In this document: in pieces, positions 1-64,000 of the stretch
Layout of the letters: each line of letters begins with the position of its first letter
Numbering within the stretch: the stretch's first letter is position 1
Origin: an uncultured Lutibacter sp.
GTDB lineage: Bacteria; Bacteroidota; Bacteroidia; Flavobacteriales; Flavobacteriaceae
Assembly: GCF_947493565.1 (NCBI RefSeq)
Contig: NZ_CANLRG010000003.1
Location: forward strand, 310,001 to 374,000
DNA: 64,000 nt
Direction of reading: 5' to 3'
Translations under genes and position numbers: made by a program
Notes under the pieces: generated by a model
The model's input: the letters and a program-made list of their open reading frames with translations, nothing else
The model's database searches: none
What the model was told of the DNA's origin: nothing

Positions 1-1096
1 TTGAAGATTCTTTACTAACTTCAATTTTATCTATATTGCTTAAAGCTTCCATTAATTTGATATAGCCTTTTTCAGCAGCTTCTAAACCCGTATTGGTGAA
101 ATCTAAAATACTTCTATAATTAGCTTGTAGCATAAAAAAACGAGTGGCACTTGGAGAAAATGCTTTGCTTAAAATTTTATTATCTCCTGAAAATATTTCA
201 TTTGGTAAAATATAATTCCCAGTTGATTTGGCCATTTTTTGACCATTTAAAATCAACATATTTGCATGCATCCAATAATTTACTGGTTCCACTCCATTTT
301 TAGTTTTGGACTGCGCTATTTCACATTCATGATGCGGAAATTTCAAATCCATTCCACCACCGTGAATATCAAAAGTTTCGCCTAAATATTTAGTACTCAT
401 CGCAGAGCATTCTAAATGCCAACCTGGAAAACCATTGCTCCAAGGTGATGGCCAACGCATAATATGACGTTCATCTGCTTTTTTCCATAAGGCAAAATCT
501 TGTGGATTTTTCTTTTCACTTTGCCCATCTAATTCACGTGTATTATGAATAGAATCTTCAATGTTTCTGCCTGAAAGAATTCCATAATGTTCATTTTCAT
601 TGTATTTTAACACATCAAAATAAACAGAACCATTAACCTCGTAAGCTAGACCTTTTTCTAAAATATCTTTAATAATTTCTATTTGTTCAACTATATGTCC
701 AGTAGCCGTTGGCTCTATACTTGGTGGTAAATTGTTTATTTTTTGTAATGTTTCATGAAAATCAACTGTGTAGCGTTGTACAACTTCCATTGGTTCAATT
801 TCTTCTAAACGCGCTTTTTTAGCAATTCTATCTTCTCCAGCATCGGCATCGTTTTCTAAATGACCTGCATCGGTAATATTGCGCACATAACGCACTTTGT
901 ACCCTAAGTGTTTTAAATAACGGAAAATCATATCAAAAGACATAAAGGTTCTAACATTTCCTAAATGCACATTGCTATAAACAGTAGGGCCACAAACATA
1001 CATCCCCACTTTACCTTCTATTACAGGTTTAAAAACTTCTTTAGTTTTGCTTAAAGAATTGTATATTTTTAGCTGATTTGTTTTGTATAATTCCAT
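1..1096 (-). CDS. cysS: Cysteinyl-tRNA synthetase, C-terminus outside window
   Basis: Class I aminoacyl-tRNA synthetase that charges tRNA-Cys in the cytoplasm. I translated the minus strand from the ATG at 1096; the frame stays open to base 1, so only about 365 N-terminal residues are present of a usual 460-490. The N-terminus [15 protein letters not shown] is typical of the family. The zinc ligand Cys35 lies in VCGPTVY, the HIGH-type signature appears as HLGN at residues 44-47, a second zinc motif is FPHHECE, and the KMSKS loop is KMAKSTGN near residue 285. The missing part is the anticodon-binding end. A gap of about 100 bases separates it from the next gene, which is on the same strand upstream. 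Identification is secure from the catalytic motifs. Confidence 0.95.
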
Positions 1097-1198
1097 TAAT
1101 TTATTCTTAAGTTTGAAGTTGTAAAGATAAGAACAAATCCCTAATGGAAAAATTTATACGATTAAGGTTTTAATCGCATATAAAATGAAGAATTGAAT

Positions 1199-2683
1199 TT
1201 AGTTTTTTAAATTAACTGAACTAAAAACAGCGGTTAAAAATAATTTATTTAACGATTCAGAATCTTGAGAATATCCGTCTAAAATCTGCACACCATCTAC
1301 TACTTTTTTGTTAGACTTTAACATTACCTTATCAAATTCTAAGTTAGATTTTTTTGAGTTTATTTGATATAAAAAAGAAGTGTTTGATAAATCTAATGAT
1401 GCTGTGGCATAATCTAAAATTATATTAAGCCTGTTAAAATTTGGAGCTGTATTATTTACTTGAATCGTTCCAAATTTTTGACTCAATGAAACATCATTTC
1501 CAACTTCCTCTAAAATTACATCCGATGAATTTGAGAATAAATTAACATTTTCAAATGTTCCAAACTTAGCGTTTGGAACATTTTTTAAAGTTATGGTACT
1601 TGAGTTTAAAGCCACAATACTTACAGGTGAATTTGAAAACGTTAAATTATTGGTTTCTCCAGTGATAACACCCCCTATAAAGTTACTATAAGACACATGA
1701 GCAGACATTTTCTTATTAGATTCTGGGATGGTAACTTTCCCATGTCTAACATTTAAATCAAAAGTTGCTTTTTTAGGAACTTTAATCTTTAAATATTTTT
1801 TAATTTTTATTTTAGAATTACTGGTTGCTTTATAATTAAAATACACATTTTTACCATAGTTTTGAAGAGAATCTAAAGTACCCTCTTTTTTCATTTTTTC
1901 AACTATTTCTAGTGCAACTTTACTTGCATGTTTTGCCTCTTCAGCCTGCTTTCTCCATAGTTCTTTATTTTCAAGCATTTCTTTTTTTACTTCAGCAGCA
2001 GCTCTTTTTGCATCACTGATGGCTCTTTTAAACTCTTCAGAATTTCTAAGCTCTTTCATTTCTTTAGCCATTTCTTTAGAAGCTTTTTTATACTCTTCTA
2101 TATTTCTTTTAAATTCTTCTGAATTTCTAAAAGAATCAATCTTTTTTTTCCAGTCGCTATTTTTAAACTTCTCAACCTGTTTTGCTACTTTTAATTTGTA
2201 TTTTTTTAAATATGTAGAATCTTTTTTATAGGCTTGATAATCAAACTCAATTTCAGGTATTTCAGGGATCTCTGGCATTTCGGGCATTTCAGGAAATTCA
2301 AATTCTGCAAATTTCAGTTCTGGAAACTCAATATGAGGAAATTGAATATCAATTTCAGGGAAATCAAAATTAAAATTCATATGATTTGACATAGAAATTA
2401 CTTCCACTTTATGTTTATTTCCTAAGGCTTCAAAATTCCAATTTTTCAAAATTTTGGTTGCTTCTTCCTTAGTTGCACCTTCCACTTCCATTATAGCTTC
2501 TATACCAACTACATTTCTATTCCAAGTTTCAATTTCAACATCTGTTTGTGTGGCATCAATTTTAAGGGTAACATCTGAATTTACCTTAAAACTTTCATTG
2601 ATCTTTTTATCAAACTTTTGTGCTTGAGCTATTACTGCAAAAAATAGTAATATTAGGGTTAATTTATATTTGAACGTTTTCAT
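1199..2683 (-). CDS. Exported coiled-coil protein of unknown function
   Basis: Function not recognised. The first 21 residues form a signal peptide ending AQAQ. Residues about 25-95 resemble the start of DUF4097-like surface proteins (alternating beta strands). Residues about 105-145 hold a striking Phe/Pro/Glu-rich stretch with FPE, MPE and IPE steps. Residues about 150-265 are a Lys/Glu-rich coiled coil with a repeated RNSEEFKR element, and the C-terminal half returns to Ser/Asn/Thr-rich beta structure of the kind seen in beta-helical or DUF4097 domains. Its start overlaps the end of the preceding gene by 20 bases, so it is translationally linked to the sigma factor and membrane protein upstream. 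It is therefore probably an output or sensing partner of that sigma system in the periplasm or on the surface; this is inference. Confidence 0.75.
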   Translation of the reverse strand: MKTFKYKLTLILLFFAVIAQAQKFDKKINESFKVNSDVTLKIDATQTDVEIETWNRNVVGIEAIMEVEGATKEEATKILKNWNFEALGNKHKVEVISMSNHMNFNFDFPEIDIQFPHIEFPELKFAEFEFPEMPEMPEIPEIPEIEFDYQAYKKDSTYLKKYKLKVAKQVEKFKNSDWKKKIDSFRNSEEFKRNIEEYKKASKEMAKEMKELRNSEEFKRAISDAKRAAAEVKKEMLENKELWRKQAEEAKHASKVALEIVEKMKKEGTLDSLQNYGKNVYFNYKATSNSKIKIKKYLKIKVPKKATFDLNVRHGKVTIPESNKKMSAHVSYSNFIGGVITGETNNLTFSNSPVSIVALNSSTITLKNVPNAKFGTFENVNLFSNSSDVILEEVGNDVSLSQKFGTIQVNNTAPNFNRLNIILDYATASLDLSNTSFLYQINSKKSNLEFDKVMLKSNKKVVDGVQILDGYSQDSESLNKLFLTAVFSSVNLKN

Positions 2684-3221
2684 TATTTGTTATGTTAAGT
2701 TTTTTTAATTCGTTTAATTGTGCTTTTAATTGGTACAATAGTTTTAAACGCAATTGCAAGTTTTCAATTAAAGCATTAATAGTTTTCTCGTTTAAACCTT
2801 CGGTATTTAATTCATTAGTAAGCTCTTTATAATCTTCTGTTAATTCACTTATTTTTTTAAAATAGCCGTCAAGTAATTCTTTATTTTCAGGAGTTTCTTC
2901 TAAAGTAACTATCTCAGACTGAATACTTGCTAAATAATAATTTTCAATAGTTTTCAATTCAGGAGAAATACTGCCTAAACTTTCAATTTTTGCTACAGAA
3001 GTTACTAACGAATCTTTTTCATTTGAAAAATAAAATAATGAAGCGCTTAACCCTATTAAAACTAAAAATGAAGCAGCTATTTTAAGAACATAAGAGTTAT
3101 TCTTTTTAGTGGCATGCAATTCCTTTTGCAATTTAGCCTCAAACTTAGCTCTGTGATTTTCAGATAATTTACTAGTGTTTTCAATATTATTTTGAAACAT
3201 TTCTTTTAAATCTTTAGGCAT
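2664..3221 (-). CDS. Membrane protein, putative anti-sigma factor
   Basis: 185-residue protein with one transmembrane segment at about residues 43-65, a short basic cytoplasmic N-terminus and a periplasmic coiled-coil C-terminus rich in Leu/Glu/Lys. The topology, size and position directly after an ECF sigma gene (8-base overlap) are those of Bacteroidota anti-sigma or sigma-linked membrane proteins. No zinc-binding HxxxCxxC anti-sigma motif is present, so assignment rests on topology and context rather than a conserved domain. The gene overlaps the downstream secreted coiled-coil gene by 20 bases, indicating one transcript of three genes. An alternative is a structural envelope protein unrelated to sigma inhibition. 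Confidence 0.65.
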   Translation of the reverse strand: MPKDLKEMFQNNIENTSKLSENHRAKFEAKLQKELHATKKNNSYVLKIAASFLVLIGLSASLFYFSNEKDSLVTSVAKIESLGSISPELKTIENYYLASIQSEIVTLEETPENKELLDGYFKKISELTEDYKELTNELNTEGLNEKTINALIENLQLRLKLLYQLKAQLNELKKLNITNNENVQI

Positions 3222-3759
3222 AATTAACTGCTTTTAATTGATTTTTTAATTTGTTTTTACCTCTCATTAACTGTGATCGAGATGCTACCTCTGTAATGTT
3301 TAATACTTGTGCAATTTCCTGATGATCATAGCCTTCAATTAAATATAAATTCAAAACAACTTTATACTTGTCTGGCAAACTATTTATAGCAGAAGTAATT
3401 TTTTTAATAGTTACTTCATCTTCAACAGTCCAATCATCATCGGCTATTGTAAGTTTCGATTCGTCAATAGAAACTAGTTCAATTTTTCTCTTTTTCAAAT
3501 AATCAATGCATTGATTAATAACAATTTTTTTTATCCAGGCACCTATAGTAACTTCACCTTTAAACTTTTTGATGTTTTTAAATACTTTTATAAAAGCATC
3601 TTGCATTACATCTTCAGCAATAAAACTATCTTTCACATACCGTTGCGCAATTATATACATTGCATCGCAATAATTATCGTACAAAAGCATTTGAGCTTTT
3701 GCTTTATTGAGTTTGCAATCTTCTACAATTTGTTGATTTAATGAAACTGTTTTACTCAT
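3214..3759 (-). CDS. ECF-type RNA polymerase sigma-70 factor
   Basis: 181 residues, the usual length of an extracytoplasmic-function sigma factor. Region 2 spans about residues 20-90 with the core-binding stretch AEDVMQDAFIKVFKNI and region 2.4 around GAWIKKIVINQCIDYLKK. Region 4 spans about residues 118-175 with LPDKYKVVLNLYLIEGYDHQ and the recognition helix SRSQLMRGKNKLKNQL. It directs core RNA polymerase to a stress regulon. It is the first gene of a leftward trio with overlapping reading frames (sigma, membrane protein, exported protein), so the membrane protein is the likely regulator. The promoter presumably lies in the 150-base divergent gap before the glycosyltransferase gene, but I could not identify its sequence with confidence. 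Confidence 0.92.
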   Translation of the reverse strand: MSKTVSLNQQIVEDCKLNKAKAQMLLYDNYCDAMYIIAQRYVKDSFIAEDVMQDAFIKVFKNIKKFKGEVTIGAWIKKIVINQCIDYLKKRKIELVSIDESKLTIADDDWTVEDEVTIKKITSAINSLPDKYKVVLNLYLIEGYDHQEIAQVLNITEVASRSQLMRGKNKLKNQLKAVNYA

Positions 3760-3910
3760 TTAGTTGGTTACTTCAGTTATAAAGACGAAACATTGTATTA
3801 AGTGTGGCACAATTATCTAAATAAATATTTTAAATTTACCAAAATTTTTAGAAGCTTATTAAAAAAACTGTTAAAAGCGTTCTTAAAACTACTAAAATTA
3901 TCAAGCTAAA

Positions 3911-4624
3911 ATGAGCTACCAATTTACTATAGTTGTACCGGTGTACAACGAAGAAGACAATTTAAAACGTGTAGAAGAAGAATTATCCAAATACATAAAA
4001 ATTGCCATAAAAAAAACCAAAGTTTTATTTGTAAATGACGGAAGCAAAGATAAAAGCCAAGAGCTTATTGAAGCTATTTGTACAAATAATCATGATTTTA
4101 AATTTATTCAATTTGAAAAAAACTGTGGGTTAAGTGCTGCTATTACTGCTGGATTTAAAAATACAGATACTGAACTCGTTGGCTATATTGATTCTGATTT
4201 ACAAACGGCTCCTGAAGACTTTAATTTATTACTAAAGGAAATTGGAAACTATGATTTAGTTACTGGAGTTAGAGCAAATAGAAAAGATTCATTTGTAAAA
4301 AATATGTCATCAACAATAGCAAATGGAATTAGACGAGCTTTTACCCATGACGGAATGGATGATACAGGTTGCCCTTTAAAAGTTATAAAAACTTCCTATG
4401 CTAAAAACATCCCTATGTTTAAAGGCTTACATCGCTTTTTACCTGCAATGATTTTACTACAAAACGGTAAAATTAAACAAATACCTGTACAACACTTTCC
4501 TAGAATTGCTGGTGAAGCTAAATACGGTTTATGGAATAGGCTTTTAGGCCCTTTAATGGATTGTTTTGCTTATGTATGGATGAAAAAGAAATACATTAAT
4601 TATTCTATTGCCAAAAAGAGTTAA
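3911..4624 (+). CDS. Family 2 glycosyltransferase (polyprenyl-phosphate sugar type)
   Basis: 237-residue GT-A fold enzyme of the dolichol/undecaprenyl-phosphate glycosyltransferase kind. The N-terminus has the typical VVPVYNEEDNL motif, FVNDGSKD follows at about residues 41-48, and the metal-binding aspartates lie in GYIDSDLQTAPED. It has no C-terminal pair of transmembrane helices, unlike ArnC, so it is likely peripheral. The family makes polyprenyl-phosphate-linked sugars on the inner leaflet, which serve as donors for ArnT-type enzymes; two such enzymes are encoded just downstream. The stop and the next start overlap as TAATG, so it is co-translated with the LAB_N gene. The exact sugar cannot be deduced. 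Confidence 0.85.
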   Translation: MSYQFTIVVPVYNEEDNLKRVEEELSKYIKIAIKKTKVLFVNDGSKDKSQELIEAICTNNHDFKFIQFEKNCGLSAAITAGFKNTDTELVGYIDSDLQTAPEDFNLLLKEIGNYDLVTGVRANRKDSFVKNMSSTIANGIRRAFTHDGMDDTGCPLKVIKTSYAKNIPMFKGLHRFLPAMILLQNGKIKQIPVQHFPRIAGEAKYGLWNRLLGPLMDCFAYVWMKKKYINYSIAKKS

Positions 4625-5244
4625 TGAGCAACTGGATTATTTATACCATAGGATTTTTAGCCCAATTACTTTTTTCGGGAAGGTTAGTACTGCAATGGAT
4701 TTTATCTGAAAAAAACAAAAAAGTTTTAACTCCTTCTTTATTTTGGAAGCTCAGTTTATTAGCTTCATTTATGTTGTTTGTTTACGGCTACTTACGTGAT
4801 GATTTTGCGATTATGCTAGGACAAATACTTACATATTTTATTTATATAAGAAATTTACAATTGCAAGGTGAATGGCAAAAAACCCCAAAATTATTAAGAT
4901 GGTTTTTATGGATATTCCCTATCATACTTGTAATTTACGGACATAATAACAATACCTATGATATAGAAAAGCTTTTTAGAAATGAAGCTATTCCCCTTTG
5001 GTTACTTTTACTAGGAATCGTTGCTCAAATTATTTTTACATTGCGTTTTGTATATCAATGGATTTATTCTGAAAAAAATAAAGAATCATCATTACCTTTT
5101 GGGTTTTGGTTACTGAGTCTTATCGGTTCGTTAATGATTTTAGCTTATGCCATTTTAAGAAAAGATCCTGTTCTTCTTATAGGACATTTGATGGGTTCAT
5201 TTATATATACGAGAAATATTTTTATTTTAAAAAAGCAAATCTGA
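4624..5244 (+). CDS. Tandem LAB_N (lipid-A-disaccharide synthase N-terminal-like) membrane protein
   Basis: 206 residues made of two copies of the small LAB_N membrane domain. Copy one (about residues 5-80) has AQLLFSGRLVLQWILSEKNK and copy two (about 120-200) has AQIIFTLRFVYQWIYSEKNK, each followed by an FW and a YGYLR or YAILR turn and ending FIYIRN or FIYTRN. The domain takes its name from the N-terminal extension of some LpxB proteins; standalone versions occur beside lipid and glycan modification genes. Its start overlaps the glycosyltransferase stop by one base, and the ArnT-like gene follows after 16 bases. A role in moving or presenting a lipid-linked sugar is plausible from the neighbours but is not shown. 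Confidence 0.85.
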   Translation: MSNWIIYTIGFLAQLLFSGRLVLQWILSEKNKKVLTPSLFWKLSLLASFMLFVYGYLRDDFAIMLGQILTYFIYIRNLQLQGEWQKTPKLLRWFLWIFPIILVIYGHNNNTYDIEKLFRNEAIPLWLLLLGIVAQIIFTLRFVYQWIYSEKNKESSLPFGFWLLSLIGSLMILAYAILRKDPVLLIGHLMGSFIYTRNIFILKKQI

Positions 5245-5260
5245 TAACTAAAATTCAAGT

Positions 5261-6889
5261 ATGAAACACAAATTATACATTTTTCTAAGTATTGTTTTTG
5301 TCATACTCATTTTTAAATTAGGTAGTTGGGGGTTAACCTTTAGTAGCGAAGCTAGATATGCTGAAATTGCTAAAGAAATGTTTGTCAAAGGAGACTTTAT
5401 TAACCCTGTTCTTTTGGGAATTAAGCATTTACATAAACCTCCTGTTACTTATTATTTAACCGCTTTAGGATATCAACTCTTTGGAATCAATGAGTTTGGC
5501 GCTCGCTTTTTTATGCAAGTTGCTCTTATTTTACAGCTTTTATTTGTGTTTAAAATTACATTATTGTTATATAAAAAGGAAAAGATAGCTTTTGCTGCTA
5601 CCCTTATTTATTTTTCTTTTCCAATAGTTATCATTGCAGTTAGAAACCTTACTACTGATGCTTATTTAACAACTTTTATATTAGGCTCCATATATTTTTG
5701 GTTGCAATATAGGGAACAATCTAAACCCTATTTTTTATACTTATTTTATCTATTCCTAGGACTTATTTTTGAAACAAAAGGCCCTGTGGGTTTTATAGTT
5801 CCTTTAACATTTATTATAACGTACAAAATAGTACATAAAAACAAAATTGAAATATCCATACATCAAATTTTAGGATTTTTATTATTTTCAGTAGTTTCAT
5901 TAAGTTGGTATCTTGCTGTAATTTATAAAAATGAAGGCTTACTCGACTATTTTTTAAACACTCAAATTGTTGAACGAATTTCCAAAAACAAATTTAATAG
6001 AGAAAAGCCTATTTGGTATTATCTCGTTTTAATACCACTTGTAGGACTTCCATGGGTATTTTATTTGATCCTTTATTTTAAAAAGAATTTTAAAATAATA
6101 ATTACAAAAAAAAGTACTGATTTTATCTTGTTAGTTACCTTTTCTATTTTATTTATAATTTTATCATTATCCACATCAAAACTAATTTTATACATTCTTC
6201 CGCTTTATTTTATTTTAGCTATTTTTTCTGCTAAATATTTAAGTACGAGTTCTAAAAAAGGAATTCAAAATTTATCCATTTTATTTTTAATTTTAATTGG
6301 CTTAATATGTACCTCTTTAGTAATTATTTCAATTATTAAAAGTGATGGTATTGAAATTAACCTATCTGTTTCATTAATCCTATTTACAATCTCTGTAATA
6401 ATTTCATTGCTTATTTATAAAAAAATTTCTCCTAAAAATTATCTTAAACCAACCTATTTGGCAGTTATTTTTATAGGTACTATTATTATCTCTTCTAACC
6501 ATATTTTTACAGAAAATGAATTAAAAATAAACTCCGTAAAACCTATTGTAAATTTCATTAAAGAGACCCATAAGCAAGAGCATGAAATTTTAGTCTATAA
6601 TTACCTTCTACCCTCTTTATCTTTTTATTTAGGAGATAATATCACTACTATCAATCATGGAAAATACACAACACAGCGTGAAGTTCAATTTGAAACAAAT
6701 AAACTTTGGAAAAAACATTTAATCAATTATTTTGATCCAATTGATCGTGCAAGGCTTTTAAATTTTACTTCTAAAGATTCTATTTTCTTAATCAAAAGAA
6801 AAAAAGATATTTTGCCCGATACGTTATTAACTTTAAAAAACAACCTAAAACATCAAAAAGATTTCGGTAAATTTGAAGTGTTTTATTAA
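5261..6889 (+). CDS. ArnT/GT39-like integral-membrane glycosyltransferase, first copy
   Basis: 542-residue polytopic protein with the family hallmarks of ArnT and PMT-type (GT-C) glycosyltransferases. The first periplasmic loop carries SEARYAEIAKEMFVKGDF and then HKPPVTYYLTALGYQLFG, where the acidic residue and the KPP step are the conserved positions. About eleven hydrophobic segments follow, and the C-terminal 100 residues form a soluble periplasmic domain. Such enzymes transfer a sugar from polyprenyl phosphate to lipid A or another acceptor on the outer face of the inner membrane. It is third in the envelope operon, 16 bases after the LAB_N gene and 11 before a second, diverged family member. 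Acceptor and sugar are unknown. Confidence 0.85.
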   Translation: MKHKLYIFLSIVFVILIFKLGSWGLTFSSEARYAEIAKEMFVKGDFINPVLLGIKHLHKPPVTYYLTALGYQLFGINEFGARFFMQVALILQLLFVFKITLLLYKKEKIAFAATLIYFSFPIVIIAVRNLTTDAYLTTFILGSIYFWLQYREQSKPYFLYLFYLFLGLIFETKGPVGFIVPLTFIITYKIVHKNKIEISIHQILGFLLFSVVSLSWYLAVIYKNEGLLDYFLNTQIVERISKNKFNREKPIWYYLVLIPLVGLPWVFYLILYFKKNFKIIITKKSTDFILLVTFSILFIILSLSTSKLILYILPLYFILAIFSAKYLSTSSKKGIQNLSILFLILIGLICTSLVIISIIKSDGIEINLSVSLILFTISVIISLLIYKKISPKNYLKPTYLAVIFIGTIIISSNHIFTENELKINSVKPIVNFIKETHKQEHEILVYNYLLPSLSFYLGDNITTINHGKYTTQREVQFETNKLWKKHLINYFDPIDRARLLNFTSKDSIFLIKRKKDILPDTLLTLKNNLKHQKDFGKFEVFY

Positions 6890-6900
6890 TACATTAAAAA

Positions 6901-8526
6901 ATGCTAAAACTTGTTGAAAAATACCCTTTAATTGTATTGTTTTTAGTGGTTATTTTTATGCTTCTAATTCATTTAAACATACTTAATGTTACCATAATGG
7001 AGGCTAGAAATTTTATTACTTCTAGAGAAATGATTAATGATGGTAATTGGTTTTTAACAACTATGAATGGAGAAGCAAGGTATCAAAAACCTCCACTACC
7101 AACTTGGCTTACAGCTTTTTCAGGATTGATATTTGGGGTTAATAGTCTATTTGCGCTTCGTTTACCTGCTGCTTTAATGGTATTATTTTTAGGTGTTTTT
7201 GCTTATTTTTTATCACTAAAATTAACATTCTCCAAAAAACAGAGTTTACAAAATAGTTTAATCCTCATCACCTCATTTTATATTTTTGCAATTATTAATG
7301 AAGCTCCATGGGATATTTTTACACATGGATTTATGTTAGCAGGATTATACTATCTTTTTTGTTTTTTTAATGAGAAAACTTTCTTTTGGAAAAACGCTTT
7401 ATTTTCAGCTTTATTTATAGGATTATCCATTATGAGTAAAGGCCCCGTATCATTATATGCATTATTTTTACCTTTCATAATCTCCTATAGTTTTGTTTAT
7501 AAATATGAAAATTTTAAAAGAAAATTAATTCCTTTTTTAATTCATATTCTACTTTTTATAATTATAGGTGGTTGGTGGTTTATTTATGTGCGAATTGCAG
7601 ATGCCAATGCTTTTTTAGAAATTGCTTCTAAAGAAACTGGAAATTGGAGCAGTTATAATGTTAAACCATTTTATTACTATTGGAGTTTTTTTACTCAAAC
7701 TGGTTTATGGACAATTCCTGCATTTATAAGTTTAATTTATCCTTATTTAATTAAACGTGTAAATCATAAAAAAGCCTATAAATTTACATTTTGGTGGACC
7801 ATAAGCGCCGTAATTTTATTGTCTATTATCCCTGAAAAAAAACCACGTTACTTAGTTCCTGTATTAATACCTTTAGCTTTAAATACAGGTTTTTACATAC
7901 AATACCTTATCGATTATTTTAAAAATTTTAATTCAAAGAAAGAGCGTATTCCTGTATATTTTAACTTCAGTTTAATTAGTGTTATTGCAATTTCAGTTCC
8001 AATTATTCTTCTTTTAACTTTAAAAGAAAATATAACAAATTATTTAATCAGCTTTATCTGTTTAAGTTGTAGTTCAATTCTTTTAAGTTTTTTAATTCTT
8101 AAAAATTTATTCCGAAAAGATATTCAAAAAGTATTTTATATCACTGTTTTTTTTATGGTAACTCTTTTTCTTTTCGGTTTACCAATCTCAAAACATTTTA
8201 CTAAAAACCAAGCATATAATTCAATTAATAAATTGCATACAATTGAATTAAAAAATGATATTAAAAGTTATTCTATTGGTGAATTAACCCCTGAACTTTT
8301 ATGGGACTATAATGGGAAAATTAAAAATATTTATAAAAATGATGTTTTGGATATACCTGCTGAAAATAATTTTGGAATCTTATTGATGAATAAAGATGTT
8401 GAATTTATAAAATTGAAATTAGCTAATAAATATACTTTTAAATTATTAGATACCTACAATTTAAATTTTGGCGCAAAAAATAAAGAAAGATTGATTCGAC
8501 AATTCTATTTAGTATCAAAAAAATAG
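6901..8526 (+). CDS. ArnT/GT39-like integral-membrane glycosyltransferase, second copy
   Basis: 541 residues, the same length and architecture as the preceding enzyme but clearly diverged in sequence. The catalytic loop reads MEARNFITSREMINDGNWF followed by RYQKPPLPTWLTAFSGLIFG, matching the ArnT pattern of an acidic residue, Gly-Asn/Asp-Trp and KPPL. Another signature is IMSKGPVSLYALFLPF in the middle helices. The last 100 residues are a soluble tail. Two diverged copies side by side suggest two different sugars or two acceptor sites rather than redundancy; this is inference. The gene ends 12 bases before the next start, yet a promoter-like element sits in that short gap. Confidence 0.85.
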   Translation: MLKLVEKYPLIVLFLVVIFMLLIHLNILNVTIMEARNFITSREMINDGNWFLTTMNGEARYQKPPLPTWLTAFSGLIFGVNSLFALRLPAALMVLFLGVFAYFLSLKLTFSKKQSLQNSLILITSFYIFAIINEAPWDIFTHGFMLAGLYYLFCFFNEKTFFWKNALFSALFIGLSIMSKGPVSLYALFLPFIISYSFVYKYENFKRKLIPFLIHILLFIIIGGWWFIYVRIADANAFLEIASKETGNWSSYNVKPFYYYWSFFTQTGLWTIPAFISLIYPYLIKRVNHKKAYKFTFWWTISAVILLSIIPEKKPRYLVPVLIPLALNTGFYIQYLIDYFKNFNSKKERIPVYFNFSLISVIAISVPIILLLTLKENITNYLISFICLSCSSILLSFLILKNLFRKDIQKVFYITVFFMVTLFLFGLPISKHFTKNQAYNSINKLHTIELKNDIKSYSIGELTPELLWDYNGKIKNIYKNDVLDIPAENNFGILLMNKDVEFIKLKLANKYTFKLLDTYNLNFGAKNKERLIRQFYLVSKK

Positions 8527-8534
8527 TACTTTTG
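8527..8534 (+). promoter_or_regulatory. -7 promoter element abutting a start codon
   Basis: TACTTTTG matches the Bacteroidota -7 consensus TAnnTTTG. Only four bases separate it from the ATG at 8539, so a transcript begun here would start at or next to the start codon (leaderless). Confidence 0.45.
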
Positions 8535-8538
8535 ACTT

Positions 8539-9207
8539 ATGAAAACACTTACATTAGTAGATAAAATAGCCTACATTTTTTTAATTATTATTTTTGGATT
8601 TGGTATTTATTATGCAAATTCAAATTTAACTTACTTTGATGAGGTTTACACCAAAGAGGATGGCTTTGTTGAATACGGTACTGCTTTGTTACTTTTTTGT
8701 TCAAGCATTCTTTTATTTAGCAGATTTATTAAACTTCAAAAAACAAAAAAAATACTTTGGAAACTTGGTATATTAGCTATCGCTTTTGTGTTTATATTTG
8801 GTGCAGGTGAAGAAATTTCTTGGGGGCAAAGAATTTTCAATATTGAATCATCAGCATATTTTAAAGAAAATAATGCGCAAGCTGAAACCAATTTACACAA
8901 TATGGTTGTGAATGGAAAAAAAATAAATAAACTTATTTTCAGTCAATTGTTAACTGTTATTTTAATTATTTATTTATTAATTCTACCTTTTATTTATAGA
9001 AAATTTGCTGGAATTAAAAAACTGGTAGACAATTTTGCAGTACCTATAGTAAAATGGCATCAAACAATTGCCTTTTTACTAACAACTGCCATTTTAGTTT
9101 TTATAAGTTCAAATAGAAAATGGGAATTATACGAACTTGCTTTTGGAGTTATTTTCTTTTTAATTTTCTTAAATCCTTTTAATAAAGAAATTTACGAAAC
9201 TAATTAA
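8539..9207 (+). CDS. Polytopic membrane protein of unknown function
   Basis: 222 residues with about six hydrophobic segments (roughly residues 10-28, 48-63, 78-95, 135-155, 175-195 and 198-215). A conserved-looking loop FGAGEEISWGQRIFNIES lies after the third segment, which carries the only obvious charged motif (GEEISWGQR). No family function is known to me, though similar proteins occur widely in Bacteroidota next to envelope glycosyltransferases. It closes the rightward envelope cluster and its last 8 bases overlap the end of the convergent PAP2 gene. It could be transcribed both with the cluster and from its own -7 element just before the ATG. Confidence 0.75.
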   Translation: MKTLTLVDKIAYIFLIIIFGFGIYYANSNLTYFDEVYTKEDGFVEYGTALLLFCSSILLFSRFIKLQKTKKILWKLGILAIAFVFIFGAGEEISWGQRIFNIESSAYFKENNAQAETNLHNMVVNGKKINKLIFSQLLTVILIIYLLILPFIYRKFAGIKKLVDNFAVPIVKWHQTIAFLLTTAILVFISSNRKWELYELAFGVIFFLIFLNPFNKEIYETN

Positions 9208-9766
9208 TTCTTTTTTCAAAAAAATTAAACATCCAATACATAAGAGTTCCATATAAAATTCCAAAAAAGATGCCTGTTAAAACATCTAAAGGAAAATGAA
9301 CGCCTATATACACCCTACTATAGGCTACTAATAGTGCCCAAAAAATTAGAAAAATGGCTTTTAATTTAATTGTTGGTTTTAAAATTAAACCAAAAAAAAC
9401 TGCAATTGCCATAGAGTTTCCTGCATGAGCAGAAAAATAAGAATACAACCCTCCGCAACGTTCTTTAACCAATCTCATTAAATTTATTAGACTTTCATCA
9501 TGACAAGGTCTTAACCGCTTAAAACCATATTTAAATAAATTACTCGTTTGGTCGGAAATAGTTATAAGAACTATTACAAAAAATAGGACTAAAATTGTTT
9601 TTTTGAATCCAAACTGTTTGAATGTAATATAAAGTAAAACTATATACAAAGGGATGGCTTTGTATTTATCCGTTATAAATAACCAAAAGCCATCCCATTG
9701 CAATGTTCCTAAATTATTTAGGTATAAAAATAATTCTATATCTTTTTCTATCAGTGAGTCAAACAT
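9200..9766 (-). CDS. PAP2-family membrane phosphatase
   Basis: 188-residue type 2 phosphatidic-acid phosphatase with five to six transmembrane helices. The three family motifs are visible: KYGFKRLRPC (KxxxxxxRP), YFSAHAGNSMA (usually PSGHA; here Ser-Ala-His with the His kept) and SRVYIGVHFPLDV (SRxxxxxHxxxD). Members dephosphorylate undecaprenyl diphosphate, lipid A or phosphatidyl lipids on the periplasmic side. The gene lies downstream of the folding-factor operon on the same strand, 14 bases after the cyclophilin-FKBP stop, and is convergent with the envelope glycosyltransferase cluster, overlapping it by 8 bases. A role as undecaprenyl-diphosphate or lipid A 1-phosphatase is possible but unproven. 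Confidence 0.88.
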   Translation of the reverse strand: MFDSLIEKDIELFLYLNNLGTLQWDGFWLFITDKYKAIPLYIVLLYITFKQFGFKKTILVLFFVIVLITISDQTSNLFKYGFKRLRPCHDESLINLMRLVKERCGGLYSYFSAHAGNSMAIAVFFGLILKPTIKLKAIFLIFWALLVAYSRVYIGVHFPLDVLTGIFFGILYGTLMYWMFNFFEKRIN

Positions 9767-9780
9767 TAATATTGAAAAAT

Positions 9781-10896
9781 TTATTCGTTGGTGATTATTT
9801 CTACCAATTCCACCTCAAAAACCAAATCAGAATTTGGAGGAATCACCTTTCCTGCTCCTTGAGGTCCATATCCTAAATGTGATGGGATAAAAATTAGTGC
9901 TTTATCTCCAACATTCATTTTTTGTAAACCTTCTTTAAAACCTGCAATTAATTTAGCTTCATTACTGTAAACCGCATTAAATGGTGCATATGCTCCTGCA
10001 TCATCTTGACGATGGTCAAACATTTCATATTTCTCAGCCAACTCTTTCCAAGTGGTCCAAAATAACTTCCCATCAGTAAAATAACCTGCGCAAGCTACTT
10101 TAACATTTACTCCTGCGTTAGGCTTTACTCCATTTTTAGTTTCTGTAATAACATATTTTAATCCTGAAGGTAATTCTGTTGCTTTAGGAAGAAATTCATC
10201 GAACTTAGCTTTTGTTTCAGCTAAAATTTTAGCTAAACGTTCTTCTTTAGCTTTTTCTCTAGCTCCACGATTTTCAAAGTATTCATCAAATTTTTGTTTT
10301 GCCTTGAATTTTTTAGCAGCTTTACCAATTTTAATAATACTTACCGTTTTTATTGTATCATTCTTTATGATAGAATCAACAACATTTTGTCCTTCAATTA
10401 CCTCTCCAAATACGGTATGCTTCCCATTTAGCCAAGAAGTTTCTTTATGCGTTATAAAAAATTGACTTCCATTGGTGGCGGGACCAGAATTTGCCATGGA
10501 TAAAATTCCAGCTTTATCATGTTTTAAAAGTAGGTTTCCATCATCATCTTTTGGAAATTCATCATCAAATTTATAACCAGGGCTTCCAGAACCAGTTCCA
10601 GTTGGGTCTCCAGTTTGAATCATAAAATCTTTAATAACTCTATGAAATATTACTCCATTATAGTAAGGCTTCCCTTTAAGTGAATCCACAATAAAATTAT
10701 TTTCACCTTCAGCCAAAGAAACAAAATTTGCTACCGTTATTGGCGTTTTTTCAAACTCTAATTTTAATAATATGTTTCCTTTATTGGTTTCCATATTTGC
10801 ATACAAACCATCATCTAAACCTGCATATTTTGTGGGTTTACAAGACACAGCAAATAGTGTAAAAAGAATGATTGAAGTTATTTTAACTAATTTCAT
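9781..10896 (-). CDS. Lipoprotein peptidyl-prolyl isomerase: cyclophilin fused to FKBP
   Basis: 371 residues. A lipoprotein signal ends at Cys19 (LFAVSC). Residues about 32-190 are a cyclophilin domain with VIFHRVIKDFMIQTGDPTGTG and NGSQFFITHKETSWLNGKHTVFG. A charged linker of about 50 residues precedes an FKBP domain (about 245-370) ending with the VFEVELVEI strand. It catalyses cis-trans isomerisation of proline bonds in the periplasm or at the outer membrane. Fusion of the two unrelated isomerase folds is seen in Bacteroidota. In the FKBP half the GKLFWTTW segment replaces the usual GxxFDSS, so that site may be weak. It is the third isomerase gene in a row, 25 bases after the next FKBP. 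Confidence 0.92.
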   Translation of the reverse strand: MKLVKITSIILFTLFAVSCKPTKYAGLDDGLYANMETNKGNILLKLEFEKTPITVANFVSLAEGENNFIVDSLKGKPYYNGVIFHRVIKDFMIQTGDPTGTGSGSPGYKFDDEFPKDDDGNLLLKHDKAGILSMANSGPATNGSQFFITHKETSWLNGKHTVFGEVIEGQNVVDSIIKNDTIKTVSIIKIGKAAKKFKAKQKFDEYFENRGAREKAKEERLAKILAETKAKFDEFLPKATELPSGLKYVITETKNGVKPNAGVNVKVACAGYFTDGKLFWTTWKELAEKYEMFDHRQDDAGAYAPFNAVYSNEAKLIAGFKEGLQKMNVGDKALIFIPSHLGYGPQGAGKVIPPNSDLVFEVELVEIITNE

Positions 10897-10921
10897 ACCT
10901 ATACATTTTAATTAAAAGATC

Positions 10922-11650
10922 TTATTTTTTTACAATATCTAATAATTCAACTTCAAAAATCAAAACATCAAAAGGTCTAATTTTTCCTCCTTGTCTTGGA
11001 AATGCTCCATAACCCAATTCTTGAGGAATAAAGAATTTGTATTTTGAGCCAACGCTCATTAATTGTAAACCTTCGGTCCAACCTTTTATAACTCTATTGG
11101 CAAAAAATTCTAATGGATTGCCTTTTTCAACAGAACTATCAAAAACAGTTCCATCAATTAATGTACCATGGTAATGTACTTTAACTTTAGAAGTTGCAGA
11201 AGGTTTTTCACCAGTACCTTCTTTTAAAACAATGTATTGTAAACCGCTTTCAGTAACTTTTACATTTTCATTTTTTTTATTTTCTTCTAAAAACTTTAAC
11301 CCTTCTTCTTTTACGCTTCCAAATTCTTCTTCAGCTTTTTTAATTGCTTCTTCTTGTTGTTTTTTACGAGCTTCTTCTTGTTTCTTTTGAAAAAATTCTC
11401 TCAAAATAGTTTCAACTTGTTGAGGTTCTATTAATAAGTTTGTTGAATCAATTCCACTAATGACACCTTGTATAAAAAGATCTCTATCTACATCTGGAAA
11501 ATTACCTTTTAACTTGCTAGCTATATCTAAACCTAAGGCATAACTTGCTCTTTCTTCTTCTGTATCTAAAGAATTTTTAATTTTTGGATTGTTGCAAGCA
11601 ACAAACATTAAAACAGTTGTAAATACTACTAAAAACTTAATTGATTTCAT
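10922..11650 (-). CDS. FKBP-type peptidyl-prolyl isomerase lipoprotein
   Basis: 242 residues. A lipoprotein signal ends at Cys19 (LMFVAC). An N-terminal dimerisation domain like that of FkpA/Mip (about residues 28-125) starts SYALGLDIASKLKG and ends in a charged helix. The FKBP domain (about 130-240) contains KVHYHGTLIDGTVFDSS and IKGWTEGLQLMSVG with PQELGYG, i.e. the normal active-site residues. It is a periplasmic or outer-membrane folding factor. Its start overlaps the end of gldI by 14 bases, so the two are made from one message. Unlike the downstream fusion protein, its active site looks complete. Confidence 0.93.
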   Translation of the reverse strand: MKSIKFLVVFTTVLMFVACNNPKIKNSLDTEEERASYALGLDIASKLKGNFPDVDRDLFIQGVISGIDSTNLLIEPQQVETILREFFQKKQEEARKKQQEEAIKKAEEEFGSVKEEGLKFLEENKKNENVKVTESGLQYIVLKEGTGEKPSATSKVKVHYHGTLIDGTVFDSSVEKGNPLEFFANRVIKGWTEGLQLMSVGSKYKFFIPQELGYGAFPRQGGKIRPFDVLIFEVELLDIVKK

Positions 11651-12182
11651 TTTGCTTATTTATTTTATTTAATTGAACGTTATAAATTAATGGTTGATTA
11701 ATTCCTATTTTATTATTGTCACCCAAATAACCATAAATTTTATGTGATGGGAATAGAAAGGTAACATTATCACCAACTTTCATAAGTTTTAACCCATTTC
11801 TAAGTCCTTCGGGCAATTCTTGCTTATCTACTATATATTTTTGTATGCCAAGCTCATCTGAACTATAAATAATTGTATTATTTAAATCTGCTATTTCACA
11901 GGTATAAAATAATTGATCGCCTATTTGTGGCAAATAGGATTCGTTAGATTGCACATTGTATTTATACCAAAATCCATTGGCAGAATTTGTGTAATTACTT
12001 AAAGAGTCTTTTTTAATAACATCCTTTATTGCTTCTTCTTCTAGTTCAATAATTTTTTTATTTATTGAAACCGATTCTTTCATAAAAGAAGAAGTTTTTT
12101 GAGTTACCGGCTTTCTAGGTGTTGGGTTTACACAAGAAACTAAAAGTAAGATTGCTATAAAATAGAAAAAACTATTTTTCAT
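11637..12182 (-). CDS. gldI: Gliding-motility FKBP lipoprotein GldI
   Basis: Lipoprotein of the FKBP fold required for gliding motility in Flavobacterium johnsoniae, thought to help fold gliding or type IX secretion components. I take the ATG at 12182, not the one six codons earlier, because MKNSFFYFIAILLLVSC is then a clean lipobox signal. After it comes a Ser/Thr-rich linker, a helix, and an FKBP domain (about residues 75-180) with LMKVGDNVTFLFPSHKIYGYLG. The start overlaps the upstream phosphoesterase by 11 bases and its end overlaps the next FKBP by 14. Other gld genes are not in this window, so gliding ability cannot be concluded from it alone. Confidence 0.85.
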   Translation of the reverse strand: MKNSFFYFIAILLLVSCVNPTPRKPVTQKTSSFMKESVSINKKIIELEEEAIKDVIKKDSLSNYTNSANGFWYKYNVQSNESYLPQIGDQLFYTCEIADLNNTIIYSSDELGIQKYIVDKQELPEGLRNGLKLMKVGDNVTFLFPSHKIYGYLGDNNKIGINQPLIYNVQLNKINKQNEIN

Positions 12183-13203
12183 AAGAATTGTATAATTCAT
12201 GTTGATAATTTGGCAAGATACTTAAAAACTTAGACACGGTAGCATCTAATGAAATTTCTGTCCTTCCACCTGCCGCATTATCGTGCCCTCCTCCATTAAA
12301 ATGTTCTCTAGCAAATTTATTAACTGAAAAACTTCCTTTGGATCTAAAAGAAATTTTTATAATCTGCTGATCGGTATCTTCTATAAATATTGCTGCAAAA
12401 ACAATTCCATCTAAAGACAAGCCATAATTCACAATTCCTTCAGTATCACCTTTCTGAAAACTGAACTCATTTAATTCATCTTGTGTTAAAGTTATATAAG
12501 CCGTTTTTAATTGATCTATAACAACCAAATTACTTAATGCTCTACCCAACAATTGCAATCTGCCATAAGAATTGGTATCATATACATTGTTATGTATTAT
12601 AGCATTATTAGCTCCTTTATCAATTAAATTTGCAATAATTAGATGAGTTGTACTTGTAGTTGAAGGAAATCTAAAAGACCCCGTATCAGTCATTATCCCA
12701 GTATACAAACAAGTTGCAATTTCTTTATTAATTGAATCTTCATCCTCTAACATTTCTAAAAAATGATATACCATTTGACAGGTAGAACAAATTGAAGTAT
12801 CTGAAAATAAAAATTTTGCAACAGCCTCTGGTTCTTGATGGTGATCTATCATTATAAAATCCCCTTTAAAATCTTTAAGTGTATTCTCCATATCAGATCC
12901 TACACGATGTAAAGCATTAAAATCTAATAAAAAAATAATAGCAGCTTCATCGATGGCTTTTTTTGACTGTCTATTTTGCATATCAAATTTATAGACCTCT
13001 TTAGAGCCTGGTAGCCATTTTAAAAAGTTTGGATAATCATTTGGGCTCACAACCGTAGCTTTATGTCCCTTAAGATTGAGATAATGATACATCGCTAAAC
13101 ATGCACCAATAGCATCACCATCTGGGTTTTTATGTGGAACAATTACTATATTTTGTGGTGTAGCTAACAATGCGCTAACTTCACTAATATCACTTTTTTT
13201 CAT
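12172..13203 (-). CDS. DHH-family phosphoesterase (NrnA-like)
   Basis: 343 residues from the ATG at 13203; a longer frame exists from 13251 but would place 16 unconserved residues before MKKSDISE. The DHH domain has VPHKNPDGDAIG (His24, Asp28, Asp30), LLDFNALHR and MIDHHQEP, and the C-terminal DHHA1 domain carries FNGGGHDNAAGG. Members degrade short oligoribonucleotides (nanoRNA) and dephosphorylate 3'-phosphoadenosine 5'-phosphate, or hydrolyse cyclic dinucleotides. It is the first gene of the leftward operon with gldI, the isomerases and possibly PAP2. The linkage of an NrnA-type enzyme to gldI is common in Flavobacteria but without an obvious functional reason. Confidence 0.9.
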   Translation of the reverse strand: MKKSDISEVSALLATPQNIVIVPHKNPDGDAIGACLAMYHYLNLKGHKATVVSPNDYPNFLKWLPGSKEVYKFDMQNRQSKKAIDEAAIIFLLDFNALHRVGSDMENTLKDFKGDFIMIDHHQEPEAVAKFLFSDTSICSTCQMVYHFLEMLEDEDSINKEIATCLYTGIMTDTGSFRFPSTTSTTHLIIANLIDKGANNAIIHNNVYDTNSYGRLQLLGRALSNLVVIDQLKTAYITLTQDELNEFSFQKGDTEGIVNYGLSLDGIVFAAIFIEDTDQQIIKISFRSKGSFSVNKFAREHFNGGGHDNAAGGRTEISLDATVSKFLSILPNYQHELYNSYEK

Positions 13204-13253
13204 AAGGTTGCGAATATACAATATATTAACATTACTTTTTGGTTGAACCAACG

Positions 13254-13261
13254 TATATTTG
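13254..13261 (+). promoter_or_regulatory. -7 promoter element (TATATTTG) for the PhoD-like gene
   Basis: TATATTTG matches TAnnTTTG and ends 25 bases before the ATG at 13287, in the divergent gap with the DHH gene. A TTTG lies 12 bases further upstream. Confidence 0.5.
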
Positions 13262-13286
13262 TTAAAATTGAACTAAAGTTACAAAA

Positions 13287-14327
13287 ATGAATTATCAAAA
13301 ATTAATCTTATTGTTACTAATAACTTTCTATGGTTGTAAAAAGAATAAAATTCCTACAAATAAAACCCTAAAAAAAGTTAAGAACACCTATGACTTTGTG
13401 ATAGCTTTCGGCTCTTGCAATAACCAAAATATGGTGAATAATTTTTGGAATACTATTGATGAAAACAATCCTAATATTTGGATTTGGGGAGGAGATATTA
13501 TTTATTCAGACACCTATAATATGAGTTATTTGGAAAAAAATTATATTCAACAAAAAAATAATGTTGAGTATCAAAATTTTATAAAAAATAAAGAAATTTT
13601 AGCTACTTGGGACGACCATGATTACGGATTGAATGATGGCGGAATAGAATATACCAAAAAAAAAGAATCTCAACAGCTATTTTTAGATTTTTTAAACGTT
13701 GACAAAAATGACGAACGAAGAAAACAAGAAGGTGTTTATTTTGCCAAAAGTTACAACGTAAATAATACCAATATAAAGATTATTGCTTTAGACACTCGCT
13801 ATTTTAGAACAGAATTAACCCCCGATACTGAAACTAAAAAAAGATACCAACCCAATAGTTATGGAAGAGGTAGTATTTTAGGAGAAACACAATGGAAATG
13901 GCTTGAAGAACAGTTGAAAAACTCTAAAGCCGATTACCATATATTAGTAAGCAGCATTCAATTTTTATCGGCCGAACACGGATTTGAATCTTGGGGAAAT
14001 ATGCCGCATGAAGTTGATAAACTAGAGGCGCTTTTAAAATCTACTCAAGCTAAAAACACCATTATTTTATCGGGAGATAGACATATTTCTGAATTTTCAA
14101 AAAAAGAAGTTGATGGTTTAAATTACCCTCTAATTGATTTCACTTCAAGCGGATTAACACACTCTTATTCAGGATTTACTGAAGAGCCTAATATTTATAG
14201 AGTTGGAACTGTTGTTTCTAAAAAGAGTTTTGGTTTATTAAAATTCAATTTCAATCAAAATAAGGTCATTTTTGAAATCAAAGGAGCGGCTAATGAAGTT
14301 TACCAAACCTTAACTCAAAATTATTAA
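13287..14327 (+). CDS. PhoD-like phosphodiesterase/alkaline phosphatase, lipoprotein
   Basis: 346 residues. A lipoprotein signal ends at Cys17 (ITFYGC). The metallophosphatase core shows AFGSCNNQN, WGGDIIYSD, TWDDHDYGLND and ILSGDRHISEF, the Asp/Asn/His ligands expected for PhoD-type enzymes. These are surface or periplasmic phosphodiesterases or phosphomonoesterases that release phosphate from organic esters. It is shorter than Bacillus PhoD, lacking the N-terminal beta domain, like many Bacteroidota members. It is a single gene with its own -7 element, divergent from the DHH phosphoesterase operon. No Pho-box was recognised. Confidence 0.88.
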   Translation: MNYQKLILLLLITFYGCKKNKIPTNKTLKKVKNTYDFVIAFGSCNNQNMVNNFWNTIDENNPNIWIWGGDIIYSDTYNMSYLEKNYIQQKNNVEYQNFIKNKEILATWDDHDYGLNDGGIEYTKKKESQQLFLDFLNVDKNDERRKQEGVYFAKSYNVNNTNIKIIALDTRYFRTELTPDTETKKRYQPNSYGRGSILGETQWKWLEEQLKNSKADYHILVSSIQFLSAEHGFESWGNMPHEVDKLEALLKSTQAKNTIILSGDRHISEFSKKEVDGLNYPLIDFTSSGLTHSYSGFTEEPNIYRVGTVVSKKSFGLLKFNFNQNKVIFEIKGAANEVYQTLTQNY

Positions 14328-14356
14328 TTGCTAATTTTCATTTGTTTAGAAAATAC

Positions 14357-14364
14357 TATATTTG
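14357..14364 (+). promoter_or_regulatory. -7 promoter element (TATATTTG) for ndk
   Basis: TATATTTG followed by CGCCG ends 28 bases before the ndk ATG at 14393 and fits the Bacteroidota -7 consensus. The expected transcript start is about 14369. Confidence 0.6.
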
Positions 14365-14392
14365 CGCCGATTTAAAAATTTAGAAAAACAAA

Positions 14393-14812
14393 ATGGCAAC
14401 AAACAGAACTTTTACAATGCTTAAACCTGATTCAGTTGAAAAAGGATATATTGGAGCAATATTAGAAAAAATTAATGCTACAGGTTTTAGAATTGTAGCA
14501 ATGAAAATGACCCAAATGACTGTAGCGGATGCTAAAGAATTTTATGCAATACATAGTGAACGCCCATTTTTTGGTGAATTAGTTGAATATATGACTCGTG
14601 GACCAATTATTGCTGCAGTATTAGAAAAAGAAAACGCAGTTGAAGACTTTAGAGCTTTAATTGGAGCTACAAATCCAGCTGAAGCTGCTGAAGGAACTAT
14701 TAGAAAAATGTATGCTGCTTCTATGGGAGAAAATGCAGTTCACGGATCTGATAGCGATGAAAATGCTGCTATTGAAAGTGCTTTTCATTTTTCTGGAAGA
14801 GAAATGTTTTAA
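14393..14812 (+). CDS. ndk: Nucleoside diphosphate kinase
   Basis: 139 residues, the normal length. It transfers the gamma phosphate of ATP to nucleoside diphosphates through a phospho-histidine, seen here as His117 in NAVHGSDS. N-terminal [13 protein letters not shown] and the [13 protein letters not shown] helix are family signatures. It stands alone, with a promoter element just upstream and a strong hairpin terminator 25 bases after the stop, shared with the convergent DUF721 gene. The usual cytosolic housekeeping role in balancing nucleotide triphosphates applies. Confidence 0.98.
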
Positions 14813-14836
14813 AAACAACTTATATAAATATAATTC

Positions 14837-14868
14837 AAAAAAATCCGTTGTTTCCAACGGATTTTTTT
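14837..14868. terminator. Bidirectional intrinsic terminator between ndk and the DUF721 gene
   Basis: AATCCGTTG, loop TTTC, CAACGGATT, with A-run on the left and T-run on the right, gives a 14-base stem that works as a U-tailed hairpin in both directions. It sits between two convergent genes. Confidence 0.85.
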
Positions 14869-15164
14869 TAGCTCAATATTATTTTTGAGATTAAAGTTTC
14901 ACCTAATTCTTCATTCATCATTTTTACAATTTTTTCTTTACCATAGCTAAGCTCTTCTCTTAAAACTGATGATTTTAATCTTACCACCAATGTTTTTCCA
15001 TTCATTTCAACACTTTGAGTGTAAGATACAATTCCGTTTCCCATTAGTTTTGCCCAAGCATCATTAACAGAAATTCTTTGCATTCCTTTAGTCAGTTTAT
15101 TTTCCTTAATTACATCCTTCATTAAATCTTGAATAGAATGAAATTCATTTTGACGTTTAGCCAT
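14868..15164 (-). CDS. DUF721 family protein
   Basis: 98-residue DUF721 protein. The family signature is seen in DAWAKLMGNGIVSYTQSVEMNGKTLVVRLKSSVLREELSYGK (described as residues about 28-70), a short helix followed by a KH-like beta sheet thought to bind nucleic acid. The biochemical role is unknown. It starts within the stop of recF (TAATG overlap on the minus strand), which is the common recF-DUF721 arrangement and suggests a part in replication or repair. Its stop lies inside the T-run of the terminator shared with ndk. Confidence 0.88.
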   Translation of the reverse strand: MAKRQNEFHSIQDLMKDVIKENKLTKGMQRISVNDAWAKLMGNGIVSYTQSVEMNGKTLVVRLKSSVLREELSYGKEKIVKMMNEELGETLISKIILS

Positions 15165-16243
15165 TATAATTGAAATATTTTATAGGATTGTTGTGTTTTT
15201 TTAACTACTTCTTCTGTTCTTTCTTTATGAGTATCACTAATAAATAATTGCCCAAATTCATCATTATTCACTAAATTAATTATTTGATGAACTCTTGAAT
15301 CATCCAATTTATCAAAAATATCATCTAATAATAATATAGGTTTCATGTGCGACTGTGTTCGAATAAAATCAAATTGTGCTAATTTTAATGCTATTAAATA
15401 CGATTTTTGCTGTCCTTGAGATCCAAACTTTTTTACTGGATACCCCTCTATTTCAAACAATAAATCATCTTTATGCACTCCTACACTAGTGTATTGCAAC
15501 ACACGGTCTTTATCTAAATTTTCTTCAAACAACGTTAACAAGTTAGTATCATTTAATTGCGTTTTGTAAATTAAATTTACTTCCTCTTTACTATTTGAGA
15601 TAGATTTATAACGCTCTTTAAAAATGGGTATAAACTCTGATAAAAAACGACTTCTTTTTTCATAAATTACACTTCCGTAACGTTCTAATTGTTCATTATA
15701 CACTTTTAAATTTACTTCATCAAACGTTCTATTGAATGCAAAATACTTTAACAAGGAATTTCTTTGAGCTAATACTTTATTATATTTTATGATAGTTTGT
15801 AAGTATATGGTATCCGATTGAGAAATTACATTATCCATAAATTTTCTTCTAGTATCACTGCCTTCTATAATTAAATCTCTATCTGCTGGAGAAATAATAA
15901 CCAAAGGCAAATACCCAATATGCTCAGAAAATTTTTCATAAGCCTTTCCATTTCTTTTAATAACTTTTTTGTTGCCTCTTTTTAGGCTACAAACAACCTT
16001 ATCAATTTTATCGTCAATTTTATAAATTCCTTCAATCATAAAAAAATCTTCAGAATGACGAATATTTTGTGTAGCTACAGAATTAAAATAACTTTTGGCA
16101 AAAGAAAGATAATAAATAGCATCTAAAACATTGGTTTTCCCAACGCCGTTATTCCCAACAAAACAATTTATTTTCTCCTCAAAATCAAAAGATTGAGATT
16201 CAAAATTTTTAAAATTTACTAAAGTTATTTTTTCTAAATGCAT
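15164..16243 (-). CDS. recF: DNA replication and repair protein RecF
   Basis: 359-residue SMC-like ATPase that loads RecA at single-stranded gaps with RecO and RecR. Walker A is GNNGVGKTN at about residues 30-38, the ABC signature region is [18 protein letters not shown], and Walker B is [13 protein letters not shown]. Length is as expected. It is translationally coupled to the DUF721 gene after it. On the other side it is divergent from the TPR gene. No dnaA or dnaN neighbours are present, so it is not in the origin-type recF cluster, which is usual for Bacteroidota. Confidence 0.96.
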
Positions 16244-16326
16244 TTATTTTTATTGAAACGATAAAATTATTCAAAATAAATGAAAATTTAGACACATTTG
16301 CATTTTTACTTTCCAATTAAAAATTC

Positions 16327-16334
16327 TATTTTTG
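16327..16334 (+). promoter_or_regulatory. -7 promoter element (TATTTTTG) for the TPR gene
   Basis: TATTTTTG followed by CGCC fits TAnnTTTG. Its last two or three bases would lie inside the longest possible reading frame (start 16332), which argues for the downstream start at 16356. Confidence 0.6.
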
Positions 16335-16355
16335 CGCCTACAAATTTTACAACAA

Positions 16356-17120
16356 ATGGCAACATATAAAAAGACAGGAAGCAAAGCTAAGAAAGGTCAA
16401 AATAAAATTGAAGACAAATCAACCACTGCTGAAGTATTTAACACTTTAGATGAAACGGCTTCAAGATCAGAACAATTCGTTATTAAAAATCAAAATATTA
16501 TTTTTATTATTTTAGGACTTATTGTAGCCGCTGTATTAGGTTATTTAGCGTATCAAAAATATGTGAAAGGACCTCAAGAGAAAGAGGCTGCCAACGAATT
16601 GGCTTTCCCTAAAGCTTACTTTGAAGACGCTATGAGCAATCCTGTTGCTGTAGACTCCCTATTAACACTTAGCTTAAATGGTGCTGATGGTAAATATGGA
16701 TTTATAGACATTGCCAATAATTATAATGGTACTAAAGCTGGAAATTTAGCCAATTATTATGCTGGTATTTCTAATTTAAAATTAAAAAACTATAAAGAAG
16801 CTATCGAATATTTAGAGAAATTCTCATCTAACGATGAATTATTAGGACCTACTGCAAAAGGAGCTATTGGTGATGCTTTTGCTGATATTAACCAGCCAGA
16901 AGATGCCCTTGAATATTATTTAAAAGCTGCTAATTTGAGAAATAATAATTTTTCTACTCCTTTTTTCTTATTTAAAGCTGGAAATACCGCTATGGAAATT
17001 GAAAAATACTCAAAAGCATTAGACGCTTTTAACAGAATTAAAAATGAATATCCTAATTCTGAAGAAGCTAAAAATATTGATATCTATATCAACAAAGCAA
17101 CATTTGCTTCAAAAAAATAA
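16356..17120 (+). CDS. Membrane-anchored tetratricopeptide-repeat protein
   Basis: 254 residues from the ATG at 16356 (MATYKKTGSK), chosen because the promoter -7 element overlaps the alternative start eight codons earlier. A Lys-rich cytoplasmic tail is followed by one transmembrane helix at about residues 48-68 (IIFIILGLIVAAVLGYLAY) and then TPR repeats at about 125-250, e.g. GNLANYYAGISNLKLKNYKE and TPFFLFKAGNTAMEIEKYSK. This matches the YfgM-like arrangement of a single helix plus periplasmic TPRs, though sequence similarity to YfgM was not tested. It is followed after six bases by ribH. The partner protein is unknown. Confidence 0.85.
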   Translation: MATYKKTGSKAKKGQNKIEDKSTTAEVFNTLDETASRSEQFVIKNQNIIFIILGLIVAAVLGYLAYQKYVKGPQEKEAANELAFPKAYFEDAMSNPVAVDSLLTLSLNGADGKYGFIDIANNYNGTKAGNLANYYAGISNLKLKNYKEAIEYLEKFSSNDELLGPTAKGAIGDAFADINQPEDALEYYLKAANLRNNNFSTPFFLFKAGNTAMEIEKYSKALDAFNRIKNEYPNSEEAKNIDIYINKATFASKK

Positions 17121-17126
17121 GCTGTA

Positions 17127-17606
17127 ATGGCAACAACAAATTTATCTTATTACGATAAAGCAACAATCCCAAACGCGAATTCCTATCGGTTTGGGATTGT
17201 TGTTTCTGAATGGAATGATGATATTACTGAAAATCTATTTTTAGGAGCTCAAAAAGCACTGCTTGAAAATGGAGCCGTTAAAGAACATATTATTCGTTGG
17301 AATGTTCCTGGAAGTTTTGAATTAATTTACGGTTGTAAAAAAATGATTGAAACTCAAAAAGTAGATGCCATTATAGCTATTGGAAATGTAATTCAAGGTG
17401 AAACAAAACATTTTGATTTTGTATGTGATGGCGTTACACAAGGTATCAAAGATTTAAATATTAAATATGATATTCCTGTAATTTTTTGTGTTCTTACCGA
17501 CAACACTAAGCAACAATCTATCGACCGTTCTGGAGGAAAACACGGAAACAAAGGAATAGAATCTGCAATTGCAGCAATAAAAATGGCAGCTTTAAGAGAG
17601 TTTTAA
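17127..17606 (+). CDS. ribH: 6,7-dimethyl-8-ribityllumazine synthase
   Basis: 159-residue riboflavin pathway enzyme that condenses 5-amino-6-ribitylamino-uracil with 3,4-dihydroxybutanone phosphate. Family motifs are FGIVVSEWN near the start, RWNVPGSFELIYGCK at about 58-72, and GNVIQGETKHFDFVCDG with the catalytic His95. The end NKGIESAIAAIKMA is also typical. It normally assembles as pentamers or icosahedral capsids in the cytoplasm. The TPR gene lies six bases upstream. The first codons contain a perfect 14-base inverted repeat (17161-17202) that could fold in the mRNA. No FMN riboswitch was recognised upstream. Confidence 0.97.
   Translation: MATTNLSYYDKATIPNANSYRFGIVVSEWNDDITENLFLGAQKALLENGAVKEHIIRWNVPGSFELIYGCKKMIETQKVDAIIAIGNVIQGETKHFDFVCDGVTQGIKDLNIKYDIPVIFCVLTDNTKQQSIDRSGGKHGNKGIESAIAAIKMAALREF
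17161..17202 (+). repeat. Perfect 14-base inverted repeat inside the ribH start region
   Basis: CAACAATCCCAAAC at 17161-17174 and GTTTGGGATTGTTG at 17189-17202 are exact reverse complements with a 14-base loop. The stem covers codons 12 to 26 of ribH and would be stable in the mRNA. Confidence 0.8.
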
Positions 17607-17647
17607 CAGGCTTCTTATTCACAAAACTTGACCATAACTTTATAATT

Positions 17648-17665
17648 CAGTATTTTTGAATACTG
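17648..17665 (+). promoter_or_regulatory. -7 element inside an inverted repeat before the 95-residue gene
   Basis: CAGTATT, TTTG, AATACTG forms a perfect 7-base inverted repeat, and the TATTTTTG at 17651-17658 within it matches the -7 consensus. It could be a promoter covered by an operator, or a chance hairpin. The ATG follows at 17685. Confidence 0.4.
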
Positions 17666-17684
17666 TATAACTTATACATATAAT

Positions 17685-17972
17685 ATGTTTGGTAAATTAT
17701 TTAAGCCTAGGGCTCATTATGTTTTTGACTATAAACCTCGTTATTATGACGAGCGTAAAGAACGCTTGCAAAAAATGGAGGAAAAATACCATGGCAAAAA
17801 CAAAAACGAGGATACTCCTAAAATAAGGCTGACTAAAAATAATTTAAAAAATGATTGGGTAAAAAATAAAAAAAGCGCTTCAGACCGTTCAACAACTATA
17901 AGATTAGCAATAATTATTGCTATTTTAGTTGGAATTGTTGCTTATATTTTTGAATTACACACCTTATTCTAA
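17685..17972 (+). CDS. Small basic membrane protein of unknown function
   Basis: 95 residues: a Lys/Arg/Tyr-rich soluble N-terminus (about residues 1-70, with YVFDYKPRYYDERKERLQKM) and one C-terminal transmembrane helix at about 72-92 (LAIIIAILVGIVAYIFEL). Function unknown. Proteins of this form precede mutL in Flavobacteria and are sometimes mislabelled as riboflavin synthase because of the adjacent ribH; there is no such domain here. Its stop and the mutL start overlap as TAATG, so it is translationally coupled to mutL. Tail-anchored topology with a basic cytoplasmic domain is a prediction. Confidence 0.75.
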   Translation: MFGKLFKPRAHYVFDYKPRYYDERKERLQKMEEKYHGKNKNEDTPKIRLTKNNLKNDWVKNKKSASDRSTTIRLAIIIAILVGIVAYIFELHTLF

Positions 17973-19786
17973 TGCCAGATATTATACAATTACTTCCTGA
18001 TCACGTTGCTAATCAAATTGCAGCCGGTGAAGTTGTTCAGCGACCTGCTTCCGTAGTTAAAGAGCTTCTTGAAAATGCTATAGATGCTGGAGCATCTTCT
18101 ATAAAATTAATTATAAAAGATGCCGGAAAACAACTAGTTCAGGTGATTGACAATGGCAAAGGAATGAGTCAAACAGATGCCAGACTAAGTTTTGAACGTC
18201 ATGCAACTTCAAAAATTACCAAAGCTGAAGATTTATTTAATTTAAACACTAAGGGTTTTAGAGGTGAAGCTTTAGCATCTATCGCTGCTATTGCGCATGT
18301 AGATTTAAAAACCAAACAAGAAAATCAAGAACTTGGAACCCTTATAAAAATTGAAGGTAGTTCTTTGGTTTCACAAGAAAATATTTCTCACCCAATAGGC
18401 ACTTCCGTTGCAGTTAAAAATTTATTTTACAACATTCCTGCTCGAAGAAATTTTTTAAAATCTAACAGTGTTGAAACACGCCATATTGTAAATGAATTTC
18501 AACGTGTTGCACTGGCACATCCAAATATCTCATTTTCATTTTACCATAACGAAAATGAAATTTACAACTTGATTTCAAGTAACCTACGTCAACGAATTGT
18601 TGCTGTTTTTGGAAAAAAAACAAATGAAAAATTAGTTCCAATAAATGAATCTACTGATGTTTTAGAAATATCAGGTTTTGTAGCTAAACCTGAATATGCA
18701 AAGAAAAAAAGAGGAGAACAATTCTTTTTTGTGAATGATAGATTTATAAAAAATGCATATTTAAATCATGCTGTTTCAAGTGCTTTTGAAAGCTTATTAT
18801 CCAATGGATATCATCCAACTTATTTCTTGTTTTTAAAAGTTCCAACGAAGAGTATTGATATTAATATCCATCCAACTAAAACTGAAATAAAGTTTGATGA
18901 TGAAAAAACCCTATACGCAATTTTACGTTCTACAATAAAACATAGTTTAGGTCAATACAATGTTGCTCCTATTTTAGACTTTAATAGAAGTGCTTCTTTT
19001 GATACACCCTATGAATTTAAGGATAAAAAAACAGTAACTCCAAGAGTAGAAGTTGACCCTAATTTCAACCCATTTAAAACCGAAGAACAAAAATCTATTC
19101 GTTTTCCTTTCAAACGTGAAAAAGAAGCTACGTGGGAAAGTTTATACACAGGTTTAGATATTAAAAATATTGAAGTTGAAGTTGAAACCGTAAATACTTC
19201 TTTATTTAATGAAGAAAAAACCAGTACCAAAACTTACCAAGTTCATCATAAATATATTGTTAGTAGTATAAAATCTGGCATAGTGTATATCAACCAGTAT
19301 TTAGCCCATCAACGTATATTATATGAAGAATTTTTAGAAAATATTACCGTTAAAGAAGCTACAAGCCAACAATTATTATTTCCATTAGAAATTTCATTTA
19401 ATAAAAGTGACATTGAACTAATTAAAGAAATAAAAGAAGATTTAGAAAGCATTGGCTTTGTTTTTGATAAAATTTTAGACGACACCATTGTTATAAAAGG
19501 AATGCCTATTACTATTGTTGAAAGTCAGATTTCTATGATTATTGAACAACTTTTAGAAGATATTAAAAATGACATTCCAAATGCTAGTTTTAGTCAATTA
19601 GACATGATGGCGAAGAGCTTAGCAAAAAGTTTAGCAATTAAAACAGGAAGCAAATTAAGCTTAAAAGAACAAGAAGAATTAGTAAATAAACTATTTTTGT
19701 GCAAACAACCAGACTTGTCTCCTTTTGGTAAAAAAACATTTGTTACCATTAATTTAGACGAAATTGATAAAAAATTTAGTAATTAA
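17972..19786 (+). CDS. mutL: DNA mismatch repair protein MutL
   Basis: 604 residues. The GHKL ATPase N-terminus shows VVKELLENAIDAGA, IDNGKGM, FERHATSKI and GFRGEALASI. The dimerisation C-terminus starts about residue 420. MutL couples MutS mismatch recognition to strand excision. In MutL proteins with endonuclease activity the C-terminus has a DQHAxxExxxxE metal motif; here the same place reads NQYLAHQRILYEE (Asn441 to Glu453), so Asp, His and the first Glu are all replaced. The CPHGRP motif near the end is likewise SPFGKKTF. This copy may therefore lack nicking activity, or use altered ligands. It starts inside the stop of the preceding small gene. Confidence 0.96.
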   Translation: MPDIIQLLPDHVANQIAAGEVVQRPASVVKELLENAIDAGASSIKLIIKDAGKQLVQVIDNGKGMSQTDARLSFERHATSKITKAEDLFNLNTKGFRGEALASIAAIAHVDLKTKQENQELGTLIKIEGSSLVSQENISHPIGTSVAVKNLFYNIPARRNFLKSNSVETRHIVNEFQRVALAHPNISFSFYHNENEIYNLISSNLRQRIVAVFGKKTNEKLVPINESTDVLEISGFVAKPEYAKKKRGEQFFFVNDRFIKNAYLNHAVSSAFESLLSNGYHPTYFLFLKVPTKSIDINIHPTKTEIKFDDEKTLYAILRSTIKHSLGQYNVAPILDFNRSASFDTPYEFKDKKTVTPRVEVDPNFNPFKTEEQKSIRFPFKREKEATWESLYTGLDIKNIEVEVETVNTSLFNEEKTSTKTYQVHHKYIVSSIKSGIVYINQYLAHQRILYEEFLENITVKEATSQQLLFPLEISFNKSDIELIKEIKEDLESIGFVFDKILDDTIVIKGMPITIVESQISMIIEQLLEDIKNDIPNASFSQLDMMAKSLAKSLAIKTGSKLSLKEQEELVNKLFLCKQPDLSPFGKKTFVTINLDEIDKKFSN

Positions 19787-19807
19787 CATCTGTTAAATAC
19801 AAGTATT

Positions 19808-20542
19808 ATGGGAAGAATTACCGACGCTGTAAAACATATTATTATCATAAATATATTTTTATTTGTTGCTCCGCAACTTGCTCCAGCTTTAGGATTGGAT
19901 AGTTTGTTTGCGTTGTATTTTCCAAAAAACCCAAATTTTGGATTTTGGCAATTTCTTACCCATATGTTTATGCACGGTGGCTTTGCTCATATTTTATTTA
20001 ATATGTATGGATTATGGGCATTTGGAACACCTTTAGAGCAAATGTGGGGTAAAAATAAATTTATATTCTTCTATTTATCTGCTGGATTAGGTGCAGGTAT
20101 AATTTATACACTGGTAAATTACTATCAATTTAGTGGTGTTTACGATCAATTAATTAGCATTGGTTTATCAAGTAATGACATTCAAAATATATTATCTACT
20201 GGCAGCTATAATAATCAAATTTTAGAATATGTAAGTGAAGCTCAACTTGCAGAATTTTATGCAACATACCACACTCCTGCAGTTGGAGCATCAGGTGCTG
20301 TTTATGGTATTTTAGTTGCATTTGGCATGGCTTTTCCTAATGCAAAATTAGCGTTGATATTTTTCCCTGTTCCAATTGCTGCAAAATACTTTATTCCCTT
20401 AATTATTTTAGGTGATTTATTCTTTGGTATTACAAAATATTCTGTTGGAAATGTAGCTCATTTTGCACACGTTGGAGGAGCTTTAATAGGTTTTATAATA
20501 GCTTGGTATTGGAAACAAAACCAATTTAAAAGATGGAATTAA
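19808..20542 (+). CDS. Rhomboid-family intramembrane serine protease
   Basis: 244 residues with six to seven transmembrane helices. The catalytic serine is Ser162 in VGASGAVYG, the canonical GxSG, and the catalytic histidine is in HFAHVGGALIGF near the end. The HGGFAHILFNMYGLWAFG helix holds the conserved His and Asn of the oxyanion region. It cleaves transmembrane substrates in the inner membrane; substrates are unknown. A second rhomboid gene follows after one base, starting with TTG. All catalytic residues are intact in this one. Confidence 0.93.
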   Translation: MGRITDAVKHIIIINIFLFVAPQLAPALGLDSLFALYFPKNPNFGFWQFLTHMFMHGGFAHILFNMYGLWAFGTPLEQMWGKNKFIFFYLSAGLGAGIIYTLVNYYQFSGVYDQLISIGLSSNDIQNILSTGSYNNQILEYVSEAQLAEFYATYHTPAVGASGAVYGILVAFGMAFPNAKLALIFFPVPIAAKYFIPLIILGDLFFGITKYSVGNVAHFAHVGGALIGFIIAWYWKQNQFKRWN

Positions 20543-20543
20543 T

Positions 20544-21377
20544 TTGACTTTTATAAACGACATAAAACAAGCGTACCAAAAAGCAAACGTAGTTGAAAAA
20601 ATCATCTATATAAATATTGCATTATTTTTAATTACAGTTCTTTTCACAAAATTTAGCATTGAATGGCTCGCCTTACCTACACAGCTTTCCGAGTTTTTTT
20701 ATAAACCTTGGACAATTGTTTCCTATGCATTTATTCATCAAAGATTTATTCATATTTTATCTAATTTATTAGTACTCTATTATATTGGGAATCTGTTTCT
20801 AGATTTCTATACAAAAAAACAATTTTTAAACTTTTACTTTTTAGGTGCCTTATTTGGAGGTAGTATTTTTTTATTAAATTATTATTTAACAAATAAAATG
20901 GGTGCTCCGCTTGCTGGTGCTTCTGCCGCAGTCACCACTATTTTTGTAGCTATTGCAACTAAAATTCCTAGATATGCTCTTCAACTTAGATTTATAGGTA
21001 GTGTAGAATTATGGGTGTTAGCTGCAATTTGGGTAGGTTTAAGTATTTTACAATTGGCAAATTTTGATAATGGTGGTGCCATTGCACACCTTAGTGGCGC
21101 TGTACTAGGTTTTATGTATGCCAAACAGCTAGAAAAAGGAAACGATATTGGAAAATGGTTTGAAACTATTGTTAATTACTTTACTAATTTAACAACCATA
21201 AAAAAAGGAAAACCTTTAAAAACAGTGTATAAATCTAAAAAAAGAACTTCAACTCAAGAGGTTTCAAAAACAAAACAACGAAAAATTGATGACATTTTAG
21301 ATAAAATTAGTAAGTCTGGATATGAAAGTTTAACACAAGAAGAAAAAGATTTCTTATTTAGAGCAGGGAAAAAATAA
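20544..21377 (+). CDS. Second rhomboid-family protease, TTG start
   Basis: 277 residues with a rhomboid core (about residues 15-205) and a soluble basic tail of about 70 residues containing a DDILDKISKSGYESLTQEEKDFL motif (given here as residues about 248-270), a helix pair often found at the end of Bacteroidota rhomboids. I use the TTG at 20544 because no ATG is in frame early enough to include the first helix, and it lies one base after the stop of the first rhomboid gene. The active-site serine is present in AGASAAVTT, but the Gly after Ser in GxSG is Ala; the histidine is in AHLSGAVLGF. Likely active but possibly altered in specificity. Confidence 0.88.
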   Translation: MTFINDIKQAYQKANVVEKIIYINIALFLITVLFTKFSIEWLALPTQLSEFFYKPWTIVSYAFIHQRFIHILSNLLVLYYIGNLFLDFYTKKQFLNFYFLGALFGGSIFLLNYYLTNKMGAPLAGASAAVTTIFVAIATKIPRYALQLRFIGSVELWVLAAIWVGLSILQLANFDNGGAIAHLSGAVLGFMYAKQLEKGNDIGKWFETIVNYFTNLTTIKKGKPLKTVYKSKKRTSTQEVSKTKQRKIDDILDKISKSGYESLTQEEKDFLFRAGKK

Positions 21378-21380
21378 TCC

Positions 21381-22400
21381 ATGAAAAAATTATCATTGAT
21401 CGATAAATTCATTTTTATTGTTAATTCTATATTAGCAACTATATTATTTATAGCCTACTTTAGTTATTATGTTTCACCTAATTCAATTTCTTTTGTTTCA
21501 ATTTTAAGTTTATCGATTCCCTTTTTAATCCTTATCAATTTAATTTTTGCTATTTATTGGTTAATTAAATTGAAAAAACAATTTTGGCTTTCAACAATTA
21601 TTTTACTTCTTGGATACCAATACATTGCTAAATTTTACAGCTTTAGTGAAAAAAAGGTATTGTTGACTAAGGATATTAAAGTTATGAGTTACAATGTACG
21701 TATGTTTAATTTATATAATTGGATTGAAGAAAAGAACGTGGCTCAAAAAATTTACGATTTTATAAAAGATAAAGATCCTGATATTTTATGTTTGCAAGAA
21801 TTCCATACAGCAGCAAAAATTGGGTTTAATTATCCGTATAAATTTATAAAAACAAGCAATAAAAAAAATAACTTTGGACACGCTATTTTTTCAAAATATA
21901 AGATTATTAATTCAGGCTCACTAAACTTTTCAAATACTAGTAACAATACTATTTTTGTTGATGTTGTTAAAAATAAAGATACCATTCGCGTATACAATGT
22001 TCATCTTGAATCTTTAAAAATCAATCCAAAAAAAGACAATTTCAATCAAGAAATTTCAGATAAGTTAAGAGTTCGAGTAGAAAATTCGTTTAAAAAACAA
22101 GCCAACCAAGCAACTCTTATTACAGAGCATTTAAAAAAAGTAAACTATAAATCTATTATTTGTGCAGATTTAAATAACAATGCTTTTTCTTGGGTGTATC
22201 GTAAATTAATAGCTGATAAAAATGATGCTTTTGAAGTTGCTGGTGAAGGTTTTGGAAAAACATTCGATTACTATTTTCCTTTTAGAATAGATTTTATTTT
22301 AACCGATAAGGCTTTGGAAATAAATAACTTTAAAACCTTTCATATTCCTCACTCTGATCATTATCCAATTATGGCTCGGTTAAATTTTAATCCATCCTGA
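21381..22400 (+). CDS. Endonuclease/exonuclease/phosphatase-fold protein with membrane anchor
   Basis: 339 residues. Two or three transmembrane helices occupy about residues 10-85, and an EEP-fold domain follows. Its metal and catalytic residues appear in VMSYNVRMFNL, DILCLQEFH, VYNVHLES, CADLNNNAFSW and the final PHSDHYPIMARL. Members hydrolyse phosphodiester bonds in DNA, RNA, phosphoinositides or sphingomyelin; the bacterial membrane-anchored subgroup has no settled substrate. It follows the second rhomboid after three bases and probably shares its transcript. The catalytic domain should face the cytoplasm or periplasm depending on whether the helices are two or three, which I cannot fix. 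Confidence 0.85.
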   Translation: MKKLSLIDKFIFIVNSILATILFIAYFSYYVSPNSISFVSILSLSIPFLILINLIFAIYWLIKLKKQFWLSTIILLLGYQYIAKFYSFSEKKVLLTKDIKVMSYNVRMFNLYNWIEEKNVAQKIYDFIKDKDPDILCLQEFHTAAKIGFNYPYKFIKTSNKKNNFGHAIFSKYKIINSGSLNFSNTSNNTIFVDVVKNKDTIRVYNVHLESLKINPKKDNFNQEISDKLRVRVENSFKKQANQATLITEHLKKVNYKSIICADLNNNAFSWVYRKLIADKNDAFEVAGEGFGKTFDYYFPFRIDFILTDKALEINNFKTFHIPHSDHYPIMARLNFNPS

Positions 22401-22431
22401 TAATCATCAGTATAAAACTACATTAATTATA

Positions 22432-22439
22432 TAACTTTG
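22432..22439 (+). promoter_or_regulatory. -7 promoter element (TAACTTTG) for the S9 peptidase gene
   Basis: TAACTTTG matches TAnnTTTG and ends 23 bases before the ATG at 22463, in the gap after the EEP-fold gene. Confidence 0.55.
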
Positions 22440-22462
22440 TTTATTATTTAAAATTCAACCAA

Positions 22463-24589
22463 ATGAAAAAAATTATTTCGCTACTATTTTTATGCGCCTT
22501 CTTTTTAGGGTTTTCACAGCAAAAAGAACTTTCTATTGAAGATGCCGTATTAGGTTATTACAAAGGTTTATACCCAAAATCACTAAATAATCTTAGTTGG
22601 GTAGAAAACACAAATACTTATGTTTTTCAAAAAGAAAATGCACTCATTTTTACCAATGCTAAAAGTAACAAAGTAACATCAACTTTAAAGTTAGAAGAAC
22701 TTCAAAAAGCATATTCTAATTTGAAATACTTTCCAAGAGTACAAGAAATCTCAGCTACAGAACTCACTTTTAGATTAAGTAATTCTTTTGAAACTTATAA
22801 TTACATAACTAACAGTAAAACTACTACTGTTACTTTTGATAAAAATGGTCAAAACGCCGAATTTAATTCAAAAGCTATAGCTGTAGCTTATACTATAGAT
22901 AACAATTTATATGTGGCAACAGCAACCAATCCTAAAATTGCTGTGACTGAAATAAACGATAAAAATATTGTCTCAGGACAAGCAATACATCGAAGTGAAT
23001 TTGGTATTGTAAAAGGAACTTTTTGGAGCCCAAAAGGAACTTATTTAGCATTTTATCAAAAAGATGAAAGCAAGATTACTGAATATCCTTTAGTTGACAT
23101 TAATTCCTACCCTGCCAGTTTAAAAAATATTAAATACCCAATGGCAGGACAAGGAAGTGAAATAGCCAAAATTGGAATTTTTAACACTCTAAATAAAACA
23201 ACAACCTATTTAGATATTGATACTTCAGACGAACATTATTTAACCAATATATCATGGACGCCAGATGAAAAATACTTGCTTGTTGCTGAAATTAATAGAG
23301 AACAAAACCATGTTTGGTATAATAAATATAGTGTTGAGAATGGAAAAAAAGTAACTACCATATTTGAAGAAACTAATGATAAATGGACAGAACCAGAAAA
23401 CCCAGCGGTTTTTTTACCAAATAGCACTACCAACTTTTTGTGGCTTAGTGAACGTGATGGTTTTATGAATTTATATCAGTACACTACTGAAGGAAAATTA
23501 GTTAAACAAGTTACCAAATTTAATTGGGTAGTTACTGGAATTTCAGGTTTTGACGCTAAAGGTAAAAATGTATTCATCACAGGAACTGGTGAAGATGCAA
23601 GAGAAAATCATACTTTTAAAGTAAATTTAAAAACGGGTAAATACACTAAGCTGACTAAAAATAATGGAACACATTATACACAAATTAATAGTAACGGAAA
23701 TTATTTGATAGATAATTACAGCAATTTAACTACTCCAAGAAATATAGAAGTAATTGATACTAAAAAAGAAAAATCAACAACTCTATTACAAGCTGAAAAT
23801 CCTTTAAAAGATTACAATATTGGAACTACAGAATTTGTAACCCTTAAAGGAAATGACGGAACCGATTTATATACTAGAATCATTAAACCTGCAAATTTTG
23901 ACCCTTCTAAAAAATACCCTGTACTCATCTATGTATATGGTGGGCCACACGCCCAAATGGTTACTAACACTTGGTTAGGCGGAGCTAGTTTATGGATGCC
24001 AGCATTTGCAACTTTAGAAAATTACATCATTTTCACATTAGATAATAGAGGATCGGCAAATAGAGGTTTTAAATTTGAAAGTATTATTCACCGTAATTTA
24101 GGTAATGCTGAAATTGAAGATCAATTAACAGGTGTAAATTATTTGAAGTCATTAAATTATGTAGATGCTTCCAGAATTGCTGTAAATGGATGGAGTTATG
24201 GAGGATTTATGACCACTAGCTTAATGTTAAGAAATCCTGGTATATTTACTACAGCTGTAGCTGGTGGACCAGTTATTGATTGGAAATATTATGAAGTAAT
24301 GTATGGTGAACGTTATATGGATACTCCACAAGAAAATCCTGAAGGGTATAAAAATGCCAAAGTTTCAAATTATATTAAAAATTTAGATGGCAAATTATTA
24401 TTAATTCACGGAAGTGTAGATCCCGTAGTAGTTCCTCAGCATAGTATGACACTTTTACAAGAGGCCGTTAAACAAAATATTCAAGTAGACTTTTTTACTT
24501 ACCCAATGCATGAGCATAATGTTAGAGGCAAAGATAGAGTTCATTTAATTGAAAAAATGATGAATTATATTGTTGAAAATAATAAATAA
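22463..24589 (+). CDS. Exported S9-family prolyl dipeptidyl peptidase (DPP IV type)
   Basis: 708 residues. A signal peptide (about residues 1-18, ending GFSQ) sends it to the periplasm. An eight-bladed beta-propeller spans about 40-450 and an alpha/beta hydrolase domain about 470-705. The catalytic serine is Ser578 in NGWSYGGFMT, with aspartate in HGSVDPVV and histidine in MHEHNV. The DPP IV region PGVIYVYGGPHAQ-like segment (here YVYGGPHAQMV) precedes it. The enzyme removes dipeptides from peptide N-termini with Pro or Ala at position two, aiding protein scavenging. It has its own -7 element and is followed by an aldose epimerase-like gene after 17 bases. Confidence 0.93.
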   Translation: MKKIISLLFLCAFFLGFSQQKELSIEDAVLGYYKGLYPKSLNNLSWVENTNTYVFQKENALIFTNAKSNKVTSTLKLEELQKAYSNLKYFPRVQEISATELTFRLSNSFETYNYITNSKTTTVTFDKNGQNAEFNSKAIAVAYTIDNNLYVATATNPKIAVTEINDKNIVSGQAIHRSEFGIVKGTFWSPKGTYLAFYQKDESKITEYPLVDINSYPASLKNIKYPMAGQGSEIAKIGIFNTLNKTTTYLDIDTSDEHYLTNISWTPDEKYLLVAEINREQNHVWYNKYSVENGKKVTTIFEETNDKWTEPENPAVFLPNSTTNFLWLSERDGFMNLYQYTTEGKLVKQVTKFNWVVTGISGFDAKGKNVFITGTGEDARENHTFKVNLKTGKYTKLTKNNGTHYTQINSNGNYLIDNYSNLTTPRNIEVIDTKKEKSTTLLQAENPLKDYNIGTTEFVTLKGNDGTDLYTRIIKPANFDPSKKYPVLIYVYGGPHAQMVTNTWLGGASLWMPAFATLENYIIFTLDNRGSANRGFKFESIIHRNLGNAEIEDQLTGVNYLKSLNYVDASRIAVNGWSYGGFMTTSLMLRNPGIFTTAVAGGPVIDWKYYEVMYGERYMDTPQENPEGYKNAKVSNYIKNLDGKLLLIHGSVDPVVVPQHSMTLLQEAVKQNIQVDFFTYPMHEHNVRGKDRVHLIEKMMNYIVENNK

Positions 24590-24606
24590 TTGAATATCTA
24601 AATTAA

Positions 24607-25410
24607 ATGATTAGTGTAACCTTAAAAAGTCCAGATACAACTTCAATTGTTAAAATTGAAAAGGGTGAATTAGTCAGTTACCAAAAAAATAATGAAGAAC
24701 TAATTCATCAAAAAGGAACATTAGGTTGGAGAAATTCTGATACAGAAATGTTTCCTATCATTGGACCAACTGAATCTAAAAATTTTAGAATCTCAACACC
24801 AAAAGGAACAGCTATTCAAGATCAGCATGGTTTACTAAGGGAGTTATCGTATTCGCTGCTAAAAAGTAGCGAATACGATGCTGTCTTTCAAAAAAAATAC
24901 ATTGCAAATACTTTTATTAATAATTCAAAATATCCTGAAAAATCAACTGAAAAAGGACTTTGTTGGCCTTACAATTTCACCTTTTTCAAAAAGTATGAAA
25001 TTACTAACAGCTCTTTAAAAATAAGTTTTGAACTACAAGCAGAAAATAAAATGCCCTTTATGTTAGGCTATCATCCTGCCTTTATGCTTCAAGGAAACTT
25101 AGACGAAATTGTACAATCTAACAACCAAGATATTTCTATCCCTAACATTATAGAAGGAGGTAGTACTGCATTACCTATTTTAAATACCACTGAAGTTCAA
25201 CTAATTAAAAAAAATGGTTTTAACATTTCTATCAAAACAATGGGTTTTAATAATTTTATGCTTTGGACGGAAGTTCCTACTATGTTATGTATAGAGCCAA
25301 TTACTGCTTATCCATACACTGATGGTGAATTGTTATCGAAAAAGCTATTTAACAAATCAAAAGGTATTGATATTTTTGAAGTGTTAATTACACCTTTTAA
25401 AATTATCTAA
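24607..25410 (+). CDS. Aldose 1-epimerase family protein
   Basis: 267 residues with the galactose mutarotase-like beta-sandwich fold of the YeaD/YihR-like group. Family features are GTLGWRNSDTEMFPIIGPT near residue 40, DQHGLLRELSY, MPFMLGYHPAF with the active-site His and the LCIEPITAYP near the end with the catalytic Glu. It interconverts sugar anomers or a related phospho-sugar in the cytoplasm; no signal peptide is seen. It follows the peptidase by 17 bases. A very strong 15-base stem-loop (24846-24879) lies inside the coding region, which is unusual. Confidence 0.85.
   Translation: MISVTLKSPDTTSIVKIEKGELVSYQKNNEELIHQKGTLGWRNSDTEMFPIIGPTESKNFRISTPKGTAIQDQHGLLRELSYSLLKSSEYDAVFQKKYIANTFINNSKYPEKSTEKGLCWPYNFTFFKKYEITNSSLKISFELQAENKMPFMLGYHPAFMLQGNLDEIVQSNNQDISIPNIIEGGSTALPILNTTEVQLIKKNGFNISIKTMGFNNFMLWTEVPTMLCIEPITAYPYTDGELLSKKLFNKSKGIDIFEVLITPFKII
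24846..24879 (+). repeat. Strong 15-base stem-loop inside the aldose epimerase gene
   Basis: ATCGTATTCGCTGCT, loop AAAA, AGTAGCGAATACGAT pair at 14 of 15 positions (one G-T wobble). It is richer in G+C than the surrounding gene and encodes residues about 81-91. Confidence 0.8.
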
Positions 25411-25491
25411 AACTTTATTTTATCATTTAAGTTGCTCATTAAATCATTTATATTTGATTTAGTTGCAATCTGTTTTAAAAATAAAATTCTG

Positions 25492-25499
25492 TACTTTTG
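25492..25499 (+). promoter_or_regulatory. -7 promoter element (TACTTTTG) for mtaB
   Basis: TACTTTTG followed by CATCC ends 20 bases before the ATG at 25520. It lies inside the upstream-extended reading frame starting at 25463, which supports the later start. Confidence 0.6.
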
Positions 25500-25519
25500 C
25501 ATCCGATAAATGTATAAGA

Positions 25520-26854
25520 ATGAGCGCACAAAAAAAAGTCGCATTTTACACACTAGGATGTAAATTAAATTTTTCAGAAACATCAACTATTGCACGTAGC
25601 TTTCAAAACGAAGGTTTTAAACGTGTTGAGTTTGATGAAGTAGCTGATATCTATGTTATAAATACCTGTTCGGTAACAGACAATGCTGACAAACGTTTTA
25701 AAACCATTGTAAAAAGTGCTTTAAAACAGAATGAAAAAGCTTTTTTAATTGCCATTGGATGCTACGCACAGCTGAAACCTGAAGAATTAGCTGCTGTAGA
25801 TGGAGTTGATATGGTGCTGGGTGCCACCGAAAAGTTTAAAGTAACCGATTATTTAAACGACCTTACCAAAAATGATATGGGAGAAGTACATTCTTGTGAA
25901 ATTGAAGAAGCTGATTTCTATGTGGGATCTTATTCCATTGGAGATAGAACTCGCGCTTTTTTAAAAGTACAAGACGGTTGCGATTATAAATGTACCTATT
26001 GCACTATTCCGCTTGCTAGAGGTATTTCACGTAGTGATACTTTGAACAATATATTGCATAATGCCAAAGAAATTTCAGAAAAAGGAATTAAAGAAATTGT
26101 GCTTACAGGTGTTAATATTGGAGATTATGGAAAAGGTGAATTTGGAAATAAAAAACACGAACATACATTTTTTGAATTGGTTCAAGCTTTAGATAAAGTT
26201 AAAGGCATTCACCGTTTAAGAATATCTTCAATTGAACCTAATTTATTGAAAAATGAGATCATTGAATTTGTTGCAGAGTCTAACAGTTTTGTACCTCATT
26301 TTCATATTCCTTTACAAAGTGGTAGCGATGAATTATTAAAGTTAATGAAACGCAGGTACTTAAAAGAAACTTATACCAACAGAGTTGAAGCCATTAAAAA
26401 AGCAATGCCAAATGCCTGTATAGGTGTTGATGTTATTGTTGGGTTTCCAGGAGAAACTGATGAATTATTTTTAGAAACCTACAATTATTTAAACGAACTA
26501 GATATTTCTTACTTACACGTTTTTACGTATTCAGAAAGACCAAATACTGAAGCTATAGAAATGGAAGGCGTTGTACCTCAAAAAGTTAGAACAAAAAGAA
26601 GTAAAATGCTTCGTGGGCTTTCAGTTAAAAAAAGAAGAGCTTTTTATGAAAGTCAATTAGGAAACGAATTAACCGTATTATTTGAAAGTGAAAACAAAGA
26701 AGGTTATATTCATGGGTTTACAGAAAATTATGTTAAAGTTAAAACTCCTTGGAATCCTGAGTTAATAAATACTTTACATACTATACAATTAACAAAAATT
26801 GATAAGGATGGCTTGGTGCGGTTTGATTGGGTAAAAGTTCCAACAGTAAATTAA
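25520..26854 (+). CDS. mtaB: tRNA N6-threonylcarbamoyladenosine-37 methylthiotransferase
   Basis: 444 residues from the ATG at 25520 (MSAQKKVAFYTLGCKLN); the frame extends 19 codons upstream but the promoter element at 25492 excludes them. It adds a methylthio group to t6A37 of tRNAs decoding ANN codons. The MTTase N-domain has three cluster cysteines in GCKLN, NTCSVT and IGCYAQ; the radical-SAM triad is DGCDYKCTYC at about residue 150; a TRAM domain ends the protein (about 375-440). It is a single gene followed by the marC-like gene after 12 bases. GCKLN rather than GCQMN marks it as MtaB-type rather than MiaB. Confidence 0.93.
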   Translation: MSAQKKVAFYTLGCKLNFSETSTIARSFQNEGFKRVEFDEVADIYVINTCSVTDNADKRFKTIVKSALKQNEKAFLIAIGCYAQLKPEELAAVDGVDMVLGATEKFKVTDYLNDLTKNDMGEVHSCEIEEADFYVGSYSIGDRTRAFLKVQDGCDYKCTYCTIPLARGISRSDTLNNILHNAKEISEKGIKEIVLTGVNIGDYGKGEFGNKKHEHTFFELVQALDKVKGIHRLRISSIEPNLLKNEIIEFVAESNSFVPHFHIPLQSGSDELLKLMKRRYLKETYTNRVEAIKKAMPNACIGVDVIVGFPGETDELFLETYNYLNELDISYLHVFTYSERPNTEAIEMEGVVPQKVRTKRSKMLRGLSVKKRRAFYESQLGNELTVLFESENKEGYIHGFTENYVKVKTPWNPELINTLHTIQLTKIDKDGLVRFDWVKVPTVN

Positions 26855-26866
26855 TATTCAAAAACT

Positions 26867-27517
26867 ATGACAGTTGTAACTGATTTATATACGTTTACTT
26901 TATTAGCTTTTACAGCATTTTTCACCATTATAAATCCATTAGGTACTATGCCTATTTTTATGACGATGACTTCTTCATTAAGCAAACAACACCGTAAGCA
27001 AACTGCAAAAAAAGCTACCATTGTGGCATTTTTCACCATTATTGCATTTGCATTTTCAGGTCAAATTTTATTTAATTTTTTTGGTATTTCAGTTAATAGT
27101 TTTAGAGTAGTTGGAGGAATTATCTTTTTTATGATGGGTTGGGATATGCTTCAAGCTAGATTAGGTAATATTAAACACAATAAAGATGAAGATAAAATTG
27201 ATGCTTATGTGGAAGATATTTCAATTACACCTCTAGCTATACCTATGATTTGTGGTCCAGGAGCAATTACAAATGCTATTATTTTAATGGAAGACGCTGT
27301 AAATATTACTCAAAAAATTGCATTAGTATTAGTAATAGCTATTGTTTTATTAATCACCTATTTGGTACTAATTGGAGCAAGTAAAATTACAGAAAGATTA
27401 GGTTCTACAGGTAATAAAGTAATGATGCGCTTAATGGGTTTAATTGTAATGGTAATTGCTGTAGAATTTTTCTTTAGCGGATTAAAACCTATCATAATAG
27501 GAATATTAAATGGTTAA
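26867..27517 (+). CDS. MarC family integral-membrane protein
   Basis: 216 residues with six hydrophobic helices and the MarC pattern: AFFTIINPLGTMPIFMTMT at about residues 19-37 and PLAIPMICGPGAITNAII at about 122-139, an internal repeat of the NPxGxxP motif. Despite the name, no drug-resistance role is established for this family; function is unknown. It overlaps the next gene by one base (TAATG), so the membrane protein and a small hydrolase are made together. Twelve bases separate it from mtaB upstream. Confidence 0.9.
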   Translation: MTVVTDLYTFTLLAFTAFFTIINPLGTMPIFMTMTSSLSKQHRKQTAKKATIVAFFTIIAFAFSGQILFNFFGISVNSFRVVGGIIFFMMGWDMLQARLGNIKHNKDEDKIDAYVEDISITPLAIPMICGPGAITNAIILMEDAVNITQKIALVLVIAIVLLITYLVLIGASKITERLGSTGNKVMMRLMGLIVMVIAVEFFFSGLKPIIIGILNG

Positions 27518-28176
27518 TGAGCAATACAATAACACATATTTATTTAATGCCTGGCCTAGCTGCGAGCCCTAAAATATTCAACAACTTAATTTTTCCAAAA
27601 AATAAAGTTGAACTGCATTATTTAGAATGGATTTTACCATTATCGGAAAAAGAAAAACTTGAAGATTACGCCAAAAGAATGTCTGAATTAGTTACTGAGG
27701 CTAATCCAGTTTTAATTGGTGTTTCGTTTGGAGGAATTTTAGTACAAGAAATCAGCAAATTTTTGCGTCCAAAAAAAATAATCATCATATCAAGTATTAA
27801 ATCTTCCGATGAATTACCAAAAAGGTTAAAACTTATTCAAAAAACAAAAGCTTATAAACTTTTTCCTGCTAAGGCTATATCCAATATTGAAGCTTTTTCG
27901 GTCTTTGCTTTTGGTGAATTTGCTAAAAAAAGAGTTAAGTTATATCAAGAATACCTTTCTGTAAGAGATGAAAAGTATTTAAAGTGGGCTGTGTTTAATG
28001 TTTTAAATTGGAAACAAAAAACTTCTCCAAAAAATATCATACATATTCAAGGTGAAAAGGATCATATTTTTCCAATAAAAAATATTAGTAATTGTATTTC
28101 TATACCCAATGGAACTCATATTATGATTTTAACTAAAGCTAAAAGAATTTCTAAAATTATCACAGATATACTTTAA
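27517..28176 (+). CDS. Small alpha/beta hydrolase-fold protein
   Basis: 219 residues. The nucleophile elbow is LIGVSFGGIL with Ser70, the acid is likely Asp in QGEKDHIFP, and the histidine in NGTHIMIL near the end, giving a plausible catalytic triad. The N-terminus shows LMPGLAASPKIF, the usual strand and oxyanion loop. No signal peptide, so cytoplasmic. The substrate cannot be inferred. It is translationally coupled to the MarC gene before it. There is no obvious terminator after it and the lytic transglycosylase gene begins 72 bases on. Confidence 0.82.
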   Translation: MSNTITHIYLMPGLAASPKIFNNLIFPKNKVELHYLEWILPLSEKEKLEDYAKRMSELVTEANPVLIGVSFGGILVQEISKFLRPKKIIIISSIKSSDELPKRLKLIQKTKAYKLFPAKAISNIEAFSVFAFGEFAKKRVKLYQEYLSVRDEKYLKWAVFNVLNWKQKTSPKNIIHIQGEKDHIFPIKNISNCISIPNGTHIMILTKAKRISKIITDIL

Positions 28177-28248
28177 TTGTTAAAATAGAACCACCTCTTC
28201 ATTAAGTTTAAATTTATTTGTAATTTACCCTCTTAAATTAATACTATC

Positions 28249-29175
28249 ATGAAAAATTCAATTAAACTAACAGGTTTATTAGCTATTATTTTAGTGAGCT
28301 CTTTATTTATTTTTGCGACTAAAAGCAATTACAATAAAACCCCTACAGAAGCAGTTGAAAATGATAAAAACACCAGTGAAACCTATCAAATTAGAGCTCT
28401 AAAAATACCTCAAAATTTAGAATTTGCAGGAGAAAGAGTCCCTATTGAAAAAGAAGATATTAGAGAGCGCGTAGATAGAGAATTATTGGTTAATACTTAT
28501 TGGCAATCAAATGGATTACTTTTGTTTAAAAGAGCCCATAAATATTTTCCAATTATAGAGCCTATTTTAAAGAAAAATGGTATTCCTAATGATTTTAAAT
28601 ATTTGGCGGTAATAGAAAGTGGTCTTCAAAATGTAACATCTCCAGCTGGCGCTAAAGGTTTTTGGCAAATCATGAGAAATACCGCTAGAGAAAATGGTTT
28701 AGAAGTTAACAATAATGTAGATGAAAGATACCATCTTGAAAAGGCAACACAAGTTGCTTGTAAATACTTAAAAGATGCTAAAGAACACTTTGGAAGTTGG
28801 ACAATGGCTGCCGCTGCATATAACGCAGGAAAAAGTGGTATTGCAAGAAAAGTAGAACAACAAAAAGTAACAGATTATTACGATTTATTGTTAGCTGAAG
28901 AAACAAAGAGATATATCCCAAGAATGGTTGCTGTAAAAGAAATTTTATCCAACCCTAAAAAATATGGATTTATTTTTGACGAAGAAGATTTATATAAATT
29001 AGAGCCTATTAAATTAATAGAAGTTGATTCTGCAATTACTGACATTGCACAATTTTCTAAAGAGTTAGGAATTAATTATAAAATTTTAAAACTACACAAT
29101 CCTTGGCTACGAGAAAACCATTTAAATAACAAATCTGGTAAGTTATATCAAATAAAAGTTCCTGCTGAAATTTAA
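28249..29175 (+). CDS. Membrane-bound lytic transglycosylase (SLT domain)
   Basis: 308 residues with an N-terminal signal or anchor (about residues 5-24). The SLT catalytic domain spans about 105-225: the catalytic Glu123 is in LAVIESGLQNVTSPAGAKG, followed by GFWQIMRNTAREN and MAAAAYNAGKSGI. This is the MltD-type family 1 arrangement. Unlike MltD it has no clear C-terminal LysM repeats, but the last 60 residues (ELGINYKILKLHNPWL) resemble a degenerate LysM. It cleaves peptidoglycan glycan strands with anhydro-muramic acid formation in the periplasm. The TauE-like gene follows after one base. Confidence 0.9.
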   Translation: MKNSIKLTGLLAIILVSSLFIFATKSNYNKTPTEAVENDKNTSETYQIRALKIPQNLEFAGERVPIEKEDIRERVDRELLVNTYWQSNGLLLFKRAHKYFPIIEPILKKNGIPNDFKYLAVIESGLQNVTSPAGAKGFWQIMRNTARENGLEVNNNVDERYHLEKATQVACKYLKDAKEHFGSWTMAAAAYNAGKSGIARKVEQQKVTDYYDLLLAEETKRYIPRMVAVKEILSNPKKYGFIFDEEDLYKLEPIKLIEVDSAITDIAQFSKELGINYKILKLHNPWLRENHLNNKSGKLYQIKVPAEI

Positions 29176-29176
29176 T

Positions 29177-29557
29177 ATGAAAATGACCTTAACAACCATT
29201 ATTACTCTAATTTTTATAGGCTTATTAGCTGGGATTTTAAGTGGCTTAGTTGGTGTTGGTGGTGGTATTATTATGGTTCCTTTATTTGTTCTATTCTTGG
29301 GCTTAACACAACATAACGCTCAGGGTTTAAGCTTAGCGGTTATGCTGCCACCAGTAACTTTTTTAGCTGTTTATAATTACCATAAAGCTGGTGGTGGAAG
29401 TATCGATTGGAAAGTAGCATTAATTGTTTCTACATTATTTATTATTGGCGGTTTTATTGGCTCTAAATTAGCTTTACAAATAGATCAACGAATGTTAAAA
29501 AAAATATTTGGTGTAATGATGCTTGTGGTAGCTATTAAATTAATTTTCTCAAAATAA
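29177..29557 (+). CDS. TauE/SafE family protein, half-length
   Basis: 126 residues and about four transmembrane helices: one half of the usual 250-residue TauE/SafE sulfite or organo-anion exporter. The motif GLLAGILSGLVGVGGGIIMVPLF is the N-terminal repeat signature (about residues 14-36) and LSLAVMLPP follows. Because full-size members consist of two such repeats, this one presumably functions as a dimer. It is complete, not truncated by a frameshift: start and stop are clean and the next gene lies 39 bases on. The substrate is unknown. Confidence 0.82.
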   Translation: MKMTLTTIITLIFIGLLAGILSGLVGVGGGIIMVPLFVLFLGLTQHNAQGLSLAVMLPPVTFLAVYNYHKAGGGSIDWKVALIVSTLFIIGGFIGSKLALQIDQRMLKKIFGVMMLVVAIKLIFSK

Positions 29558-29584
29558 AAATCTTCAATTCAACATTAAAAAAAG

Positions 29585-29592
29585 TATCTTTG
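29585..29592 (+). promoter_or_regulatory. -7 promoter element abutting the DUF1456 start codon
   Basis: TATCTTTG matches TAnnTTTG. Four bases (TCCA) separate it from the ATG at 29597, predicting a transcript that begins at the start codon, as for the element at 8527. Confidence 0.5.
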
Positions 29593-29596
29593 TCCA

Positions 29597-29857
29597 ATGG
29601 GATTATCAAACAATGACATTTTTAAAAAATTACGTGTAGCACATAAATTAAGGGACACAGATATTGTAAAAATATGTGAATTAGTAGATTTTAAAGTTAC
29701 TAAAAGTGAATTGGGTGCTATTTTTAGAAATGAAAATCACGAAAAATATATGGAATGTGGAGACCAAATTCTACGAAATTTTTTAAATGGTCTAATTATC
29801 CATTTAAGAGGTCCAATGCCTCCAAAAAGTCCTAATCCTATAGTTAAGAAGAAGTAG
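29597..29857 (+). CDS. DUF1456 family protein
   Basis: 86 residues with one DUF1456 unit: SNNDIFKKLRVAHKLRDTDIVKICEL, here split as SNNDIFKKLRVAHKL and RDTDIVKICEL, then KSELGAIFRNENHEKYMECGDQ (about residues 36-57) and LRNFLNGLIIHLRG. E. coli YehS carries two such units (about 156 residues), so this is a single-unit form. Function is unknown; the fold is a small helical bundle. It is converging with the flavin-dependent dioxygenase gene, three bases apart. The promoter element lies only four bases before the start. Confidence 0.85.
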   Translation: MGLSNNDIFKKLRVAHKLRDTDIVKICELVDFKVTKSELGAIFRNENHEKYMECGDQILRNFLNGLIIHLRGPMPPKSPNPIVKKK

Positions 29858-29860
29858 TGT

Positions 29861-30823
29861 TTAACACCAACTTTTTTTCACTTCTTCAAATTCGGTTATA
29901 ATTTCATTTAAAATTTCAGCGGCAGGTTTTATCTCATGAATTAGACCAGCAATTTGACCAATCTCTAATTCCCCATCTGCTAAATCACCTTCAAACATTC
30001 CTTTCTTTGCCCTAGCCCTACCTAATTTCTCTTTTAATTGTTCAATTGTAGGGTTTTGTGAATACAATTCTTGTAATTCCTCATAAAATTTATTTTTTAT
30101 TAAACGAACTGGAGCCAATTCTTTTAGCGTTAAATGCGTATCACCATCTTTAGTTTTAACAACTTCATTTTTAAAATTGATATGAGCTGAAGATTCATCA
30201 CTTGCAACAAATCTACTTCCAATTTGAACAGCATCTGCTCCTAAAACCATGGCCGCTAACATTCCTCTACCAGTTGCAATACCTCCTGCGGCTATTACTG
30301 GTATGGTTAACTTTTCTTTCACCATAGGAATCAATGTAAAAGTTGTTGTTTCTTCTCTACCATTATGACCTCCAGCTTCAAAACCTTCTGCTACAACAGC
30401 ATCTACCCCTGCTTCTTCAGATTTTACAGCAAATTTTACACTACTCACCACATGTACTACTGTTATTCCATTTTTTTTCAAATAAGAAGTCCACGTTTTA
30501 GGGTTACCTGCCGAAGTAAACACAATTTTAACTCCTTCATTTATAATTATCTCTATAATTTCTTCAATATTAGGATATAGCATTGGTACATTAACCCCAA
30601 AAGGTTTCGTTGTTGCTTTTTGGCATTTTTGAATATGCTCTCTTAAAACTTCTGGATACATAGACCCTGCACCAATCAACCCTAATCCTCCAGCATTACT
30701 AACTGCTGAAGCTAGTTTCCATCCACTATTCCATACCATACCTGCTTGTATAACAGGGTATTTAATATTAAAAAGATTTGTGACACAATTTTTCATTTTA
30801 TTTTTTCTGAATTTAAACGTCAT
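29861..30823 (-). CDS. Nitronate monooxygenase-like FMN enzyme
   Basis: 320 residues in a TIM barrel of the NMO/2-nitropropane dioxygenase family (also FabK-like). Motifs are YPVIQAGMVWNSGWKLASAV near the start, PFGVNVPM, EGFEAGGHNG and IPVIAAGGIATGRGMLAAMVLGADAVQIGSRFVA (about residues 174-207) for FMN phosphate binding. It oxidises nitronates or a related substrate with FMN. The ATG at 30823 follows the mnmA stop with no gap; a second ATG nine codons later (30796), after an A-rich stretch, may be the real start. It is the downstream gene of mnmA. Confidence 0.85.
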   Translation of the reverse strand: MTFKFRKNKMKNCVTNLFNIKYPVIQAGMVWNSGWKLASAVSNAGGLGLIGAGSMYPEVLREHIQKCQKATTKPFGVNVPMLYPNIEEIIEIIINEGVKIVFTSAGNPKTWTSYLKKNGITVVHVVSSVKFAVKSEEAGVDAVVAEGFEAGGHNGREETTTFTLIPMVKEKLTIPVIAAGGIATGRGMLAAMVLGADAVQIGSRFVASDESSAHINFKNEVVKTKDGDTHLTLKELAPVRLIKNKFYEELQELYSQNPTIEQLKEKLGRARAKKGMFEGDLADGELEIGQIAGLIHEIKPAAEILNEIITEFEEVKKSWC

Positions 30824-32011
30824 TTAAGCAATAACACCCGAACCTAAAAGCTCATTATTAACATACCAAGCTACAAATTGGCCTTCTGTAATTGCAGATT
30901 GCATGTTTTGAAACTCTACATATAAGCCTTCTTTAACTTTATATAAAGTAGCCTCTTCTAGCGCTTGTCTATATCTAATTCGAGCTTTTACTTTCATAGT
31001 TTCAGTATCTTTCAGTGCTAAATCTTGTCTTATCCAATGCAATTCTTCATTAGAAACAAAAAGTACATTTCTATACAATCCTTGGTGATGTTTACCTTCA
31101 CCTGTATATATTACATTGTCATTAACATCTGTATCAATAACAAATAATGGTTCTTTGGTTCCTCCAACAGCCAATCCTTTTCGTTGACCTTTGGTAAAAT
31201 AATGAGCTCCTTGATGTTTACCAACAATTTTACCATCAGTTAATGAGTAAGTAATTTTTTTAGCATAAAATTTTAACTCATCTTCTTTGGAGTTAAAAAC
31301 TGGTATTTCTCTTTTATATAAAGGTGAATTTTTAGGTATTTGAACTATAACTCCTTCTTTTGGCTGTAATTTTTGTTGCAAAAATTCGGGTAAACGTACC
31401 TTACCTATAAAGCAAAGTCCTTGAGAGTCTTTTTTATCAGCGGTAATTAAGTCTTGTTCAGCTGCTATTTTTCTAACTTCGGGCTTCGTTAATTCTCCTA
31501 TTGGAAATAATGCTTTGGATAATTGTTGTTGTGAAAGTTGACATAAAAAATAAGATTGATCTTTATTACCATCTTTCCCTGCTATTAATTTGTATACTTT
31601 TTCATTATTTATTACTTCTTCTCCTTTTCTACAATAATGCCCAGTGGCAACATAATCAGCTCCTAAATCTAATGCGATTTTTAAAAAAACATCAAATTTA
31701 ATTTCTCTATTACATAACACATCTGGATTGGGAGTTCTTCCTTTTTCATATTCATTAAACATATAATCTACTATGCGTTCTTTATATTGTTCACTTAAAT
31801 CAACAACTTGAAAAGGGATTCCTAATTTATCTGCAACAATCATAGCATCATTACTATCTTCTAACCAAGGACATTCGTTAGAAATAGTAACAGAATCATC
31901 ATGCCAATTTTTCATAAACAAACCAACAACTTCATAACCTTGCTCCTTTAAAAGGTATGCTGCTACGCTACTATCTACACCTCCAGAAAGACCTACAATA
32001 ACTCTTTTCAT
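30824..32011 (-). CDS. mnmA: tRNA-specific 2-thiouridylase MnmA
   Basis: 395 residues. It thiolates U34 of tRNAs for Lys, Glu and Gln using sulfur relayed to its active cysteines. The PP-loop is [16 protein letters not shown] at about residues 6-21; catalytic cysteines are in [12 protein letters not shown] and [10 protein letters not shown]. The C-terminal OB-type beta domain ends GSGVIA. An insertion around residues 225-255 ([19 protein letters not shown] region) makes it a little longer than E. coli MnmA, as in Bacteroidota. It has a promoter element 20 bases upstream and is followed without a gap by the nitronate monooxygenase-like gene. Confidence 0.95.
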
Positions 32012-32030
32012 TTAAACCATTTTAAGTATG

Positions 32031-32038
32031 CAAAGATA
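32031..32038 (-). promoter_or_regulatory. -7 promoter element (TATCTTTG) for mnmA
   Basis: Minus-strand TATCTTTG (plus strand CAAAGATA) ends 19 bases before the mnmA ATG at 32011. Confidence 0.55.
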
Positions 32039-32098
32039 CGATTAACTTTTAGGTTCAAAAAGTTAATTTTAAATATGAAAGTATAATGTACAAGAATG

Positions 32099-32132
32099 AA
32101 AAAAGCCTATCAATAAAAATATTGATAGGCTT
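32099..32132 (-). terminator. Intrinsic terminator of the cold-shock gene
   Basis: On the minus strand AAGCCTATCAAT and ATTGATAGGCTT pair around a 6-base loop and are followed by a run of T. It lies 25 bases after the csp stop. Confidence 0.85.
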
Positions 32133-32157
32133 AACAAAAAAAGGTTGTAAGTATATA

Positions 32158-32349
32158 TTAAATAACTTTTACATTTACTGCGTTCATTCCTTTTTTACCT
32201 TCCTGTAAATCGAATTCTACCTCATCACCTTCACGAATTTCATCGATTAATCCAGAAATGTGGACAAAATGTTCTTTGTTTGAACCTTCTTCTTTAATGA
32301 ATCCAAATCCTTTAGTTTCATTGAAGAATTTTACTGTTCCTTTACTCAT
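32158..32349 (-). CDS. Cold-shock domain protein
   Basis: 63-residue single cold-shock domain, a nucleic-acid chaperone that melts RNA structures. RNP1 is KGFGFI at residues 13-18 and RNP2 is HFVHI at 27-31; the N-terminus MSKGTVKFFNETKG is standard. It is a one-gene unit: promoter element about 30 bases upstream and a clear hairpin terminator downstream. The 5' leader predicted from the -7 element is only about 25 bases, so the long regulatory leader of E. coli cspA is not evident. Constitutive or growth-phase expression is equally possible. Confidence 0.96.
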   Translation of the reverse strand: MSKGTVKFFNETKGFGFIKEEGSNKEHFVHISGLIDEIREGDEVEFDLQEGKKGMNAVNVKVI

Positions 32350-32379
32350 TGTTAAAAATTTAAAATATTATATTGATTA

Positions 32380-32387
32380 CAAAGATA
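32380..32387 (-). promoter_or_regulatory. -7 promoter element (TATCTTTG) for the cold-shock gene
   Basis: Minus-strand TATCTTTG (plus CAAAGATA) ends 30 bases before the ATG at 32349. The same octamer precedes mnmA. Confidence 0.55.
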
Positions 32388-32545
32388 ATGAATTTAATTT
32401 CATAACTGATGTTTTATAAATTATTATTTTTTTTATAACCTCTTGATTTAAAATATTTTTGTAATAATAGTTGAATAAAGTGCAAGTGAGGTAATGGAAA
32501 ACACTATTCAAAATTTAAACAAAGAAAGAAGCAAAAAAATATTCA

Positions 32546-32563
32546 TTTGATTATGAAATCAAA
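32546..32563 (-). terminator. Possible weak terminator after the sulfurtransferase gene
   Basis: Minus-strand TTTGATT, loop TCAT, AATCAAA, followed a few bases later by a T-run; it lies just past the sulfurtransferase stop. The stem is short and AT-only apart from one pair. Confidence 0.35.
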
Positions 32564-32572
32564 AAAAGGATT

Positions 32573-33409
32573 TTAATTTTCTATAGGAAACTTCCCTAAT
32601 TGCCCCCATTCTGCCCAAGAACCATCATATAACGACTTGTTGTTTTCTAACGCAATTTCACTTGCCAATAATAAAATACTAGCTGTAACACCCGAACCAC
32701 ATGTAAAAATTAGAGGCTGGTTTTTAATTGTAAATTGTTGAAAAATTGTCAACAATTCATTCTTAGACTTCATTTTACCGTCGTTATCTAAAACATTTTT
32801 AAAATGTAAATTTAGCGAATTTGGAATATGACCACTAGCCATGTTTTCTCTAGGTTCAGGCACATTTCCTTTATACCTATCAACAGACCTTGCATCAATT
32901 ACCAAATGTGTTTTTTGTTTGATGTTATTAACTAAAAAAGATGAGTCTTTCACCAAATTTGGTTGATAATTCGCTTTAAAATTACCTTTATTATTTGTAA
33001 TTTCTGAAATAGATTCAACAGGAAAATCTTCTTTCATCCAAGCATCCAACCCGCCATTTAAAACAGCAACTTTTTTATGCCCCATTACTCTAAACATCCA
33101 CCAAGCTCTTGGGCTTGTGTAAATTCCCAAATTATCATAAACAACAATAATACTTTCATTGTTAATCCCCAACACTCTACATTTTTTGGTAAAAACCTCT
33201 TCTGAAGGTATCATATTTGGTATGGCACTTTTTTTGTCTAAAAAAGTAGTCTCCATATCAAACATTCTAGCACCTTTAATTCTTATATCGGTATATTTAG
33301 GAATTAAGTTAGATTTATTCTCTTTTGGACTGGCATCTAATATTATTAAATTAGGGTTTTCAATATTTTTAAATAACCAAGCTACTGATACAAGTGGTTC
33401 AATTTTCAT
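32573..33409 (-). CDS. 3-mercaptopyruvate/thiosulfate sulfurtransferase
   Basis: 278 residues with two rhodanese domains. The first (about residues 5-130) is inactive; the second (about 155-275) carries the active Cys237 in FTCGSGVTASIL. The CGSGVT loop is the form found in 3-mercaptopyruvate sulfurtransferase (SseA type) rather than the CRKGVT of thiosulfate rhodanese. AGSGHIPNSLN-like ASGHIPNSLNLHF and IDARSVDRY are further family motifs. Cytoplasmic. It transfers sulfur to thiols, helping cyanide or sulfide handling. The carbonic anhydrase gene ends nine bases before its start on the same strand. Confidence 0.9.
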   Translation of the reverse strand: MKIEPLVSVAWLFKNIENPNLIILDASPKENKSNLIPKYTDIRIKGARMFDMETTFLDKKSAIPNMIPSEEVFTKKCRVLGINNESIIVVYDNLGIYTSPRAWWMFRVMGHKKVAVLNGGLDAWMKEDFPVESISEITNNKGNFKANYQPNLVKDSSFLVNNIKQKTHLVIDARSVDRYKGNVPEPRENMASGHIPNSLNLHFKNVLDNDGKMKSKNELLTIFQQFTIKNQPLIFTCGSGVTASILLLASEIALENNKSLYDGSWAEWGQLGKFPIEN

Positions 33410-33417
33410 AAATTATT

Positions 33418-34044
33418 TTAAAAAAGGTCATATATTTCTCTAATATCTTTCAGTATTTTATTGAAATCAATTTTTAAATCTATCAACTCACCTGTATGGA
33501 TATCCCAAACCCAGCCATGAACAGTAATATTACGCTCTCTAATTGCTTGTTGAACATCTGCGGTTTTTAAAACATTGATACATTGTTCCTGCACATTTAG
33601 TTCTACCAATCTATCATATTTTTTATCTTCACATTCAATTTTATCTAGCTCAACCTTATGCAACCTGTATACATCTCTAATATTACGTAACCAAGGGTTT
33701 AACAAACCCAAGTCTTTAGATTGCATAGCTGCTTTAACACCTCCACAAGAATAATGACCACACACAACTACATGCTTAACTTTTAAATGAATTACCGCAT
33801 AATTTATTACAGACATTACATTCAAATCGGTATTAGGAACCATATTTGCAATATTTCTATGAACAAATACATCTCCTGGCTGCACACCCATTAAATCTTC
33901 AGAAGAAACTCTACTGTCTGAACAACCAATATATAAAATCTCTGGGCTCTGCCCTTTCCCTAAATTAGTAAAATAATCCTTATCTCCACTAAGCCTTTCA
34001 GCAATCCAAGCTCTATTATTTGAAAAAATTTTTGATATATCCAA
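33418..34044 (-). CDS. Beta-class carbonic anhydrase
   Basis: 208 residues. Zinc ligands are Cys41, Asp43 (IGCSDSRVS), His97 and Cys100 (CGHYSCGGVKAAM), the standard beta-class set; GDVFVHRNIANMV follows Asp43. It interconverts CO2 and bicarbonate in the cytoplasm. The final segment HGWVWDIHTGELIDL is typical of the E. coli Can-like subgroup. It is upstream of the sulfurtransferase gene (8-base gap) on the same strand, and both may form an operon. Bicarbonate supply could also matter to the biotin-dependent carboxyl-transfer genes further along, but no direct link is shown. Confidence 0.95.
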   Translation of the reverse strand: MDISKIFSNNRAWIAERLSGDKDYFTNLGKGQSPEILYIGCSDSRVSSEDLMGVQPGDVFVHRNIANMVPNTDLNVMSVINYAVIHLKVKHVVVCGHYSCGGVKAAMQSKDLGLLNPWLRNIRDVYRLHKVELDKIECEDKKYDRLVELNVQEQCINVLKTADVQQAIRERNITVHGWVWDIHTGELIDLKIDFNKILKDIREIYDLF

Positions 34045-34096
34045 TTTCTATTAGTTTTGTTGTTAATTTGCTTTTAAAATTAGGCGCAATATATGA

Positions 34097-34753
34097 TTAT
34101 TGTTTTAATTTTTTTACATCTTCAAAATATTTCCACTTACCTACTTTTTCATCATTTTTATAACTTCCAGTATAAATTAACTTTCCTTTTATATTATAAA
34201 ACTTAGCAATTCCTTGACGCTTACCATCTTCATAATTTAAATCATCTAATAAAACTCCTGTATCCGAATACCTTTTAACGTTACCCTGCAATTTACCTTG
34301 TTTATAGTTTAGAATTTCGGCAATTTTTCCATTTTCAAAATAAGTTTTCGAGACTCCTTCTAATAAACCATCTACATAAAATTCTTCCGAGAGCATGGTT
34401 TTACCATCCTTATGATAAAATACCCATTTTCCTATCCTATTTTTTTGATTAAGTTGCCCTTCACTTTCCAAAACACCTTTTATAGTAAAAAACTTTACTA
34501 TTGAGATTGCACTGTTTTCTTGAAATATTTTTATAGATATGGGGTGCTCTGAGTTTTGAGCGCTGTAAAATTTAAATTCTCCTACTTCTTTTCCTCCTTC
34601 AAATTGACCTTGGTAGCGTAAACGTTTATTTGCATAATACTTTTTCCAAACTCCTGTTCTTTTTCCATTGGCATCAAATTGATTGATTTTTTCTTGAGCA
34701 GAAACAATAAAAACTCCACAAAATAATAACAGATAAGCGTATTTAAATTTCAT
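34097..34753 (-). CDS. Exported YwqK/MORN-like repeat protein
   Basis: 218 residues. A signal peptide ends SAQ (about residue 19). The rest is a set of about seven to eight short repeats of the type DGK..G.wk.Yy.nG.l, e.g. FDANGKRTGVWKKYY, FYVDGLLEGVSKTYFENGK and YKQGKLQGNVKRYSDTG. Such repeats form the YwqK-family antitoxin/MORN_2 fold, but the automatic label of antitoxin is misleading here since there is no toxin gene next to it and the protein is exported. Role unknown. It follows the haem-binding protein gene with a one-base gap. Confidence 0.85.
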   Translation of the reverse strand: MKFKYAYLLLFCGVFIVSAQEKINQFDANGKRTGVWKKYYANKRLRYQGQFEGGKEVGEFKFYSAQNSEHPISIKIFQENSAISIVKFFTIKGVLESEGQLNQKNRIGKWVFYHKDGKTMLSEEFYVDGLLEGVSKTYFENGKIAEILNYKQGKLQGNVKRYSDTGVLLDDLNYEDGKRQGIAKFYNIKGKLIYTGSYKNDEKVGKWKYFEDVKKLKQ

Positions 34754-35191
34754 TTATTTTACATTAATAGTCTGTATCCAATTCGATAAAATTTCATGTT
34801 GTTTTGCCGATAATTTAGCATCTTTATGAACAATCAAATAACTTTTTAATGGCATTTCATTTTCTTCCATTACTTCTTCTAAGTCTTTTTTAATATGGCT
34901 TTGCTGATTTTGATTATATGATGTCCATTCAGAAAAATTTAAATGTTTTTTCCCATCATTTACGTGCGATGCCAAATACCAAGATACAGGCGCAATTTCA
35001 CTATACCAAGGATAAACAGTATTGTTTGAATGACAATCAGCACAAGAAGTTTTTAATATTTCTTGCACATCATTAGGAACATCAACAACCGTTGAGATAT
35101 CATTAGTATAATCTTTAGAATTGTTTTTTTCTGGACGAATAAATTGCATAACAACCACTAAAACCAACATAATTAATAGTACTTTTTTCAT
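34754..35191 (-). CDS. Haem-binding domain protein (single CxxCH)
   Basis: 145 residues. The N-terminal helix MKKVLLIMLVLVVVMQF is a signal or anchor. The Haem_bd domain includes SCADCHSNNTVYPWYSEIAPVSWYLASHV-type residues (about 49-77): a CxxCH c-type haem site followed by the PWYxxxxPvsw motif typical of the family. It is periplasmic. These proteins often accompany redox enzymes or cytochrome c peroxidases, but no partner is obvious here apart from the DUF1028 and YwqK genes in the same operon. Single-gap spacing of four bases to DUF1028 supports co-transcription. Confidence 0.88.
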   Translation of the reverse strand: MKKVLLIMLVLVVVMQFIRPEKNNSKDYTNDISTVVDVPNDVQEILKTSCADCHSNNTVYPWYSEIAPVSWYLASHVNDGKKHLNFSEWTSYNQNQQSHIKKDLEEVMEENEMPLKSYLIVHKDAKLSAKQHEILSNWIQTINVK

Positions 35192-35195
35192 TTTT

Positions 35196-36182
35196 TTATA
35201 GATTTAAAATTTCTTGTAATTCTGTTTTTGAGATAGTCAACAATTTAGGTTTTACTAACCTAGGTGTTAACTCTTTCCATTTTTTATTTTTTTGAAAAAT
35301 ATTTTTTAAAATTGACTTTGCTTCCTCCATTTCTCCATTATTGGCCAAAGTAATTGCATACCAATATTTCATTTCTAAATTATTAGGATTCAACTTTTGT
35401 GCATTCATATATTGTTGTTTAGCCAATATATTATCTCCGCTTTCTACGGCTAAATCACCCTTATTCATAAAATCATATGCTTTATGAATTGTAAGTAACC
35501 TTTTCATTTCTTGCAGTGGATTTTTGTGATCTTCAACCCTTAAATCAACAACTGTGTCTTCCCAACTATGACCTGTACTCTCTCCTTTAACGACTAAAAT
35601 TGCTGCAGATTGCTTTCCTCTAATATCTCCTCCCTCATTTTGAGCAGCTTCCATTGCAATTAACATTCTTTCTGCTAAACTACCTTTAGATTTTTTGAAT
35701 GCTTCAGCCATAGCAGGCCAAACCGTATTTTTATCCATTAGATTTGCTTGAACTGAAAAATTATCACCAACAATATGTCCAGCTGCATCAATACAATTTT
35801 TACCTGTATAAGCCTCTACATTTCCTTGAACGTCTAAAATAGCTAACTGCCTTACTTCACGTCCTTCATCTAATTCTAACAATGCTTTTACTGCTAAAGC
35901 TGGGGTTAATCCATTTTCTAACAATGCCAATCCTCTTGGACCAAAAGAAGGATTTATAAAAGATTGTGTGGCAACCACACCAACACCTGCTTTACCCCAA
36001 ACAACTAAACTTCCAACAGAAAACCAATTTGATTGAACTGCCACTCCCATTTCTCCTGTTACTGTATCTCTTGCCACAATTGAATACGTGTGAGCAAATG
36101 GTTCTTTTTTGGAAAATACCTGTTGCCCAAAAAGGTTACTTCCAAAAAAGAAAATAACCATAAACACTCTTAAAAATTTCAT
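35196..36182 (-). CDS. Exported DUF1028 protein with C-terminal TPR
   Basis: 328 residues. A signal peptide covers about residues 1-20. The DUF1028 domain (about 27-230) has an N-terminal-nucleophile hydrolase-like fold with HTYSIVARDTVTGEMGVAVQS, VGVVATQSFINPSFGPRG and LAILDVQGNVEAYTGK; Thr/Ser after the signal region do not form a free N-terminus, so autocatalysis is not assured. The last 90 residues are a TPR pair (DLAVESGDNILAKQQYMNAQ). Function is unknown, though the family has been linked to peptide or glycan metabolism by context. It is the first gene of the leftward DUF1028, haem-binding, YwqK operon. Confidence 0.86.
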   Translation of the reverse strand: MKFLRVFMVIFFFGSNLFGQQVFSKKEPFAHTYSIVARDTVTGEMGVAVQSNWFSVGSLVVWGKAGVGVVATQSFINPSFGPRGLALLENGLTPALAVKALLELDEGREVRQLAILDVQGNVEAYTGKNCIDAAGHIVGDNFSVQANLMDKNTVWPAMAEAFKKSKGSLAERMLIAMEAAQNEGGDIRGKQSAAILVVKGESTGHSWEDTVVDLRVEDHKNPLQEMKRLLTIHKAYDFMNKGDLAVESGDNILAKQQYMNAQKLNPNNLEMKYWYAITLANNGEMEEAKSILKNIFQKNKKWKELTPRLVKPKLLTISKTELQEILNL

Positions 36183-36246
36183 ATTTTTTTATTTTAAACA
36201 TTAAAGATATTACTTTCTTTTATAAATTTAATCACAAAATTTAATT

Positions 36247-36372
36247 ATGGGTATTTCAAATTTTTGGTTTTATACCATTATGGCAATTGTTATTTTACAT
36301 GTGCTAATTGCTTTTGTTTATTTAATGATTAAACTTTCTCCTAAAAAAGATAAGAAAAAGAAGAATGGATAA
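36247..36372 (+). CDS. 41-residue single-helix membrane peptide
   Basis: Small open reading frame below common length cut-offs. Translation: MGISNFWFYTIMAIVILHV then LIAFVYLMIKLSPKKDKK and a Lys/Asn/Gly tail. It has one hydrophobic helix at about residues 6-29 and a strongly basic C-terminus, a tidy tail with cytoplasmic Lys-rich end. Its stop lies inside the following gene, overlapping its ATG at 36365 by eight bases, which is strong evidence that it is really translated. It is divergent from the DUF1028 gene. No family is known to me. Confidence 0.7.
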   Translation: MGISNFWFYTIMAIVILHVLIAFVYLMIKLSPKKDKKKKNG

Positions 36373-36934
36373 GGATTATTTAATTCAACAATTAGAAAAC
36401 ATTCAAAATGCTAAAAGAGTAAATAGATTACGAGTTGCCAATTTGGTAATAGAAAACCCCAATCTTTTTAAGTTTTTACTTGAATTAGTTTTTGATGTAA
36501 CAGCTAAAACTTCCATTAAAGCTGCTTGGGTTTTAGAATTTGTTTGCGAACAAAAATTAGAATGGTTAGCACCTCATTTAAGCTATTTCACTGAAAACAT
36601 TAGTAAAGTAACTTTTGATAGTGCTGTTAGGCCGGTTGCAAAAATTTGTAATTTTTTAGCCATTGCCTATAACACAAAAAAAGATTCAGTGATAAAAACA
36701 AAATTGAATTCAAAACATATTGATCAAATAATTGAAACAGGTTTTGATTGGATGATTAGCAATCATAAAGTTGCAGTAAAAGCGTATACAATGACTACTT
36801 TATTTTTATTTGGAAAAAACTATGATTGGGTTCACGAAGAATTAAAATTAATAATCCAACAAAACATGGCAAAAGAAACAGCAGCATACAAAGCAAGAGG
36901 CAAGATTACTTTAGCCTTGATAAACAAAAAATAA
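36365..36934 (+). CDS. Conserved helical protein of unknown function next to purB
   Basis: 189 residues, all-helical by composition, with no signal peptide. It has HEAT-like features: LIQQLENIQNAKRVNRLRVANLVIE, ASIKAAWVLEFV-type repeats (TSIKAAWVLEFVCEQ), and ANHKVAVKAYTMTTLFLFG-like units (SNHKVAVKAYTMTTLF), which resemble the DNA-repair or adenylyl-type armadillo repeats, but assignment is open. The start overlaps the preceding 41-residue gene by eight bases. It ends 58 bases before purB, from which it is separated by a promoter element, so it is likely not an obligatory partner of purB. Confidence 0.7.
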   Translation: MDKDYLIQQLENIQNAKRVNRLRVANLVIENPNLFKFLLELVFDVTAKTSIKAAWVLEFVCEQKLEWLAPHLSYFTENISKVTFDSAVRPVAKICNFLAIAYNTKKDSVIKTKLNSKHIDQIIETGFDWMISNHKVAVKAYTMTTLFLFGKNYDWVHEELKLIIQQNMAKETAAYKARGKITLALINKK

Positions 36935-36960
36935 AACTACTTATTTTGGCTAATATTCAT

Positions 36961-36968
36961 TAATTTTG
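36961..36968 (+). promoter_or_regulatory. -7 promoter element (TAATTTTG) for purB
   Basis: TAATTTTG matches TAnnTTTG and ends 24 bases before the purB ATG at 36993. A TTTG lies 12 bases upstream, as for ndk and the PhoD gene. Confidence 0.55.
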
Positions 36969-36992
36969 CATTTTTCAACACAAAACTAAAAA

Positions 36993-38336
36993 ATGTCTTT
37001 AACAAATTTAAATGCCATATCTCCAATTGATGGAAGATACAGAAGTAAAGTAGAAAGTTTAGCTCCTTTTTTTTCAGAAGAAGCACTTATAAAATACAGA
37101 GTAAAAGTAGAAATTGAATATTTTATTGCATTGTGTGAAATTCCGCTACCACAATTAGCAAATTTCAACACCAATCTCTTTAATGAGCTGAGAAATATTT
37201 ATAAAAATTTCACTTCAAAAGATGCTCAAAAAATTAAAGATATTGAAGGCATTACTAATCATGATGTAAAAGCTGTTGAATATTTTATAAAAGAAAAATT
37301 TGACAGCTTAAATCTTAAGCAATATAAAGAGTTTATCCATTTTGGTTTAACTTCTCAAGACATAAATAACACTTCAGTTCCATTATCTATAAACGATGCA
37401 TTTGACGCTGTTTATTATCCTGAATTAGCTATACTATTAGAAAAATTAAGAGGTTTAGCTGCTGAATGGGCTAATGTTCCAATGTTAGCTCGTACACACG
37501 GACAACCTGCTTCACCTACTCGATTAGGAAAAGAGATTTTGGTGTTTATTGAACGCATTGAACAACAAATAACACAATTGCAAAATATACCATACGCAGC
37601 TAAATTTGGTGGTGCTACTGGTAATTTTAATGCCCATAAAGTTGCTTATCCAACTATTGATTGGAAAGCTTTTGGAACTCACTTTGTTGAAAAAATATTA
37701 GGACTGCATCATTCGTTTCCTACAACACAAATTGAACATTACGATCATTTAGCGGGTATTTTTGACGCTCAAAAGCGCATTAACACTATACTAATTGACT
37801 TTAATAGAGATGTTTGGACCTATGTTTCAATGGACTATTTCAAACAAAAAATTAAAAAAGGAGAAGTTGGTTCATCAGCAATGCCACATAAAGTGAATCC
37901 GATAGATTTTGAAAACTCGGAAGGAAACTTAGGAATTGCCAATGCTATTTTTGAGCATTTGGCTGCTAAGCTTCCAGTTTCACGTTTACAACGTGATTTA
38001 ACTGATTCTACTGTTCTAAGAAATGTAGGAGTTCCATTTGCACATACAATTATTGGGTTTACTTCTACGTTAAAGGGGTTAAACAAATTATTAATTAATG
38101 AAACTAAATTTGCTGAAGATTTAGAAAATCATTGGGCGGTGGTTGCTGAAGCTATTCAAACTATTTTAAGAAGAGAAGCCTATCCCAACCCGTATGAAGC
38201 TTTAAAAGGATTGACAAGGACTAATGAAAAAATCACTCAAAAATCAATGGCTGATTTTATTGACAGCTTAGATGTTTCAACCGAAATTAAAACAGAGCTA
38301 AAACAAATAACCCCTAGTAATTATACTGGAATTTAA
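36993..38336 (+). CDS. purB: Adenylosuccinate lyase
   Basis: 447 residues of the fumarase/aspartase superfamily. It splits fumarate from SAICAR and from adenylosuccinate in purine synthesis. The class signature is GSSAMPHKVNPIDFEN at about residue 292; HGQPASPTRLGKE and the N-terminal SPIDGRYRSKV are family features and mark the E. coli-like PurB clade. Homotetrameric and cytoplasmic. It has its own -7 element and is followed after 10 bases by a small lipoprotein gene. Length fits the family. Confidence 0.96.
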   Translation: MSLTNLNAISPIDGRYRSKVESLAPFFSEEALIKYRVKVEIEYFIALCEIPLPQLANFNTNLFNELRNIYKNFTSKDAQKIKDIEGITNHDVKAVEYFIKEKFDSLNLKQYKEFIHFGLTSQDINNTSVPLSINDAFDAVYYPELAILLEKLRGLAAEWANVPMLARTHGQPASPTRLGKEILVFIERIEQQITQLQNIPYAAKFGGATGNFNAHKVAYPTIDWKAFGTHFVEKILGLHHSFPTTQIEHYDHLAGIFDAQKRINTILIDFNRDVWTYVSMDYFKQKIKKGEVGSSAMPHKVNPIDFENSEGNLGIANAIFEHLAAKLPVSRLQRDLTDSTVLRNVGVPFAHTIIGFTSTLKGLNKLLINETKFAEDLENHWAVVAEAIQTILRREAYPNPYEALKGLTRTNEKITQKSMADFIDSLDVSTEIKTELKQITPSNYTGI

Positions 38337-38346
38337 ACTATTAAAT

Positions 38347-38718
38347 ATGAAAAAGACACTACTAATAATTTCAATTTTCACACTTTTTATAAGCTGTAAA
38401 AATGAACCTTTAAATGCGGATCGCTTTAAAACAGGAACGTTTGAAATTCCTGAAGGTAAAGGATATGGAAAAACCATTGTTATTAGGAATGACACTATTC
38501 AAATTGAAAAATATGAAGGTAGAATAGATACTTTAAGTATTTTATGGAAAAACAATTTTAATTATACTTTAAAAATGTTACACCCTAAAACAGCTATAGA
38601 TGAAGATCCAATACATGTTAAAATTACAAACATCAATAAAAATTCTTATGAATTTGAAGCTGTAATTGGACATTCTAACTTTGTTCAAAAAGGTGAAATT
38701 TTTAAAATAGCTGACTAG
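38347..38718 (+). CDS. Small lipoprotein of unknown function
   Basis: 123 residues. A lipoprotein signal ends at Cys17 (LFISCKN). The remainder is a compact beta-rich domain containing the repeated strand pattern FETGTFEIPEG-like (FKTGTFEIPEGKGY), IEKYEGRIDTL, and PIHVKITNINKNSY. No catalytic motif. It lies between purB (10 bases) and the terC-like gene (three bases), so it may be co-transcribed with either. Similar short lipoproteins with this layout follow purB in Flavobacteria, but no function has been assigned to my knowledge. Confidence 0.75.
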   Translation: MKKTLLIISIFTLFISCKNEPLNADRFKTGTFEIPEGKGYGKTIVIRNDTIQIEKYEGRIDTLSILWKNNFNYTLKMLHPKTAIDEDPIHVKITNINKNSYEFEAVIGHSNFVQKGEIFKIAD

Positions 38719-38721
38719 CTC

Positions 38722-39573
38722 ATGGAAATATTTTTACAACCAGATACATGGATAGCGCTTTTAACACTCGTTTTTTTAGAAATTGTTTTAGGTATAGACA
38801 ACATTGTATTTATTTCAATAGTTTCAAATAAACTTGAAGAAAAAGACAGACCAAAAGCTAGAAATATAGGATTATTACTAGCAATGGTTTTTCGTATTGG
38901 CTTGTTATTTGGAATTTCTTGGGTACTTCAACTACAAAATGTATTAGTCCATGTTGACACCTCTTGGTTAAAAGCTGGAATCACAGGACAAAGTTTAATT
39001 ATAATTGCAGGAGGAATTTTCTTATTATACAAAAGTGTTTCTGAAATTCACCACAAATTAGAAGGGGATGTAAATGGTAAAGAAGTAAAAACCAGTACTA
39101 CAGTTTTAAATGCCATTATTCAAATTGTAATGCTAGATTTGGTATTTTCTTTTGATAGTATTTTGACTGCGATTGGTTTGGTAAGTTTTGACAATCCACC
39201 TGCCGGATTTGGATATTTTGGAGGAATGGTTATTATAATTATTGCTATTGTAGTTTCAATAATTATAATGCTTGTTTTTGCTGGACCAGTAAGTAAATTT
39301 GTAAATGAACATCCTACAATTCAAATTTTAGGTTTATCCTTTCTATTATTGATTGGGGTTATGCTATTGGCTGAAGGTTCGCATTTGGCGCATTTTGAAT
39401 TTTTTGGAAATATGGTACACAGCATACCAAAAGGCTATTTATATTTTGCAATATTCTTCTCTCTATTTGTAGAATTTTTGAATTTAAAAATGAAAAAAGG
39501 AAAAAAACCTGTTCAACTTCACAATTCTACTATTCTTGATGAAAAATTAAAAGACAAGAAGCTAAACGACTAA
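38722..39573 (+). CDS. TerC-family integral-membrane protein
   Basis: 283 residues with seven helices. The TerC signature is LEIVLGIDNIVFISI at about residues 20-34 and again VMLDLVFSFDSILTAIG at about 136-152: acidic residues embedded in helices, which suggests metal (Mn or Ca) handling in TerC, Alx and MeeY/MeeF relatives. A charged C-terminal tail follows. Tellurite resistance is only one phenotype of the family; manganese export during metalation of secreted proteins is now the better-supported role of close relatives. It lies three bases after the small lipoprotein gene. Confidence 0.9.
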   Translation: MEIFLQPDTWIALLTLVFLEIVLGIDNIVFISIVSNKLEEKDRPKARNIGLLLAMVFRIGLLFGISWVLQLQNVLVHVDTSWLKAGITGQSLIIIAGGIFLLYKSVSEIHHKLEGDVNGKEVKTSTTVLNAIIQIVMLDLVFSFDSILTAIGLVSFDNPPAGFGYFGGMVIIIIAIVVSIIIMLVFAGPVSKFVNEHPTIQILGLSFLLLIGVMLLAEGSHLAHFEFFGNMVHSIPKGYLYFAIFFSLFVEFLNLKMKKGKKPVQLHNSTILDEKLKDKKLND

Positions 39574-39609
39574 TTTTAAGAATTATAAAAAGATACCATC
39601 GCTAAAAAC

Positions 39610-40644
39610 ATGAACGATAGAAAAACAACTAATATTTTATTATTGGTAATTGTAATACCCCTTATTTTTTATTTACTAAAAATACTTTCTTTTATTTTTA
39701 TTCCTCTAATAGCTTCAATGTTTATTGCATTGCTGTTTTTACCACTAATGAGATGGTTTAACAAAAGAAATGTTCCTAAATTCATCAGTATTTTTGTAAT
39801 TCTCTTAATTTTTGGAGTTATATTTAAAATTGGAGGAGAACTTATTAAATTATCCAGTAGAGAAATTTTAGCTGCTGATAACTTTTTTATTCAAAAAGCT
39901 TCTACCAAATTAACCAATTTATTCAGCGTAATTGAACAGTTTTTTGGAATAGAATACTTTAGTGATAAAGGAAATATTTTTTCTAATTTGTTTCAAAAAG
40001 AAAACATTTCAAAAAATTTTGGCTCCACATTAGAATTTATTAGCAATACCCTTTCTATGACGCTAATGACTGCTTTTTTTGTTGTTTTATGGTTGGCTGA
40101 ATCTATCAATTTTGAAAAGCTATTAAACAACACTATTCTTAAACAAAAGTTTGCGTCAGTTAAAACTTTTATGAAAATTGAAAAAGATTTATTAAAATTT
40201 ATTAAAGTTAAAATATTAATAAGCTTATTTACAGGTATTGGTATTGGATTAGCTTGTGTGTTTTTTGATATTAAGTTTCCGATATTTTGGGGGCTTTTTG
40301 CTTTTGTTATTAATTTTGTTCAAATGATTGGATCATTTATTTCTGTTATCTTATTAGCATTATTTGCATTTGTTCAGTTAGACCCTACAAGCACCTTATT
40401 CTTTTTTATTGTAACAATTACTGGAGTTCAAGTACTATTTGGTGGTGTATTAGAGCCTATTTTCATGGGTAAATCATTCTCCATAAATATTATAACCATT
40501 TTAGTTATGTTAATGCTTTGGGGCTTTATTTGGGGAATTCCTGGTTTAATCATGGCCATTCCATTAACCGTTTTTATTAAAATTATTTTAGAGCAATTTC
40601 CTAAAACCAAATTATTAGCAAGTTTTTTATCTGGAACACATTAA
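39610..40644 (+). CDS. AI-2E/PerM family membrane permease
   Basis: 344 residues with eight helices in the order typical of the AI-2E (PerM, YdiK, TqsA) family: an N-terminal pair with FIPLIASMFIALLFLPL, a soluble amphipathic stretch in the middle, and a C-terminal group with GFIWGIPGLIMAIPLTVFIKIILE. Members export small molecules, drive Na+/H+ exchange or act on quorum signal, and cannot be told apart here. It follows the terC-like gene by 36 bases and is the last gene before the efflux operon, with a 164-base gap. Confidence 0.88.
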   Translation: MNDRKTTNILLLVIVIPLIFYLLKILSFIFIPLIASMFIALLFLPLMRWFNKRNVPKFISIFVILLIFGVIFKIGGELIKLSSREILAADNFFIQKASTKLTNLFSVIEQFFGIEYFSDKGNIFSNLFQKENISKNFGSTLEFISNTLSMTLMTAFFVVLWLAESINFEKLLNNTILKQKFASVKTFMKIEKDLLKFIKVKILISLFTGIGIGLACVFFDIKFPIFWGLFAFVINFVQMIGSFISVILLALFAFVQLDPTSTLFFFIVTITGVQVLFGGVLEPIFMGKSFSINIITILVMLMLWGFIWGIPGLIMAIPLTVFIKIILEQFPKTKLLASFLSGTH

Positions 40645-40730
40645 ATTTTTTGAAAAAACAATTATTTTTCACTTTATAATTTTGTATCTTTAAACTATAG
40701 ATTTTACAATTTAATATTGTGCAATAAATG

Positions 40731-40746
40731 TTACAAATGTTTGTAA
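40731..40746 (+). promoter_or_regulatory. 16-base perfect inverted repeat, putative operator of the efflux operon
   Basis: TTACAAA, TG, TTTGTAA at 40731-40746 lies about 33 bases before the -7 element of the TolC-MFP-RND operon. The symmetric form suits a dimeric regulator; no regulator gene is adjacent. Confidence 0.5.
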
Positions 40747-40778
40747 TGTTTATTACGGTCTACCCTTTTCACCTCAAG

Positions 40779-40786
40779 TATTTTTG
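40779..40786 (+). promoter_or_regulatory. -7 promoter element (TATTTTTG) of the efflux operon
   Basis: TATTTTTG followed by CATAAAC ends 22 bases before the ATG at 40809. Confidence 0.6.
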
Positions 40787-40808
40787 CATAAACTAAAAAA
40801 CAAAAACT

Positions 40809-42119
40809 ATGCGAGGAAAATATCTATTCATATTTCTTTTTTTAAATTTTAATAGCTTCTTCATCAATGCGCAAGAAAAAGTTTCTATTTCTTTAAATGA
40901 AATTATTTCTAAAGTTGAGGAGTACAATCAAACCATTAAAATTTCAGAAAAAGATTATACTATTGCTAAAGCAGAGTACAACCAAACAAATTCAATTTTA
41001 TTGCCTAATGTTAACATTTCACACACAGGCATTTCCACAACTAATCCTTTAATGGCATTTGGTTCTAAATTGAATCAAGAAATTTTAACTCAGGCTGATT
41101 TTAATCCAGCATTATTAAATGATCCAGATGAAATAAAAAATTTCACTACTAAAATTGAAGTGCAACAGCCAATTTTTAATGCAGATGGTATTTTTATGAG
41201 AAAGGCTGCAAAAGCAAAAATGATAGCTATTGAATTGCAAGGCACAAGAACAAAAGAATACATTCAATTAGAAGTTACCAAAGCATATATGCAATTACAA
41301 GTTGCATATAAAGCTGTTGAAGTTTTAGAAAAGGCGAAAGAAGCTGCATTAGAAAATAAAAAAATTGCTGAAAATAACTTTTTACAAGGCTATCTTCAAA
41401 AAGCTGATATTTTATTAGTAGAAGTTCATGTGAATGAGATTATAAACAAACTACAACAAGCAACTAGTAATGTAAAAAATGCTTCAGATTATCTATGGTT
41501 TTTAATGGGAGAAACTAATAATTCAACATTAGTTCCTTCAGACATGTTAATTGCTGAAATTAATTTAGGTATTTATAGCGATGAATTATCAAATACCAGA
41601 GCTGATATTGAAGCGATGACTAAAAGTACTGAAGCTTATAGTAATATGCACAAGGCTAATAAAGCAAGCTATTTACCTAAATTAAATGCTTTTGGAACTT
41701 ATGAACTATATGATGATAAATTTTTAGGTACCAATGCCAAAGGTTATTTAATAGGCGCCCAATTATCTTGGAATGTTTTTGATGGGTTTAAAAGTATAGG
41801 TAAAACCCAAAAAAGTAAAGCTGAATTAGATAAAGCCGAAATTAACTTAACAAAATATAAAAATCAAAGTCAGTTAGAATATAATAAAGCTAAAAGACAA
41901 TTAAAAGACATTGAAAATCAATTAGCATTAACAAGTTTGGCTGTTGAACAATCTAAAGAAGCCTTACGCATTAGAACAAATAGATTTAAGCAAGGATTAG
42001 AAAAATCGTCTGATTTATTAACATCAGAAACAAAATATCTTCAAAAAGAATTAGAATATCTTCAAACTGTATACAATTATAATTTCACAAAAGCTTATGT
42101 CGCTTTTTTAACAAAATAA
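40809..42119 (+). CDS. TolC-family outer-membrane efflux protein
   Basis: 436 residues. A signal peptide covers about residues 1-21. Two internal halves each give the helix-strand-strand-helix pattern of outer-membrane factor trimers; the second half contains GYLIGAQLSWNVFDGFKSIGKTQKSKAEL (about residues 315-343), the typical beta-hairpin and following helix. It forms the outer channel of the tripartite pump. It is the first gene of an operon with the adaptor (33 bases on) and the RND permease. Confidence 0.92.
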   Translation: MRGKYLFIFLFLNFNSFFINAQEKVSISLNEIISKVEEYNQTIKISEKDYTIAKAEYNQTNSILLPNVNISHTGISTTNPLMAFGSKLNQEILTQADFNPALLNDPDEIKNFTTKIEVQQPIFNADGIFMRKAAKAKMIAIELQGTRTKEYIQLEVTKAYMQLQVAYKAVEVLEKAKEAALENKKIAENNFLQGYLQKADILLVEVHVNEIINKLQQATSNVKNASDYLWFLMGETNNSTLVPSDMLIAEINLGIYSDELSNTRADIEAMTKSTEAYSNMHKANKASYLPKLNAFGTYELYDDKFLGTNAKGYLIGAQLSWNVFDGFKSIGKTQKSKAELDKAEINLTKYKNQSQLEYNKAKRQLKDIENQLALTSLAVEQSKEALRIRTNRFKQGLEKSSDLLTSETKYLQKELEYLQTVYNYNFTKAYVAFLTK

Positions 42120-42152
42120 ATTAAAAAATTACTATTCTAAAAAATACACTCA

Positions 42153-43223
42153 ATGAAAAATACCATACAAATTATAGCCATATTAACTCTAATAGTTACA
42201 ACAAGTTGTGGTGAAAGTAAAAAAGAAACTGTAGATAACAGACCTACCGTAAGTGTAATTGTTAGCACTCCTTCAACAGAAAACGGAACTTTTATTACTG
42301 CAAGTGGAAAAATTGAAGCCGTACAAAATGCAAATATTAGTACACGAATGATGGGATTTGTAACTAAAATTCATGTAAATGTTGGTCAAAAAGTTACAAA
42401 AGGACAGTTGTTAATTAGCATAAACAGTGCAGATATTGCCGCTCAAAAAGCTCAAATCAATGCTTCAATTACAGAAGCAACTGCAGCTTATAAAAATGCT
42501 GAAAAAGATTATAATAGATTTAAATCTTTATTCGAAACCAATAGTGCTTCTCAAAAAGAAATGGATGACATAACTGCTAACTTTCAAATGGCAAAAGCAC
42601 GCTTAGAAGCTGCTAATCAAATGAAAAATCAAGTAAATGCACAATTATCTTATTCAAATATTACTGCTCCATTTAGCGGTGTAATTACAGGTAAATTTAT
42701 TAACAAAGGAGATCTGGCGACCCCTGGAATACCTTTGTTAAGTATTGAAAATCCAACTAATTTTCAAGTTATTGCAATGGTTCCAGAATCTGAAATAACA
42801 AGTATAAAAACTGGAACTACAGTACAAGTAATTGTAAAATCTACCAACCAAAAGCTAACTGGTAAAGTTACAGAAGTAAGTACCTCAACTAAAAATACTG
42901 GAGGACAGTACTTGGTGAAAGTAGTGTTAGATAAATCTGAAGTTAATTTATTATCCGGGATGTTTACATCTATTCAGTTTCCTACAGAAAATACCACAAC
43001 TACATCAAAAATATTAGTTCCAACAAATGCTTTAATTCACAAAGGTGAACTAACCGGAGTCTATGTAGTTGGTCAAAATAATACAGCTTTATTACGTTGG
43101 TTACGTTTAGGAAGACAATTTGGTGATAAAACAGAAATTTTATCTGGCTTATCAGTTGACGAACAATTTGTAGTGTCTTCAAAAAGTAAATTAACAAATG
43201 GTGCTAAACTTCAAATTCAATAA
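42153..43223 (+). CDS. RND efflux periplasmic adaptor (MFP) lipoprotein
   Basis: 356 residues. A lipoprotein signal ends at Cys19 (VTTSCGES). The beta-barrel and lipoyl domains flank a coiled-coil hairpin (about residues 95-155); the lipoyl half has RMMGFVTKIHVNVGQKVTKGQLL and the return half FSGVITGKFINKGDLATPG. It joins the TolC channel to the RND pump. There is no N-terminal His/Met-rich metal-binding stretch of the CusB type. The permease gene starts two bases after its stop. Confidence 0.93.
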   Translation: MKNTIQIIAILTLIVTTSCGESKKETVDNRPTVSVIVSTPSTENGTFITASGKIEAVQNANISTRMMGFVTKIHVNVGQKVTKGQLLISINSADIAAQKAQINASITEATAAYKNAEKDYNRFKSLFETNSASQKEMDDITANFQMAKARLEAANQMKNQVNAQLSYSNITAPFSGVITGKFINKGDLATPGIPLLSIENPTNFQVIAMVPESEITSIKTGTTVQVIVKSTNQKLTGKVTEVSTSTKNTGGQYLVKVVLDKSEVNLLSGMFTSIQFPTENTTTTSKILVPTNALIHKGELTGVYVVGQNNTALLRWLRLGRQFGDKTEILSGLSVDEQFVVSSKSKLTNGAKLQIQ

Positions 43224-43225
43224 TT

Positions 43226-46200
43226 ATGAAAGATGGATTAGCTGGTAGTATTGCCAAAGTATTTATGAATTCAAAACTTACTGTTTTACTAATGATTATG
43301 TTTATGGTTATTGGTATATATAGTTCGTTTTTAATTCCACGAGAAGAAGAACCTCAAATTGATGTACCTATAGCTGATATTTTTGTACAATATCCTGGCG
43401 CAAGCCCTCAAGAGGTTGAGTCTAGAGTTATTAAACCATTAGAAAAAATTGTTTCTAATATCAAAGGAATAGAATATGTGTACTCTACTTCAATGAATGA
43501 ACAAGCTATGCTAATTGTTCAATTTTATGTAGGAGAAGATATTGAACGTTCTTTTGTAAAGCTTTATAACGAAATTATGAAGCATATGGATCAAATGCCT
43601 CAGGGAGTTTCAATTCCTTTAGTAAAAACAAGAGCTATTGATGATGTACCTATGCTTGCGTTAACATTATGGAGTGAAAATTATGACGATTACCAATTGA
43701 AACAAATTGCTAGTGAATTAACTAGTGAAATTGAAAAAATAAATGATGTTGCTATTACCAAAAAAATTGGAGGTAGAAATCGTCAAGTTCGTGTGATTTT
43801 AGATAAAGATAAAATGGCAGAAAGCGGCTTAGATTTGTTGAGTATTACTCAAAAAATTCAAGTCAATAATCAACAATTAAATTCAGGTAGTTTTGATCAA
43901 AACAATACAGAATATTTAATAAATACTGGTAATTTTTTAAGCAATGTAAAAGATGTTGAAAATTTAGTTGTTGGAGTACAACAAAATAAGCCAATATACC
44001 TTAAACAAATAGCAACTATTACTGATGGACCTGAAATACCTAAAGAGTATGTTTCATTTGGTTACGGAAAAGCCAATGAACTTTCTAACACCTACCACTC
44101 AGAATACCCTGCAGTAACTATTTCTGTAGGAAAAAGAAAAGGGGCTGATGCTATGAAAGTTTCTGAAAAAATATTAGAAAAGGTTGAGCATTTAAGACAA
44201 AACCTACTTCCTGATGATGTGCATATGACTGTTACTAGAAATTATGGTGAAACAGCTTCACACAAAGTATCAGAATTATTAATGCACTTGTTTGGATCTA
44301 TTATTGCTGTAACCATAGTAGTTATGCTAGCTATGGGATGGCGTGGTGGATTGGTAGTGTTTTTATCTGTACCTATAACTTTCGCTATGACTCTATTTAG
44401 CTATTATATGCTAGATTACACCTTAAATAGAATTACCTTATTTGCATTAGTATTTGTTACGGGTATTGTGGTTGACGACTCCATTATTATTGCCGAAAAT
44501 ATGCATAGGCATTTTAAAATGAAACGATTGCCTTTTAAACAAGCTGCATTATATGCTATTAATGAAGTTGGTAACCCAACAATTTTAGCAACATTTACTG
44601 TTATCGCATCTGTACTGCCAATGGCGTTTGTATCTGGTTTAATGGGACCATATATGAGTCCAATGCCAATAGGAGCTTCGCTAGCTATGATTATTTCTTT
44701 ATTTGTAGCCTTAACAATTACTCCATATTTAGGATATTATATTTTAAGAGAAAAAGACAAACAAGAAGAAAAAGAAGAACAAGGTTTAGAAACTTCTAAA
44801 ATCTATAAAATTTATAATAAATTTGAAAAACCTCTCATTGAAAACAGAAAAAAACGTTGGGCTTTTTTAGGCTTTACAACACTACTTCTGTTGGGTTCAA
44901 TGGCTTTATTTTATACCAAAGGTGTAGCAGTTAAAATGTTGCCTTTTGATAATAAAAATGAATTTCAAGTTGTAATAGATATGCCTGAAGGTACAACACT
45001 TGAAAAAACATCAGCAGTAACTAGAGAAATTGCAAATTATTTATCTCAAAGACCTGAAGTTGATAACTATCAGAGTTTTGTAGGCACTTCTGCACCTATT
45101 ACCTTTAATGGCTTGGTTCGTCATTACGATTTACGTGGAGGATCTAATACTGCCGACATTCAAGTGAACTTAATTGATAAATCTCAACGCTCAGAACAAA
45201 GTCATGATGTTGTAAAAAAACTAAGAACTGATATTCAATTAATTGGAAAAAAATTCAATGCTAATATCAAATTAGTTGAAGTACCTCCTGGACCACCTGT
45301 GCTTTCAACAATTGTTGCAGAAGTTTATGGACCAGATTACAAAGAGCAGATAAAAATAGCCAAACAACTCAGACAAATTGTGTCTTCAACAAGTGATATT
45401 GTTGATGTTGATGATATGATTGAAGCAGACCAAAAAGAATTTAATTTTGTTGTTGATAAAGAAAAAGCGATGCTAAATGGAGTTGCACCCCAACAGGTTG
45501 TAGCAACTCTAAAAATGGCTCTTTCAGAGCAGCCTATTTCAACTTTATACAAAGAAACTGCCAATGACCAAGTTGGAGTGGTTTTAGCTATTGATGAAAA
45601 AGAAAAATCATCTATTAATGACCTCAAACAACTAAAAGTTATTTCACAAATGGGAATAGCTATTCCTATTGGAGATTTAATAAAAGTTGAAGAAAAAATT
45701 GTTGATAAAGCTATTTATAGAAAAAATCAAAAACGCGTAGTGTATGTTCTTGCCGATATGGCTGGAGAATTAGAAAGCCCTGTTTATGGAATTTTAAATA
45801 TGAGTGATAGATTAAACGAAATAACTATTCCTGAGGGATACTCTCTAAATGAAGCATTTAATCAGCAACCTACACACGAAGATAATTATACTATAAAATG
45901 GGACGGTGAATGGCAAATTACTTATGAAGTATTTAGAGATTTAGGTGCAGCCTTTGCTGTAGCTATTTTTGTAATTTATTTATTGATTGTAGGTTGGTTC
46001 CAAAATTTTAAAGCACCATTGGTAATGCTTGTTGCCATTCCACTATCTCTTGTAGGTATTATAGTAGGTCATTGGTTAATGGGTGCGTTTTTTACTGCTA
46101 CTTCAATGATTGGTATGATTGCTTTAGCAGGTATCATGGTGAGGAATTCAGTATTATTAATAGATTTTATTGAACTACGTTTAGAAGATGGGATTCCTTT

Positions 46201-46417
46201 AAAACAAGCTGTAATAGAAGCTGGAGCAGTAAGAACTACTCCAATTTTATTAACTGCTGGGACAGTAGTAATTGGAGCATTTGTCATTTTATTTGACCCA
46301 ATATTCCAAGGTTTAGCAATTTCCTTAATGGGAGGAACAATTACTGCTACAATTTTAACTCTTTTGGTGGTACCATTAGTATATTATATGACAGAAAAAC
46401 ACAAACATCAAAACTAA
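43226..46417 (+). CDS. RND-family efflux permease (AcrB-type)
   Basis: 1063 residues with twelve transmembrane helices and two large periplasmic loops. The proton relay in helix 4 is Asp417-Asp418 in TGIVVDDSIIIAENMHRH, the hydrophobe/amphiphile exporter form, and the matching helix 10 has IALAGIMVRNSVLLIDF. N-terminal LIPREEEPQIDVPIADIFVQYPGASP is common to Bacteroidota members and to a subset of proteobacterial pumps. It exports substrates by proton antiport through the TolC channel. The downstream PII-like, DUF2892 and TonB-receptor genes suggest a metal or metalloid rather than a drug, but the CusA methionine triad cannot be verified by eye. Confidence 0.95.
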   Translation: MKDGLAGSIAKVFMNSKLTVLLMIMFMVIGIYSSFLIPREEEPQIDVPIADIFVQYPGASPQEVESRVIKPLEKIVSNIKGIEYVYSTSMNEQAMLIVQFYVGEDIERSFVKLYNEIMKHMDQMPQGVSIPLVKTRAIDDVPMLALTLWSENYDDYQLKQIASELTSEIEKINDVAITKKIGGRNRQVRVILDKDKMAESGLDLLSITQKIQVNNQQLNSGSFDQNNTEYLINTGNFLSNVKDVENLVVGVQQNKPIYLKQIATITDGPEIPKEYVSFGYGKANELSNTYHSEYPAVTISVGKRKGADAMKVSEKILEKVEHLRQNLLPDDVHMTVTRNYGETASHKVSELLMHLFGSIIAVTIVVMLAMGWRGGLVVFLSVPITFAMTLFSYYMLDYTLNRITLFALVFVTGIVVDDSIIIAENMHRHFKMKRLPFKQAALYAINEVGNPTILATFTVIASVLPMAFVSGLMGPYMSPMPIGASLAMIISLFVALTITPYLGYYILREKDKQEEKEEQGLETSKIYKIYNKFEKPLIENRKKRWAFLGFTTLLLLGSMALFYTKGVAVKMLPFDNKNEFQVVIDMPEGTTLEKTSAVTREIANYLSQRPEVDNYQSFVGTSAPITFNGLVRHYDLRGGSNTADIQVNLIDKSQRSEQSHDVVKKLRTDIQLIGKKFNANIKLVEVPPGPPVLSTIVAEVYGPDYKEQIKIAKQLRQIVSSTSDIVDVDDMIEADQKEFNFVVDKEKAMLNGVAPQQVVATLKMALSEQPISTLYKETANDQVGVVLAIDEKEKSSINDLKQLKVISQMGIAIPIGDLIKVEEKIVDKAIYRKNQKRVVYVLADMAGELESPVYGILNMSDRLNEITIPEGYSLNEAFNQQPTHEDNYTIKWDGEWQITYEVFRDLGAAFAVAIFVIYLLIVGWFQNFKAPLVMLVAIPLSLVGIIVGHWLMGAFFTATSMIGMIALAGIMVRNSVLLIDFIELRLEDGIPLKQAVIEAGAVRTTPILLTAGTVVIGAFVILFDPIFQGLAISLMGGTITATILTLLVVPLVYYMTEKHKHQN

Positions 46418-46424
46418 GTAATAA

Positions 46425-46730
46425 ATGAAATTATTAATAATAACAAGTATATTGGAGTTTGAAAAGGAAATTTGTAAACTTTTCAAAAAATCAAAAATTG
46501 AAGTATATAGCACTTTGGATATACAAGGTCATAAACTCCAACTACCAACAAATATTCAAGATAATTGGTTTTCATCTCATAGAGACACCTTTGATTCTAA
46601 AATGTTTTTCACATTTACATCTGAAGAATTAATAGCTAAAATGCTAAATGAAGTTGAAACTTTCAACTCAAATAATACTTCAAAAAACCCAGTGAAAGCA
46701 ATTGTACTTAATATTGAACAATCTATATAA
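46425..46730 (+). CDS. Small PII-like protein next to RND pump
   Basis: 101 residues, no signal peptide. It reads like a ferredoxin-fold PII-like protein of the DUF3240 kind: KLLIITSILEFEKEICKLFKKS as strand and helix, QGHKLQLP as the T-loop-like turn, and SEELIAKMLNEVETFNSN then PVKAIVLNIEQSI as the second strand-helix-strand. DUF3240 and related PII-like genes sit beside heavy-metal RND pumps in several phyla, where they are thought to sense the metal or act as an allosteric part of the pump. The assignment is by pattern only. It follows the permease by seven bases. Confidence 0.65.
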   Translation: MKLLIITSILEFEKEICKLFKKSKIEVYSTLDIQGHKLQLPTNIQDNWFSSHRDTFDSKMFFTFTSEELIAKMLNEVETFNSNNTSKNPVKAIVLNIEQSI

Positions 46731-46746
46731 TTAAAAAAATAAGAAA

Positions 46747-46932
46747 ATGAAACAAAGAATTGTTAGAGCATTTGCAGGAAGCTTTATTTTAATAAGTTTA
46801 ATACTTGCATTATATGTAAATTTAAATTGGTTGTGGTTTACTGCATTTGTAGGCGTTAATTTATTGCAATCATCTATAACTAAATGGTGTTTGCTTGAAG
46901 TGATTTTAGAAAAATTTGGCATTAAAGATTAA
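46747..46932 (+). CDS. DUF2892 (YgaP-like) small membrane protein
   Basis: 61 residues with two transmembrane helices (about 8-25 and 28-45) and the DUF2892 pattern RIVRAFAGSFILISLIL followed by WLWFTAFVGVNLLQSSIT and a final KWCLLEVILEKFG. E. coli YgaP couples this unit to a rhodanese; here it stands alone at the end of the RND operon, 16 bases after the PII-like gene. In other genomes standalone DUF2892 genes also appear near sulfur or metal genes. A Cys lies in the KWCLLE motif at a conserved place. Function unknown. Confidence 0.8.
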   Translation: MKQRIVRAFAGSFILISLILALYVNLNWLWFTAFVGVNLLQSSITKWCLLEVILEKFGIKD

Positions 46933-46942
46933 CAAACTTTTG

Positions 46943-46950
46943 TAAGTTTG
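46943..46950 (+). promoter_or_regulatory. -7 promoter element (TAAGTTTG) for the His/Cys-rich protein and TonB receptor
   Basis: TAAGTTTG matches TAnnTTTG and ends 20 bases before the probable ATT start at 46971. A TTTG lies 24 bases upstream. Confidence 0.45.
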
Positions 46951-46970
46951 TAGCCTTAAACTAATTTGCG

Positions 46971-47297
46971 ATTAAACAGTTTTACAAACATATCATCTCA
47001 AAAGTATTAATTATAGCTGTACTGCTTCCCTTTGCAGTACAGTTTATACATTCTTTTGAAAACCATAGTCATCATGTTTGTAATGCTCAAAATATCGTTC
47101 ATTTTGATACTCACGAAATTGATTGCTCAGTTTTTCATTTCAAGATAAACTCCAATGCTATAGATTTTTCGTCAACTCATAAATTAGTTGATAAACAAAT
47201 AAATAACAGTTCTATTTATTGCTCTGAAGAAAGCTTTTCTTCAACAAATATTCAACATAAATCTTCTAGAGCTCCTCCTTTTTTAATGATTTTATAG
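46971..47297 (+). CDS. Small exported His/Cys-rich protein, no ATG start
   Basis: 108 codons in a clear reading frame that has no ATG, GTG or TTG start. After the upstream in-frame stop (46962) come TTT GCG ATT, so the first plausible initiator is ATT at 46971, giving IKQFYKHIISKVLIIAVLL, a signal-peptide-like start. The rest has HSFENHSHHVCNAQ and further His and Cys residues and ends with SSRAPPFLMIL. Similar short proteins with the RAPP ending precede TonB receptor genes in Flavobacteria as I recall them. The frame is intact for 108 codons and precedes the TonB gene by 41 bases. Either ATT initiates or the start codon was lost and the gene is a recent pseudogene. Confidence 0.65.
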   Translation: MKQFYKHIISKVLIIAVLLPFAVQFIHSFENHSHHVCNAQNIVHFDTHEIDCSVFHFKINSNAIDFSSTHKLVDKQINNSSIYCSEESFSSTNIQHKSSRAPPFLMIL

Positions 47298-47338
47298 CTG
47301 ATCTAAAATTAGTATCCATAAATAAAAATTATTAAAAT

Positions 47339-49597
47339 ATGAAAATATATTTAAGCTACCTATTTATAGGTATGGCGTTTGTTGCACAAGCTCAAAATAA
47401 AATATCGGGCGTTATTAAAACTACCCAAAACGAACCATTATTAGGAGTTCAAATTTATATAGAAGACTTACAAAAAGGAACCTCTACAGATGAAAATGGT
47501 TATTATGAATTAAAAAATTTACCAAATATTCCCATCAAAATTACGGCAGTTTATATTGGATTTGAAACACAATCTAAAACAGTCACTTTTGATAAAAGTG
47601 AAATGATACTTAATTTTACTTTAGAAGAAGCAGTATTTAAAATGGAAGAAATTATTATTGCTACTCCATTTAACAAGCTACAATCTGAAAATGTAATGAA
47701 GGTAGAAAAAGCCAGCATCCAACAACTACAACATAAAGGTGCTGCTACTTTAATGGATGGACTTAACACCATTGCTGGAGTTTCACAAGTTTCTACAGGT
47801 GTTGGAATTGGAAAACCTATTATTAGAGGATTAAGAGGTAATCGGGTACTCGTTTACTCTCAAGGAATAAGACTTGAAAATCAACAGTTTGGGGATGAAC
47901 ATGGGTTAGGAATTGATGAATCTAGTATTGAAAGTGTGGAAGTTATTAAAGGACCTGCATCTCTATTATATGGTTCCGATGCATTGGGAGGTGTTATATA
48001 TTTCAATCCTCTAAAATTCGCTGATGCTAATTCATTTGACTTTACCTATAATCAATCCTATCATTCAAATACTCAAGGAACAAATACTACTTTCGGAGCT
48101 AAACAATCTTACGATTCTTGGAAATTTTTAGCCAATGGTTCTAGAAATTCTCATAGTGATTATAAAACACCTAACAACACTAGAATTACCAATACCAGAT
48201 TTAATGAAACTATTTTTAATAGTGCTATTGGCTTTAACAGTAATTTTATTTCGAGCACCTTACGTTTCAATTACAATTCAACCAAAGTGGGTATTCCTGA
48301 AGAAATTGGAATACAAAACAACCATAAAACACCACTATTGCCTTATCAAGATTTAACAACTAAAATGCTTAGTTGGTCTAATAATTTTTTTCTATCTAAT
48401 TCAAAAATAACTAGCACTTTTGGGTATACTTTAAATGAAAGAAAAGAATTTGAAGAACATCATCATGAAGAAGAAGCTACTCATGAAGATGAAGAACATG
48501 ATGAACCTCTTCATCCATCATTATTTTTAAAATTACATACATATAGTTATGATGTTAAATGGCATTTACCTAAGCTAAATAAATTTGAAACCATACTAGG
48601 TTTTCAAGGATTACACCAAAAAAATGACAATTTTGGCGAAGAAATTTTAATTCCCAATGCAACTTTAAATGATTTTGGATCTTTTTTTACTGCCTTTTAT
48701 AATTGGAAAGAGCACAGTATTCAGGGAGGAATTAGATTTGATACTAGATCTTTAAAAACTGAAAAACATATTGTTTTACATGAAGATGAAGAGCATATTT
48801 TTGATCCAATTGATAAAACATTTGAAAATTTTACCGCTTCATTAGGGTATAAAACAAAACTATTCAACAAAATAATAAGTAGAATTAATTTTGCTACAGG
48901 ATTTAGAGCCCCTAACCTTGCTGAATTGACTTCAAATGGAGTACATCACGGCTCAAATAGGTTTGAAATTGGAAATAATGATTTAAACAGTGAACGAAAT
49001 TTTCAGTCAGACATTTCATTTGAATATGATTCGCAACATTTTGAAATATTTGCAAACGGATTTTACAATCGCATAAACAATTATATCTTTATTTCACCTA
49101 CTGGTAATTTTGAAGAAGAGTTTGCTATTTACCAATACATTCAAGATGATGCCAAGCTTTATGGAGGTGAATTTGGAGCACATTTACATCCACACCCAAT
49201 AGATTGGCTACATTTACACAGTAGTTTTGAGTTTGTGATAGGTAAACAAGATAATAAAGCGTATTTACCTTTAATTCCGGCTCACAAATTGACAAATACT
49301 TTAAGAGCTGAGTACGACATAAATAAATGGTTGAAAAACGGATTTACTTCTATTTCTTTAGAAAGCACTTTTAAACAAGATAAAATTAGTGAGTTCGAAA
49401 CTACAAGTAATGGGTACAACCTTGTAAATGTTGGTATGGGTGGAAAAATAAAGCTTTCTAAAATTTCATTAGATCTAAGTTTGAATGTAAATAACTTATT
49501 TAATACTTCATATATCTCTCATCTTTCACGCTTAAAAGTGAATGAATTTAATAATATTGGAAGAAATTTTATAGCAAGAATTCAATTTAATATTTAA
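47339..49597 (+). CDS. TonB-dependent outer-membrane receptor with His/Glu-rich loop
   Basis: 752 residues. A signal peptide ends AQAQ (residue about 19). An N-terminal carboxypeptidase-like beta domain (about 22-105, VIKTTQNEPLLGVQIYIEDL) is followed by the plug (about 115-225, with GVGIGKPIIRGLRGNRV) and a 22-strand barrel. A loop at about residues 372-393 is extremely rich in His, Glu and Asp (HHHEEEATHEDEEHDEPLH), of the type seen in ZnuD-like zinc receptors. There is no SusD partner, which speaks against glycan uptake. It follows a small His/Cys-rich exported protein. Zinc, copper or another divalent ion is a plausible ligand. Confidence 0.93.
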   Translation: MKIYLSYLFIGMAFVAQAQNKISGVIKTTQNEPLLGVQIYIEDLQKGTSTDENGYYELKNLPNIPIKITAVYIGFETQSKTVTFDKSEMILNFTLEEAVFKMEEIIIATPFNKLQSENVMKVEKASIQQLQHKGAATLMDGLNTIAGVSQVSTGVGIGKPIIRGLRGNRVLVYSQGIRLENQQFGDEHGLGIDESSIESVEVIKGPASLLYGSDALGGVIYFNPLKFADANSFDFTYNQSYHSNTQGTNTTFGAKQSYDSWKFLANGSRNSHSDYKTPNNTRITNTRFNETIFNSAIGFNSNFISSTLRFNYNSTKVGIPEEIGIQNNHKTPLLPYQDLTTKMLSWSNNFFLSNSKITSTFGYTLNERKEFEEHHHEEEATHEDEEHDEPLHPSLFLKLHTYSYDVKWHLPKLNKFETILGFQGLHQKNDNFGEEILIPNATLNDFGSFFTAFYNWKEHSIQGGIRFDTRSLKTEKHIVLHEDEEHIFDPIDKTFENFTASLGYKTKLFNKIISRINFATGFRAPNLAELTSNGVHHGSNRFEIGNNDLNSERNFQSDISFEYDSQHFEIFANGFYNRINNYIFISPTGNFEEEFAIYQYIQDDAKLYGGEFGAHLHPHPIDWLHLHSSFEFVIGKQDNKAYLPLIPAHKLTNTLRAEYDINKWLKNGFTSISLESTFKQDKISEFETTSNGYNLVNVGMGGKIKLSKISLDLSLNVNNLFNTSYISHLSRLKVNEFNNIGRNFIARIQFNI

Positions 49598-49617
49598 ATA
49601 GTTTTATTTAATGAAAC

Positions 49618-49660
49618 AAAAAAGGAGTTTAGAAAATCATTATTCTAAACTCCTTTTTTT
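49618..49660. terminator. Bidirectional terminator between TonB receptor and biotin-enzyme operon
   Basis: AAAAAGGAGTTTAGAA, loop AATCATTA, TTCTAAACTCCTTTTTT forms a 16-base stem ending in T-runs on both strands, between two convergent genes. Confidence 0.88.
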
Positions 49661-49679
49661 ATGTAAATAAAAGTCTATC

Positions 49680-51587
49680 TTAATCTATTACAAAAAGTAC
49701 GTCATTTTTAGCAACTGAATCACCCGAATCATAATTGATTCCTGACAATACACCATCTCTATTTGCTTCAAAATTATTCATCATTTTCATAGCCTCAAGA
49801 ACTACAACAACTTCACCTTCTTTAACTTTATCACCGTTTTTCTTTTTGTATTCAACAATCATACCTGGAATTGGAGATAATACCGCTTTTTCATCCGTAT
49901 TTTTTCCTTTATTCTCTTTACTTTCTTTCTTTTTACGTGCTGGTCTAACACTTCCTTTTGCATTAGGAATGGCTACATTAAACTTTTCTCCATCAACAAT
50001 TACTTCCATCTCATGCATTTGTCCATTAGACTTTTTACCTGCAGTAAGTTCTCCTGCTAATGCTTTTGCTATTAAATCACTTTCTTTTTTAACATCTTCA
50101 AGTGTTTTAGGAATTACATCTTTAGGCTTATCTTCAAGTCCATATTTCCACTTTAAGAATCTTTTTCCAGTAACAGGGTATAGTGCTAAAATTAATTCAT
50201 CATCAATGTCTTTAGCCAAACCATCAGATTTTTCTTTAACAGCATTCATTTCTGGTTCTAAAATACTTCCTGGTCTACATTCAATATGTTGCTCGCCTCT
50301 TGGGTAATCCTTTAAAGCTTTTTTTCTAAGCTCCTCATTAATTGGTTTGGTTGTTTTACCATACAAACCATAGCAAAGATCTTTCACTTCTTGAGTTATC
50401 CTTGAATATTCTCCTTCGTAAGAATCAAATAAAACATTATTAACTGTTTGAACACCAACTATCTGACTGGTAGGAGTTACCAATGGAATTTGCCCTAAAT
50501 CTTTTCGTACTTTTGGAAGCATTCTAAACACATCATCTAGCCTATCTAATGAATCCATTGCTTTTAATTGATTTACTAAATTAGATAACATTCCTCCTGG
50601 AGTTTGATGTAAAATTACATCCGTATCAATAATTGAGTATTTAGGATTGTTTGCTAAATGTTTATACTTAGGAATTATTTCTTCCATTTGAGCACTAATT
50701 TTTGATAATTTTTGAATATCAAAACCAGTATCTCTATTGGTTCCTAATAAAGAAATAACTAAAGGTTCAATTGCAGCATGTGAAGTTCTATAAGCGTAAG
50801 GAGACATACAAGTATCCACAATATCAACGCCTGCTTCAATGGCTTTAAAAATTGCTAAATCTCCCATACCTGATGTAAAATGTGTATGAAGATTTAAAGG
50901 AATGTCTGTTATTTTTTTTAATTCAACTATTAAATTGTAAATATCATATGGAGCAATTAAACCTGCCATATCTTTTATACAAATTGAATCAACGCCAAAA
51001 TCTATTAATTCTTTAGCCTTATTAACATAGTACTCTAAGTTATAAATTTTACCACCCATTCTTGGTTCAGTTAATGTATAACAGATGGTTCCTTGAAAGT
51101 GCATTTTATTTTGTTTAACAACTTTAGCCGCAGTTTCAAAGTTTCTATAATCATTAAGAGCATCAAAACATCTAAATATATCTACACCATTATCACAAGC
51201 TCTTTGAACAAAATTTTCTACAACATCATCAGCATAATTTCTATATCCTACCACATTTTGACCTCTTAACAACATAAAAAATGGTGTTTTAGGCATGTAT
51301 TTTTTCAGAATTCTTAACCTTTCCCAAGGATCTTCTCCAAGATATCTATGCATGGTATCAAAAGTTGCTCCACCCCAAGTTTCCATTGCATGAAAACCTA
51401 TTTCATCCATTTGCTCAGCAAGTGGAATCATATCTTCAGTTCTACCTCTTGTTGCAAATAACGATTGATGTCCATCACGAAAGCTTAAATCTTGAATTTT
51501 GATTGGATTTTCAGCTTTTACTCTATTAGCACTATAATCAATGGGTGCCATTTTTAATATTCCGTGGTTGTCAAATTTCATTTTCAA
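49680..51587 (-). CDS. Carboxyltransferase (5S type) fused to biotinyl domain
   Basis: 635 residues. The carboxyltransferase barrel (about residues 28-300) begins IQDLSFRDGHQSLFATR, with metal-site Asp and His; a PYC/OADA central domain follows to about 500, a linker and a biotinyl domain (about 565-635) with EAMKMM and biotinylated Lys601. This is the architecture of oxaloacetate decarboxylase alpha subunits and of the 5S plus 1.3S parts of propionibacterial transcarboxylase. It lies in an operon with a 12S-like subunit and a small protein and without a membrane OadB or a biotin carboxylase. It probably carries carboxyl groups between pyruvate/oxaloacetate and an acyl-CoA. Confidence 0.93.
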   Translation of the reverse strand: MKMKFDNHGILKMAPIDYSANRVKAENPIKIQDLSFRDGHQSLFATRGRTEDMIPLAEQMDEIGFHAMETWGGATFDTMHRYLGEDPWERLRILKKYMPKTPFFMLLRGQNVVGYRNYADDVVENFVQRACDNGVDIFRCFDALNDYRNFETAAKVVKQNKMHFQGTICYTLTEPRMGGKIYNLEYYVNKAKELIDFGVDSICIKDMAGLIAPYDIYNLIVELKKITDIPLNLHTHFTSGMGDLAIFKAIEAGVDIVDTCMSPYAYRTSHAAIEPLVISLLGTNRDTGFDIQKLSKISAQMEEIIPKYKHLANNPKYSIIDTDVILHQTPGGMLSNLVNQLKAMDSLDRLDDVFRMLPKVRKDLGQIPLVTPTSQIVGVQTVNNVLFDSYEGEYSRITQEVKDLCYGLYGKTTKPINEELRKKALKDYPRGEQHIECRPGSILEPEMNAVKEKSDGLAKDIDDELILALYPVTGKRFLKWKYGLEDKPKDVIPKTLEDVKKESDLIAKALAGELTAGKKSNGQMHEMEVIVDGEKFNVAIPNAKGSVRPARKKKESKENKGKNTDEKAVLSPIPGMIVEYKKKNGDKVKEGEVVVVLEAMKMMNNFEANRDGVLSGINYDSGDSVAKNDVLFVID

Positions 51588-51607
51588 TTAAATTTAAATA
51601 GTTTACA

Positions 51608-51790
51608 TTAAAAAACTTTAATTCCAATAGTTTTACCTTTACGCTGTAGAATTTCTCTATCATGAATTGTTCTACTTATTCCCATTTTTCCCCATTTATC
51701 GTTGGATAAGTTGGTATTGGTGTTTTGGGTTTGCATATAATAACCTACTGCTATTATCGCTGCGCGTTTCTTTTTTTCAGTTAAAGTCAT
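51608..51790 (-). CDS. Small accessory subunit between carboxyltransferase genes
   Basis: 60 residues from the ATG at 51790 (MTLTEKKKRAAIIAVGYYMQ); an upstream extension to 51844 would overlap the preceding gene. It has a hydrophobic helix, a Thr/Asn-rich linker, and a NDKWGKMGISRTIHDREILQRKG tail (about residues 30-52). The pattern of an Ala/Ile helix then Trp and Gly-x-x-Arg resembles the small C-terminal or epsilon pieces of biotin-dependent decarboxylases and transcarboxylases. It sits between the 12S and 5S-like genes, ten bases after the former and twenty before the latter, so it is probably a structural subunit of the same complex. This is inference from position. Confidence 0.65.
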   Translation of the reverse strand: MTLTEKKKRAAIIAVGYYMQTQNTNTNLSNDKWGKMGISRTIHDREILQRKGKTIGIKVF

Positions 51791-51800
51791 AATTATAAAA

Positions 51801-53357
51801 TTATTGTGGGATGTTTCCGTGTTTTTTTGGTGGAAGCACTTCATTTTTAGAACTTAAAGCTTCTAATGCTGAAATAAGTCTTTCTCTAGTTTCACTTGGT
51901 AAAATTACCTCGTCAATATAACCTCTTTCAGCTGCTAAATAAGGTACATTAAATGTAGTTTCATACTCCTCTATTTTTTCTTGTGTTTTTGCTGCTTTAT
52001 CTTCTGCATCATTAATTTCTTTTTTATAATTAGAAATTACTTCAACTGCTCCTTTAGCTCCCATAACAGCTATTTCAGAAGTTGGCCAAGCAAAAACCAT
52101 ATCTGCTCCCAGATGTTTAGAACTCATTGCTAAATAAGCACCTCCATAATCTTTTCTAACAACAACTGTTAATTTAGGCACTGTAGCTTCAGAGTAACTC
52201 CATAGTAATTTTGCTCCGTGTCTAATAATTCCATTCCATTCTTGATGAACTCCAGGTAAGTACCCAGGAACATCAACAAAAGTTATTATTGGAATATTGA
52301 AAGCGTCACAAGTTCTCATAAATCTACTTATTTTATCAGATGCATCTATATCTAAACAACCCGCTAAAAACATAGGTTGATTTGCTATTACACCAACAGA
52401 TCTATTATTAAGTCTTCCAAAACCAACAATACAATTTTCTGCAAAATATTCATGAACTTCGTAAAACTCTCCTTCATCTAAAACTTCTTCAATAACCACC
52501 TTCATATCGTAAGGCATCTTAGAATCATCTGGTATTAAAGTATCTAATAAATCACAAGATCTTTTTGGATCATCCTCCATGTCTAAAACTGGAGCATTTT
52601 CCATATTATTATTTGGTAAATAATCTAACAGTTCTCGTATCTGCTCAATACAGTCCTCATCACTTTCACAAGCAAAATGAGCATTACCACTTTTTGAATT
52701 GTGCACCATTGCACCACCTAAATCTTCAAATGTAGTTTCTTCACCAGTAACTGTTTTAATTACATAAGGACTGGTTATAAACATATGGCTTTGCTTTTTT
52801 ACCATAAAAACAAAATCTGTCATTGCTGGCGAATAAACAGCTCCTCCAGCACAAGGTCCCATAATTGCTGAAATTTGTGGTACCACTCCTGAAGCTCTCG
52901 AGTTTCTAAAGAAAATATCGCCATATCCTTTTAATGCATCAACTCCTTCCTCAACTCTAGCCCCTCCGGAATCATTTAAACCAACTATAGGGGCGCCAGC
53001 TTTAATAGCTAAATCCATAATTTTACAAATTTTAGAAGCATTCATTTCTCCTAAAGAACCTCCTCTTGATGTAAAATCTTGTGAATATGCAAATACTGTT
53101 CTTCCATTGATTAAACCGTAACCAACTATAACACCATCCGATTCTATTTCAATGGCTTCCATACCAAAATTTACAGATCTGTGTTTTACAAGTGAATCTA
53201 TTTCATGAAAACTATCTTCATCAAATAAAAGGTTTAACCGCTCACGAGCTGTTAACTTTCCTTTAGAATGTTGGTTTTCAATTCTTTTTTCACCTCCCAT
53301 TAAGGCTACTTTTTCACGTTTAGCAATTAAATGAGATATTTTATCAGCAACTTTCAT
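51801..53357 (-). CDS. Acyl-CoA carboxyltransferase subunit (12S-like)
   Basis: 518 residues with the two crotonase-type halves of propionyl-CoA carboxylase beta, methylmalonyl-CoA decarboxylase alpha and transcarboxylase 12S. Oxyanion-hole and CoA-binding motifs include GGSLGEMNASKICKIMDLA, GGARVEEGVDALKGYGDIF and IGPCAGGAVYSPAMTDF-like (IMGPCAGGAVYSPAMTDFV), and in the second half FVDVPGYLPGVHQEWNGIIRHGAKLL (given as parts FVDVPGYLPG and GIIRHGAKLL). It transfers carboxyl between biotin and propionyl or methylmalonyl-CoA. It is the first gene of the leftward trio. Specificity for propionyl rather than acetyl-CoA is likely from family resemblance. Confidence 0.93.
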   Translation of the reverse strand: MKVADKISHLIAKREKVALMGGEKRIENQHSKGKLTARERLNLLFDEDSFHEIDSLVKHRSVNFGMEAIEIESDGVIVGYGLINGRTVFAYSQDFTSRGGSLGEMNASKICKIMDLAIKAGAPIVGLNDSGGARVEEGVDALKGYGDIFFRNSRASGVVPQISAIMGPCAGGAVYSPAMTDFVFMVKKQSHMFITSPYVIKTVTGEETTFEDLGGAMVHNSKSGNAHFACESDEDCIEQIRELLDYLPNNNMENAPVLDMEDDPKRSCDLLDTLIPDDSKMPYDMKVVIEEVLDEGEFYEVHEYFAENCIVGFGRLNNRSVGVIANQPMFLAGCLDIDASDKISRFMRTCDAFNIPIITFVDVPGYLPGVHQEWNGIIRHGAKLLWSYSEATVPKLTVVVRKDYGGAYLAMSSKHLGADMVFAWPTSEIAVMGAKGAVEVISNYKKEINDAEDKAAKTQEKIEEYETTFNVPYLAAERGYIDEVILPSETRERLISALEALSSKNEVLPPKKHGNIPQ

Positions 53358-53415
53358 ATTACTTATTATTTATCTAAAATTTTTAATAATTCATTTTTAA
53401 GAATTTCGTTTGTAA

Positions 53416-53423
53416 CAAAGTTA
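53416..53423 (-). promoter_or_regulatory. -7 promoter element (TAACTTTG) of the carboxyltransferase operon
   Basis: Minus-strand TAACTTTG (plus CAAAGTTA) lies 58 bases upstream of the 53357 start. Confidence 0.5.
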
Positions 53424-53536
53424 TCATTTAGTTTATAAAAAAAAGCTTACAAACGTCAGTTTAGATTCATTCAATAGATTTTTTCACCAAATTTAATTCA
53501 ATTAAATAATTGATAATTTCTTAAAAATACCTGTAT

Positions 53537-53570
53537 TTATAATTGTTTTTTTAACAAAAAACAATTATAA
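53537..53570. repeat. 15-base perfect A/T inverted repeat with TAAC loop
   Basis: TTATAATTGTTTTTT at 53537-53551, loop TAAC, AAAAAACAATTATAA at 53556-53570. It is not next to a stop codon, so a terminator role is uncertain. Confidence 0.7.
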
Positions 53571-53834
53571 AGCGTATTTATTATTATTTTAACAAAAATA
53601 AATTTAAAGCTATTTTTTTATTTTATATAAGAAAGAGTTTATTTAGTCTAAAAAAGGATAATTTTTTCACCTAAAAAAAAGCGCCATTTACAACGTTTTC
53701 GAAGAAAAAAATTGTTCTTTTATTATTGATTTTACATCTTCTTATTTTTATTAAAAACATATGACTTTTAATAAAAATTTTAAGCTTTTTCATATAATTT
53801 CTGCATATAAAATCATTTTTATTATTTCATTTTT

Positions 53835-53851
53835 TTTAGAATGATTCTAAA
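53835..53851 (+). promoter_or_regulatory. Fur/PerR-like 7-1-7 palindrome
   Basis: TTTAGAAT, G, ATTCTAAA is a perfect 17-base palindrome. Its core TTAGAATnATTCTAA is identical in form to the 7-1-7 operators of the Fur superfamily, closest to PerR boxes. It lies about 90 bases before the permease start at 53940. Confidence 0.5.
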
Positions 53852-53939
53852 TCTATCATTTCTCTATATTCTTTCTTCATTAAGCATACATCGCTTTGTC
53901 AATTTGAATTAAATTAGCAAAATTAAATTTTCAACCTAT

Positions 53940-55157
53940 ATGAAATCTTCACAAAACCAAACTTTAACCGATACTTCAAACACTACAAAAAGAATTGTTA
54001 TTGGGGTTCAATTTTTATTTGTGGCATTTGGCGCAACCGTATTGGTTCCTCTATTAATTGATATTGACCCTGCAGTAGCATTATTTACTGCAGGAGTTGG
54101 AACCCTTATTTTTCACCTAATAACGAAAGGAAAAGTTCCTGTTTTTTTAGGTAGTAGCTTTGCTTTTATCGCCCCTATTATTGCTGCTACAAAACTTTAT
54201 GGATACCCTGGAACTTTAGGTGGAATTATTGCGGTTGGAATTGTTTATAGCATTGTTTCAACCATCATTAAATTATGGGGACTAAGAATCATTGAAAAAC
54301 TTTTTCCTGCTGTGGTGGTAGGTCCAGTAATTATGATTATTGGTTTATCACTTGCAACCGCTGGCGTAGATATGGCTAAAACCAACTGGCTTATCGCAAT
54401 TGTTGTTTTAGCAACCGCCATAATTATCGTTTCTTTTGCCAAAGGGCTCTTAAAACTAATACCCATATTTATTGGAATTATTGTTGGATACCTAATTTCA
54501 ATTTTTATGGGGCAAGTTGATTTTTCTTTAGTGAATGAAGCTGCTTGGTTTTCACTACCAAAATTTACAACACCAGAATTTAACTGGGGAGCAATTTTAT
54601 ATATGATTCCTGTAGCTATAGCTCCAATAATTGAACATATTGGAGATATGTATGCTATTAGTGGAGTAGCAAACAAAAAGTTTGTTAAGGATCCTGGCTT
54701 ACACAGAACACTATTAGGAGATGGTATTGCAACAGCGTTTGCAGGCTTTTTTGGCGGTCCACCAAATACAACATATTCAGAAGTAACAGGCGCTGTTGCT
54801 TTAACAAAAATTGTAGATCCTAGGGTATTAAGAATAGCTGCTGTAACCGCAATTATTTTCTCTTTAATAGGAAAAATTAGCGCTATTTTAAAAACAATTC
54901 CTCAAGCTGTTTTAGGCGGTATCATGTTATTGCTTTTTGGAATGATTGCAAGTATTGGTATTAAAACTTTAATTGAAGCAAAAACAGATTTTTCAGTGAC
55001 CAGAAACCAAGTGATTGTGTCTATTATTTTAACCGTTGGTATTGGAGGAGCTCAAATTGGCTATGACAACTTTACATTAGCTGGTATAGGATTAGCCTCT
55101 GTTGTTGGAGTAATCTTAAACTTAATTTTACCAAAACCTAAACCAACAAAAAAGTAG
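53940..55157 (+). CDS. Uracil/xanthine-type nucleobase permease (NCS2, UraA-like)
   Basis: 405 residues with fourteen predicted helices of the UraA/NAT fold. IAPIIEHIGDMYAIS near residue 230 and GGPPNTTYSEVTGAVALTK near 277 correspond to the substrate-binding helices 8 and 10 of UraA, including the acidic and Asn-Thr-Thr-Tyr positions, and so point to uracil or another pyrimidine/purine base with proton symport. It is a single gene preceded by a long gene-free region with a Fur/PerR-type palindrome, and followed by a strong bidirectional terminator. The neighbours on the other side are purine permease genes. Confidence 0.92.
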   Translation: MKSSQNQTLTDTSNTTKRIVIGVQFLFVAFGATVLVPLLIDIDPAVALFTAGVGTLIFHLITKGKVPVFLGSSFAFIAPIIAATKLYGYPGTLGGIIAVGIVYSIVSTIIKLWGLRIIEKLFPAVVVGPVIMIIGLSLATAGVDMAKTNWLIAIVVLATAIIIVSFAKGLLKLIPIFIGIIVGYLISIFMGQVDFSLVNEAAWFSLPKFTTPEFNWGAILYMIPVAIAPIIEHIGDMYAISGVANKKFVKDPGLHRTLLGDGIATAFAGFFGGPPNTTYSEVTGAVALTKIVDPRVLRIAAVTAIIFSLIGKISAILKTIPQAVLGGIMLLLFGMIASIGIKTLIEAKTDFSVTRNQVIVSIILTVGIGGAQIGYDNFTLAGIGLASVVGVILNLILPKPKPTKK

Positions 55158-55173
55158 TTTAAATTTACTTTGT

Positions 55174-55210
55174 AAAAAACCCTCTTTTAATTTTAAAAAG
55201 AGGGCTTTTT
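55174..55210. terminator. Bidirectional terminator between two permease genes
   Basis: CCCTCTTTT and AAAAGAGGG pair with flanking A- and T-runs, giving U-tailed hairpins in both directions between convergent genes. Confidence 0.85.
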
Positions 55211-55234
55211 ATTTAGGATAACTTTGAAAGTACT

Positions 55235-56530
55235 TTAAACAAAAAACTTAATAATAAATAATATTGCTATTACAACCATAATAGGTGTTACTTCTTTATA
55301 TCTTCCTGTAAGTAATTTTAACAATACAAATGAAAGCATTCCAAAAACAATTCCCTCAGCAATACTATAGGTCAAAGGCATCATTATAATGGTAAAAAAT
55401 GCAGGAATAGCTTCCGTAAAATCATTTAAATCAATTTTCATTATTGGAGAAATCATAAATAGCCCAACAATTATTAAAGCTGGAGCTGTAGCAGCTGCTG
55501 GAATAATCATAAATAATGGCGCAAAAAATAAAGACAAAGCAAACATTCCAGCTACCGTTAAGGCTGTCATACCCGTTTTACCTCCTTCGGCTACACCTGC
55601 AGCACTTTCCACATAAGTTGTAACTGTTGAAGTTCCTAAAATTGCTCCAACAAAAGTCCCTATAGAATCTGCGAATAAAGCTTGTTTTACTCTAGGCACT
55701 TTTCCTTCTTTATCTAACATTCCCGATTTTGATGAAACTCCAACTAAAGTTCCAACCGTATCAAACATATCTACAAATAAAAATGTAAATAACACAATTA
55801 GCATGTCTAAAGTAAAAATTTGCGAGAAATCAAATTTAAAAAAGATAGGTTCAATTGATGGTGGTAAACTTACAATGCTAAAGTTCTCAGGAATTATTGT
55901 AACTCCAACAAATAACCCTATAACTGTTGAAATTAAAATACCTAATAAAATTGCTCCTTTTACCTTTTTAGTTAACAAAATTCCTATAATTAAAACCCCA
56001 GCCAAACCAACTAATACATTTGGGTTTTTCATACTTCCCAAACTAACTAATGTTGCTGGATTATCAACTATTAAACCTGTTCCTTTTAACCCTATAAAAG
56101 CAATAAATAACCCTATTCCAACTGAAACTGCATGTTTTAAATTAAGCGGAATTGAATTTACAATTAATTCTCGTATGTTAAACGCTGTTAATAGAATAAA
56201 TATAATTCCTTCTAAAAATACTGCTGTTAATGCAAATTGCCAAGAATACCCCATTCCAAGTACAACAGTAAATGCAAAAAAAGCATTTAAACCCATTCCT
56301 GGTGCTAATGCGAAAGGCAGCTTAGCCACCAAAGCCATTACTAGAGTTGCTATAACCGCAGATAAGGCTGTTGCAGTAAAAACAGCATCTTTATCCATAC
56401 CTGCTTCACTTAAAATTCCAGGGTTTACTGCTAAAATATAAACCATTGTCATAAAAGTGGTTATCCCAGCAATTATTTCTGTTTTTAAGGTTGATTTATT
56501 TTCCGTGATTTTAAAAAATTTGTCTAACAT
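55235..56530 (-). CDS. NCS2/AzgA-type purine (adenine/guanine/hypoxanthine) permease
   Basis: 431 residues with about fourteen helices, AzgA-like clade. Signature motifs are MVYILAVNPGILSEAGMD at about residues 31-48, GMGLNAFFAF, LFVDMFDTVGTLVGVSSKSG and LGTSTVTTYVESAAGVAEGGKTG. It imports purine bases by proton symport in the inner membrane. It is the downstream gene of an operon with the DUF5020 outer-membrane protein gene (14 bases apart), which fits an outer-membrane channel plus inner-membrane permease pair for nucleosides or nucleobases. It converges on the UraA-like gene. Confidence 0.93.
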   Translation of the reverse strand: MLDKFFKITENKSTLKTEIIAGITTFMTMVYILAVNPGILSEAGMDKDAVFTATALSAVIATLVMALVAKLPFALAPGMGLNAFFAFTVVLGMGYSWQFALTAVFLEGIIFILLTAFNIRELIVNSIPLNLKHAVSVGIGLFIAFIGLKGTGLIVDNPATLVSLGSMKNPNVLVGLAGVLIIGILLTKKVKGAILLGILISTVIGLFVGVTIIPENFSIVSLPPSIEPIFFKFDFSQIFTLDMLIVLFTFLFVDMFDTVGTLVGVSSKSGMLDKEGKVPRVKQALFADSIGTFVGAILGTSTVTTYVESAAGVAEGGKTGMTALTVAGMFALSLFFAPLFMIIPAAATAPALIIVGLFMISPIMKIDLNDFTEAIPAFFTIIMMPLTYSIAEGIVFGMLSFVLLKLLTGRYKEVTPIMVVIAILFIIKFFV

Positions 56531-56544
56531 AATTTTAGTTTAGA

Positions 56545-57177
56545 TTATATATTCCATTTAATAGCTAGAGTAGGTCTCACATTAAATTCAAATTCGTAAG
56601 CAAAATTATTTGTTAACTCTATTTCACTTCCAATTGAAAAACTTTTATTTAAATGATACCATAATTGTGGCTCAGATAAAAATACCGTTTTTTCGGACAA
56701 TCCATTTTCAGACCATAGATCTGCAAATCCAGAAAATGTCAATTTATTTTCAATTAAATGAACATACCAAGTTCCTGTAATTTGAAAGTTTCCTTTATTT
56801 GCTCCAGTAAAAGCTTTATAACCTGCGTATGTTGAAAATCCCCATTTCGCATTTCCTTTTGAATAGTTAGCTCCAAAAATCCAAGCTTCATTATAACTAA
56901 ATTGATTGGAATTTCCGGCATTATATTCTACATGCAATCCCACTGGCATTTTTTCTGTTTTTAAAACACGAGCTATCTCATAATAGGCAGCACTTGTTCC
57001 AATAGCGGAATTATAATCAAAATCAATAAAGGTAAAAGTGTTACCATATTTATCCATTTTAAAGTATTCAAATGTGGTTGTAAAATGGCCTCTTTCAAAA
57101 TCTCTATGAAGTTGTAAGTTTTGTGCAGTAACAGCTGCTGTTACAAAAATTGTAATTAAAGTAATTAGTTTTCTCAT
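56545..57177 (-). CDS. DUF5020 family outer-membrane protein (Tsx-like)
   Basis: 210 residues. Signal peptide about residues 1-18 (ending TAQ). The rest is a small transmembrane beta-barrel with alternating strands: NLQLHRDFERGHFTTTFEYFKMDKYG region, TFTFIDFDYNS, PQLWYHLNKSFSIGSEIELTNN and the last strand FEFNVRPTLAIKWNI ending in a hydrophobic residue plus Ile. The DUF5020 family resembles the nucleoside channel Tsx. It heads the operon with the purine permease, so it is likely the outer-membrane entry channel for the same substrates. The family assignment is from pattern and context. Confidence 0.82.
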   Translation of the reverse strand: MRKLITLITIFVTAAVTAQNLQLHRDFERGHFTTTFEYFKMDKYGNTFTFIDFDYNSAIGTSAAYYEIARVLKTEKMPVGLHVEYNAGNSNQFSYNEAWIFGANYSKGNAKWGFSTYAGYKAFTGANKGNFQITGTWYVHLIENKLTFSGFADLWSENGLSEKTVFLSEPQLWYHLNKSFSIGSEIELTNNFAYEFEFNVRPTLAIKWNI

Positions 57178-57209
57178 TTTGTGTTGTGTTGAATATTTAA
57201 ATAAAAGAA

Positions 57210-57217
57210 CAAAAATA
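57210..57217 (-). promoter_or_regulatory. -7 promoter element (TATTTTTG) of the DUF5020-purine permease operon
   Basis: Minus-strand TATTTTTG (plus CAAAAATA) lies 32 bases upstream of the 57177 start. Confidence 0.5.
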
Positions 57218-57447
57218 CCATATAAAACACTATATAGTCTTATTTAAAAAATTCAATTATTAACACGTAATTAACTATTTAAAATCAAAATAAATAGCAC
57301 ATCACACAAAGGTTAAACTTAAAAAAGAAATATTCATTGAAAAATTCACAATAAAAAGAGGTTTTCAAAAAAATAACAGCCATTTTTTAAAATTTAAATC
57401 ATAATCATACAATGGTTTCTATAAAAATTTAACAATCCTACAAATCG

Positions 57448-57468
57448 ATCAAATAATTTGATTATCAA
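57448..57468 (+). promoter_or_regulatory. Nested palindromes upstream of the first hoxF
   Basis: ATCAAATAATTTGAT (57448-57462, 7-1-7) overlaps TTGATTATCAA (57458-57468, 5-1-5). The halves look like CRP/FNR half-sites (TTGAT/ATCAA) but the spacing is not the standard four bases. They lie about 50-68 bases before the start codon. Confidence 0.4.
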
Positions 57469-57515
57469 GTAATTAAGAAGTAAATTTAAGTAATAAAACT
57501 ACTAAACAATTACTT

Positions 57516-59240
57516 ATGAAACGGTCAAGGCTACTAACCCGCCTTTGGGAGTTTCAAAATAAATTTGGCTTTATATCTGACAATGCCATTTCTGAGATTG
57601 CTCAAAAATTAAGGGTTTCAAAAATTGAAATTGAAGGAGTTATTTCTTTTTACCACTTCTTCCACAGACAACCTACTGGAAAATACATTATTTATCTAAA
57701 TAATAGTATAATTTCTGAACACAAAGGCTTTGAATTAGTTAAAACTGCTTTTGAAAAAGAAACCGGATGTACTTTTGGAAAATACTGCGACAACACTTTA
57801 TTTTCTTTATTTGAAACTTCTTGTATTGGATTAAGTGACCAAGAGCCTGCAGCACTTATTAATTTTCATCCATTCACAAATTTAAATCCAGAAAAGGTAA
57901 AATCTATTGTACAAAAATTAAAAATTGGTGTTTCATTAGAAACACTACAAAACAACCCTACAAGTAAAATCCAATACATACCTCCTGGCAATAAAACAAT
58001 TTTTTTTAGAGACTATTTTTTAGGTAATTCAATAAAAAAAATACTTAAACACTCTCCCGAAGAACTATTAGGCACTTTATTTAAAACAAACCTTGAAGGT
58101 CACGGAGGCGCATTTTTTTCAACTGGTTTAAAATGGAAATATTGCAAAGAAAGCAATTCAACCAAAAAATATATTATTTGTAATGCAGATGAAGGAGAAC
58201 CAGGAACTTTCAAAGATAAATCTTTGCTTAATAACGTACCTGAATTGGTCATTGAAGGGATGATAATTGCTTCTTATATAACTGGAGCCTCCAAAGGAAT
58301 AATTTATTTACGTGCTGAATATACCTATTTATTCAAAAAAATTAAAAATGCAATACAGAAATTTAAAAATAAAGGTTATTTAGGGAATGAAATATTGGGA
58401 ATGAAAGATTTTAAGTTTAATATAAAGATACAATTAGGGGCAGGTGCCTATGTGTGTGGTGCTGAAACTGCTTTAATTGAATCTTTAGAAGGAAAACGAG
58501 GAGAACCTAGAATACGTAAATATTTTCCTACTGAATATGGTTATTTTGGAAACTCAACTGTTGTAAACAATGTTGAAACTTTTGCAAAAGCTGCCAGAAT
58601 TATTGAATTAGGAACCGACTTTTTCTCAAATATAGGAACTCAAAAAAGTAAAGGTACTAAACTAATTAGCATTTCTGGAGATGTTGCAAAACCAGGAATT
58701 TATGAAATTGAATGGGGAACTACCATAAAAGAACTACTTCATTTATCTCAAGCAACAGCTCCTTATTATCTTCAAATTAGCGGACCATCTGGAGAATGTA
58801 TCAATGAAATGGAATTCGATAGAAAAATTTGCAAAGAAGATTTAATTTGTGGCGGATCTATTATGGTATTTAATCGCTACAGAAGTATTTTACAAATCAT
58901 AGAAAATTTCATGAAATTTTTTAATGAAGAATCATGTGGTTCTTGCACACCTTGTAGAGCTGGAAACCAAATTTTGTATGAAAAAATTAAGAAAATTAAA
59001 AAAGGAATATGTACTTCAAAGGATTTGGAAGAAATTAAAGAATGGGGTAAAATTGTTTCATTAACAAGTAGATGTGGTTTGGGTCAAACCTCAACAAAAA
59101 CTTTTAGTATGGCTATAGATAAGTTTAAAGATTATTTCAACTTAAAAGTAAAAACTTGTACAGATAATTGCTCAATCGAATTTGACATGGAAGAAGCAGT
59201 TTATGATTATGACTCAATTATTAAAACTACTCAATTTTAA
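57516..59240 (+). CDS. hoxF: NAD-reducing hydrogenase diaphorase subunit HoxF, first copy
   Basis: 574 residues, matching HoxF of the soluble NAD-reducing hydrogenase of Ralstonia eutropha. A NuoE-like N-domain (about 1-150) has lost most of the four [2Fe-2S] cysteines. A NuoF-like part follows: the glycine-rich GHGGAFFSTGLKW at about 195, the FMN site CNADEGEPGTFKDK (222-235), and CGAETALIESLEGKRGEPR (314-332) with Glu317 at the place of NuoF Glu183. Near the end are an SLBB domain and the [4Fe-4S] ligands Cys474, Cys477, Cys480 and Cys520. It oxidises or reduces NAD(H) and passes electrons to HoxU. A second copy lies 297 bases on. Confidence 0.92.
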   Translation: MKRSRLLTRLWEFQNKFGFISDNAISEIAQKLRVSKIEIEGVISFYHFFHRQPTGKYIIYLNNSIISEHKGFELVKTAFEKETGCTFGKYCDNTLFSLFETSCIGLSDQEPAALINFHPFTNLNPEKVKSIVQKLKIGVSLETLQNNPTSKIQYIPPGNKTIFFRDYFLGNSIKKILKHSPEELLGTLFKTNLEGHGGAFFSTGLKWKYCKESNSTKKYIICNADEGEPGTFKDKSLLNNVPELVIEGMIIASYITGASKGIIYLRAEYTYLFKKIKNAIQKFKNKGYLGNEILGMKDFKFNIKIQLGAGAYVCGAETALIESLEGKRGEPRIRKYFPTEYGYFGNSTVVNNVETFAKAARIIELGTDFFSNIGTQKSKGTKLISISGDVAKPGIYEIEWGTTIKELLHLSQATAPYYLQISGPSGECINEMEFDRKICKEDLICGGSIMVFNRYRSILQIIENFMKFFNEESCGSCTPCRAGNQILYEKIKKIKKGICTSKDLEEIKEWGKIVSLTSRCGLGQTSTKTFSMAIDKFKDYFNLKVKTCTDNCSIEFDMEEAVYDYDSIIKTTQF

Positions 59241-59537
59241 TATTGAAATTTATTTTTATTATTAAACACCTAATTATTAAGCTATTATTTTACAATAAAT
59301 ATATTTTTTATGATATTTATCATACGTTTTTTACATTTATATTAAATTAATAATGTAATAAAAAATATCAAAAATTAGAATGTATAAAAAAAAATACTGA
59401 TTTTTTTATAAAAACCATACGTTGCTTCCGTAAAATACTTCAATATAAACAAATCGTTCTAAAACGTTTAAAATGGTGTTTTTCTTGCTATTCTTTATTC
59501 GTAACTTTAATTACAGCAAACATCAATATACTTTCTT
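59241..59537. other. 297-base gap between the two hoxF copies
   Basis: AT-rich, no reading frame. It contains a 16-base palindrome (59309-59324) and a near -7 element TAACTTTA at 59502-59509, so the second copy may have its own promoter. Confidence 0.7.
59309..59324 (+). promoter_or_regulatory. FNR/CRP-type palindrome TATGATATTTATCATA
   Basis: Perfect 16-base inverted repeat whose core TGAT-N4-ATCA matches the FNR family consensus TTGATnnnnATCAA except for the outer bases. It lies about 215 bases before the second hoxF start. Confidence 0.45.
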
Positions 59538-61265
59538 ATGGATAGAACACAGTTGTTAAATAAACTATGGGAATATCAACATGAATTTGGATATATTTCA
59601 AAAAATGCAATTTCCAAAATTTCTAAATCATTACAAGTTTCAAATATTGAAATTGAAAGTGTGATTTCATTTTATCATTTTTTCCATAAACAACCTACAG
59701 GAAAAAATATCATTTATTTAAACAATAATATCATCTCTGAAATAAAAGGTTTTGAAGACATTAAAACTACATTTGAAAAAGAAACCGGATGTAATTTTAA
59801 TGAACAAGGTAACGATGAATTTTCCTTATTTGAAACCTCTTGTATTGGTTTAAATGACCAAGAACCTGCCGCCCTAATTAATTTTTTACCTTTTACAGAC
59901 TTAACTCCTAAAAAAGTAAAGTTAATTATTCAAAAAATTAAAAATGGTGAAAATTTAAAAGATTTTGCTAGTAAAACTAAAAGCAAAATTCAATATACTC
60001 CCAAAGAGGATAAAACGGTATTGTTTAGACCATATGTAATGGGTAAAAGCATTAAAGAAGGTCTTAAATATAGTTCACAAGAAGTTATTGATAAAATAAC
60101 AAAATCTAAACTACTAGGATTGGGGGGTGCATTTTTCCCAGCTGGTTACAAGTGGCAATCGTGCAAAAACAATGTAGATGACATTAAATATATTATTTGT
60201 AATGCAGATGAAGGCGAACCTGGAACATTTAAAGACCGAGCTATCTTACAACATGTACCTGGTCTCTTGTATGAAGGTATGATTTTGGCTGGGTATGCAA
60301 CAGGTGCAAAAGAAGGAATCATCTATTTAAGAGCCGAATACCTTTACCTATTACCTGAATTAGAAAAACTTTTAGAAGAATTTTATTCAAAAAATCTATT
60401 AGGCAAAAACATACTAGGTGTTGAAGGATATGATTTTGACATACGCTATCAAATAGGTGCTGGCTCCTATGTTTGTGGTGCAGCATCTGCACTTATTGAA
60501 TCTATGGAAGGTAGAAGAGGTGAACCTCCAGTACGTATGTGGTCTGCAACAAAACACGGTTTTAAACATAAACCTACAGTAGTGAATAATGTTGAAACTT
60601 TGGCCTACGCTTCAAGAATTATTGAGTTAGGAGAAGATTTCTTTTTAAGTTTAGGAACAGAGGAATCTCCTGGAACTAAACTTATAAGTATTTCTGGTGA
60701 TGTGGCAAAACCCGGTATTTATGAAATTGAATATGGAACAAGTTTTAAAAAACTTTTAGGAATAGAAATGAGTCAAGCTACAGCTCCATATTTTCTTCAA
60801 GTTAGCGGACCTTCTGGCGACTGTATTAATAGTTCGGAGTTTGACAGAAAAATTTGCAAAGAAGATTTGTTATGTGGTGGAGCTCTTATGGTATTTAATC
60901 GCAACAGAGACATTCTTCAAATTTTTAGAAATTTTATGGAATTTTTCAAAGAAGAGTCTTGTGGCGTTTGTACACCTTGTAGAGCAGGAAATTTTATTTT
61001 AACAGAAAAAGTAAAAAAGATTCAGCGAGGTCTATGTTCTCAAGAAGATTTGGATGACATTAAACAATGGGGAAAAATCATCAAACTTTCTAGCAGATGT
61101 GGATTAGGAAAAACTTCTCCAAATTCATTAATGATGGCTATAGATAAATTTCCAGATTATTTCAATATAAAAATAGCCCCTTCAAATGAAGACCAACATG
61201 TTGAATTTGATATGGAAAATGCCATTCATGAATTTGATAGTATTATTAAAGACACTCAATTATAG
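59538..61265 (+). CDS. HoxF paralogue, second copy with altered nucleotide site
   Basis: 575 residues, aligned along its whole length with the first copy: NuoE-like N-domain, NuoF-like core with GLGGAFFPAGYKW, CNADEGEPGTFKDR (221-234), SLBB, and [4Fe-4S] ligands Cys475, Cys478, Cys481 and Cys521. It differs where NuoF binds the nucleotide. The first copy has CGAETAL; here it is CGAASAL, with Ala316 in place of NuoF Glu183. The following PRxxPPFP-like stretch is PPVRMWSATKHG. It could accept NADP(H), bind flavin only, or serve a different acceptor. It is 17 bases before the hoxUY fusion, so this copy is the one physically joined to the hydrogenase operon. Confidence 0.9.
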   Translation: MDRTQLLNKLWEYQHEFGYISKNAISKISKSLQVSNIEIESVISFYHFFHKQPTGKNIIYLNNNIISEIKGFEDIKTTFEKETGCNFNEQGNDEFSLFETSCIGLNDQEPAALINFLPFTDLTPKKVKLIIQKIKNGENLKDFASKTKSKIQYTPKEDKTVLFRPYVMGKSIKEGLKYSSQEVIDKITKSKLLGLGGAFFPAGYKWQSCKNNVDDIKYIICNADEGEPGTFKDRAILQHVPGLLYEGMILAGYATGAKEGIIYLRAEYLYLLPELEKLLEEFYSKNLLGKNILGVEGYDFDIRYQIGAGSYVCGAASALIESMEGRRGEPPVRMWSATKHGFKHKPTVVNNVETLAYASRIIELGEDFFLSLGTEESPGTKLISISGDVAKPGIYEIEYGTSFKKLLGIEMSQATAPYFLQVSGPSGDCINSSEFDRKICKEDLLCGGALMVFNRNRDILQIFRNFMEFFKEESCGVCTPCRAGNFILTEKVKKIQRGLCSQEDLDDIKQWGKIIKLSSRCGLGKTSPNSLMMAIDKFPDYFNIKIAPSNEDQHVEFDMENAIHEFDSIIKDTQL

Positions 61266-61282
61266 TTTTAAAATTGTTACTA

Positions 61283-62545
61283 ATGAAAAATATATCATTT
61301 AAAATAGATGGAAGAAATTGTACAGCTGAACAAGGACAAAACTTAATTGAAGCAGCTAAGCAAAATGGAATTTTTATTCCTACACTTTGTCACTTCAAAC
61401 ATTTAAATCCTTTAGGAAGCTGTAGAGTTTGTACAGTAAAAAATAATGGGAGAACTATTGCTGGATGTACTTTAAATGTTGATGAAGGGATGGATATTGA
61501 AGTAAATACTCCAGAACTATTAGATGCTCGAAAAGCCATTTTAGAAATGATGTTTGTAGAAGGAAATCACTTTTGTCCTTCATGTGAAAAAAGTGGTGAT
61601 TGTCAAATGCAAAACCTTGGCTACGAAACCGGAATTAGATACACTCGTTTCCCTCATCTTTTTGTAGATCGTATTGTAGACGCACGTCCAGAGAGAATTG
61701 TTGTAAACCAAAACAGATGTATCAAATGTAAACGTTGTATTGAAGAAGTTAGAACCACCGATGGAAATCGCGTATTTAATTTCACAAACAGAGGCAATAA
61801 AACACTCGTTTCAATAGATTACGAGCAAGAAGCTAAACTTTCTGACACTCAAGCCGAACATGCAATGCATATTTGTCCAACAGGGTCTATTTTAGTTAAA
61901 GGAAAATCGTTTGGAAAGCCTTTTGGAAATCGTGAATTTGATTATTCTAATAAAGAAAAAAATATTTCATTTAATGAAATTAAAAAACATAAAACCACTC
62001 ATAAGAAAAAAAGAATTGCTACCACCTCTTTAGCAGGTTGTTTTGGCTGCCATATGTCTATGCTCGATGTAGATCTAGGCATTTTAGATTTAATTGAAGT
62101 GGTAGAATTTAATAAATCTCCAATTACAGACATTAAAAATTTCACCGAACATTGCGACATTGGTTTAATTGAAGGCGGTTGTTGTAATACACATAATATT
62201 GAAGTCCTTAGAGAATTTCGTAAAAATTGTGACATTTTAGTTTCTGTGGGTGAATGTGCTATTTGGGGTGGATTACCTGCCATTAGAAATACTGTACCAT
62301 TAGAAGAATGTTTAAAAGAAGCCTATTTAAACTCTATGACCAGCGAAGAAAATGAAATCATTATCCCTAATCATGAGGATATTCCTAAAATTTTAAATAA
62401 AGTTTATTCTAACCATGAAGTAGTGAAAATTGATTATCATATTCCAGGCTGTCCACCAAATGCCAATCATATTTGGAACGTAGTAAAACATATTCTTTTT
62501 GAAGAAGAATACTCCATTGCATACCCTGAGTTTAAGTACGACTAA
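61283..62545 (+). CDS. HoxU-HoxY fusion: diaphorase iron-sulfur subunit joined to hydrogenase small subunit
   Basis: 420 residues from the ATG at 61283; a TTG three codons earlier is less likely. Residues 1-210 are HoxU: [2Fe-2S] ligands Cys36, 47, 50, 62; a His-Cys cluster His96, Cys98, 101, 107; and [4Fe-4S] Cys146, 149, 152, 198. After a Lys-rich linker (about 225-245) comes HoxY: [4Fe-4S] ligands Cys253, 256 (GCFGCHMS), 325 (VGECAIWGG) and 390 (IPGCPPN). Characterised HoxFUYH enzymes have these as separate proteins of about 234 and 209 residues. No stop, frameshift or repeat marks the join. It conducts electrons between the diaphorase and HoxH. Extra cysteines lie at 300-301. Confidence 0.92.
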   Translation: MKNISFKIDGRNCTAEQGQNLIEAAKQNGIFIPTLCHFKHLNPLGSCRVCTVKNNGRTIAGCTLNVDEGMDIEVNTPELLDARKAILEMMFVEGNHFCPSCEKSGDCQMQNLGYETGIRYTRFPHLFVDRIVDARPERIVVNQNRCIKCKRCIEEVRTTDGNRVFNFTNRGNKTLVSIDYEQEAKLSDTQAEHAMHICPTGSILVKGKSFGKPFGNREFDYSNKEKNISFNEIKKHKTTHKKKRIATTSLAGCFGCHMSMLDVDLGILDLIEVVEFNKSPITDIKNFTEHCDIGLIEGGCCNTHNIEVLREFRKNCDILVSVGECAIWGGLPAIRNTVPLEECLKEAYLNSMTSEENEIIIPNHEDIPKILNKVYSNHEVVKIDYHIPGCPPNANHIWNVVKHILFEEEYSIAYPEFKYD

Positions 62546-62562
62546 CTATTAAAACAACCAAA

Positions 62563-64000
62563 ATGAACAAAAAGAAAATAGTTATAGAACCTGTTACACG
62601 TGTGGAAGGACACGGAAAAGTAACCATTAAAATGAATGAAGAAGGCAAAGTTGAAGATGCTTTTTTACATATTGTTGAATTTAGAGGGTTTGAAAAATTT
62701 ATCCAAGGTCATCCTTATTGGGAAGCACCTGTTTTGGTTCAACGCTTGTGTGGTATTTGCCCTGTAAGCCACCATATTGCTGCTGCCAAAGCCATTGACC
62801 AATTAGTTGGTGTAGATCCTGAAAATTTAACACCTACAGCAACTAAACTTCGTAAGTTATTACATTACGGTCAAGTTTTTCAATCTCACTCTTTACACTT
62901 TTTCTATTTAGCCTCTCCAGATATATTATTTGGAATTGATGCTCCAGCAGAGAAAAGAAATATTGTTGCTGTAGCTACAGAAAACCAAGAACTTGCTAAA
63001 AAAGGCATCTTAATGCGCAAATTTGGGCAAGAAATTATTAAAGCATTGGCAGGGAAAAAAATACACGGAATTTTAGCAGTTCCAGGAGGTGTTCATAAAA
63101 CATTTACAAAAGAAGAACGCGAGTACTTTTTAGATGGAAAACAAATTCCAAATGTAGATACTATGATAGAATGGTCTAAAGAAATTATTGATTTTATGAA
63201 AGCTTATCATTTTGATAACGCACCATGGATTGATAATTTTGCTGCCTACCCATCTAACCATTTAGGTTTAGTACATAAAGAAACTGGAGCTATGGAATTA
63301 TATGACGGCCGTTTACGTTCAATAGATTCAGAAGGAAATGAGCTATTAAACATAGAAGACATAGAGTATCGTTATCATTTCAAAGAAGCTGTTGAACCAT
63401 GGTCATATCTAAAATTTCCATACATGACAAAATATGGAAGAGAAAATGGTTGGAATAGAGTTGGTCCATTAGCTCGTATAAACACTTGTTCTCATATTCC
63501 TACATATTATGCCGAAATTGAACGTCAAATTTTCAAGGCATATACACAAGACAAGCCTAATAATATGACCATGCATACACATTGGGCGCGTTTAATTGAA
63601 ATGTTACATTGTGCCGAACTAATAAAAGAACTCTTATTAGATGAAGATTTAATGGGTACAGATTTAGTAACAAAAGGAACTCCTAGAAATAAAGGAATAG
63701 GAATTATTGAAGCTCCAAGGGGAACTCTTATTCACGAATATCATACCGATGACAAAGGCTTAATTACTAAATGTAATTTAATAGTTTCAACTACACATAA
63801 TAATGAAGCAATGAATAGAGGTGTTAGAACTATTGCAAATGAAGTTTTAAATCATAAACCAGAAATTACAGAGCCTATGCTCAACCAAATTGAAATGGCT
63901 ATAAGAGCATACGACCCTTGTTTAAGCTGTGCAACTCACGCGCTAGGACAAATGCCTTTAATAGTACAATTAGAAGATCTTCAAGGAAATTTATTAGATG
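62563..64000 (+). CDS. hoxH: [NiFe]-hydrogenase large subunit HoxH, C-terminus outside window
   Basis: 479 residues read from the ATG at 62563 to the window edge; the frame is still open. Nickel ligands Cys63 and Cys66 are in RLCGICPVSHH and Cys453 and Cys456 in DPCLSCATH, so the active-site set is complete; only a short tail after the second motif is missing, which in such proteins includes the peptide removed by the HoxW protease. The N-terminus IVIEPVTRVEGHGKV and NAPWIDNFAAYPSNHLG-like segments fit group 3d (NAD-reducing, bidirectional) enzymes. It cleaves or makes H2 in the cytoplasm. It follows the hoxUY fusion by 17 bases. Confidence 0.93.
   Translation, partial: MNKKKIVIEPVTRVEGHGKVTIKMNEEGKVEDAFLHIVEFRGFEKFIQGHPYWEAPVLVQRLCGICPVSHHIAAAKAIDQLVGVDPENLTPTATKLRKLLHYGQVFQSHSLHFFYLASPDILFGIDAPAEKRNIVAVATENQELAKKGILMRKFGQEIIKALAGKKIHGILAVPGGVHKTFTKEEREYFLDGKQIPNVDTMIEWSKEIIDFMKAYHFDNAPWIDNFAAYPSNHLGLVHKETGAMELYDGRLRSIDSEGNELLNIEDIEYRYHFKEAVEPWSYLKFPYMTKYGRENGWNRVGPLARINTCSHIPTYYAEIERQIFKAYTQDKPNNMTMHTHWARLIEMLHCAELIKELLLDEDLMGTDLVTKGTPRNKGIGIIEAPRGTLIHEYHTDDKGLITKCNLIVSTTHNNEAMNRGVRTIANEVLNHKPEITEPMLNQIEMAIRAYDPCLSCATHALGQMPLIVQLEDLQGNLLD

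Follow-up and report, generated by a model that had tools for sequence, protein, structure and literature searches.

The locus described here raises the question of why a single soluble hydrogenase should be preceded by two diaphorase genes. The window (the whole 64,000-nucleotide stretch of an uncultured Lutibacter sp. contig that was analysed) contains hoxF1 and hoxF2 in tandem, then one fused hoxUY, and then hoxH. The claim of a preliminary description that two full-length HoxF precede one HoxUY and HoxH holds, since both reading frames are intact (574 and 575 amino acids). The features are as follows:

57516..59240, + strand: hoxF1, intact ORF of 574 aa; Glu317 and Phe337-Pro338 kept; expected to be NAD-type
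58455..58478, + strand: codons of HoxF1 residues 314-321 (CGAETALI), with the Glu317 codon at 58464-58466
59241..59537, + strand: hoxF1-hoxF2 spacer of 297 nt (277-308 nt across nine tandem loci)
59538..61265, + strand: hoxF2, intact ORF of 575 aa; Ala316, Ser336, Ala337, and Lys339; adenosine site remodelled, expected to be NADP(H)-type
60465..60554, + strand: codons of HoxF2 residues 310-339, with the Ala316 codon at 60483-60485
61283..62545, + strand: hoxUY fusion; the ORF opens at TTG 61274, and the conserved 420-aa form begins at ATG 61283
62563..64000, + strand: hoxH, NiFe large subunit; runs past the window, with its stop at window-equivalent 64014

We found that the nearest solved structure to HoxH is, as for group 3d, an SH large subunit (5xf9_D, E 3e-154), followed by 7t2r_D (1.8e-134) and Mvh (5odc_F, 2.3e-114). 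Both HoxF contain the Pfam domains 2Fe-2S_thioredx, Complex1_51K, and NADH_4Fe-4S, in agreement with the NuoE-like, 51K/FMN, and 4Fe-4S domains of a group 3d HoxF, and HoxU and HoxY are both present, in one chain. These data suggest a single soluble [NiFe] hydrogenase core of group 3d-like type (HoxUY-HoxH) at this locus. HoxHYFU of Hydrogenophilus thermoluteolus (group 3d, NAD-reducing; PDB 5xf9/5xfa) is the top match of HoxF1, HoxF2, the HoxF2 model, and HoxH, and its HoxF domain plan is common to both Lutibacter HoxF; the Lutibacter locus differs in its HoxU-HoxY fusion and in its additional hoxF gene, hoxF2, whose product has a remodelled adenosine site. Predicted models confirmed the fold, with 5xfa/5xf9 as the closest PDB match, and the HoxF2 model is weak in the pocket loop (block means of 58-59, residues 311-330). 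The operon plan, the fused HoxUY, and the GGAFF motif are shared with the HoxF-HoxUY-HoxH operons that carry the ordinary HoxF of Flavobacteriaceae (here A-type; e.g., L050), which differ in that their single HoxF reads CGEETAL and has a Phe-Pro loop. The HoxH of this locus is the only group-3-type HoxH in the Lutibacter-like genome, and all nine tandem genomes have a single HoxUY and a single group-3-type HoxH, which supports the earlier proposal that one HoxUYH core serves both HoxF.

Replacement of Glu183 in Escherichia coli NuoF opens the site to NADPH, and complex I was reportedly engineered for NADPH by Morina in 2011. E183 of E. coli K-12 NuoF, the second Glu of CGEETAL, aligns with HoxF1 E317, HoxF2 A316, and Thermus Nqo1 E185. 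This alignment of both HoxF with NuoF and Nqo1, in which the codons were checked, bears out the proposal that Ala316 is the Glu183 equivalent, and the objection of non-equivalence therefore falls. Conservation was assessed over 13 full HoxF2, 24 HoxF1, and 13 A-type rows. All 13 full HoxF2 have Ala at position 316, as does a single partial HoxF2, while the equivalent residue is Glu in 24/24 HoxF1, 13/13 A-type, and 28/28 further Bacteroidota 51-kDa relatives examined. In Thermus numbering, the changes in HoxF2 are Glu185 to Ala, Phe205 to Ser, and Pro206 to Ala, together with Lys in place of HoxF1 Glu340. The PPFP-type loop had been described as altered in the second HoxF; this is correct as far as HoxF2 reads MWSA and has lost the stacking Phe and Pro, but the HoxF1 loop is altered too (KYFP), with both residues kept. 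Thermus F70, F78, F205, and E185 are reported to grip the adenosine of NADH (PMC4694087; PMC11677225). Since the Phe78 position is Y, S, A, or I among HoxF1 rows, it is no discriminator. Replacement of both the E185 and F205 equivalents, the pattern of an NADP-specific 51K pocket of the Thermoanaerobacter kivui HydB type, is found in HoxF2 (A316, S336), and HoxF1 retains both.

We found that 11 columns are fixed in and peculiar to HoxF2, seven of which lie within residues 310-339, at the end of the NAD site where the adenosine sits; this clustering was matched in 0 of 20,000 shuffles (263 eligible columns). Under the strictest rule, which requires a residue absent from both other groups, there are eight HoxF2-specific columns, six of them within residues 310-339, and no second cluster was found among eligible columns outside this stretch. 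The median net charge of residues 307-347 is +3 in HoxF2 and -1 in both HoxF1 and A-type. Ser336 is preceded by Trp or His. The [4Fe-4S] cysteines had been described as kept in both proteins, and indeed all four are present in every HoxF2 (13/13), HoxF1 (24/24), and A-type (13/13) row; the FMN, nicotinamide-side, and [4Fe-4S] residues are retained in HoxF2.

Loss of the Glu and Phe in HoxF2 could equally weaken binding of all dinucleotides. HoxF2 might then have lost its adenosine site and NAD(P) as acceptor, passing FMN electrons to another partner (a protein or a small oxidant) or serving as a structural stand-in only. The equivalents of Glu185, Phe205, and Pro206 are all missing from HoxF2 and no activity is known, yet A316, S336, A337, K339, and K345 are invariant (13/13), as would be expected if selection maintained the site and not if it had been abandoned. 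Residues F199-F200, K205, and E227 do not vary either, and the HoxF2-specific columns form no other cluster. We consider this reading unlikely. The better explanation, which we regard as probable, is that HoxF1 is a NAD module and HoxF2 a natural NADP(H) module, the two being alternative diaphorase subunits of one HoxUY-HoxH core. HoxF1, with its NAD-type adenosine pocket kept, would couple H2 to NAD(H). In HoxF2, Ala stands in for the ribose-binding Glu, Ser for the adenine-stacking Phe, and Lys for an acidic residue close by, and the pocket stretch is some four charges more positive; this subunit would link H2 to NADP(H). HoxF1 and HoxF2 would take turns on HoxUYH or compete for it, and each gene may have its own promoter. 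The sequence, its alignment and conservation, the single core, the purifying selection, and the persistence of HoxF2 where HoxF1 is absent are observations, and we infer the use of NADP, the docking of both subunits on a single HoxU, their alternation, and the promoters.

We compared the HoxF2 pocket with those of NADP-using relatives. HydB of Thermoanaerobacter kivui (PDB 8a6t), from an NADP-specific HydABC, carries Ser where Thermus has E185 and Arg where it has F205; the E185, F205, and P206 equivalents are all replaced, as in HoxF2, with Ser/Arg/Thr against Ala/Ser/Ala. The T. kivui enzyme is reported to reduce NADP+ and not NAD+ (PMC8578170). It differs from the Lutibacter enzyme in being [FeFe] rather than [NiFe], in being bifurcating, in its longer HydB (630 aa), and in having Glu at the 339 position, where HoxF2 has Lys. 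The NAD/NADP split proposed earlier is supported in that the right residue is changed, the HoxF2-specific cluster falls at the adenosine subsite, and the NADP-only T. kivui HydB is altered likewise; that T. kivui is a single precedent with a loop different in detail counts against the NADP reading.

A second possibility is that HoxF2 accepts both nucleotides, or has simply become less strict between NAD and NADP, and has no physiological role of its own, the pair reflecting redundancy or dosage. E341 of Cupriavidus necator HoxF, which by motif we take to be the Glu equivalent to the HoxF2 A316 position, is Ala in the variant E341A/S342R, as in HoxF2, and HoxF2 has Ser, and no Arg, at the S342R position, which counts against the NADP reading. 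This laboratory double mutant of the C. necator SH is reported to accept NADP+ with its specificity relaxed, not reversed (PMC10127272), which speaks for this possibility; HoxF2 is natural, with the PPFP loop changed instead. Among natural enzymes, Hydrogenophaga pseudoflava has a soluble hydrogenase whose wild-type form is reported to reduce NADP+ slowly (kcat 2.1 versus 137 per s for NAD+; PMC12809855), with some NADP+ activity yet a strong NAD+ preference, and NAD(P)H is given as the substrate of HoxEFU from Synechocystis. If these two enzymes have Glu at the 316-equivalent site, Glu there may not exclude NADP use, which would count against the NADP reading of HoxF2. Against a merely relaxed HoxF2 stand the further clustered changes besides the Glu, the retention of both HoxF1 and HoxF2 in 9/9 tandem genomes, and a rate comparison over 36 species pairs, in 33 of which HoxF2 evolves more slowly than HoxF1; we judge a merely relaxed HoxF2 improbable.

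Of the window's genus, 38 genomes were examined; nine carry HoxF2, each with HoxF1 in tandem. HoxF2 was also found at five further loci in Flavobacteriaceae, mostly next to an ordinary HoxF and once alone, in the Winogradskyella MAG PL24a, where HoxF2-UY-H was found without any other HoxF. This distribution bears on the idea that HoxF1 is the catalytic diaphorase and that HoxF2 lets NADPH reduce the O2-oxidised core, a task that in C. necator falls to HoxI2, reported to promote NADPH reductive activation (PMC10127272). Since HoxF2 is the sole HoxF found in PL24a, it should serve as catalytic diaphorase there too, and such a reactivation role appears quite improbable. Loci with HoxF1 only and with HoxF2 only both occur, which also speaks against electron bifurcation between HoxF1 and HoxF2 within one complex, suggested earlier on the grounds of two flavoproteins on one core. 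The Pfam scan detected no C-terminal ferredoxin domain in HoxF1 or HoxF2, and 1/4 of the N-terminal [2Fe-2S] ligands is kept, counting the NuoE cysteines, which we take to be those ligands; neither protein thus shows the C-terminal ferredoxin domain of HydB type or the N-terminal [2Fe-2S] cluster that characterise the HydABC/NfnABC/Stn family. Bifurcation is very improbable.

We propose, more tentatively than the assignment of a NAD and an NADP(H) module itself and at somewhat below even chances, that a single core takes either of two interchangeable diaphorase subunits whose nucleotide specificities are opposite, so that the choice of HoxF directs H2 electrons to NADH or NADPH, and that this arrangement arose through a duplication within the Lutibacter lineage and recurs in Winogradskyella as HoxF2-HoxUY plus a NAD-type HoxF-HoxUY of another lineage with one HoxH. 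If HoxF2 does use NADP(H), the operon would hold a natural H2:NADP+ module next to a matched control of NAD type, HoxF2 could serve as the point of departure for enzymes that recycle NADPH with H2, and the cell could send H2 into catabolic or biosynthetic reductant. The HoxF1/HoxF2 pair would then offer a direct test of specificity determinants across the NuoF/HoxF/HydB family. A PNTB transhydrogenase is present in 38/38 genomes of the window's genus, so a NADPH-making hydrogenase is not obviously needed, and NADPH need does not separate HoxF2 carriers from other genomes. No HoxF1/HoxF2-type pair appeared in titles or abstract starts among the matches listed from the open-licence literature on HoxF duplication, Lutibacter, and Flavobacteriaceae hydrogenases.

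Two candidate promoter elements lie upstream of the hoxF genes:

57458..57488, + strand: putative Bacteroidota-type hoxF1 promoter (TTG, 20 nt, TAAATTTA)
59502..59509, + strand: TAACTTTA, putative -7 box of hoxF2's own promoter; a weaker case than hoxF1

The pattern TTG-N20-TAnnTTTA precedes hoxF1 in 9/9 tandem loci. TAAnTTTA lies 29-37 nt upstream of hoxF2 in all nine as well, with a TTG 17-23 nt from this -7-like box in one locus and no well-spaced TTG in the other eight. A sigma-70 scan gave 37 promoter-like matches, where shuffled sequence led to an expectation of 28.8 (sd 6.0), and one terminator-like match where 1.9 were expected; it is of no help in placing promoters here.

HoxF2 forms one clade under purifying selection, and HoxF1 and HoxF2 are separate clades on the same side of the tree, opposite A-type. 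Median dN/dS is 0.16 for HoxF1 and 0.10 for HoxF2, ratios that are rough given nearly saturated silent sites (median pS about 0.6). We rejected the idea that HoxF2 is decaying, as it has no stops, retains its motifs, and has a dN/dS below that of HoxF1. GGAFF, previously read as a sign of one lineage-specific duplication, does not carry that meaning, as it is found in 13/13 A-type Flavobacteriaceae HoxF and beyond; of five full-length HoxF from more distant Bacteroidota, two (L105, L106) have GGAFF and the other three GGAFY. In the HoxF and HoxUY trees Winogradskyella and Seonamhaeicola are nested inside Lutibacter, with several relevant HoxUY forks below 95, whereas the HoxH tree places Seonamhaeicola outside Lutibacter (91/87) and Winogradskyella inside. 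A single clade of Lutibacter HoxF2 was not rejected by the AU test (p 0.177). Since the HoxF2-UY-H set adjoins a resident A-type operon, its transfer between Lutibacter and Winogradskyella/Seonamhaeicola, in either direction, appears likely.

The open reading frames and our alignment bear out the preliminary description of two intact HoxF genes in tandem that differ, Glu versus Ala, at the position of Escherichia coli NuoF E183. The window covers positions 310001-374000 of contig C3 in a 3.1 Mb genome; the gene order is hoxF1, hoxF2, fused hoxUY, and hoxH, followed by a gene that, from its motif, we take to be maturation-protease-like.

57516-59240, hoxF1, intact
59538-61265, hoxF2, intact
8998-9441 of locus L046, presumed maturation-protease-like gene, after hoxH

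HoxF1 and HoxF2 are 62-63% identical. The nearest named relatives of the locus are Lutibacter species (HoxF2 identity 78-83% in eight Lutibacter loci), and the closest solved structure for HoxH and both HoxF proteins is the Hydrogenophilus NAD-reducing hydrogenase. A PF00374 search of the genome found one further large subunit, of a different class and located elsewhere (contig C9, 577-amino-acid frame), while the sole HoxUY match at E <= 1e-40 was the window copy. HoxU and HoxY form a single fused chain at 61283-62545 and in 40 other HoxUY ORFs; all 41 ORFs picked by the HoxY motif in the Flavobacteriaceae loci examined span 417-452 amino acids. A divergent DUF5020 gene lies upstream of hoxF1 (56545-57177), and ORFs judged by eye to be of similar sequence take its place in loci L033 and L035. 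The genome also contains an RnfC gene, and its formate dehydrogenase alpha gene adjoins its own 51K (HoxF/NuoF-type) gene, whose product keeps the Glu; the RnfC, formate dehydrogenase/51K and [NiFe] sites are on contigs C10 (L047), C5 (L048) and C9, respectively.

In NuoF, translated from NC_000913.3, the motif CGEETAL comprises E182-E183-T184. NuoF E183, HoxF1 E317, HoxF2 A316 and E185 of Thermus Nqo1 (a fragment starting at residue 49) occupy one alignment column. Excerpts of the structural literature describe the adenine in Nqo1 as stacked by F70, F78 and F205 and the ribose as bound by E185 (PMC4694087; also PMC11677225). The residues at the F70, F78, F205 and E185 sites are F201, Y209, F337 and E317 in HoxF1 and F200, S208, S336 and A316 in HoxF2. 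F78 is no discriminator, since this site varies among Y, S, A and I in HoxF1 rows. The preceding Glu (Nqo1 E184), first of the pair, is likewise lost from HoxF1 of the tandem species (residue 316, 58461-58463); this position is Ala in 13 of 24 HoxF1 and 13 of 13 HoxF2 rows. In complex I, E184 hydrogen-bonds K202, according to an excerpt of PMC7171172.

We aligned 13 full-length HoxF2, 24 HoxF1 and 13 A-type HoxF sequences (ordinary Flavobacteriaceae HoxF with CGEETAL). Eleven of 263 eligible columns were invariant in and peculiar to HoxF2 (41, 310, 316, 326, 331, 336, 337, 339, 468, 496 and 566), with the HoxF2 residue also present in 1 of 24 HoxF1 rows at 41, 310 and 566; a slightly wider rule gave 12, one being a gap. 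The partial HoxF2 of L044 agrees with the full-length sequences. Seven of the 11 columns fall in 310-339; when 11 of the 263 columns were picked at random 20,000 times, no pick placed at least seven in any 30-residue stretch. Under the strictest rule HoxF2 retained eight columns (six in 310-345), compared to three for HoxF1 (one) and 11 for A-type HoxF (two). The median net charge of residues 307-347 is +3 in HoxF2 and -1 in HoxF1 and A-type HoxF; the remainder of the protein is more acidic in HoxF2, with medians of -10, +6 and -2 for HoxF2, HoxF1 and A-type. In 28 additional loci, taken from the top matches in a sample of 395 genomes of the phylum, all 28 have Glu at the E183 position and Phe or Tyr at the F205 position. 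A main doubt about the NAD/NADP reading is that the changes in the HoxF2 pocket could abolish binding, but the invariance of the new HoxF2 residues speaks against this. Median Nei-Gojobori dN/dS over 36 species pairs, a rough estimate with silent sites near saturation, was 0.16 for HoxF1, 0.10 for HoxF2, 0.08 for HoxUY and 0.05 for HoxH, and HoxF1 evolves faster than HoxF2 in 33 of the 36.

Over this stretch we compared PDB chains 5xf9, 7p5h, 8a6t, 7t2r, 9n5u, 7q4w/7q4v, 2fug and Aquifex 6q9c/6q9k/7q5y/6hl2, among which 8a6t, Thermoanaerobacter kivui HydB, is the only one to have neither the Glu nor a Phe/Tyr; its sequences at these sites read CGESTAL and RPPRTNECG. An excerpt of PMC8578170 gives the T. 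kivui enzyme 20.8 U/mg with NADP+ (and ferredoxin) and <0.01 U/mg with NAD+. HydB is a natural precedent for the HoxF2 changes; the HoxF2-specific columns were defined without its alignment. A simple residue rule may be opposed by the weak NADP+ activity of the wild-type Hydrogenophaga pseudoflava enzyme (PMC12809855) and by Synechocystis HoxEFU, reported to act on NAD(P)H.

As known for the family, H2 would be split at HoxH, and the electrons would travel through the clusters of HoxUY into the HoxF docked at the time, reaching its [4Fe-4S] cluster and its FMN; FMN would reduce the bound dinucleotide. This would be NAD+ with HoxF1 docked; with HoxF2, loss of the Glu and a loop rich in Ser, Lys and Arg are predicted to make room for the 2'-phosphate of NADP+. 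Electron bifurcation, also proposed initially, is not supported, as the needed domains are missing. Of the readings considered, the NAD/NADP split has the most support, and we judge it moderately probable.

HoxF2, HoxF1 and A-type HoxF each fall on one side of a branch in the tree (support 100/100, 100/98 and 100/100). Within Lutibacter, 28 of 38 genomes encode HoxF of this group: nine have the tandem pair, and 19 have a HoxF1-type sequence alone (16 full-length, all keeping the Glu, and three fragments). In a 29th genome (G430) the sole match is a 51K of a different type, 40% identical. Outside Lutibacter, HoxF2 occurs in Winogradskyella vincentii and W. alexanderae, in MAGs of Winogradskyella (PL24a) and Seonamhaeicola, and in a MAG placed in Flavobacteriaceae. 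The latter two MAGs have two HoxH each, and the named species have A-type HoxF-HoxUY, then HoxF2-HoxUY, and a single HoxH.

L041:6657-14930, W. vincentii, two HoxF-HoxUY sets, one HoxH
L045:6671-14930, W. alexanderae, two HoxF-HoxUY sets, one HoxH

Their A-type set is without its own large subunit, and therefore HoxUY too may be exchangeable in these species. Owing to the locus make-up in Lutibacter, Winogradskyella, Seonamhaeicola and the Flavobacteriaceae MAG, a Glu-type HoxF adjoins HoxF2 in 13 of 14 loci and one HoxH is common to both in 11 of 14. PL24a contains HoxF2-UY-H, and searches at the chosen cut-offs turned up neither a second HoxF nor a second HoxUY; its gene content suggests that HoxF2 can function without another HoxF, although this MAG could be incomplete. 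Its contig runs unbroken from a presumably hypF-like gene into hoxF2, where W. vincentii has A-type HoxF-HoxUY between.

Upstream of hoxF1, TTG-N20-TAnnTTTA lies 26-37 nt ahead of the start in all nine tandem loci and, judged by the Bacteroidota consensus, is a good candidate promoter. TAAnTTTA lies 29-37 nt ahead of hoxF2 in all nine, but just one of them has a TTG spaced 17-23 nt from it; by the same consensus this box is a weak candidate for the hoxF2 promoter. This box is absent from that place in L040, L041, L042 and L045 and present in L044.
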